This document shows positions 1 through 32,173 of a stretch of DNA of 32,173 nucleotides, piece after piece. Each line of letters starts with the position of its first letter. Positions within the stretch are counted from its first letter, which is position 1. The stretch covers positions 1 through 32,173 of the forward strand of contig BJHK01000028.1 of assembly GCA_014192425.1 (NCBI GenBank), given 5' to 3'. Under the pieces are notes generated by a model that did not search any database, was not told where the DNA came from, and saw only the letters and a program-made list of their open reading frames with translations. This stretch comes from Planctomycetia bacterium. GTDB lineage: Bacteria > Planctomycetota > Planctomycetia > Pirellulales > UBA1268. Both the position numbers and the translations under genes were made by a program.

Positions 1-117
1 GAGCGGCGATCGCGGGCTGACGCCAAGGCGGTCAAGCGAGCACGCCGACGCATTGCCCCAAAGGCCTGACCAGCTTCCAAGCGACGCCATCCGCTCCGCG
101 GACCCTATGGCTGTGGT

Positions 118-1230
118 GTGCGCTCACGCAAGAAGGGGCCTGTGTACGACCGGCTTGCGGCCAGACGATTCGAGTTCGTCCCGCTCTGGAACATGGCGGT
201 GTTCTTCGTCTACGGGATGCGGCGGGTCGATTGCCCGACCTGTGGCGTCACGGTGGAACGAGTGCCGTGGGCGACCGGCAAGGGGCATCTGACGACGAGC
301 TACCGCTGGTTCCTGGCCCGATGGGCGAAGCGCCTGTCGTGGACGGATACGGCAGCCGCCTTCGGCACGACCTGGGACAACGTGTTTCGTTCGGTAAAAC
401 ACGCTGTGTTGTGGGGAGTGGCCCACCGTGATCTTTCCGGCATCGAGGCCATCGGTGTGGACGAGATCCAGTGGCGCAGGGGCCACACGTATCTCACGCT
501 CGTCTACCAGATCAGCGGCGTCAAGCGACTGCTCTGGGTGTCTCACGAACGTACCGAGCAGAGCCTGCGACGATTCTTCGACGTGCTTACCGACGACGTC
601 CGCAAGGGAATTCGTTTCGTGTGCAGTGACATGTGGAAGCCGTACCTCAACGTGATCGAGGAGCAGGTCCCCCACGCCCTGCACGTGCTCGATCGGTTCC
701 ACATCATGAAGAACATGAACGTGGCGATTGACGAGGTACGCCGGCAGGAGGTCGCCCAGTTGCGCCGGGATGGGTACGAGCCGGCACTCACGAAGTCCCG
801 ATGGTGCCTGCTCAAGCGTCCGGAGAACCTGACGGACAACCAGGCCACGAGGCTTGCCGAGTTGCGGCAATACAACCTCAAGAGCGTCCGGGCCCACCTG
901 CTCCGCGAGGAGTTCCAGCGGTTCTGGGGATACGCGACCCCGGCATGGGCAGGGAAGTTCCTCGAGTCGTGGTGCACCCGAGCTCTCCGCAGTCGGCTTG
1001 CGCCGATGAAGAAAGTCGTCAGGAGTCTGCGGCGTCACCGGCCGCTGATCCTCAACTGGTTCCTCGCCTTGGGCGGCATCTCGGCACGCGTCGTCGAAGG
1101 ATTCAATGGCAAGGCGAAACTGACCACCAGAAAAGCGTATGGCTTCCGGACGCCACAAGGCATCGAATTCGCGCTGTTTCATGTGATGGGGAACTTACCC
1201 GAGCCTGAATTCACCCACAGATTCTGCTGA
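118..1230 (+). CDS. ISL3-family transposase, 5' end uncertain or truncated
   Basis: This encodes a DDE transposase of the ISL3 family, which moves its element by cut-and-paste. The readable protein has 370 residues. Visible features are a zinc-finger-like CPTC pair at about 39-42, the first catalytic Asp in VDEIQW (D115), the second in CSDMWKPY (D171), the following LDRFHIMKNM block, and the Glu in RVVEGFNGKAK (E327). The C-terminus FTHRFC is one I associate with complete members of this family. The N-terminus is doubtful. The only in-frame candidate is a GTG at 118 without a clear ribosome binding site, and an in-frame stop lies at 67-69. Family members usually have some 40 more residues and a second Cys pair here, of which only a YGCG remnant may be left. 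The element's left end is not recognisable in the window. Its right end must lie within a few bases of 1230, where it meets the IS3 orfA. Family assignment is firm; activity is doubtful. Confidence 0.85.
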   Translation: MRSRKKGPVYDRLAARRFEFVPLWNMAVFFVYGMRRVDCPTCGVTVERVPWATGKGHLTTSYRWFLARWAKRLSWTDTAAAFGTTWDNVFRSVKHAVLWGVAHRDLSGIEAIGVDEIQWRRGHTYLTLVYQISGVKRLLWVSHERTEQSLRRFFDVLTDDVRKGIRFVCSDMWKPYLNVIEEQVPHALHVLDRFHIMKNMNVAIDEVRRQEVAQLRRDGYEPALTKSRWCLLKRPENLTDNQATRLAELRQYNLKSVRAHLLREEFQRFWGYATPAWAGKFLESWCTRALRSRLAPMKKVVRSLRRHRPLILNWFLALGGISARVVEGFNGKAKLTTRKAYGFRTPQGIEFALFHVMGNLPEPEFTHRFC

Positions 1231-1504
1231 GGAGGCTTTTTTTCAACCACTCGACCTCCATCTTCAGGCGGCCGATCTGCTCGTAGAGCTCCTGCTCATC
1301 TGCTGCCTGCTCCGACCGCCGCTGGCGGCCATCGGCAAACAGTTCGGCCACCTGCCCCAGCAGCAGCTTCTTCCAGGCTGTCACCTGGCTCGTGTGGATG
1401 CCAAACTGGCTAGCCAGCTGCGCTGTCGTCCTGTCGCCCTTGGCCGCCGCCAGGGCCACTTTGGCCTTGAAGGCTGCCCCAAATACACGCCGCTTTCCGG
1501 CCAT
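1211..1504 (-). pseudogene. IS3-family orfA (HTH protein), orfB missing
   Basis: This is the OrfA of an IS3-family element, a small DNA-binding protein normally joined to the OrfB integrase by a -1 frameshift. The 97 residues show the usual start (KRRVFGAAFKAKVALAA), an HTH_Tnp_1 helix-turn-helix (TTAQLASQFGIHTSQVTAWKK, about 27-46) and a leucine-zipper-like tail (EQELYEQIGRLKMEVEWLKK). A run of seven A on the coding strand (T run at 1237-1243) lies where the frameshift signal is expected. Beyond it the reading frame runs into the end of the ISL3 transposase gene instead of orfB, so the last residues (SLLSRICG) are not native. The orfB with its DDE domain is absent from the window. It was most likely cut off by ISL3 insertion or a later deletion. 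Upstream, a TG-starting terminus ends near 1582. Confidence 0.8.
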
Positions 1505-1549
1505 CTTCTCGCTCCTGATAGGGTGCCTCCCGCCAGGGAAACTCCACCT

Positions 1550-1582
1550 TATCAGGGCGCCCGAAAATCGGGGTCCACCTCA
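1550..1582 (-). mobile_element. Probable left terminal inverted repeat of the IS3 element
   Basis: Read on the minus strand from 1582, the sequence begins TGAGGTGGACCCCGATTTTC. This has the TG start and CCCC/TTTTC pattern usual for IS3-family ends. It sits about 80 bp upstream of the orfA start, the normal distance. The matching right end is not in the window, so the exact boundary and any target duplication cannot be confirmed. Confidence 0.45.
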
Positions 1583-1673
1583 GAGCAGAATCGCGATAGC
1601 GCCGTGCGGTGTGGATAATCCCTTGGCTGCGATCTGCTGAAGGCAGCCGTTCGGCCACAAAGGAGGAGAATCT

Positions 1674-3167
1674 ATGTTCCGAAACATTCACACGGCGCCG
1701 TGGGTCACGGGCGCTGCCGTGATCATGATCATGGCAGCATCATCGCTGCCCGCACAGGAGAAGAGCACGAGCATGAAACCCGTTGAGATCGGCACACGAC
1801 TGGAGCTGTTCGTCGACGACCTGCTCGTCGAGCGCATGACGGGCGTCGCGTTCCGATTGCATGCGCCGGTCAGGCAAGCGCCCGCCAAGAGCCCGCTGCC
1901 GAGCGGCGGGTACGGCACCATCATCAAGGACGGGGATCTCTACCGGGCGTACTATCGTACCGACATTCCCGGGTACGATAAGGGACGGTATGGGGAGCGC
2001 AACGCAGACAACGAACCGAACGAGATCACCTGCTATGCGGAAAGCCGCGACGGCATCGAATGGACGTTCCCCGACCTGGGCATCACAAAGATCCAAAGCT
2101 CGAAGGGCGGCAATGTGATCCTGGCCCGCCAGGCTCCGTTCACCCACAACTTCACCCCCTTCCTCGACACCCGGCCCGGTGTCGCACCGGCCGCCCGGTA
2201 CAAAGCGCTGGCGGGATCGGGAGGGACCGGACTGATCGCTTTCAAGAGCGCCGATGGTATCCACTGGAGCAAGATCCAGGACGCGCCTGTCATAAAAACG
2301 CCGAAGCAGGCCCCCGGAACGCCCTGGCCCTTCGATTCGGAGAGTCCAGCCTTCTGGTCCGAGGCCGAGAACTGCTATGTCTGTTTTGTCCGCACCTGGG
2401 GCATGATCGAGCCTCCACAGACGGATCCGTTCAAGAAGTTCCAGCGGCGAGTCAGTCGGACGACCTCGACCGACTTCATCACCTGGACTCCGCTGGTCGA
2501 CACCGCCGCCAATCTTCCGGGCGAACAACTCTACACGAATGAGACGCATCCTTATTTCCGCGCGCCGCATATCTATGTCGCATTGCCGAGTAGATTCACG
2601 GGTGGCATCGAGATGGGAGAACCGGTGGAGGGCAAGTGGGGCTCGACCGACATCATGCTCATGACCATGCGCGCCGGTTCCGCTTCATATCAGCGCACCT
2701 TCAAGGAGGCCTTCATCCGGCCAGGCATGGATCCGGCACGATGGAAACAAAGGGCAAACTACGTATCACTGAATGTCGTGCCGACAGGCCCTGAGGAGAT
2801 GTCCATCTATAACACAATAAGCGGCGATCGCTACACCCTGCGGACCGACGGCTTCATCTCCGTGAACGCCGGAGCCGACGGCGGCGAACTGCGAACCAAG
2901 CCCCTCATCTTCGCTGGCGATGCCCTGTCCATCAACTTCAGCACCGGGGCAGCCGGCTCGCTGCGGGTCGAGATCCAGGACGCTTCGGGCCAGGCACTAC
3001 CGGGGTTCGGCCTGGATGATTGCCAGGCCGTCATTGGCGATGTGATCGAGCAGCGGGTGAGATGGAAGAACACCTCGGACCTCGCCGCCATCGCAGGGAA
3101 ATCGGTGCGCCTGCGTTTCGCGATGCGCGAGTGCGACTTGTATTCGTTCCGCTTCCGTAGCAAGTAG
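1674..3167 (+). CDS. Secreted glycosidase-like (five-bladed propeller-type) protein
   Basis: This is a 497-residue exported protein of a planctomycete family distantly related to the beta-propeller glycoside hydrolases (GH32/43/130-like). The start is well supported by an AGGAGG ribosome binding site 7-10 bases upstream of ATG 1674. A signal peptide with core VTGAAVIMIMAASS ends at about SLPAQ (residue 28). Then come the family-typical opening RLELFVDDLLVERM, repeated blade-like motifs (DGDLYRAYYR, YAESRDGIEWTFPDLG, FKSADGIHWSK, STDFITWTPL) and a C-terminal beta-sandwich (about 400-497). The substrate is unknown and I cannot point to catalytic acids with confidence. The gene stands alone, directly behind the IS3 end, and its base composition is clearly less GC-rich than the genes after 3438. 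It contains codons such as ATA that are rare in those genes, which suggests separate acquisition. Confidence 0.7.
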   Translation: MFRNIHTAPWVTGAAVIMIMAASSLPAQEKSTSMKPVEIGTRLELFVDDLLVERMTGVAFRLHAPVRQAPAKSPLPSGGYGTIIKDGDLYRAYYRTDIPGYDKGRYGERNADNEPNEITCYAESRDGIEWTFPDLGITKIQSSKGGNVILARQAPFTHNFTPFLDTRPGVAPAARYKALAGSGGTGLIAFKSADGIHWSKIQDAPVIKTPKQAPGTPWPFDSESPAFWSEAENCYVCFVRTWGMIEPPQTDPFKKFQRRVSRTTSTDFITWTPLVDTAANLPGEQLYTNETHPYFRAPHIYVALPSRFTGGIEMGEPVEGKWGSTDIMLMTMRAGSASYQRTFKEAFIRPGMDPARWKQRANYVSLNVVPTGPEEMSIYNTISGDRYTLRTDGFISVNAGADGGELRTKPLIFAGDALSINFSTGAAGSLRVEIQDASGQALPGFGLDDCQAVIGDVIEQRVRWKNTSDLAAIAGKSVRLRFAMRECDLYSFRFRSK

Positions 3168-3274
3168 AAGGAGACGACCAGCCGAACAAGCAGGTGCAGG
3201 CGACGCTTGACAGCGCGCCTGTCCTGCAACGTTCTGACTGAGGTGATGCGCAGTTCATCTGGTAGACTGCGGGT

Positions 3275-3378
3275 GGTTGTGACCGGGTTGGATTTCCTGT
3301 ACCAGGCGATATGAGGGTTCAGGAACAGGGTGCCTCACCACAGGCCGCGTGTGCGGCTGGAGCCGAGGCCTTGGCCGA
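3275..3378. repeat. Dispersed ~100-bp repeat, copy A
   Basis: This stretch aligns with 31301-31401 in the same orientation. Shared blocks include GACCGGGTTGG, GTACCAGG, TTCAGGAAC or CTCAGGAAC, GCGTGTGCGGCTG and GCCGAGGCCTTGGCCGA, separated by small indels. It lies in the 270-bp convergent gap between the secreted protein gene and the 3' end of the creatininase gene, about 60 bp beyond the latter's stop. I see no coding signal I trust in it. Confidence 0.65.
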
Positions 3379-3437
3379 GGCGGAAGCCGCAGTCGCTGGT
3401 CGGCCCCGGTCAGGATTGCCAGGGAGTCAGTTCCGGA

Positions 3438-4217
3438 TCAGCCGGAAACTTCCCAGGACGTTCCGTCCCAGGCGACGACCCGCTCGAGGAATGCCGCCAC
3501 GCCGGCGGCGTAACGGGCGAGAAGAAATTCCCCCTTGTCGGGAGTCGCCCGCGCCGGATCGCCGAGGTGGCCGGGAGCGTCGGCGTTGGCCGGGGCCCGC
3601 TCGCGCGTGATCCAGCCGCGGTAGGCGGGCTCGAAGTGAAACCCCGGATCCAGCGCCGCGATCCCCGCGACGGGCTGCACCAGGCCCGGGGCGATCACCT
3701 GCATCATGGCCGTTTCGTATTCGCAGGCATGGCCGAGATAGTCTTGGGCGAGGTCGGGCCGCTCCTTCTGCAGGTGCGGGCCGAAGTCCCAGTAGGTGGC
3801 GAAGAGGATGAGCAGGTCGTTCCGGGCCCGATGCCGCTGCCGGGCCTCGAACACCGCCTGGCGGCCGGGGATGGTGTTGCCGCCATGGCCGTTCATGAAC
3901 ACGATCCGGCGGAAGCCATGGTGGAGAAAATTCTCGATCAGGTCGCCGAGCAGGTCGAGGTAGGTCCGTGGCCCGGCCGAGAGCGTGCCCGGATACTCGA
4001 GGTGGTGGTGGGAGTTGCCCAGCCAGAGGAGCGGCGCCACGAGCACGCGGTCGCCGACCAGCGCCTCGGCCCGGCGCAGCACCTCCGCCAGCAGCATGCT
4101 GTCGGTGGCCAGCGGCAGGTGGTGGCCATGCTGCTCCATGGCGGCGACTGGGATGACCACCGGCGTGTGCGGGGCGAGTCGGGCGACGTCGCGCCAGGTC
4201 AGTTCAGCGAGGTTCAT
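3438..4217 (-). CDS. Creatininase-family amidohydrolase
   Basis: This is a 259-residue cytoplasmic metal-dependent amidohydrolase of the creatininase family, whose members include creatinine amidohydrolase, the riboflavin and F420 pathway enzyme ArfB, and mycofactocin MftE. The core is complete: a metal-binding MEQHGHHLPLATD block (E28, H30, D39), GNSHHHLEYPGT (about 68-78), FMNGHGGN (H111) and HACEYETAMM (E168). I chose ATG 4217 because it sits 14 bases inside the upstream MFS gene, has GGAG about 10 bases before it, and opens directly with the family's LAELTWRDV start. The open frame continues further upstream but only as MFS antisense. The overlap implies translational coupling, so the transporter may import the substrate or export the product. 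The true substrate cannot be read from the sequence. Confidence 0.88.
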   Translation of the reverse strand: MNLAELTWRDVARLAPHTPVVIPVAAMEQHGHHLPLATDSMLLAEVLRRAEALVGDRVLVAPLLWLGNSHHHLEYPGTLSAGPRTYLDLLGDLIENFLHHGFRRIVFMNGHGGNTIPGRQAVFEARQRHRARNDLLILFATYWDFGPHLQKERPDLAQDYLGHACEYETAMMQVIAPGLVQPVAGIAALDPGFHFEPAYRGWITRERAPANADAPGHLGDPARATPDKGEFLLARYAAGVAAFLERVVAWDGTSWEVSG

Positions 4218-5496
4218 GCGTCCGTTCTCCGAGGACCGCCGGGCGTCGCTCGCGCGGCCAGATGACGAGGAATGCGCAGACCGCGATCGCGGGCACCCAG
4301 GCCGCGAGCGTGAAGCCGAGATCGAACGAGCCGGTCCGGTCGATGAGTTTGCCGAACTGCTTCTGGAAGGGAGAGCAGACGATCCAGCCGAGGGCGGCGA
4401 GCAGACCGGTGGCCTTGCCCGTGTGCCGCGGGCTGACGTCCTGGGCCAGCGAGTAGTAGCAGGGGAACAGGCCGAGCGCGCCGGCGCCGACGACGAGCAG
4501 CGCCGCGTACATCCACGCCCCCTGCAGCGCCACCGCCGCCATCGTCGCCGCGCCGACGCACAGGCTGCACACGGCCGCCACAAGCGACCGGGCGCCGAAC
4601 TGCGACAGGCCGCGGTGCGCCAGCCAGACGCCGGCGGCGCCGGCGGCGATGCAGCCCGCGTCGGCGGCCACGTAATACCCCGAGTTGAACAGCAGCGACT
4701 CCGTCTCCGAGACGCCGCGGCCCTGCTGGAGGAACTTCGGCAGCCAGGCCCGGGCCAGGTGCCAGGTCAGGTTGATGCCGATGACGAAGGGCACGAGGGC
4801 CCAGAACCTGCGGTTCCCCAGGCAGGCCTCCCACCATGCCGCAAAGCCCGCGGTCTCCGTTCCGCCCCGGTCGGTGCCACCGGTCAGCCCTGGCTCGCGG
4901 CCCATCAGCAGGAGCCAGGCGACCACCCAGACCGCACCGCACGCGCCGATGACGATGAAAGGCAGCCGCCAGGCGCCGGGCACCTGGCTGTTGCCGACCA
5001 GCGCCAGGATCACCAGCGGCGTGACGATCGCGCCAATCGCCCCGCCACTCTGCAGCAGGCTATTGCCGAACATCCGTCGTTCGGGAGCGAGCAGGGCCTG
5101 CGTCGTTCGCAGGGCGCACGGCCAGTGTCCGGCCTCGAAGAACCCGAGCAGCGTCCGGCAGGCGAGCATCTGCCAGAAGCCCTCGGCGAAGCCGGTGAGC
5201 AGGCCGACGAGCGACCAGGCGACGACGACGGCCGGATACAGCCAGCGGATCGAAAGCCGGTCGGCGAGGATGCCGAAGCACAACGACCCGGCTGCGAAGG
5301 CGAGGCCGAAGGCGAACTCCAGGTCACCGTACCGCTCCTGCGTGAGACCCAGCTCTTCGGTGATCCGCACCGACATGTTGTTGAGCGCCATCCGGTCCAT
5401 GTAGTTGAGCATGGTTGCCAGCAGGAGAATGCCGCACACTCCCCACTGCCCAACGCTGCCGCCTCGGTCCCCGGCTCGCTGCTGTTGCTCGGTCAT
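4204..5496 (-). CDS. MFS transporter, ACS (anion:cation symporter) type
   Basis: This is a 430-residue, 12-helix major facilitator transporter of the inner membrane. The N-terminal NYMDRMALNNMSVRITEELGLT followed by FGILADR (motif A region) is typical of the ACS family, which includes hexuronate, glucarate and phthalate carriers. RTLLGFFEAGHWPCALR is the family's helix 4 motif. I start at ATG 5496 (MTEQQQ) because GAGG lies about 10 bases upstream. An in-frame ATG 30 bases earlier (5526) would add an unhelpful PAGSGPRHV stretch. It is the first gene of a two-gene minus-strand operon and its end overlaps the creatininase start by 14 bp. The ligand is probably a small organic acid, but that is inference from family only. 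Confidence 0.85.
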   Translation of the reverse strand: MTEQQQRAGDRGGSVGQWGVCGILLLATMLNYMDRMALNNMSVRITEELGLTQERYGDLEFAFGLAFAAGSLCFGILADRLSIRWLYPAVVVAWSLVGLLTGFAEGFWQMLACRTLLGFFEAGHWPCALRTTQALLAPERRMFGNSLLQSGGAIGAIVTPLVILALVGNSQVPGAWRLPFIVIGACGAVWVVAWLLLMGREPGLTGGTDRGGTETAGFAAWWEACLGNRRFWALVPFVIGINLTWHLARAWLPKFLQQGRGVSETESLLFNSGYYVAADAGCIAAGAAGVWLAHRGLSQFGARSLVAAVCSLCVGAATMAAVALQGAWMYAALLVVGAGALGLFPCYYSLAQDVSPRHTGKATGLLAALGWIVCSPFQKQFGKLIDRTGSFDLGFTLAAWVPAIAVCAFLVIWPRERRPAVLGERTHEPR

Positions 5497-5862
5497 CACG
5501 TGCCTCGGTCCGCTGCCGGCCGGCACATGCCGCTGCCGGAGGGATCATCGTGGTTGACGGGCTGCCCGTTGTGCAAGCGATCGTGCCGGCACGGGGCATT
5601 CAGCGACGGTTGCAACGCTGCGGGCGTTGCAGGGCGGCGTGGCCGTGCGACGACCGGCCCGAAAAGTTTTGCCAATCATCACGACCCCTCGTAGGGCCGC
5701 CGCCCGCCCTGTCACGATCCCGCGTGCGCGGGACGGGCCACTGGTTGGAGGCGGCCCCCTCCTGCTAGAGTGCGGCGAAGAAGGTCCGCGGGATGGCGGA
5801 CCATTGACTCGGGGTATGCGGCGCTGCCCTGCGGCACGACCATCTACGGAGGAGGAAATCTC
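5497..5862. other. Divergent intergenic region with two hairpins
   Basis: These 366 bp separate the divergent MFS and oxoamine synthase genes, so both promoters should lie here. I see an 8-bp stem TGCAACGC/GCGTTGCA (5611-5618 and 5624-5631) around a TGCGG loop, a 7-bp stem TCCCGCG/CGCGGGA (5718-5724 and 5727-5733), and the palindrome GTGCCGGCAC (5583-5592). A -10-like TGCTAGAGT ends at 5771. No gene is evident in the gap. Confidence 0.5.
5763..5771 (+). promoter_or_regulatory. Possible extended -10 element for the oxoamine synthase gene
   Basis: TGCTAGAGT has the form TGnTAnnnT of an extended -10 box. A TTGGAG lies 15 bp upstream (5745-5750). It would give a leader of about 85 bases before the GTG start at 5863. 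This rests on the motif alone. Confidence 0.3.
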
Positions 5863-7446
5863 GTGGCCGGCATTGCAGCAACCGATTATTCGACACCCGC
5901 AGCCCGGGGCGAGCCCGGTGCCGACACGTGGATCGCCATCGCCGGAATCGTCTACGAAGAACTCGCCCGCGCCCGGCCGAGGGCGCGGCAGGTGAAGCTG
6001 ACGCCCGCGACCACGCTCGCCGAGGCGGGCATCGATGCCGTCGCGTTTCTCGACGCCGTCACGCGGCTGGAGGGCCGCTACCAGATGCGGTTTCGCGACG
6101 ACTGGCTGGCCGGCATCGACACCTGCGGCGACCTGATCGAGCGCATCGCCGAGCACATGTTCGACAACGCCGACCGCCGTGACGGCCGGGCGAAGCTGGC
6201 TCCCGTCGTCGTGCCACCGGTGGCAGCGCGGCGCACGCCGCCGGCAGCCCCCTCGTCCGATCCGTTCCCCGAGTGCGCCGCCCTCGAGGAGCGGCTCGCG
6301 GCCCTCGAATCCCAGGGGCTCGCCAACCCGTTCCTGCTCGCCAACGAGAGGGTGCGGCAGCGGACGGCCCGAGTCGCCGGCCGCGACGTGATCAACTTCA
6401 CGAGCTTCGATTATCTCGGACTCGCCGCCCACGCGGACGTGGCCCGCGCCGCCAAGGATGCCATCGACACGTTCGGCACGAGCGCGTCGGCGAGCCGGAT
6501 GGTGGGCGGCAATAACACGCTGCTCGACGAGCTTGACGCCGAGCTCGCAGCGTTCCTCGGCACCGAGCGGGCCGTCGTCTTTCCCTGCGGCTACGGCACG
6601 AACGCCTCCGTCTTCAACCACCTGTTCGGCGAGGGTGACCTGATCCTCTACGACGAGCTCGCGCACAACAGCATCGTGCAGGGCGCCGGCGCATCGAAGG
6701 CGGGCAAGCGGCCGTTCCGCCACAACGACCACGTCCAGCTCGACGCGCTGCTCCGCGACCTGCGGCCGAAGTATCGGCGCGTGGTGGTGGCGATCGAGGG
6801 CGTGTACAGCATGGACGGCGACTATCCTGACCTGCCCCGGTTCATCGACGTCAAGAAGCGGCACGACGCCCTGCTGTACGTGGACGAGGCCCATTCGCTG
6901 GGAACGATGGGCCCCGGCGGTCGGGGCATCTGCGAGTTCTTCGGCGTCGATCCGGCCGAAGGCGACCTGTGGATGGGGACGATCAGCAAGGCGCTCGGTG
7001 CCGGTGGCGGCTATCTGGCCGGCCGCGACCGCCTTGTCCGCTATCTGGGCTACACCACGCCTGCGTTCGTCTTCTCGACGGCGTGCTCGCCGCCGAACGC
7101 CGCGGCGGCCCTGGAAGGGCTGCGGGTCATCGGCCGCGAGCCATGGCGGGTCACGCGGCTGCGCGAGCGATCGGACCTGTTTCGCAAGCTTGCCCAGGAC
7201 TGCAATCTCGACACCGGCCCGAGCATCGACACGCCGGTGATCCCGATCATTCTCGGCAGTTCGACGCGGGCGATCCGCGTGTCGCAGCTGCTGCTCGAAC
7301 GCGGCATCAACGCCCGACCGATCCTCTACCCGGCGGTCCGCGAATCGGCGGCCCGCGTCCGCTTCTTCCTCACGGCGGAGCACACCGAGGAGCAGATCGT
7401 GCACGCTGTCGAAGCTCTCGCCGACGTCGTCCAGCTGACGGCCTGA
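5863..7446 (+). CDS. Alpha-oxoamine synthase (PLP) with N-terminal carrier-protein-like domain
   Basis: This is a 527-residue fold-type I PLP enzyme of the alpha-oxoamine synthase group, which joins an amino acid to an acyl thioester with loss of CO2 (BioF, KBL, SPT, ALAS). The start is GTG 5863, set by a strong GGAGGAGG 7 bases upstream. Residues 21-100 look like an acyl carrier protein (AGIDAVAFLDAVTRLEGRYQMRF), but the usual DSL is D58-A59-V60, so the phosphopantetheine serine is missing. The enzyme domain (about 140-527) carries NFTSFDYLGLA, TSASASRMVGG, IEGVYSMDGD, VDEAHSLGTMG (D341, H344) and the PLP lysine in TISKALGAGGGY (K376). The substrates are unknown. The carrier-like domain may dock a partner or acyl-CoA. 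The gene stands alone and is followed by a tandem repeat array. The family call is firm; the exact product is open. Confidence 0.85.
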   Translation: MAGIAATDYSTPAARGEPGADTWIAIAGIVYEELARARPRARQVKLTPATTLAEAGIDAVAFLDAVTRLEGRYQMRFRDDWLAGIDTCGDLIERIAEHMFDNADRRDGRAKLAPVVVPPVAARRTPPAAPSSDPFPECAALEERLAALESQGLANPFLLANERVRQRTARVAGRDVINFTSFDYLGLAAHADVARAAKDAIDTFGTSASASRMVGGNNTLLDELDAELAAFLGTERAVVFPCGYGTNASVFNHLFGEGDLILYDELAHNSIVQGAGASKAGKRPFRHNDHVQLDALLRDLRPKYRRVVVAIEGVYSMDGDYPDLPRFIDVKKRHDALLYVDEAHSLGTMGPGGRGICEFFGVDPAEGDLWMGTISKALGAGGGYLAGRDRLVRYLGYTTPAFVFSTACSPPNAAAALEGLRVIGREPWRVTRLRERSDLFRKLAQDCNLDTGPSIDTPVIPIILGSSTRAIRVSQLLLERGINARPILYPAVRESAARVRFFLTAEHTEEQIVHAVEALADVVQLTA

Positions 7447-7455
7447 CGCGGTGTG

Positions 7456-8292
7456 TTTCGCGCCGTCGCAGCCGACATGGCGTCTGTTTTTCGCGCCGTC
7501 GCAGCCGACACAGCGTCTGCTCCGGCTTACGGTCGCCGGGCGAAGCCCGGCTCCGCGCAAGCGATGATCGCACCGTTGACGGCGCTCTCCCGAGCCGGAG
7601 GATCGGCGGAAGCTCGAGGAGCGTGAGGCTGGCTGATTCTCGCGCCGTCGCAGCCGACACAGCGTCTGTTTTTCGCGCCGTCGCAGCCGACACAGCGTCT
7701 CCTCCGGCTTACGGTCGCCGGGCAAAGCCCGGCTCCGCGCAAGCGATGATCGCGCCGTTGACGGCACTCTCCGGAGCCGGAGGATCGGCGGAAGCTCGAG
7801 GAGCGTGAGGCTGGCTGATTCTCGCGCCGTCGCAGCCGACACAGCGTCTGTTTTTCGCGCCGTCGCAGCCGACACAGCGTCTCCTCCGGCTTACGGTCGC
7901 CGGGCAAAGCCCGGCTCCGCGCAAGCGATGATCGCGCCGTTGACGGCGCTCTCCCGAGCCGGAGGATCGGCGGAAGCTCGAGGAGCGTGAGGCTGGCTGA
8001 TTCTCGCGCCGTCACAGCCGACATGGCGTCTGCTCCGGCTTACGGTCGCCGGGCGAAGCCCGGCTCCGCGCAAGCGATGATCGCGCCGTTGACGGCGCTC
8101 TCCCGAGCCGGAGGATCGGCGGAAGCTCGAGGAGCGTGAGGCTGGCTGATTCTCGCGCCGTCACAGCCGACACAGCGTCTGCTCCGGCTTACGGTCGCCG
8201 GGCGAAGCCCGGCTCCGCGCAAGCGATGATCGCGCCGTTGACGGCGCTCTCCCGAGCCGGAGGATCGGCGGAAGCTCGAGGAGCGTGAGGCT
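7456..8292. repeat. Tandem array, five structured units of 149 or 182 bp
   Basis: Five copies of one unit follow each other head to tail. The marker CTCCGGCTTACGG begins at 7520, 7702, 7884, 8033 and 8182, giving periods of 182, 182, 149 and 149 bp. The 33-bp difference is an extra copy of a sub-repeat around CGCGCCGTCGCAGCCGAC. Each unit contains an outer stem CTCCGGCT/AGCCGGAG enclosing two hairpins: GCCGGGC-GAA-GCCCGGC and GCGCCG-TTGA-CGGCGC. In the last unit these lie at 8182-8189/8255-8262, 8197-8213 and 8232-8247. The array fills the gap between two convergent genes. Both strands read open over long stretches, but the predicted proteins are only translated repeats. Confidence 0.93.
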
Positions 8293-8306
8293 ATCCTGCC
8301 TCAGCG

Positions 8307-8410
8307 ACGAGACTTCTGCCGTCCTCCGGCGGATTGGGCATATCGACTTCTGCCGTCCTCCGGCGGGTTGGGCGATCGATCGCCCGCGGCCTCCGGCGGG
8401 TTGGGCGCGT
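8307..8410. repeat. Second short tandem repeat, three units of about 34 bp
   Basis: Three imperfect copies share the core CCTCCGGCGGGTTGGGC. The first two also share GACTTCTGCCGT in front; the third has diverged to GATCGCCCGCGG. They directly follow the structured array but share no sequence with it except a short CTCCGGC. They end about 20 bp before the 3' end of the minus-strand gene. Confidence 0.8.
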
Positions 8411-8427
8411 CGCACACCACACCTCGA

Positions 8428-11400
8428 TCAAGGAGCCGTGCGCGCGCCCCGCCACCCATTCCAGTCGGGCCGGCATTGCGGGCTGAAATCCGACTGCCGC
8501 CGCGTGAACAGGCTCCGACTCCGGTTCGACACACGCAGCGCGTCAGGCATGTCCGCGTACGATCCACCGCGGACGCCCGATCCCTGGCCGTCGGTCTTCC
8601 CGGCATCCTTCGGACTGCGCGTGCTGAACCGTGCCGGCGGCCAGTCGGCGGGCGGAGTCGTCGTGCCATCACCGTGGCTGCCGCGAAACGATCTCCCCGT
8701 CGCATCGGCCACCGTCACCACCTGCTCGCGGACGTTGCCCGAGAGCTCCATGATGCCCCAGTACGAGCCGCCGCCGGGAATGCGGCCGGTCGTCGCCGTC
8801 GCGAAAATCCCCGGCCGCATCGGCCCGCCCGGCACGCCGTTGATGTACGGGCTCACCGGGCCGCCGAAGAAGGCGGGCAGGGTCAGGTCGTGGCAGGCGT
8901 TGCCGGCCGTCTCCAGGGCGCCGGCGGCGATCCGCTCGCCCCGCCCGCCCTCGTCGGCGACGGTGTACTCGGCCTTGGCGATCGCCGCGGTTCCCCAGGC
9001 ATACTCGCCGGCCAGCGCCCGGCGCGGGCCCCGGCACGCCTTCTCATACTCCAGTTCGGTCAGCGGCCGCAGCGCTGCCCACGAGGCATGCTTCGCCCCG
9101 TCCCACCAGGCGAGCAGGTTGCAGGCCTGGTGCGGCTTCCGCGCGACGAGTCTGGGCCACGCACCCTGGAGCCCGTAGCGACCCGCCGCGGTCACGTGCC
9201 GCACCGCGTGTCCCTCGTCGCCTCCCGTCGTGTTGGCGAACTCGGCAGCGGAGAGCGTGTTGAGAAAATCCGTGAACTGACCGCGGGTCAGTTCATACCG
9301 CATGCAGTAGAAGGCGTCATGACCGGTCGGAAACCGGTCGTCGAGCGGCGCGGCGAGCCCGCGGGTCGCCTCGTCGCCGGCCCAGAGCATGCCCGGCTCG
9401 GCTCCGACCCGGCGCGCCGTTGTGCCGGCCGCCGCCGGACCGCTCCAGGCGGCATCGACGAGAAACGGGCCGCCCGACGTCGCCACGCCTGCGGCGACGA
9501 ACGCTCCCGCCTCGCTGCCCCCGGAACCGGCATGGAACGCGCCCGGCGGCACGCGCACCATGTCGATAGCGAAGACGCGCAGATCGACCGCCGCAGGGTC
9601 GTCGACGCCATCGGCAGCGTGCAGCCAGCGCAGCCCGACGGCGGCGAGATCGAGCGGGCCCTGACCGGGCGCCGCGCGATGGATGAACACGCCCCTGCCC
9701 CGCCCGCCGGTCAGGCCGACCTCGAGAGTGGCAGCGGCGGGCACGGAGTGATCGACCCGGTCGGCGGCGAGCGTGGCATGGGCGTAGCCATCGCCCCCCG
9801 GACGACGAAACTTCGCGAACACCCAGGCCGAACTCCAACTTTCGACCGCCTCGTCGCGGCCGGTCGCGGCCGTGGCGGCCGGCTCGGTCCAGCGGGCCCG
9901 CCAGGCGTTGCCCGACCGGATGTCGAAGCGGATCACGCTCTGCCCGGCGGCCGGCGCGTCTTCGCGGCGGACGGCGCCGACCGCGACGATCGTCGCCGCG
10001 GCGTCGGCGCCGCGAAACCGCTCCGGCGCCGCATCGGCCGGCGCAGTGCCGGGGGCATCCGGATGCGCGGCGGCCTCGATGGCCATGGCGTCGTTCACGA
10101 ACGCGTCGAACGTCCACGTCCAGTATGCGAATGCACGCCGCGCGTCCGCGTCGTCGGCCCTCTCGATGGCAGCCCGGGCCTCGGCGCGGAGTGACTTCAT
10201 CCGGGCCACGACATCCGCCGGCCAGATGCTTCTGAAGGCCGCCGGCGGGATGCGATTCTCATCGACCCGCAACGCGACACCCTCCGGCAGCCGCTGCCAG
10301 CGGTCGCACTGCAGCCGGAGCAGGTCCCGGGCGGGCTTCGCGCCCGCGCCGAAGAGCCGGCGGCACATCTCGTCGAGCGTCGCATCGACGTCGAAGTCGG
10401 GGTTCCACAGCGCCTTCATCCAGACGTAGGCGGTCGGTGCGGCCGTGATCTGGCAGCCGGCGCCGTAGGTCAAGGCCTGGGCACCGGCGATCGCCTCGCG
10501 ATTGGCCGCAAAGAAGTCGCGGGCGAGGTGCGGGAACTGGACCGGCCCATGCGTCCAGTCGCTGGGGCTTTGGAAGTCGACCCACAGACCGATCTTCCGC
10601 CCGGAGGCCTGCCGCCAGTCGCGGCTGTAGCGCTCCGCGACCGCCCGGACGGCCGGCTGCTGCCAGAGGCCGAGCGTGCCCACGTCGAGCGAATGGACGA
10701 CGAGGTTGTCGGGATAGGTGATTCCCCGGGCGCACTCCGGGACCGTGAAGGGCGCGTAGATCACCTCCTTGCCCGGCCAGCGGTTCGCGACGGCGATGCA
10801 CACATCGCGCAGGAAACCGCCGACGAGGGCTGCCTCACCGTCCCGCGCGACCGTCGCCCGGCAACGCTCGCAGTGGCACGTGCCCACCAGCGGCTCCCAG
10901 CCCATCGTGCCCGGGGACCAGATGTTGATGCCCGTGGCCGTGATGCCGCCGGGCCGCGGCCCCTTCCCGCCGCCGCCCCAGGCCCGTTCCATGCCGTCGA
11001 TGTAGAACTGCAACGTCTCCGGCGCCGACAGGCAGAAGGCGACCCGCGACCGGCTCCCGTCGGCCAGCAGCTGAAACATCGCCGCCGGCTCGGCGGGCAG
11101 CCCGGGGCCGTACTCGAAGACGCGGGCTCCCTGCATGACCCGCTCGGGCTGCCAGCCATCCTCGCCGCGAACGAGGAGCAACTGGGTGCCGAACCACAGC
11201 GGCTCGCCCCCCTTGGGAAACAGTTCGCGATCGAGCGGAGACAACGTTTCGTCACGAGAGCGGGCCTGCATGAACCACCAGTCCTGATACATCCGCCGCA
11301 GGGCGAAGACGGGAGCGTCTCGGTAGTGGACCGGTTCCACGGCGAGCGTCGTCCGGCGCGGCACCGACCGGCCGCCGCCGGCCGCGGGCCAGTACCAGCG

Positions 11401-11916
11401 GACGCCGACGATCCGCTCCAGGAAGTCGGCGACCGCCCAGGCAACGCCGCCGTTGGGCTTGCCCGGGAGGGGGTGCCTGCTGCCGACGAGATACACCCGT
11501 CCGGCCGCGGTCTTGACGACGAATCCCTCGGCCGGAAGCCCGGCGGGGTCGATGCCGGCCTGCCGGCTCTCGGCACAGTCGCCGATGATGATTGCCGGCT
11601 GGTCCGGAGCGGGCGCGGCATCCACCACCTCCAGCGTGGCGCCGGTCGACGCCTTGATGCAGGCGACCAGTTCGGCGACGAACTGCTTGAGGAACGGAGG
11701 AGGCACGGCATCGTCTTTTCCGCCCCGACCCGCGGCCACGTGGACCACGCACCGCGCCCCCCCGTCCTCGACGAGCACGACCGGGTCGTGCCGCGGCTGT
11801 TCCAGCCACGTGACGCCTGCCAGGTCCGGCGGCTGGTACGCCCCGTCCGCCGCCACGGCGCGGCTGCCGCTGGCTGCGATCGCCAGCATCACGACGACGA
11901 CCCATCGTTTGAACAT
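8428..11916 (-). CDS. Secreted DUF4838 protein fused to an FGE-sulfatase-fold domain
   Basis: This is a 1162-residue exported protein. ATG 11916 is preferred over the longer frame (11982) because GGGAG precedes it by 9 bases and a clean signal peptide follows (KRWVVVVMLAIAASGSRAVAA). Residues ~90-180 form an alpha-glucuronidase-like N-terminal domain (FVVKTAAGRVYLVGS, VRWYWP). Residues ~200-560 match DUF4838, including the TCHCERCRA cysteine cluster at about 345. A region rich in Ala/Gly with a beta-sandwich look follows. Residues ~840-1160 have the formylglycine-generating-enzyme fold (YELTRGQFTDFLN, LTELEYEKACRG, GIMELSGNVREQ, VRGGSY, GWRGAR). The catalytic cysteines of true FGE near the C-terminus are not present, so this end is probably a binding or structural module. 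A role in polysaccharide breakdown at the cell surface is inferred. RDD lies 99 bp upstream on the same strand. Confidence 0.8.
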   Translation of the reverse strand: MFKRWVVVVMLAIAASGSRAVAADGAYQPPDLAGVTWLEQPRHDPVVLVEDGGARCVVHVAAGRGGKDDAVPPPFLKQFVAELVACIKASTGATLEVVDAAPAPDQPAIIIGDCAESRQAGIDPAGLPAEGFVVKTAAGRVYLVGSRHPLPGKPNGGVAWAVADFLERIVGVRWYWPAAGGGRSVPRRTTLAVEPVHYRDAPVFALRRMYQDWWFMQARSRDETLSPLDRELFPKGGEPLWFGTQLLLVRGEDGWQPERVMQGARVFEYGPGLPAEPAAMFQLLADGSRSRVAFCLSAPETLQFYIDGMERAWGGGGKGPRPGGITATGINIWSPGTMGWEPLVGTCHCERCRATVARDGEAALVGGFLRDVCIAVANRWPGKEVIYAPFTVPECARGITYPDNLVVHSLDVGTLGLWQQPAVRAVAERYSRDWRQASGRKIGLWVDFQSPSDWTHGPVQFPHLARDFFAANREAIAGAQALTYGAGCQITAAPTAYVWMKALWNPDFDVDATLDEMCRRLFGAGAKPARDLLRLQCDRWQRLPEGVALRVDENRIPPAAFRSIWPADVVARMKSLRAEARAAIERADDADARRAFAYWTWTFDAFVNDAMAIEAAAHPDAPGTAPADAAPERFRGADAAATIVAVGAVRREDAPAAGQSVIRFDIRSGNAWRARWTEPAATAATGRDEAVESWSSAWVFAKFRRPGGDGYAHATLAADRVDHSVPAAATLEVGLTGGRGRGVFIHRAAPGQGPLDLAAVGLRWLHAADGVDDPAAVDLRVFAIDMVRVPPGAFHAGSGGSEAGAFVAAGVATSGGPFLVDAAWSGPAAAGTTARRVGAEPGMLWAGDEATRGLAAPLDDRFPTGHDAFYCMRYELTRGQFTDFLNTLSAAEFANTTGGDEGHAVRHVTAAGRYGLQGAWPRLVARKPHQACNLLAWWDGAKHASWAALRPLTELEYEKACRGPRRALAGEYAWGTAAIAKAEYTVADEGGRGERIAAGALETAGNACHDLTLPAFFGGPVSPYINGVPGGPMRPGIFATATTGRIPGGGSYWGIMELSGNVREQVVTVADATGRSFRGSHGDGTTTPPADWPPARFSTRSPKDAGKTDGQGSGVRGGSYADMPDALRVSNRSRSLFTRRQSDFSPQCRPDWNGWRGARTAP

Positions 11917-12015
11917 GGTGCTCAACTCCCGGAACGCGCAGCGGTCCGTCCCTGCCCGATAGTGAGCCAGTCTGGACGGCACGCCGGCCTTGTACCAGCC
12001 GCGGGCGACCCTCCG

Positions 12016-12486
12016 TCACCTCGCCTTGACGACGTAGGTCTCCGAAAAGCGATCATGCCAGCCCCGCGTCGGGGTGCCAAGGAAGGAAAACATCTCGAAC
12101 GGGATGAATCGACACAGCGTCCGGCCGATGATCTGCCCGAACGAAGGGGGCAGGCCAACGGCATTGACCACCCTGGTGCCGGTGATCAACTTGCCCAGCG
12201 TCCGGGACGTGATCGCTTCGAACACAATGTAGTACAGCAGCGTCAGGAAAACACCGAGCAGCAGGTCGGGAATGCTCTCCAGCCAGGCGATGCCCGCCTC
12301 GCCGCCGACGAGCGCGACGAGGATGCCGAACAGGAATCCGAAAATCAGCTGCCCGATGGAGTCGATGATCAGATTGGCGAGCCGGGCTCCCTGCCCGGCG
12401 ATGGAAGACGGGTCGACGGGGACGCCCTCTGCGGGCAGCGCTGGAGCACTGGTCGGCGAAGCATACGGATTGGTGATCTCGTCCAA
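12016..12486 (-). CDS. RDD family membrane protein
   Basis: This is a 156-residue inner-membrane protein of the RDD family. It opens with the NPYASP motif common in planctomycete membrane proteins, then a Pro/Ala-rich linker. The RDD domain starts at GQGARLANLIIDSIG (R and D in helix 1, about 32-46) and continues with two more hydrophobic segments (FGFLFGILVALVGG and LLLGVFLTLLYYIVFEA). TLGKLITGTRVV and RTLCRFIPFEMFSFL are typical end motifs, and WHDRFSETYVV closes it. The start is a TTG at 12486 with AGGGAG about 8 bases before it. The function is unknown; some family members act in ion transport. It may be co-transcribed with the downstream DUF4838 gene. Confidence 0.85.
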   Translation of the reverse strand: MDEITNPYASPTSAPALPAEGVPVDPSSIAGQGARLANLIIDSIGQLIFGFLFGILVALVGGEAGIAWLESIPDLLLGVFLTLLYYIVFEAITSRTLGKLITGTRVVNAVGLPPSFGQIIGRTLCRFIPFEMFSFLGTPTRGWHDRFSETYVVKAR

Positions 12487-12562
12487 GACGCAGCTCCCTG
12501 AGGTGCGATCGGAGGGGACGGTACCGTGCCGTTCGGGGATTCGGCAGCCGGCACGGCAGTGG

Positions 12563-12571
12563 TGCTACACT
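12563..12571 (+). promoter_or_regulatory. Possible extended -10 element for the cytochrome gene
   Basis: TGCTACACT fits the extended -10 form and lies 50 bp before the ATG at 12622, between divergent genes. I see no convincing -35 box. Motif-only evidence. Confidence 0.3.
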
Positions 12572-12621
12572 ATTCCAGAGTCGTCAGCGTTGCTGCGGAT
12601 CTGCCCCCAGGAACCGTGCCG

Positions 12622-15000
12622 ATGCGGTATGCGACCGCCCTGTTCGTCGTCGTCGTCTGGCTGGCCGGCCCCCGCTCCGGCGCCGCGGCTCCGGAGGAAC
12701 TGCCCCCGTCGATCGCCGGCTTTCTGCGCGACCACTGCCTCGACTGCCACGCCGGTCCGAAGCCTGATGCCGGGTTGACGCTCGACGGCTTCGCGACCCC
12801 GACGACCATCCGCTCCAACCGGTCCCGCTGGCGGGCGATCCTCGACCGCGTCGTGCACGGAGAGATGCCGCCGGCCGAGGCGGATCAACCATCGGATGCC
12901 GCCCGGGACGCCTTCGTCGCCGAGGTGCGCCGGGCGTTCGCGACAGCCGACGCCGGCCCGCCCGATCCGGGGCCTGCCGTCATCCGCCGCCTCAACAGGG
13001 CCGAGTTCGACACCACGATCCGCGATCTGTTCCAGGGGGATTTCCGCGCGGCGGCCGCCTTTCCCGAGGACGAGGTCGGGCATGGCTTCGCGAACATCGC
13101 CGACGTTCTCACCGTGTCGCCGCTCCTCATGGAGCGGCTGCTCGATGCGGCCGAGGTGATCGCCGCCCAAGCGATCCCCGCCGAACTGCCGGCCCCTCCC
13201 TCTCGCCGAACCAAGGGACGGCACCTGTGGCCGGTGCGCGAGGACCTGGCCGGCGTCGAGTTTCGCGAGGTCAATGCTGACGGCGACAAACCGGCGTTCA
13301 CCGGGCCGCTCTCGCTGCCGCTCGCACTCGAACCGACCGCCGAATACCGGATCCGCGCCCGGCTCTATGCCACGAGCCCCGCCGGGCAGCCGGTCGAGGT
13401 CGTCCTGCTGGCAGACGGAAAGGAAACCGCCATCACGTCCCCGCCAACGGATCTCGCGCGGATCGCGGGAGCGGCTCCGACGGAGGGCCGCCGGGAGATC
13501 CTCTCCACCCACACGATCGACGCCCGCACTCCCGAGGAGGCGCAGACGATCGAGGCCATGGTCGCGCGCCGCACCGGCGTCGGCGGCGTGGCGATCGGCT
13601 GCCTGAGGCAGCCCGAGGGACAGCCCGCGCCCACCCTTCACGTCGAGTGGATCGAGGTCACGGGGCCGCTCGACAACCGGCCCGTCTCGATGCGGGCGAC
13701 CCTCGGCGACACGCCCCTGGCCGATGCCGCCGCGAATCCGCGTCCCGTTCTGGCGTCCTTCGCCCGCCGCGCCTGGCGCGGGCCGGTCCCCGATTCGCAG
13801 CTCGACGGACTGTGTCGCATCGTCGCCGATGCCGCGGCGGCGGGTGAGCCGGCGATCATCGGCCTGCGGCGGGCGATCGCCGCCGTCCTCGCCTCTCCCC
13901 GGTTCCTGTTTCGCCTCGAATCACCTCCGGCCGCCGACGTCCGCACCGTCACGCCGGTCCCCGACGTGGAACTCGCCACGCGGCTCTCCTACTTCCTCTG
14001 GAGCTCGTGTCCCGACGAGGAGTTGCTGACCATCGCGGAACGCGGAGAACTTGCATCTGGAATCGATGGGCAGGTCGAGCGCATGCTCGCCGATCCGCGG
14101 GCCGACGCACTCGTCGACCAGTTCGCCATGCAGTGGCTGGGACTGGAGCGGCTGGCGGCGCATGCCGTCGATCCGCAGGCTGTTCCCGGCTGGAGACCAG
14201 AGCTCACCGCGGACATGGTCGAGGAGACACGCCGGTTCATTCGTGCCGTGTTCCGCGGGCAGGACGGGCTGCTGCAGCTGCTCGACGGCGAGTTCACGTT
14301 CGTCAACCGGTCGCTGGCCGCGCACTATGGCCTCGCCGTGGATCCGCCGCTCGGAAAACGGGAATGGCGCCGGGTCTCGCTCACGGACACGCCGCGGGCC
14401 GGGCTCGTGTCGCAGGGTTCAGTCCTCACACTGACGTCCAATCCGGCCCGGACGTCCCCCGTGAAGCGCGGAAAATGGGTTCTCGAGACGCTGCTCGACG
14501 CCGCGCCGCCGCCGGCGCCACCGGAAGTCCCCGCGCTCGAGGAGCAGGGCCGCGACCCGGCCGTTGTCTCGTTCCGCGCGCGGCTCGAGCGACACCGTGC
14601 CGATCCAGCCTGTGCCGGCTGCCATCGCCGGATGGACGCCTTCGGCTTCACGCTCGAACGCTTCGACCCGCTCGGCCGGCTTCGCGATCGCGACTCGGAC
14701 GGCGGACCGGTTGACGACCGGGGAGACTTCGGCTCCGGCCAGCCCCTCGATGGCGTCTCCGGCCTGCGCCGTCACCTGCGGATCCATCGCCGGGAATTCG
14801 TCCGCGGCCTGGCCAGAAAACTCCTCATCTACGCGATCGGCCGGGGGTTGGAGTCCGGCGACGAGCCCGCGCTGGCGGAGATCGAGCGCGCTGCCGATAA
14901 TGAGAAGGGTAGCTTGTCCGACCTGGTGAAGGCCGTCGTTCGCAGCCCGCAGTTCCGCCTCCGGCGGCCGCAGACGGCCGTCGCTGACACCATACCGTGA
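12622..15000 (+). CDS. Secreted DUF1587/1592/1588/1585 protein with cytochrome c motif
   Basis: This is a 792-residue exported member of the large planctomycete cytochrome family. ATG 12622 gives a clean signal peptide (RYATALFVVVVWLAGPRSGAA); the open frame runs further upstream but without a signal. Domains in order: a PSCyt1-type heme-binding segment with CLDCH at 39-43; DUF1587 at about 120-185 (VIRRLNRAEFDTTIRDLF); a beta-rich insert; DUF1595 at about 377-435 (ARRAWRGPVPDSQL, LASPRFLFRLE); DUF1592 at about 450-575 (RLSYFLWSSCPDEEL, QWLGLERL); DUF1588 at about 558-645 (FVNRSLAAHYGL, VLTLTSNPARTSPVKRG); a second CxxCH, CAGCH, at 664-668; and DUF1585 at the end. The electron partner is unknown. 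It forms an operon with the DUF1552 gene 19 bases downstream, the pairing usual in planctomycetes. Confidence 0.92.
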   Translation: MRYATALFVVVVWLAGPRSGAAAPEELPPSIAGFLRDHCLDCHAGPKPDAGLTLDGFATPTTIRSNRSRWRAILDRVVHGEMPPAEADQPSDAARDAFVAEVRRAFATADAGPPDPGPAVIRRLNRAEFDTTIRDLFQGDFRAAAAFPEDEVGHGFANIADVLTVSPLLMERLLDAAEVIAAQAIPAELPAPPSRRTKGRHLWPVREDLAGVEFREVNADGDKPAFTGPLSLPLALEPTAEYRIRARLYATSPAGQPVEVVLLADGKETAITSPPTDLARIAGAAPTEGRREILSTHTIDARTPEEAQTIEAMVARRTGVGGVAIGCLRQPEGQPAPTLHVEWIEVTGPLDNRPVSMRATLGDTPLADAAANPRPVLASFARRAWRGPVPDSQLDGLCRIVADAAAAGEPAIIGLRRAIAAVLASPRFLFRLESPPAADVRTVTPVPDVELATRLSYFLWSSCPDEELLTIAERGELASGIDGQVERMLADPRADALVDQFAMQWLGLERLAAHAVDPQAVPGWRPELTADMVEETRRFIRAVFRGQDGLLQLLDGEFTFVNRSLAAHYGLAVDPPLGKREWRRVSLTDTPRAGLVSQGSVLTLTSNPARTSPVKRGKWVLETLLDAAPPPAPPEVPALEEQGRDPAVVSFRARLERHRADPACAGCHRRMDAFGFTLERFDPLGRLRDRDSDGGPVDDRGDFGSGQPLDGVSGLRRHLRIHRREFVRGLARKLLIYAIGRGLESGDEPALAEIERAADNEKGSLSDLVKAVVRSPQFRLRRPQTAVADTIP

Positions 15001-15019
15001 CGCAGCCGGGAGGAATGCC

Positions 15020-16342
15020 ATGACCGGACACCGTCTCCTGCAACGCCGCAGCGTGCTCCGCGGACTCGGGGCGGCGCTGGGTCTGCCCTGGCTCGAGGCC
15101 CTCGCGGGCTCCGGCACCGTCGCCGCACCGCGGCGGTTGGCGTTTATCTACGTCCCAAACGGCATCGACATGCAGCGCTGGCGGCCGGCCGCCGCGGGCG
15201 ACCTGGCAGGCGACCTACCGCCGATCCTCGCCCCGCTGCAGTCGCACCGTGACGACATCCTCGTGATCTCCGGCCTCGCGGCCGACAAGGCCCGGGCCCA
15301 TGGCGACGGCGGCGGCGACCATGCCCGCGCGATGACCGCGTTTCTCACTGGGGCCCAGCCGCGCAAGACCGACGGCAGCAATATCCTCGCGGGCATTTCC
15401 GCCGATCAGGTCGCCGCCGGCGTCGTCGGGCAGGCGACCAGGCTCCCGTCACTCGAACTCGGCTGCGAGCCGGGCGGGCTCAAGGGGGCGTGCGATACGG
15501 GCTACGCCTGTGTCTACAGCTGGGCGATGTCGTGGAAGTCGGCCTCCCAGCCGCTGCCCCTGGAGACCGATCCGCGGCTCGTCTTCGAGCGGCTGTTCGG
15601 ATCGGGTTCGACCGCCGACCGCCGGGCCCGTGAGGCCAGTCGCCGCAGCCTGATCGACGTCGTTCGCGAGGACGCCCGGAGCCTGGAGCGGAGCCTCGGG
15701 CCCGGCGACCGCCGCAAGATCGACGAGTACTTCACGGCGCTCCGTGAGGTCGAACGCCGTCTCGACAACGCCGCGTCGCGGCCGGTGCCCGTGCCCCCCG
15801 CCGGTGTCGAGCCGCCGGCGGCCAACCCCGCCGACCTCGGCGACCGGGCCCGGCTGATGTGCGACCTGCTGGCGATCGCCTTCCAGTCCGACGCGACCCG
15901 GATCGGCACGCTCAGCTTCGCCAACGAGGGGAGCAACGCGACCTATCCGCAGATCGGCGTCAACGACGGTCATCACCTCATCTCTCACCATGGGGGCGAC
16001 GCCGCCAAGATCGAGAAGATCGCCCGCATCAACACCTTCCACGTCGGCCACCTCGCCCACCTGCTCGACCGGTTGCGCGGCATCGAGGAGGCGGGCCGGC
16101 CGCTGCTGGACAGCTGCATGATCGCCTACGGCAGCGGTAACAGCGACGGCGACCGGCACAACCACGACGACCTGCCGATTCTCGTCGCGGGGGGCGGCGC
16201 AGGGACGATCCGCGGCGGCCGGCACCTGCGGCTTGCCGCCGAGACTCCGGTCACGAACCTCTGGCTGTCGCTGATCCAGCGCATGGGGGTCGAAGCGCGG
16301 TCGTTCGGCGACAGCACCGGACCGCTCGACGGGCTCGGCTGA
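15020..16342 (+). CDS. DUF1552 exported protein
   Basis: This is a 440-residue DUF1552 protein. The N-terminus LLQRRSVLRGLGAALGLPWLEAL has the form of a twin-arginine signal, so export in folded form is likely. Family motifs are FIYVPNGIDMQRWRP, HARAMTAFLTGA, SADQVAA, LPSLELGCE, YSWAMSWKSASQPLPLETDPRLVFERLFG and the C-terminal YGSGNSDGDRHNHDDLPILVAGGGAGT. The start has GGGAGG about 8 bases upstream. Members resemble the alkaline-phosphatase/sulfatase-type DUF1501 proteins in layout, but no activity is established to my knowledge. It follows the cytochrome gene by 19 bases and both should be made from one transcript, presumably as partners outside the cytoplasmic membrane. Confidence 0.92.
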   Translation: MTGHRLLQRRSVLRGLGAALGLPWLEALAGSGTVAAPRRLAFIYVPNGIDMQRWRPAAAGDLAGDLPPILAPLQSHRDDILVISGLAADKARAHGDGGGDHARAMTAFLTGAQPRKTDGSNILAGISADQVAAGVVGQATRLPSLELGCEPGGLKGACDTGYACVYSWAMSWKSASQPLPLETDPRLVFERLFGSGSTADRRAREASRRSLIDVVREDARSLERSLGPGDRRKIDEYFTALREVERRLDNAASRPVPVPPAGVEPPAANPADLGDRARLMCDLLAIAFQSDATRIGTLSFANEGSNATYPQIGVNDGHHLISHHGGDAAKIEKIARINTFHVGHLAHLLDRLRGIEEAGRPLLDSCMIAYGSGNSDGDRHNHDDLPILVAGGGAGTIRGGRHLRLAAETPVTNLWLSLIQRMGVEARSFGDSTGPLDGLG

Positions 16343-16369
16343 GCCCCGGCGCCGGCGAGCGAATGCCTG

Positions 16370-16375
16370 TATCAT
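16370..16375 (+). promoter_or_regulatory. Possible -10 box (TATCAT) for the LamG gene
   Basis: TATCAT (preceded by TG) lies 25 bp before ATG 16401. The same hexamer occurs before the glycosyltransferase operon at 22402-22407. No good -35 is visible. It overlaps an in-frame ATG at 16374, which is one reason to reject that start. Confidence 0.3.
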
Positions 16376-16400
16376 GCCGGCATCCGTCAAGGGTCCCACC

Positions 16401-19067
16401 ATGCAACGGCTGCTCGCCCCCGTGCTCGTGTTGCTCGTCGCCGCGGTCGCTGCGGCGGCGGAACCGCTGCGTTTCGGCGGCTACCACACGCGGCTGGTGA
16501 CCGGCGCCGACTGGGAGGCCCGCTGCCGCTCCGGCGCGCATGCCGACGTGGTCGTGCGGGTCGCCGACGCGGGGGGCGACCTCGTCTTCTGGCGCGGCAC
16601 GGGCTACCTGCCCGAGTGGCGGACTCCGCGCGGCGCGTGGCGGCTGGCGGAGTTCGTTCCGCGGCAGGGCGACGGCCCGCCCGAACGGCCCGATCGGGTC
16701 AACGCCTATTCCAACGTCGCCATCGTCGCCTCGACGGCAGACGAGGTCACGATCCGCTGGCGCTACCTCGCCCGCTTCGCTCCCGGCAACCCGCACGGCG
16801 ACGTCCGACAGGAGAACGTCGTCGAGGAGACGTTCGTCGTCTCCCGCGCCGGCACGGTCGAGCGGACGGTCCGGCGCGGGACGCCGCGCATCGATGCCTG
16901 GGACGACCCTGCCGGGTGGGATGTGCAGCGGGTGCGGCTGCATCCCGACGGCATCGAGGAGACGGCGCTGCCACGGCCGCTGGTCGAGCGGCAGCCCACC
17001 CGGGTCGCCGGCGCTCCGCGGCTCGATTTCGGCGCGGCGGCGCCGGCGGTCTGGTTTCGCTTCGACGAGGGGGAGGGAGACACGACCCACGAGGAGCGGT
17101 CCGGCACTGCCTTCGAAGTCCACGGCCACAAATCGCTGTGGACGCCCGGCATCTCGGGCGCGGCCCTGGCGCTCGACGGCTACCATTCCGCGATCGTCGT
17201 TCCGGCCGACCGCGTGCCAAAGCTCACGGGCAGCCTGACGGTCGAAGGCTGGGTGGCGCTCGGAGCGTACCCGTGGAACTGGGCGCCGCTCGTCCAGCAC
17301 GGGGACGAGAGCGGATTCTTCCTCGGCATCGACAGCCACGGCTATCCGGGGTTCGGCGTCCGGGCCGGTGACCGCTGGGAGCTGCTCTCCCGGCCGGGCA
17401 AGCCACCGTATGCCGACCGACTGACGCTGCGCCGCTGGTACCACCTCGCCGGAACGTACGACGCGGCGACGGGCGGCATGCGGCTCTTCGTCGACGGCCG
17501 GGAGGTGGCCCGCGGCGCGGCCCCGGCCGGGGGCGTCGCCCGGCCGCCGGACGACCTGCGGATCGGCAAGGCCGGAATCCTGCGGAAGCCCACGGAGGGA
17601 ACGCACGACAACCTGCCGAGCGAGTTCGGCCTCGACGGCCTCGTCGACGAGGTCCGCGTCCATGCCGCCGCGCTCGACGGCGATGCGATTGCCCGCACCG
17701 CGGCCGTGGCCGGAACGACGCCACCGGCGGTCGCGGCGGAGGCGTTGCCCCCGCGGGCCCTGCCCCGCCCCGACACGGGTGGCCGGTTCGGCGCGGTCGC
17801 GACCCGGCTCCGCTACCACCCGACGTGGGACAACCTGTGGCGGGTCGGCCCGCAGGCCGACGTCGTCGTCGGCTTCGACCGGCTGCCGACGACGCTCGTC
17901 TTCTGGCGCGGCGTCAGCTACATCCCGATGCTCGTCAACGACGCGCACCAGTGGTTCACGCAGGAATTCAACGAGACCGGGTTCACGGCGGATGCGCCCG
18001 GCGACTGCGAGCCGATGTCCGACAAGGCCTGCCGCGACTCGCACGTCCGGATCATCGAGCGCGACGGCCCGCGGGCGGTGGTCCACTGGCGTTACCGGCT
18101 CATCAACTCCGAGTACCACTGGGCCAACATGGACGAACACGGCTGGGGCGACGTCGCCGACTGGCACTACCACGTGTATCCCGACGGGGTGGCCGTCAAG
18201 GTGATGCGCTGCTACTCGTCGAAGCCGGAGACGTGGCACGAGTGGAACGAGCAGATCGCGATCCTCGGCGAGGGACAGCATCCCGAGCAGGTCCTCGGCC
18301 GGACGCCGGTGATGACGCTGGTGGACGGTGAGGGACGGGCGACGAGCTACGACTGGAACCCCGCCCCGCCCAAGCCCGACTTTCGCGACAAGACGATCCA
18401 GCTGGTGCACCTCACCGGCACGCACAAGCCGTTCGCGATCCAGCGGTTCGACGGCGGCGGCATGTATCTGGGCGAGACGACCTGGTATTCGGTGTTTCCC
18501 ACCTGGAATCACTGGCCCACGGCCCAGATCAACTCCTCGGGGCGGAACGCCAGCTTTCCCGACCGGGCCGCCCACGCCTCGATCTCCCAGCTCAAGTGGC
18601 CCGTGAGCCGGCAGCAGCGCGGGGCGGTTCCGTTCGAGGAGAAGATCCTCATGGAAGGGCTGACGGACCGTCCGGCGGCCGAGCTTCTGCCGCTGGCCCG
18701 CTCGTGGCTCGATCCGCCCCCGGCGGTCGACGTCATGGGGGGCACGGGGGGCGACTACGCCGCCGGCCGCCGCGCGTATGTCTTCGACTGGCGCGGCGAA
18801 CCGCTTTCCTTCGCGCTCGAGGCGTCGGCCCGCCGGCCGATCCGCAACCTGTGCTTCGAGGTGCGCAACTGGCCCGGCCCGGCGACGGCGGCCACCCTCA
18901 ACGTCGACGGAAGCGACCGCGCCCCCGGGCCGGCGTTCCGCCAGGCGGTGCGGATCGCCCCCGATGCATCTTGGACGCTCGTCGTGTGGCTGGAACTGTC
19001 GGCCGACGAGCCGCGCCGGTTCCAGATCAGCGCCCGCGACGCCGCCACCGCGGACCGCCGTCCCTGA
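16401..19067 (+). CDS. Secreted LamG-domain protein with duplicated flanking domain
   Basis: This is an 888-residue exported protein of unknown function. ATG 16401 is preferred to 16374 because it begins the signal peptide directly (QRLLAPVLVLLVAAVAAAAEP) and has AAGG upstream. Residues ~25-190 form a beta-rich domain. Residues ~210-425 are a concanavalin/LamG-type domain (VWFRFDEGEGD, LTVEGWVAL, WYHLAGTYDAATGGMRLFVDG, GLVDEVRVHAAALDGDAI). Residues ~450-620 repeat the first domain: both copies share an RL.....W......G..ADVVV pattern, LVFWRGxxYxP and a later RWRYL or HWRYRL. A further beta-rich tail completes the protein. Binding or cutting of a carbohydrate is a guess from LamG. The gene follows DUF1552 by 58 bp. 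Its last codons are part of a 13-bp tandem repeat, so the C-terminus may vary between strains. Confidence 0.75.
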   Translation: MQRLLAPVLVLLVAAVAAAAEPLRFGGYHTRLVTGADWEARCRSGAHADVVVRVADAGGDLVFWRGTGYLPEWRTPRGAWRLAEFVPRQGDGPPERPDRVNAYSNVAIVASTADEVTIRWRYLARFAPGNPHGDVRQENVVEETFVVSRAGTVERTVRRGTPRIDAWDDPAGWDVQRVRLHPDGIEETALPRPLVERQPTRVAGAPRLDFGAAAPAVWFRFDEGEGDTTHEERSGTAFEVHGHKSLWTPGISGAALALDGYHSAIVVPADRVPKLTGSLTVEGWVALGAYPWNWAPLVQHGDESGFFLGIDSHGYPGFGVRAGDRWELLSRPGKPPYADRLTLRRWYHLAGTYDAATGGMRLFVDGREVARGAAPAGGVARPPDDLRIGKAGILRKPTEGTHDNLPSEFGLDGLVDEVRVHAAALDGDAIARTAAVAGTTPPAVAAEALPPRALPRPDTGGRFGAVATRLRYHPTWDNLWRVGPQADVVVGFDRLPTTLVFWRGVSYIPMLVNDAHQWFTQEFNETGFTADAPGDCEPMSDKACRDSHVRIIERDGPRAVVHWRYRLINSEYHWANMDEHGWGDVADWHYHVYPDGVAVKVMRCYSSKPETWHEWNEQIAILGEGQHPEQVLGRTPVMTLVDGEGRATSYDWNPAPPKPDFRDKTIQLVHLTGTHKPFAIQRFDGGGMYLGETTWYSVFPTWNHWPTAQINSSGRNASFPDRAAHASISQLKWPVSRQQRGAVPFEEKILMEGLTDRPAAELLPLARSWLDPPPAVDVMGGTGGDYAAGRRAYVFDWRGEPLSFALEASARRPIRNLCFEVRNWPGPATAATLNVDGSDRAPGPAFRQAVRIAPDASWTLVVWLELSADEPRRFQISARDAATADRRP

Positions 19068-19127
19068 CCGCCGTCCCTGACCGCCGTCCCCAGCCGCCGT
19101 CCCCAGCCGCCGTCCCCAGCCGCCGTC
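19053..19127. repeat. 13-bp tandem repeat, about six copies, spanning a stop codon
   Basis: Six copies of a 13-bp unit with core CCGCCGTCCC follow one another. The first copies carry TGA after the core and the later ones CAG. The stop codon of the LamG gene (19065-19067) belongs to the first repeat junction. Change in copy number or a T-to-C change would alter the protein end. It ends 20 bp before the next gene. Confidence 0.85.
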
Positions 19128-19146
19128 ATCCGCGCGGACTACGACG

Positions 19147-19734
19147 ATGAACCACCCACTGACGATGACGTTCCGGATTCTCGCCCTCGCGCCGCAGGTG
19201 CACGTCCGCGACGCGACGGGCGCCACCGTCTGTTATGTGCGGCAGAAACTTCTCCGGCTCAAGGAGCACGTCGAGGTGTTCGCCGACGAGTCGCAGTCTC
19301 GGCTGCTGTACGAGATCCGTGCCGACCGGATGATCGACTTTTCCGCGACGTATCGATTCGCGGACGCCGGCGGCCGCCCGCTGGGGGCCGTTCGCCGCCG
19401 CGGCTGGCGGTCGCTGTGGAGGGCGCGGTACGACCTCCTCGACGAGCAGGGGCGGGAATGCGGTTCGATCACCGAGGTCGATCCGTGGGTCTCGTTCGCC
19501 GATCGGCTGCTCGACGGCATCCCCGGCGTGTCCCTCGTGACCGGCTACATCCTCCATCCCGTCTATGCTCTCGCCGACGCGACCGGCCGCGAGCTCCTCC
19601 GCCTGACGAAGCAGTCGGGGTTTCTCGAGTCGCGGTTCCTGATCGACCGCTGCGGCCCGTGCACGGAGACCGAGGAAACCCGGGGCGTCCTCGCATTCCT
19701 GATGATGACGCTCCTCGAGCGGCGGCGGGGCTGA
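19147..19734 (+). CDS. LURP-one-related / Tubby-like fold protein
   Basis: This is a 195-residue soluble protein with no signal peptide. It resembles the LURP-one-related (LOR) family, a Tubby-like 12-stranded barrel around a central helix that includes plant LOR proteins, bacterial YxjI and phospholipid scramblases. The pattern supporting this is an opening on an output strand followed by VCYVRQKLLRLKEHVEVFADE, the paired strand repeats YEIRADRMIDFSATYRFAD and RARYDLLDEQGRECGSITE, and a hydrophobic C-terminal helix (VLAFLMMTLLERRR). Function is unknown; lipid or membrane association is a guess from the fold. The gene lies 79 bp behind the LamG gene on the same strand. No strong ribosome binding site is seen. 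Confidence 0.6.
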   Translation: MNHPLTMTFRILALAPQVHVRDATGATVCYVRQKLLRLKEHVEVFADESQSRLLYEIRADRMIDFSATYRFADAGGRPLGAVRRRGWRSLWRARYDLLDEQGRECGSITEVDPWVSFADRLLDGIPGVSLVTGYILHPVYALADATGRELLRLTKQSGFLESRFLIDRCGPCTETEETRGVLAFLMMTLLERRRG

Positions 19735-19765
19735 CCGCGGCCGCCCCGCCGTGCGTTGACCGGCG

Positions 19766-20320
19766 TCATCGGCCGGCGCCGCGCTGCCGCGACTCCCCCG
19801 CCCCCGGCCTGACCGGTTCGACCTCGGCATCCTGGATCAGCCAGCGCCCGTCCTTCCGGAGCAGCGGCACCCGGGCGCCGACGAGAATCGTGCCCGGCGT
19901 GTTGCTGTCGATGACGTTGCCGGTGACCCTGACCACCAGATTGGCCTCGGCCCGCGGTGGTGTCGCCCGCGCATCGACGTCCAGTTCCAGGTTCGTGATC
20001 ACCACCTCGGTCGGCCGGACCTGCGCCAGGGCCCGTTCGGCCTCGGCGCGCAGCGGCCGCAGGTCGGGATCGAGGGCGGCGATGATCGTCTCGATGTCGC
20101 GTCGCTCGGCGGCGCTGGCAAGCCGGGGGAACAAGCCGAGCAGGTGCTCCCGGTCGGTGACCACAAGCGTGTCGGCGACGAACGCCACCACGCCGGCCAC
20201 GACGAGGAGGATCGTCACGGCCAACAGCCAGCGGGCCTGGGAGCGCAGCCAGAAGAACGCGCCCACGGCGCTCCCCAGCAGGCAGGCGAGCACGAGCGGC
20301 AGCGATGACTCGAAGGGCAT
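19766..20320 (-). CDS. Small membrane protein with NTF2/SnoaL-like extracytoplasmic domain
   Basis: This is a 184-residue protein I do not recognise by name. ATG 20320 (MPFESS) is chosen because two membrane helices follow immediately (LPLVLACLLGSAVGAFFWLR and WLLAVTILLVVAGVVAFVADTLVV). The open frame upstream of it only runs antisense through the next gene's signal peptide repeat. The remainder (about 70-184) has a helix REHLLGLFPRLASAAERRDIETIIAAL and then strands EVVITNLELDVD, EANLVVRVTGNVI and DGRWLIQDAEVEPV. This is the shape of an NTF2/SnoaL-like fold with the usual closing WLI-x-D motif. It probably faces the periplasm. It is divergent from the neighbouring secreted protein, 125 bp between starts, and convergent with the LURP-one gene. 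Confidence 0.65.
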   Translation of the reverse strand: MPFESSLPLVLACLLGSAVGAFFWLRSQARWLLAVTILLVVAGVVAFVADTLVVTDREHLLGLFPRLASAAERRDIETIIAALDPDLRPLRAEAERALAQVRPTEVVITNLELDVDARATPPRAEANLVVRVTGNVIDSNTPGTILVGARVPLLRKDGRWLIQDAEVEPVRPGAGESRQRGAGR

Positions 20321-20412
20321 GACACTGACGGCGCATGGGGCGGAGGCGGGGCCGCCGAAATGTACCCGGTCCGCGGTCCTGTCGCGATTCGGGACGCCGG
20401 CCACCCGCGCGG

Positions 20413-20418
20413 TACATT
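20413..20418 (+). promoter_or_regulatory. Possible -10 box (TACATT)
   Basis: TACATT lies 27 bp before ATG 20446, at the spacing also seen for TATCAT before the LamG gene. Weak evidence on its own. Confidence 0.25.
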
Positions 20419-20445
20419 GCAGGGGAACATTCGGAGCCGAAAACC

Positions 20446-21084
<639 letters not shown>

Positions 21085-21256
21085 GGAGCGGCTTGCCGTA
21101 GCCTGCTCCGGACGATGACCGGCCCGCGGTGCGCCGGAGCGGGGAAAGGGTCGCCTGCCGGTGGCACCGGTTAGCCCGCTCTTTGGAGTGCGGTTTAAGT
21201 TTCACGGGAGGAGCGTTCTCCCGACACGCCCGCTGACGGTCCTTCTTGGAGCCGAA

Positions 21257-21862
21257 ATGATGTCACTTGCCCAGTTCCTGACAATTCCCGCAGTTCTCTC
21301 GATCGCGATCGCCCACCTGGCCGCACCGGCGGCCGCGGCCCCCTGCCAGAACGGCCGCACGCATTCCTCGCAGCGGACGGTCGTCCGCACTGCCATCGGG
21401 CACGCCCAGCCGGCCGTCGTCCACACGATCGCGTTCCAGGAGGCGAAGAAGGACATCGTCGACACGGCGGTGGCCGCCGGATCCTTCAAGACGCTGGCGG
21501 CGGCGCTCGGGGCTGCGGACCTCGTGACCACGCTCAAGGGGGAGGGGCCGTTCACCGTCTTCGCCCCGACGGACGAGGCGTTCGCCAAACTGCCTCCCGG
21601 GACGGTGGAGACGCTGCTCAAGCCGGAAAATAAGGACAAGCTCAAGGAAATCCTTCTCCTGCATGTCGTTCCCGGGCAGGTTTACGCGGCCGACGTGGTC
21701 AAGCTCAAGGAGGCCAAGACGGCCGGCGGCAAGACCGTTTCCATCTCGACGGAGGGTGGTGTCAAGGTGGGCACGGCCACGGGAAAAGCGAACGTCGTGA
21801 AGACCGACATCAAGGCCGGCAACGGCGTGATCCACGTGATCGACGCGGTGATCCTGCCCTGA
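21257..21862 (+). CDS. Secreted fasciclin (FAS1) domain protein
   Basis: This is a 201-residue exported protein with one FAS1 domain, a fold used for cell adhesion and matrix binding. ATG 21257 (an ATG-ATG pair) follows GGAG by 6 bases and opens a signal peptide ([25 protein letters not shown]). The FAS1 domain spans about residue 65 to the end and shows both family boxes: H1 as [17 protein letters not shown] and H2 as [13 protein letters not shown], with [15 protein letters not shown] between (the YH-like box). It is complete in length for a single-domain member. It stands alone and is followed by a strong hairpin. The ligand is unknown. Confidence 0.93.
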
Positions 21863-21891
21863 CCACTGATTGAACTGACCGTCTCCGGCAC

Positions 21892-21924
21892 ACCGCCCCG
21901 CAGGATGCGTTCCTGCGGGGCGGT
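21892..21924 (+). terminator. Perfect 14-bp hairpin behind the fasciclin gene
   Basis: A 14-bp perfect inverted repeat (left arm 21892-21905 starting ACCGCCCC, right arm 21911-21924 ending GGGGCGGT) closes around a TGCGT loop, 29 bp after the fasciclin stop. There is no T run behind it, so it may act as a transcript-end stabiliser or as a terminator without a U tract. Confidence 0.6.
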
Positions 21925-21965
21925 CGTGCTCGGGGTCCTTCCATCCCGTCCAGAGGGTGCCGCTG

Positions 21966-22190
21966 ATGCCCAGAAAACGCACCACTCGGCGACGTGTCCG
22001 CGAAGTCGCGGAGAGCGACGCCACCTACATCTGCGACTCCTGCGGCGAAGAGATCGTGGTGCCGGTCGACCGCAGCGCCGGCGCCCGGCAGGACTACGTG
22101 GAAGACTGCCCCGTCTGTTGCCACCCGATGGCCCTGCGCGTCGAGATCGACCGCGATGGCGAAGCCCATGTGAGGGGCGCGCACGAATAG
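21966..22190 (+). CDS. CPXCG motif-containing cysteine-rich protein
   Basis: This is a 74-residue small zinc-ribbon-like protein of the CPXCG family. It has two cysteine pairs, CDSC (23-26) and CPVC (48-51), the second being the CPxC that names the family. The normal CPxCG is CPVCC here, so the Gly after the last Cys is replaced by Cys. The N-terminus is very basic (RKRTTRRRVRE), which would suit nucleic-acid contact. A stretch of acidic residues separates the knuckles (VEDCPV). The function of the family is unknown. ATG 21966 is used; a purine-rich AGAGGG lies upstream. The gene is separated from the fasciclin gene by the hairpin and seems to be its own unit. Confidence 0.85.
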   Translation: MPRKRTTRRRVREVAESDATYICDSCGEEIVVPVDRSAGARQDYVEDCPVCCHPMALRVEIDRDGEAHVRGAHE

Positions 22191-22486
22191 CCGGCCCAGG
22201 GCTGTGACACGGTGTCGCTGGCAGCCAGATCAAACCGCGCGGAATCGACCGCGAAGGCTGGGCATGAGCCACTCGGCAGTGGGGCCTGAGGGCATCGGCA
22301 GCGAACGCTGCTTCGCAAGGCAGGGCAGGCTGGGCAGGCTGGGCGGAGTAGCCCGCGGAAGGCAGCGTCTTTTCTCACTTTTGCCATCGGCCGGCCATTC
22401 GTATCATCCGTGCCAGCAACCCCGCAGTTCATCGTGCTCAACTCATTTCTCCGCCCGCACCGACTTCATTCAACACGAAACTCGTC
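22191..22486. other. Intergenic region before the glycosyltransferase operon
   Basis: These 296 bp hold a 6-bp hairpin GCAGCG-AA-CGCTGC (22298-22311), a short GGCAGGCTGG double repeat (about 22320-22345) and a -10-like TATCAT at 22402-22407 with TTGCCA 15 bp upstream (22381-22386). The region is lower in GC near its end. I see no gene. Confidence 0.45.
22402..22407 (+). promoter_or_regulatory. Possible promoter for the glycosyltransferase operon
   Basis: TATCAT with TTGCCA at 22381-22386 (15-bp spacer, shorter than ideal). It would give a leader of about 73 bases before ATG 22487. No clear ribosome binding site stands directly before the start. Confidence 0.3.
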
Positions 22487-25400
22487 ATGAAAATCGGACG
22501 ACTGATTGGCGATACGGCATCGCAGATTCCAGTGGTTGGCCGACACGTGCGCAGCCTCCAGGGCCGCGTGCGTCGTGCCCGCACCGTCGCAGCCCCCCTG
22601 CCTCTCTCGCAGAGCCGGCCCGCCGCCACCTACCTGCCTTCACAGGCAGCCGCGTGGCTTGCCCCCAGCGGAGTGCGGGTGGCGGTCGTGATTCCTGTCT
22701 ACCGCGGGCTCGATGAGACGCGTCGCTGCCTGGCAAGCGTGCTGGCGCACCGCGATGGAGTGCCGGCGGAGATAATCGTCATTGATGACTGCTCGCCCGA
22801 ACCCGGCATGTCGAGCTGGCTGCGAGAGCTCGCAGCAGAAGGGTCGATCACGCTGCTCCGCAACGATGTCAATCGTGGCTTCGTTGCCTCGGTCAACCGG
22901 GGCATGGCAGCGGCCGGTGATCGCGACGTGGTGCTGCTCAACAGCGATACGGAAGTCCCTTCCAACTGGCTGTCACGACTTGCGGGGCACGCCTATTCGT
23001 CTCCACGGATTGGCAGCGTGACCCCGTATTCGAACAATGCGACCATTTGCAGTTGGCCGGGGGTGAGAGGAGGGGCGTTGCCGCCGGGGCGCAGCGTCGC
23101 CGACATGGACGCCGCGTTCCTCGCCGCCAATCGTGGCCGTCAGGTCGACATCCCGACCGCCGTCGGCTTTTGCATGTACATTCGTCGCGACTGTCTTGAA
23201 GCCGTGGGCAGCTTCGACGAGGCGACCTTCGGCCGCGGCTACGGCGAAGAGAACGACTTCTGCCTGCGGGCCACGGCCGCCGGGTGGCAGCACGTGCTGG
23301 CTTGCGACACGTTCGTGTTTCACGCCGGCGAGACGAGCTTTGGCAAGGATTCACCGGAACGGGCCCGGGCGTGGTCTCTGCTGACCGCCCGTTATCCCCA
23401 CTACGCGGCAGCGGTCGCCCGCCACATCGAGGCCGACGAGGCCGCCACCAGTCGGTTTGCGGCCACGGCCGCCCTCTTCCGTCAGGCCGCGGAGCCTACG
23501 ATTCTCGTCGTCATGCACGCGCTGGGCGGCGGCACCGACCGCCATGTCCGCGATGTTCAGTCGGCCGTGGGCTCGCGGGCGAACTTCCTGCGGCTGGAGC
23601 CCCGCCCGGGTGGGCTGGCCCTGTCGGCCCCGGGGCTCCCCGGCCATCCTGCGGCGGTGTTCGGTATCGAGCAACTCGATGAACTGGTCGCCGTGCTCCA
23701 GTCCTGCGGCACCGATCGCGTGCACGTGCACCACTGGCTCGGCTACGACTCCTTGCTCCGGGTCCTCATCGACCGCCTCGGCGTGCCGTTTGACGTCACG
23801 ATCCACGACTACTTCTCGATCTGCCCGCAGATCAACCTCCTGCCGACGCCCGCCTCCCAGCACTGCGGTGAGCCGGATGCCGCCACGTGCAATGCCTGCA
23901 TCGCGGGCCGGCCGCAGTTTGGCGCGACCAATATCACCGACTGGCGCATGCGGCATGCCTGGCTGCTCAACGAGGCGGAGCGGGTGATCTGTCCGAGCGA
24001 GGATGCCCGTGATCGCATCGCCCGCTATGCCCCGCATGCCCGGCTGCAGGCCGTTTCCCACGAGCCTGTCCGGCAAGACTCGTGGCACGTTCGGTCCACG
24101 CCGCCGCAGCCGGGCGAGCCGATGCGAATCGGGGTGATCGGCGTGATCGCCCAGCACAAGGGGCTCGACGCCCTGGCCGCGGCCATCGAGGCCGCCGATC
24201 CTGGCGAGTTCGAGTTCGTGGTCATTGGCTCGTGCGATCCGAAGCTCCCTCGCCACCTGCGGCATCGCGTTACGGAGACCGGTCCTTACGAGGAGGCCGA
24301 TCTGCAGGAGTTCCTGGCTGCCGCTCGACTCCACGCCGCCTGGTTCCCGGCCACCTGGCCGGAGACCTATAGCTACACGCTCTCCGCAGCCATCGATGCC
24401 GAACTGCCGATCGTGGCGCCCGCGATGGGCGCATTCCCGGAGCGGCTCGCCGGGCGACCGCTCACCTGGCTCGTGCGGCCCACGCGCGATGGTGTGGCGC
24501 TGCTCGACACGTTCACGGCGGTGCGGTCGACGCTGCTCACGCAGTCTGGTTCGTCTGCGGGCCCGCGGGCCGTGGATCCGATTTCCTACTATCCGGGTGC
24601 CTATCTGGCGCCACTCGCGAGCCGGAACCGACAGAGACCCGATGGCCTGACGTCGCTCCGTCGGAAGGGCCTGACCTCGGTGCTCGTGCTGCCAGATCGA
24701 TACGACAACGGCACGATCACGCCCTGCGGCTTCATTCGGCTCGTGCAGCCGTTCGATGCGCTGGCGGCGATGCACCCCGACCTGCTCGTGGAAGTCGTCG
24801 ATTTCGACGCGGCCCTCGCCAGAGATGCCGACGTCCTTGTCTGCCAGCGTCACGTCACCGCCGATCTGGCCATGGCCGAGCGGCTGATCGAGCATTGTCG
24901 GGCCCGCGGCATGAAACTGATCTACGACCTCGACGACGATCTCGTCTCGATTCCGCCATCGCACCCGGAAGCCGTCCGACTCGAAGGCCTGGCGACCATC
25001 GTCAGGAAGTTCCTGGAGAGCGCTGACCGTGTCTGGCTGGCGACTCCGGAGCTGCAGCGCCGGCTGGCCCCCAAGCTGTGCGACTCGGAAGTCGTGGCCA
25101 ACAAGCATGATGAACGAATTTGGCGACACTCTGCCAAGCGGTCTGATGTCATGGGAACTCAGTCCGTGCGGATCGTCTACATGGGAACTGCGACGCACGA
25201 CGAGGAACTTGATTTCCTCCAGCCGATCGCCGAGTTACTCCAGCGGCAGTTCGGTCGGCAGGTTCGCTTCGACGTCGTGGGCGTGGCCAGTCGGGGACAG
25301 CTGGCCCGCTGCTTCCATCGGGTCACGCCCGAGGAGGGGCCGGCCGCGCAGACCTACCCGGGCTTCGTCGAGTGGTTCTGTCGCCAACACTGGGACATCG

Positions 25401-25738
25401 CCGTGTCGCCGCTGATCGACAGCCCGTTCAACCGCTGCAAGTCGGCGATCAAGCTGTTCGATTACGCCGCCCTCGCCCTGCCCGTGGTGGCGTCGCAGCA
25501 CGCCGAGTATGACGCGGCGTACGGCGGCGACCACGGCGTGCAGCTGGTCGAGAACACAGTCACCGCGTGGTACGACGCGCTGTTGCGACTCGTGATCGAT
25601 GCCGAGAATCGCCGGCGCCTGGGGCAGAAGGTCGTCGAGCATTACCGTCGCCATCACGTCCTCGGCGCCGATCCGCAGCTCCTGCGAGGGGCGATCCGCC
25701 GCGCCCTCGCAGCACGGCCCGCCCAGCGAGCCGCATGA
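22487..25738 (+). CDS. Three-module glycosyltransferase (GT2 plus two GT4-like domains)
   Basis: This is a 1083-residue cytoplasmic glycosyltransferase with three modules. Residues ~63-300 are a GT2 (GT-A) domain: VAVVIPVYRGLDETRRCLASV, EIIVIDDCSPE, NRGFVASVNRGMAAA, the DxD-type LNSDTEV, and GYGEENDFCLRATAAGW with the acceptor-activating ED/EN pair. Residues ~340-690 are a GT4-like (GT-B) domain: ILVVMHALGGGTDRHVRDV, VHVHHWLGYD, CPSEDARDRI, IGVIGVIAQHKGLDAL, and the sugar-nucleotide region WPETYSYTLSAAID. Residues ~725-1070 are a second GT4-like module with KLIYDLDDDLVSIP, RIVYMGTATHDEELDFL and KLFDYAALALPVVAS. Such proteins build repeat units of surface polysaccharide or glycosylate proteins. 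Its stop overlaps the next start (ATGA), so the three downstream genes form one operon. The sugars used cannot be read. Confidence 0.9.
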   Translation: MKIGRLIGDTASQIPVVGRHVRSLQGRVRRARTVAAPLPLSQSRPAATYLPSQAAAWLAPSGVRVAVVIPVYRGLDETRRCLASVLAHRDGVPAEIIVIDDCSPEPGMSSWLRELAAEGSITLLRNDVNRGFVASVNRGMAAAGDRDVVLLNSDTEVPSNWLSRLAGHAYSSPRIGSVTPYSNNATICSWPGVRGGALPPGRSVADMDAAFLAANRGRQVDIPTAVGFCMYIRRDCLEAVGSFDEATFGRGYGEENDFCLRATAAGWQHVLACDTFVFHAGETSFGKDSPERARAWSLLTARYPHYAAAVARHIEADEAATSRFAATAALFRQAAEPTILVVMHALGGGTDRHVRDVQSAVGSRANFLRLEPRPGGLALSAPGLPGHPAAVFGIEQLDELVAVLQSCGTDRVHVHHWLGYDSLLRVLIDRLGVPFDVTIHDYFSICPQINLLPTPASQHCGEPDAATCNACIAGRPQFGATNITDWRMRHAWLLNEAERVICPSEDARDRIARYAPHARLQAVSHEPVRQDSWHVRSTPPQPGEPMRIGVIGVIAQHKGLDALAAAIEAADPGEFEFVVIGSCDPKLPRHLRHRVTETGPYEEADLQEFLAAARLHAAWFPATWPETYSYTLSAAIDAELPIVAPAMGAFPERLAGRPLTWLVRPTRDGVALLDTFTAVRSTLLTQSGSSAGPRAVDPISYYPGAYLAPLASRNRQRPDGLTSLRRKGLTSVLVLPDRYDNGTITPCGFIRLVQPFDALAAMHPDLLVEVVDFDAALARDADVLVCQRHVTADLAMAERLIEHCRARGMKLIYDLDDDLVSIPPSHPEAVRLEGLATIVRKFLESADRVWLATPELQRRLAPKLCDSEVVANKHDERIWRHSAKRSDVMGTQSVRIVYMGTATHDEELDFLQPIAELLQRQFGRQVRFDVVGVASRGQLARCFHRVTPEEGPAAQTYPGFVEWFCRQHWDIAVSPLIDSPFNRCKSAIKLFDYAALALPVVASQHAEYDAAYGGDHGVQLVENTVTAWYDALLRLVIDAENRRRLGQKVVEHYRRHHVLGADPQLLRGAIRRALAARPAQRAA

Positions 25739-26508
25739 TGGCATCCTACGAACTCGACCAGCCGGCGACCGGCGCGGCCTTCGACGAGACGGCCTACCTG
25801 CGAGCCAATCCAGACGTCGCCCAAGCCGTGCGCGACGGCCACGTCGCCTCCGGTCGGCAGCACTTCGATCTCTATGGACAGCGGGATACGCCCCGCCGCA
25901 TGATGCGGATGACGGAGCGGATTCACCAGGCCAAGCGGCGGAAACTCCGCCGCATTCGCCCGCTTCTCCGTTCCGATGCGCCAGCGGTGGAGCATGATGA
26001 CCACGTTGATTGCCTGCCGGCGGCGACGAAGTCCCGCTGGAACATCAGCGACACGGAGGCCGTCTCCTCCCACCCCTACGACGACGACATCATGCAGCTC
26101 GTCGGTCGCCACGAGAACGGCCTCGTCCTCGACGCCGGTGCCGGGAAGCGGCCCGTCTACTTTGACAACGTGGTGAACTACGAGATCGTCGCCTACGACA
26201 CGACCGATGTGGTCAATCTCTTCGCCGACCTGCTCGAGGTGGAGCGGGTCGAGGTGTCGCGCCACCTGCTGCCAATCTGGGCGTTGACATGGATCTGCTC
26301 CCGGTGGGCGGAGGGGCTCTCCGGCGCCGCAAAGGACGAGTTCCTCGGCATGCGAATCGCCGACTTTATCGGCTCTCCGGTGCCGCACCTCGACGAGCGG
26401 TATGTGACCGGGCTTCCGGCCATCGTGAACTCCGAACTGGCCGCCGGGCATGCCCTGTTCGCCCACAAGCCGCTCCGCCCCGTCTCTGATCGACATCCGA
26501 TCGCGTGA
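25735..26508 (+). CDS. Methyltransferase-like protein, probably internally deleted
   Basis: This has 257 residues. ATG 25735 overlaps the glycosyltransferase stop by four bases; a second ATG follows at 25738. Residues ~12-52 are a short module common in sugar-transfer proteins (FDETAYLRANPDVAQAVRDGHVASGRQHFDLYG). A class I methyltransferase start follows: VLDAGAGKRPVYFDNVVNYEIVAYD (about 125-150), with the SAM-binding glycine motif and the acidic residue of strand 2. The text then jumps from TTDVV straight to NLFADLLEVERVEVSRHLLPIWALTW. In relatives I remember, the latter lies after about 70 further residues holding motifs II and III (LEH, LKPGG). That block is missing without loss of frame. 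The protein is therefore unlikely to methylate, but the frame and coupling are kept. Its 3' end overlaps the next gene by four bases. Confidence 0.65.
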   Translation: MMASYELDQPATGAAFDETAYLRANPDVAQAVRDGHVASGRQHFDLYGQRDTPRRMMRMTERIHQAKRRKLRRIRPLLRSDAPAVEHDDHVDCLPAATKSRWNISDTEAVSSHPYDDDIMQLVGRHENGLVLDAGAGKRPVYFDNVVNYEIVAYDTTDVVNLFADLLEVERVEVSRHLLPIWALTWICSRWAEGLSGAAKDEFLGMRIADFIGSPVPHLDERYVTGLPAIVNSELAAGHALFAHKPLRPVSDRHPIA

Positions 26509-28496
26509 GTCGTGCGATGCCGTTGGTCGACCGTCTTCCATCGTCGCGACGTGACCTCATCGGCGGCCTCGTCACGGCGGCCCTCGTGGGCATCATCACG
26601 CTGGCCGTCACCCGACATCCGCAGGGCCCGGCCAGTGGCGGGCTCGATTCCTCCTGGGGCAGCGTGCTGCGGTATGCCCACGACCGCGGGCTCGACTTCA
26701 GCACCGATATCGTGTTCACCTACGGACCCCTCGGCTATGCGACCGCAGAGGTCTACTCCGGTGGCTCGACCGCGCTCTCGAACTGGGTGCGCACGGTCAT
26801 CACGCTGTTCGTCGTGGTTCCCATCGTGCTCGTTGCCCGCAGGCTCTCCTGGCAGGCGGGCGTGGCGCTGCTGCTGATCGTGGCGGCCCTGCGATTGATG
26901 CGGATCTGCGGCCTCGACGGTCTCGTGCAGGCAGCCTTGTGCTGCTGGGGCCTGCTTGCGTTCACGGCAGACTCGGGCGGACCGCGGCCGAGCCGTTCCA
27001 TCGTGGCGGTCTGCCTGGCGCTGGCGGTATCCGTCGCTCTCGTCGGCCTCGCGAAGTTCTCGTGGCTTCTCGCCGGCGCTGCCACCGTGTGCGCCGTCGC
27101 GATCGATCTTGGCCTGCGCGGCCGCCCCTGGCTCGCGGCCGCGACGATCGCGGCAACCGGGGGATTGTGGCTCGCTGGCTGGGCCGCCCTTGGCCAGCCG
27201 GTCGGCAACATCCCCACCTACCTCGCTGGAGCGTGGCAGGTCGCGGCGGGATATGCAAAGGCCATGGGCACGCGCGGACCGGGCAGTTTTTTTGTCCTGG
27301 CGCTGCTCGCCGCCGGGTCGTGCGCCGTCGGCGTCGTGCTCCACAGCCGGGAGGCGTCTCTGCCCGGCCAGAGTCGCCTCCCGATGCGCCGCTGGATGCT
27401 CATGCTGTGGCTGCTCGGCATGCTGTTTCTCGGCTGGAAACATGGGGTGGTCCGGGCGGCGGCCGGCGACACACACATCACGGCCCTGTTGGCCCAGTGC
27501 GTCGTGCTCGCCTTCGCACTCCCGATCGTTCCTGTCGTCCGTCCTGGTGTGGAGCGTGTGGGCCAGACCCTGGGCTGGGGCGTGGCGATCCTCGCACTGA
27601 CGCTGGCCCACTGGATGCAGCTTGGCTCACTCGAGGAAGGTATCGCCCAGACGATCCGACGCATCCCGGCCAATGCCTTCGCCCTGGCGCGGCCTGAGGG
27701 CCAGCGCCGCATGCTCGAACACCTGTGGGAGCAGGCTCGCGGAACGCTTACGTTGCCCACCGCCAAGAACCTGGTCGGCAGGGCACCGGTCGATGTCTTC
27801 GGCTACAGCCAGGATTATGCGATCGCCAACGACCTGAACTACGTCCCGCGGCCCGTGTTTCAGAGCTACTCGGTCTATAACAGCCGGCTTGCCGAACTGA
27901 ACGACCGGTTCTATCAGTCACCGCGGGCCCCCGACTGGGTGCTCTTCGAACTCGGCTCGATCGACGGCCGTTACCCGGGGCTCGAGGACTCGCTCGCGCT
28001 GCGCACGATCCTGCACGACTACCGGACCGCCGGCACCGACCGCCAGTTCCTCGTGCTCCAGCGGGAGCGGCGCGAACCGGTTCGTCTCGAACTCCTCGTC
28101 AGTGGCACGATCCGAGTCGGCGAACGCATCGACGTGGCGGCGTATCGTCCCCGCGACCTCTGGCTGGAAATCGATGCCGCTCCCGGCGTTCTCGCGCGAC
28201 TGGAGACATTCGTACTGCGGCCGCCGCCGCTGCGGTTTCGAGTCTGGGCGGATGGTTTTCCAGCCGAGGGATATGCCTACAACGCCCCGGCACCGATGCT
28301 TGCCACCGGGTTTATTGCCAGCCCGGTGCTCGGTGCAACAGCCGACGCCGCCGCGTTGCTCGCCGGGAAGCCCGCTCGACTTCTGCAGGCTTTCGCAGTC
28401 GAAACGAGCGATCGCGGCCGCCACACCAGGGTCCGCTACCGGCTCTACGCCATCGCCGGCGGACTCGTGGGCGAGGAACGGCTGGGCCAGGAGTGA
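26505..28496 (+). CDS. Multipass membrane protein, GT-C-like
   Basis: This is a 663-residue inner-membrane protein. GTG 26505 gives the usual 4-base GTGA overlap with the upstream stop; ATG 26517 (MPLVDRL) is an alternative. A first helix (LIGGLVTAALVGIITLAV) leads to an external loop LDSSWGSVLRYAHDRGLDFSTDIVFTYGPLGYA, a pattern I associate with planctomycete GT-C-like proteins. About nine to ten more helices follow up to residue ~370 (AGVALLLIVAALRL, LALAVSVALVGLAKFSW, WMLMLWLLGMLFLGW and others). Residues ~375-663 are soluble, probably periplasmic (VDVFGYSQDYAIANDLNYVPRPVFQSYSVY, WVLFELGSIDGRYPGLEDS). The layout fits a lipid-linked-sugar glycosyltransferase, in line with the operon, but no catalytic residue can be proved here. 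Confidence 0.7.
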   Translation: MSRAMPLVDRLPSSRRDLIGGLVTAALVGIITLAVTRHPQGPASGGLDSSWGSVLRYAHDRGLDFSTDIVFTYGPLGYATAEVYSGGSTALSNWVRTVITLFVVVPIVLVARRLSWQAGVALLLIVAALRLMRICGLDGLVQAALCCWGLLAFTADSGGPRPSRSIVAVCLALAVSVALVGLAKFSWLLAGAATVCAVAIDLGLRGRPWLAAATIAATGGLWLAGWAALGQPVGNIPTYLAGAWQVAAGYAKAMGTRGPGSFFVLALLAAGSCAVGVVLHSREASLPGQSRLPMRRWMLMLWLLGMLFLGWKHGVVRAAAGDTHITALLAQCVVLAFALPIVPVVRPGVERVGQTLGWGVAILALTLAHWMQLGSLEEGIAQTIRRIPANAFALARPEGQRRMLEHLWEQARGTLTLPTAKNLVGRAPVDVFGYSQDYAIANDLNYVPRPVFQSYSVYNSRLAELNDRFYQSPRAPDWVLFELGSIDGRYPGLEDSLALRTILHDYRTAGTDRQFLVLQRERREPVRLELLVSGTIRVGERIDVAAYRPRDLWLEIDAAPGVLARLETFVLRPPPLRFRVWADGFPAEGYAYNAPAPMLATGFIASPVLGATADAAALLAGKPARLLQAFAVETSDRGRHTRVRYRLYAIAGGLVGEERLGQE

Positions 28497-28668
28497 TGAG
28501 GGGCACACCGGTGTCTGGGTTCAGCGCAGTGGCAGCTTGCCAGCGACAGATCTGGCTGGGCTGGAGGCCGTACTCGGCACACAGGTCTGAGATCGGAATC
28601 CTTCGGGGGAAAGGCTAGGCTCACCCTTGCCCGCGGAGATTGCAGGTTCGACGGGAGCAAGACACCGG

Positions 28669-29841
28669 CTACTTCAGAGGCTGCGCCGTGTCCGTGACGT
28701 CCTCGGGCTGAAAGCTGGTCTGCAACTCGATCGTCCGCAGGCCGGGCTTGTCGAAACCGACCCGGCGCAGATCGACGACCTGGATCTTCAGGCCGCCGTA
28801 CGTCCGGACGTAGGTTTTCAGGTTCGTGCGGTCATGGCCGACGATCCATTCGGTGGTGTCCGTGCTGACAAGTCGGCCTTCGCCATTCGACTTCAGGAAG
28901 CCCTTCGTGTTCTCCGTCTGGTTGGCCGTGTTCGACTTGATGGCCCCGTCGAAGATGTCGAACGTGTTCAGGACGTGAAAGCCCAGATTCACGGTTTCGG
29001 GCGCCGTTTTCGCCGGACTGGCCCACTGCGAAAACAGCGCTGCCCGCACGAACCTGGATGGCGGCGTCAGGTCGCCCGGCAGGCCGACGAAGCCGCTCCC
29101 CTGGCCGAAGTTCACGACCTCAAGGCCGCCGAGTTTCTTCGCGGGCACGTTCACCGGCGACAGGTTCACGTAGTTGCTGAGGTTGATCTGCTGCCAGTCG
29201 AACGGCGGCGAGTTCGTCAGCGCCCCGACCGGGTTCTGGTGGATGTTGAGTTTCCCCTCCACGTACTCGGCGATGACCACCTTGCCGGTCGCATCGCCGA
29301 TCCAGTAGTGCACCGGGAGCACCTGCTTGAAGGGAGGGAATTCCTGCTGGGCGACGTGCGCCTTGTCGGTCAGGGCCGCCACCGACTCGTTCACGTCCGC
29401 ACATGTCGAAAGCAGGTAGATCGCCACCTCCCAACTGCCGATCGTGCTGGCGGTCTTGGCTTCGTCGGGGGCCAGATACCGCGCATACCCCGGCAGATGA
29501 AGCATGCCCACCACCAGGCCCTTGTCGTTCATGCCGTCGGCCACGATGGAAGGGGCGACGTTCGCATTGAGCCCCACGACGCCGTATTTCGTCTGCCACT
29601 TCAGGCCGGCCCTGCCCTGCGGTGCCGTCCCCGTGTACTCGGTGCCCCGCGGAACGATCAGGATCTTCGAGTTGAACGGGAAACCGAACTCCATCGACCG
29701 AAAATAAACCTGTGCACCGTCGACGGCCTTGAGCTGAAATGCCGTGCAGGCCCGGAGCGATCGGGCCGCGGCCAACGGAGCCAAACAGGCCACGCAGACG
29801 ATCAGGGCGGCAGTGGCACGGCGCGAGATTGGACCGTTCAT
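28669..29841 (-). CDS. Secreted choloylglycine hydrolase-family Ntn amidase
   Basis: This is a 390-residue exported enzyme of the choloylglycine hydrolase/penicillin V acylase family, which cuts linear amide bonds (bile salts, penicillin V, acyl-homoserine lactones). A signal peptide (RRATAALIVCVACLAPLAAARSLRA) ends so that Cys32 becomes the N-terminal nucleophile (ACTAFQ). Other active-site positions line up with bile salt hydrolase: Arg48 (YFRSMEF), Glu51 where many members have Asp, Asn105 (DGMNDKGL), Asn210 (LTNSPPFDW) and Arg263 or Arg266 (PSRFVRA). Length is normal for the exported Gram-negative type. In a planctomycete, bile salts are an unlikely substrate; quorum-signal or fatty amide hydrolysis is more plausible but unproven. 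It is a single gene, convergent with the glycan operon (172-bp gap). Confidence 0.9.
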   Translation of the reverse strand: MNGPISRRATAALIVCVACLAPLAAARSLRACTAFQLKAVDGAQVYFRSMEFGFPFNSKILIVPRGTEYTGTAPQGRAGLKWQTKYGVVGLNANVAPSIVADGMNDKGLVVGMLHLPGYARYLAPDEAKTASTIGSWEVAIYLLSTCADVNESVAALTDKAHVAQQEFPPFKQVLPVHYWIGDATGKVVIAEYVEGKLNIHQNPVGALTNSPPFDWQQINLSNYVNLSPVNVPAKKLGGLEVVNFGQGSGFVGLPGDLTPPSRFVRAALFSQWASPAKTAPETVNLGFHVLNTFDIFDGAIKSNTANQTENTKGFLKSNGEGRLVSTDTTEWIVGHDRTNLKTYVRTYGGLKIQVVDLRRVGFDKPGLRTIELQTSFQPEDVTDTAQPLK

Positions 29842-30163
29842 GGCTCGGGTTCCTCGGGTTTGAAATCAGGAATCTGTGGTGGTGTCAGTGAACGCGATCG
29901 GAACGGACGGCGGGAAGTCTGCGTCATGTCAAAAGGCGGCATGGTCGGGGGCGACAGGCTCGAACCACCGGATCAAGCGGCGGCGGACCCGCTCGGTGAA
30001 CGCCGCCAGATCGGCCTGGTTGATCGGGCGGGCGGGCAGGAACGCCGGAGAAGGCCCGCCTCGATGCTTTGAAGCCCGAGGCGCGAGCCGAGGGAATGCG
30101 GTTCAGTTTCTGGTGGAGCAACACGTACTCCCTCAGCTCGCGCTTCGGGCTTCCCGGCAACCG

Positions 30164-30190
30164 GGCTCGGCGGTCGGAGACCGCCGAGCC
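30164..30190. repeat. REP-like hairpin, 12-bp perfect stem
   Basis: The arms GGCTCGGCGGTC and GACCGCCGAGCC close around a GGA loop. The same core (CGGCGGTC-GGA-GACCGCCG) returns 75 bp downstream, which marks it as a repeated palindrome rather than a lone terminator. A small CCCGG-CAA-CCGGG hairpin (30153-30165) touches its left side. Confidence 0.8.
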
Positions 30191-30238
30191 AGAGCAGGCA
30201 ACCATGCCCGGCCCCCTGTGGTCGCTCGACTCGTGTAG

Positions 30239-30257
30239 CGGCGGTCGGAGACCGCCG
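30239..30257. repeat. REP-like hairpin, second copy, 8-bp stem
   Basis: CGGCGGTC-GGA-GACCGCCG, identical in core and loop to the copy at 30164-30190 but without its outer four base pairs. Confidence 0.8.
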
Positions 30258-30417
30258 ATTGCGGGCCAACTGCCGACCCACGGCGGTCGACAGGCCGCAT
30301 TCTGGGGAGTCTTCCGCAGACGGCTCCGAACATGTGTGAAATGCTCCGCGGCCGGGCTGCGTGTATGGGGATGACCGTGCCCCCGATCACTCCGTCCCCT
30401 CCGCCTCGGAGCTTGCC

Positions 30418-30569
30418 ATGCCCCTTGACCCGTCCCGCCGTCCGCTGCTTTTCGCCCTCGCCGCCACGCTCGCATGCGGCACGATTTCCAGTGGCCGATC
30501 CCTCGCCGGGCCGCTCGATCTCGACGCCCTCCCGGCCGCAACGACCCAACGATTTCGTCGGGCGAAGGC
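30418..30569 (+). pseudogene. Start of a secreted protein gene, cut off
   Basis: ATG 30418 (GGAG about 8 bases upstream) opens a reading frame with a convincing signal peptide: PLDPSRRPLLFALAATLACGTISSGRSLAGP. After DLDALPAATTQRF the frame runs into the 30-bp sequence at 30570, beyond which the reading (RAKACRSAIGRPI) looks like noise. It stops at 30675 inside the nucleotidyltransferase gene. I read this as the 5' fragment of an exported protein gene broken by the following segment. A short intact secreted peptide is the alternative. Confidence 0.4.
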
Positions 30570-30599
30570 TTGCCGAAGTGCCATTGGCCGACCTATCCT
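30570..30599 (+). repeat. 30-bp sequence, left copy of an inverted pair; promoter-like
   Basis: This 30-mer is the reverse complement of 32049-32078 with only two mismatches. It begins TTGCCG and ends TATCCT, 18 bp apart, which is the geometry of a -35/-10 promoter. It lies 6 bp before the nucleotidyltransferase ATG, so a promoter here would give an almost leaderless message. A repeat end is equally possible. Confidence 0.85.
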
Positions 30600-30605
30600 G
30601 AGTGG

Positions 30606-31088
30606 ATGGACGCGGGCCCTCTTCTCGCACGACTGGTCTCTGCGCTCGTTCAGCAACGGCTCGACGTCGTCCTGATCGGCAATGCCGCTGCCGCGATGCA
30701 TGGCGCGCCGGTCACGACGCTGGATTTCGACTTCATGTTTCGTGATACGCCCACGAACCTGCGCAAGCTGAAAGCCGTGTCCGCCTCGCTCGGGGCCGTG
30801 ATCCTGCGGCCGTTTTATCCGGTCTCGAAGCTGTATCGCATGGTGGACGACGCATCGGGACTCCAAGCCGACTTCATGCCCGTGATTCATGGCGTGCGCT
30901 CGTTCGAGGGGCTCCGCGGGCGGGCCACGGAACAGCCAATCGGCGGCGTGACACTGAAGGTGGCGTCGCTGCGCGATATCATCTCGAGTAAGAAGGCGGC
31001 CGGACGCGATCGGGACCTGGCCGTCCTGCCGGTGCTCGAGAAGACGCTCGAGGCCATGACTGCGACACCGCGGAGACGGGGCTCCTGA
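30606..31088 (+). CDS. Nucleotidyltransferase (MNT/AbiEii-like fold)
   Basis: This is a 160-residue protein with the minimal nucleotidyltransferase fold. ATG 30606 is used; the open frame extends to 30474 but through the repeat and antisense to nothing recognisable. The fold is shown by DVVLIGNAAAAMHGAPVTTLDFDFMF (about 20-45), where GN-AA-H-G and the D40-x-D42 pair take the place of the usual GS and DxD metal site. Residues VISLRDIISSKKAAGRDRDL-like (LRDIISSKKAAGRDRDLAVL at about 121-140) match the closing motif KxxAgRpKD of this group. Such proteins act as antitoxins or toxins that transfer AMP or other nucleotides. The small protein 22 bases downstream may be the partner. No HEPN gene is present. 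Confidence 0.8.
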   Translation: MDAGPLLARLVSALVQQRLDVVLIGNAAAAMHGAPVTTLDFDFMFRDTPTNLRKLKAVSASLGAVILRPFYPVSKLYRMVDDASGLQADFMPVIHGVRSFEGLRGRATEQPIGGVTLKVASLRDIISSKKAAGRDRDLAVLPVLEKTLEAMTATPRRRGS

Positions 31089-31110
31089 ACCGCCCCGCGA
31101 GGTTTCTATA

Positions 31111-31281
31111 ATGCCCGCCAGAAGGTCTGCAGCTTCGGCCCGCCGCAAGGCATTGGCCGCGATGCGCGACGAGAGCGATCGCCAACTCGCGGAGCTGATC
31201 CGGCGTCGGCTGGCGATGCCGCTCGAGCAGCGGATGAACTTCCTGCGCAAGCGTCTGCCCGGCGGCGGCAGTTGCCTGTAG
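31111..31281 (+). CDS. 56-residue companion protein of the nucleotidyltransferase
   Basis: This small ORF runs from ATG 31111 to TAG 31281, 22 bases behind the nucleotidyltransferase. The product is basic and helical: ARRSAASARRKALAAMRDES, then RQLAELIRRRLAMPLEQRMNFLR, ending KRLPGGGSCL. I have a memory of similar small proteins with an RTNFLR-x-R-x-GGGSAL ending next to nucleotidyltransferase genes in planctomycetes, but cannot check it. A toxin-antitoxin-like pair is an inference from size, charge and spacing. A TATAAT overlaps the start (31107-31112), so either the start lies further in (ATG 31162) or that hexamer is chance. Confidence 0.55.
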   Translation: MPARRSAASARRKALAAMRDESDRQLAELIRRRLAMPLEQRMNFLRKRLPGGGSCL

Positions 31282-31300
31282 CGAGCGGGTTGATGCGGCA

Positions 31301-31401
31301 GGTTGGCTGACCGGGTTGGCTTTGCCGTACCAGGTGCACGGCTCAGGAACGGGTTGAACCTCGGCACCAGCGTGTGCGGCTGCCGCCGAGGCCTTGGCCG
31401 A
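31301..31401. repeat. Dispersed ~100-bp repeat, copy B
   Basis: This aligns with copy A at 3275-3378 in the same orientation. It starts 20 bp behind the 56-residue gene and lies 30 bp beyond the stop of the minus-strand gene at 31431. On the minus strand CCTCGGC and GCCGAGG form a 7-bp stem about 20 bases apart. Confidence 0.65.
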
Positions 31402-31430
31402 CCTGCCCACTGGCTGTGTGGGTCGGATCG

Positions 31431-31994
31431 TCAGCCAACGAGCGGGCTTGGGTTGACCACCGCGGAACCCCGGGAGATGCGTTCGACGGCACGGACGATG
31501 TCGAAGATTGGGGTCAGCGGCGGGAGTCCGGTCGTTCCCGAGAACTGTCCCTCGACCCGCAGATCCTGGTTGCCCAGCGAGTTCGTCACCGCGGTGAAGG
31601 TCAGCCCCTCCGCAAAACCCAACTCGCTCCTCACGCGGTCGATGAAACCGGCCGACGTGTCGCCGTAGAACGGGACGGTGAACGTGGCCGTCTCATCGCT
31701 GATCCACGTGATCTCCACGGGGAGGGTCGTGCCGAACCTGCCGTCCGCCGTGGCCGTCACCTTGTTCTGCGGGGGAGCCGCATCGCCGACCAACGTGACC
31801 GGGAAGCCCTCGTAGAAACCGAGCTGGGAATCGCTCAGGTACCACTGGCTCCTCACGGTCATGCCGTCGGCCGAACGATACCGCCACAGACCCCATGCAA
31901 GGCTCCGGCCCTCGAAGACGGAGGATTGGGCCAGGATTTGGAGTCCGGGATCGGCCGCCTGCATGCCGAGCATCTCCCGAAGCGACGCATCCAC
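31431..31994 (-). CDS. Hypothetical protein, possibly 5' truncated
   Basis: This is a 187-residue protein I do not recognise. The start is a GTG at 31994 without a clear ribosome binding site. The frame stays open back to a stop at 32061-32063, reading PAYPFPFFWPDRDDPAVAES, but offers no better start. The sequence is beta-rich with little charge clustering: LQILAQSSVFEGRSLAWGLWRYRSADG, WYLSDSQLGFYEGFPVTLVGD, FGTTLPVEITWISDETATFTVPFYGD, GLTFTAVTNSLGNQDLRVEGQF. No signal peptide or anchor is present, yet the composition is like that of exported beta proteins, so its true N-terminus may be lost at the 30-bp repeat (32049-32078). The nucleotidyltransferase pair faces it convergently. Confidence 0.55.
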   Translation of the reverse strand: MDASLREMLGMQAADPGLQILAQSSVFEGRSLAWGLWRYRSADGMTVRSQWYLSDSQLGFYEGFPVTLVGDAAPPQNKVTATADGRFGTTLPVEITWISDETATFTVPFYGDTSAGFIDRVRSELGFAEGLTFTAVTNSLGNQDLRVEGQFSGTTGLPPLTPIFDIVRAVERISRGSAVVNPSPLVG

Positions 31995-32048
31995 GGATCG
32001 GATCGACTCGGCGACCGCGGGATCATCGCGGTCGGGCCAAAAAAGGAA

Positions 32049-32078
32049 AGGATAGGCCGGTCAATGGCACTTCGGCAA
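32049..32078 (-). repeat. 30-bp sequence, right copy of the inverted pair
   Basis: On the minus strand this reads TTGCCG, an 18-bp spacer, then TATCCT, as in the left copy at 30570-30599, with two differences in the spacer. It lies 54 bp upstream of the GTG start of the minus-strand gene. The remaining ~95 bp to the window end hold nothing I can identify. Confidence 0.85.
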
Positions 32079-32173
32079 CGGTCTTCCGGCTGATGAGCGA
32101 CTCGTGAGTCTCGGGAGGAGCGGGCCCGGGCGTCCGGAGTGGGTTTCTCGAAACGCCCCGCACCCGCTTTGTT

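Follow-up and report, generated by a model that had tools for sequence, protein, structure and literature searches.

Two convergent genes in the window, i.e., the whole stretch of 32,173 nucleotides analyzed here, are separated by a gap that is filled by a tandem array of hairpin-bearing repeat units, with their stops at 7446 (+) and 8428 (-) flanking the array (Table 1). The upstream gene codes for an aminotransferase ending in a TGA stop codon 10 nt ahead of the array; its longest ORF starts at 5770, and the C-termini of same-genus orthologues align to the same point or near it. A repeat search together with TRF on the window reproduced the five copies with spacings of 182, 182, 149 and 149 bp, and gene calling the convergent setting, that the original prediction had described, and the 33-bp excess of the longer period over the shorter corresponds to a duplicated 5' module. 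Placing the units in register bore out two finer points, namely that the loop of the first hairpin changes from GAA to AAA in units 2 and 3, and that unit 1 (GCACCG) and unit 2 (GGCAC) each have a mismatched stem in the second hairpin. The array had been closed at 8292; however, the sequence goes on through a 3' tail and two extra copies of the end of this tail up to 8406.

Table 1. Features of the repeat array and of the genes flanking it, in window positions
Feature	Positions	Strand	Basis
Class I/II aminotransferase with N-terminal extension, upstream gene	5863..7446	+	Gene calling, domain search, same-genus orthologues
Partial 5' module (A part), first element past the stop codon	7457..7486	+	nhmmer, iterated AB model
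Unit 1: AB 7490-7553, spacer holding the earlier-proposed hairpin 2, E 7593-7630, no tail	7490..7630	+	Units in register, nhmmer
Unit 2: partial A 7640-7668, AB 7672-7735, E 7775-7812, no tail	7640..7812	+	nhmmer
Unit 3: partial A 7822-7850, AB 7854-7917, E 7957-7994, no tail	7822..7994	+	nhmmer
Unit 4: AB 8004-8066, E 8106-8143, no tail	8004..8143	+	nhmmer
Unit 5: AB 8153-8215, E 8255-8293; 3' tail after this unit only	8153..8293	+	nhmmer, tail comparison
Complete E+tail core: imperfect long hairpin, TATCCT loop, two tandem G.A/A.G mismatches	8252..8338	+	CM R1 (99.1 bits), covariation, fold z -5.95
Conserved 3' tail TCCTGCCTCAGCGACGAGACTTCTGCCGTCCTCCGGCGGATTGGGC, which supplies the real pairing partner for the E arm GCCGGAGGATCGGC	8294..8339	+	Tail comparison, covariation
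Two tandem copies of the tail end, 8345-8373 and 8378-8406	8345..8406	+	Repeat search, TRF
DUF4838 and FGE-sulfatase domain protein, convergent gene with stop at 8428	8428..11916	-	Gene calling, domain search

Elsewhere in the window, a second and unrelated stop-proximal tandem repeat of 13 bp (ACCGCCGTCCCCA, 5.7 copies, 19054-19127) begins in the final codons of the gene at 16401-19067 and continues beyond its stop, and a CCTGAG hexamer (7.3 copies, 20493-20536) encodes an LSLSLS run within the N-terminal portion of the product of the gene at 20446-21084. Toward the left end, an ISL3-family transposase lies beside an ORF with a transposase-type helix-turn-helix (118-1504).

The genome to which the window belongs, that of a freshwater member of the Pirellulales (3.98 Mb, with 70.5% GC in the stretches read), contains many such arrays: a single unit used as a BLAST query gave 137 matches in genome searches, falling into about 36 arrays. 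Iterated profiles resolve these into a 64-nt AB module (TTCGCGCCGTCGCAGCCGACACGGCGTCTGCTCCGGCTTACGGTCGCCGGGCGAAGCCCGGCTC) present in 140 copies and a 39-nt E module present in 70 copies, and most arrays carry, after their last E, a common tail (GAGCGTGAGGCTATCCTGCCTCAGCGACGAGACTTCTGCCGTCCTCCGGCGGGTTGGGC) with a shared 3' terminus. AB copies are more similar within arrays (95.4% identity) than between arrays (86.9%), as is expected from tandem copying in place. The structure that had been drawn for each unit was a three-way junction, with an outer stem (CTCCGGCT/AGCCGGAG) enclosing two hairpins. In isolation, segments of 84-101 nt do fold in this way in ViennaRNA, with ordinary to good stability (z-scores of -0.9, -3.8, -4.4, -2.8 and -2.8 for the five segments); a whole 153-nt unit folds no better than shuffles (z -0.39). 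However, the outer stem and the second hairpin are not conserved in other arrays, the latter being part of the AB-to-E spacer, which differs between arrays and ranges from 10 to 113 nt. The first hairpin (GCCGGGC-GAA-GCCCGGC), contained in AB, is instead kept with compensatory changes, e.g., GCCGTGC/GCACGGC in the same genome and GTCGTGC/GCACGAC, among others, in relatives. As copies elsewhere thus ignore two of the three stems, an outcome that the prediction had itself put forward as its refutation, the junction has to be given up as a conserved structure, while hairpin 1 survives, along with the broader proposal of a repeated structured element that is present in numerous copies, shows compensatory changes and lies for the most part between convergent genes. 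This serves as a caution that the conserved structure of a repeat may differ from a local fold, however convincing.

Extension of the E+tail profile to relatives, followed by derivation of a structure from 46 diverse copies, identified what is conserved: a core of 88 nt forming a single long imperfect hairpin, topped by an apical stem that closes a TATCCT loop. Its 5' side reads GCCGGAGGA-T-CGGC.GAAG.(C)T.CGAG.GAGC and its 3' side GCGA.CGAG.A.CTTC.T.GCCG.TCCTCCGGC. Two-sided changes are seen in 19 of the 30 counted pairs, and the 126 two-sided cells compare with 39 in shuffles (none of 500 reaching the observed value) and at most 53 in slid controls. The stem includes two tandem G.A/A.G mismatches, one of which becomes G-C/C-G in seven copies. 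Folding of the core gives z-scores of -5.95 for the + strand and -5.1 for the - strand. Within this hairpin, AGCCGGAG, previously assigned to the outer stem, is the 5' arm: its variants track the tail, e.g., GCAGGAAGA/TCTTCCTGC, whereas the AB sequence CTCCGGCT is mostly constant. Further, the outer stem is unformed in the full last unit, which when folded whole consists of an AB domain beside the long E+tail hairpin. A small hairpin within the core, GCTC-GAG-GAGC, was likewise rejected, being 93% paired with zero compensatory changes while the alternative pairing of the long hairpin covaries. CM R1, the model of the core, has 68 hits in the window's genome, of which about 20 lie outside arrays, and recovers a single complete core in the window. 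It additionally gives weak matches at 7954-8054 (27.5 bits) and 8103-8203 (23.8 bits), in which E pairs with the next AB, a hint at a possible distant relationship between AB and the tail half.

The arrays are placed non-randomly. In 22 of 34 scorable arrays AB starts at most 36 nt past a sense stop codon, eight of these within 5 nt, as against a mean of 10.5 arrays when they are placed randomly inside their own gaps (0 of 20,000 simulations reached 22). Gaps between convergent genes hold 23 of the 34 arrays, compared with 50 of 283 control gaps (18%) from 400 kb of control regions (P about 2e-10). Gene calls were made with a codon-usage predictor built for this work and checked against Pfam for some genes, and the five arrays whose upstream neighbor appears on the opposite strand may reflect gene-calling errors. 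The genes ahead of arrays are unrelated and mostly intact housekeeping genes (LepA, EF-P, GyrB, a sigma-70 factor, UvrD, FtsK, HemN and others), and the complete C-terminal domains of several of them indicate that the arrays follow native stops. This anchoring may represent target choice, survival at the sites of least harm, as has been argued for pneumococcal repeats (PMC3049150), or a useful effect on the mRNA end, and the data do not separate these three.

Among 196 genomes of the order, CM R1 matches the core in 32, all within the family of the window's genome; the named records that share this core come from Pirellulales and other planctomycete MAGs, of which several are lake-derived by isolate name. 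In JAFMIU, a member of the same genus, the core lies inside near-identical elements of 161 bp with inverted ends (TAGAGCGC...GCGCTCTA), which occur as single scattered copies, often directly abutting a TAG stop; for 20 copies both neighbors were called, and here about 15 contacts abut a stop directly, with the same two spacings recurring. At one such locus the convergent genes abut without the element in other genera. CTAG is found at both ends, which would be compatible with duplication of TA; the empty sites, only about 75% identical, are too diverged to show an exact duplication. A sample of CTAG occupancy over 262 kb of one relative contained no elements inside the sampled stretch. AB, for its part, is embedded in relatives in a different, larger palindromic repeat. 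The covered gaps behind same-genus orthologues of the aminotransferase have no AB array, and several of them hold other hairpin repeats, some GTAG-tagged; in two other species (L131 and L132) tandem GTAG-tagged hairpins (CGTAGCACAGGTTTTCAACCTGTG) lie a few nt past the stop of the orthologue. At another relative's locus (L157:35-118) a Twister-sister ribozyme match was recorded at 32.7 bits (E 0.0013), under the gathering score of 34.

Comparison with known systems helps to situate this family. The BOX elements of Streptococcus pneumoniae (boxA-boxB(n)-boxC) are likewise short, non-coding modular repeats with fixed ends, a variable number of middle modules and stem-loops, and are enriched between convergent genes (PMC3049150). 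The likeness is one of modular layout alone, in another phylum, and the present arrays differ in two ways: they are tied to stop codons at a distance of a few nt, and their repeated unit includes the 5' half of the terminal hairpin. The RUP elements and other MITEs associated with IS630 are comparable as hairpin elements of about 100-160 bp with inverted ends, and the 161-bp form in the relative has TA/CTAG-type ends. RUP has been linked to IS630-Spn1 (PMC2229807), and ISY100/IS630 elements insert at TA, which they duplicate (PMC2170065, where a CTAG preference of IS630 is cited); the CTAG ends recall the TA-inserting IS630/Tc1 group. Unlike these MITEs, the arrays of the window's genome have no terminal inverted repeat, and the 5' end of the array is not a CTAG site. 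REPs and REPINs are also extragenic palindromes often found behind genes; those with a GTAG tag have been recorded in Planctomycetes (PMC3733652), and in E. coli a part in translational control has been considered for REPs lying no more than 15 nt past an ORF (PMC12306157). In contrast to the GTAG and CGTC families, the core described here is longer, has no tag tetranucleotide and does not lie beside a RAYT gene.

Taken together, the family is a lineage-specific variant within the known MITE/BOX-type repeats, and the array in the window is probably a tandemly expanded, lineage-specific non-coding hairpin repeat that lodges behind stop codons and derives from a small non-autonomous mobile element, as opposed to an RNA tied to one particular gene. 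In this scenario the 3' half, i.e., the E module and tail, would be the mobile core; ahead of it, in the window's genome, lies the second hairpin module, AB, and this composite could then have multiplied in place through slippage or unequal recombination. Since an insertion behind a stop codon harms nothing, arrays would accumulate between convergent genes, with target preference possibly favoring such sites too, and any effect on mRNA 3' ends would be incidental. Consistent with a MITE, the repeats are short, non-coding and dispersed in many copies with presence/absence variation, while inverted ends are seen in the 161-bp form of the relative and not at the ends of the window's arrays. The mobilizing enzyme suggested by its CTAG ends would be of IS630/Tc1 type; however, searches for an autonomous partner of the IS630 type found none with matching ends: the window's genome gave no DDE_3 match, and where a relative has IS630-like fragments close to two copies of the core, these have no clean shared ends. 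The covariation across genera could, moreover, also reflect selection for RNA function.

The latter point bears on the alternative that best withstands the data, which we nevertheless consider rather unlikely, namely that the arrays are functional 3'-UTR elements kept behind stop codons by selection: transcribed as the final part of the mRNA of the upstream gene, their hairpins would hold off 3' exonucleases or serve, in the manner of REPs, as a terminator or a barrier between convergent transcripts. Arrays at only about 1% of genes, together with their absence from orthologous genes of relatives, speak against such a role, for which the sense orientation, the nearness to the stop codon, the strong conservation of structure with two-sided changes and the low z-scores on both strands would otherwise argue. 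The other hairpin repeats in the same gap of several other species could be viewed in the same light; yet the convergent bias itself is shared by the parasitic BOX and RUP repeats of pneumococcus (PMC3049150), and no U-tract terminator was found, a scan of 7300-8600 for a GC-rich hairpin followed by a T run giving none. A role in mRNA 3' ends is possible. An intermediate version, in which a mobile or structure-selected hairpin specifically recognizes the stop-codon region (TAG/CTAG in relatives, directly past the stop in the window's genome) and afterwards influences the 3' end of the mRNA, the recognized part being the double tandem G.A motif together with the TATCCT loop, seems to us unlikely as well.

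It is highly improbable that the array represents a set of independently transcribed small non-coding RNA genes: the conserved loop and tandem G.A motif of the core might suggest as much, but no promoter-like site was found at the array, no Rfam family scored above its gathering threshold on the element in the window or on the core at ten loci of relatives, and some genomes have many dispersed copies. Mobilization as a REP/BIME array by a RAYT transposase, to which the palindromic, extragenic and clustered nature of the copies, the GTAG-tagged hairpins of relatives and one Y1_Tnp gene in the window's genome would point, is just as improbable, given that this sole Y1_Tnp gene has no AB or core copies in its fetched flanks and that the core measures 88 nt rather than 20-40 and is untagged. 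Finally, an integron attC site was dismissed, as many arrays have a GTTGGGC 3' end without a 5' RYYYAAC and the motif is not conserved in relatives.

Among bacterial interspersed hairpin repeats a preference for positions downstream of genes is usual, whereas anchoring at a few nt from stop codons, over dozens of unrelated housekeeping genes, has rarely been described. The probable mobile repeat found here is a clean case: its ends are defined, its covariation spans the family, and the same gaps show turnover from species to species. It thereby lets one ask whether such repeats seek out stop codons or simply persist behind them, and whether they alter the 3' ends of mRNAs.
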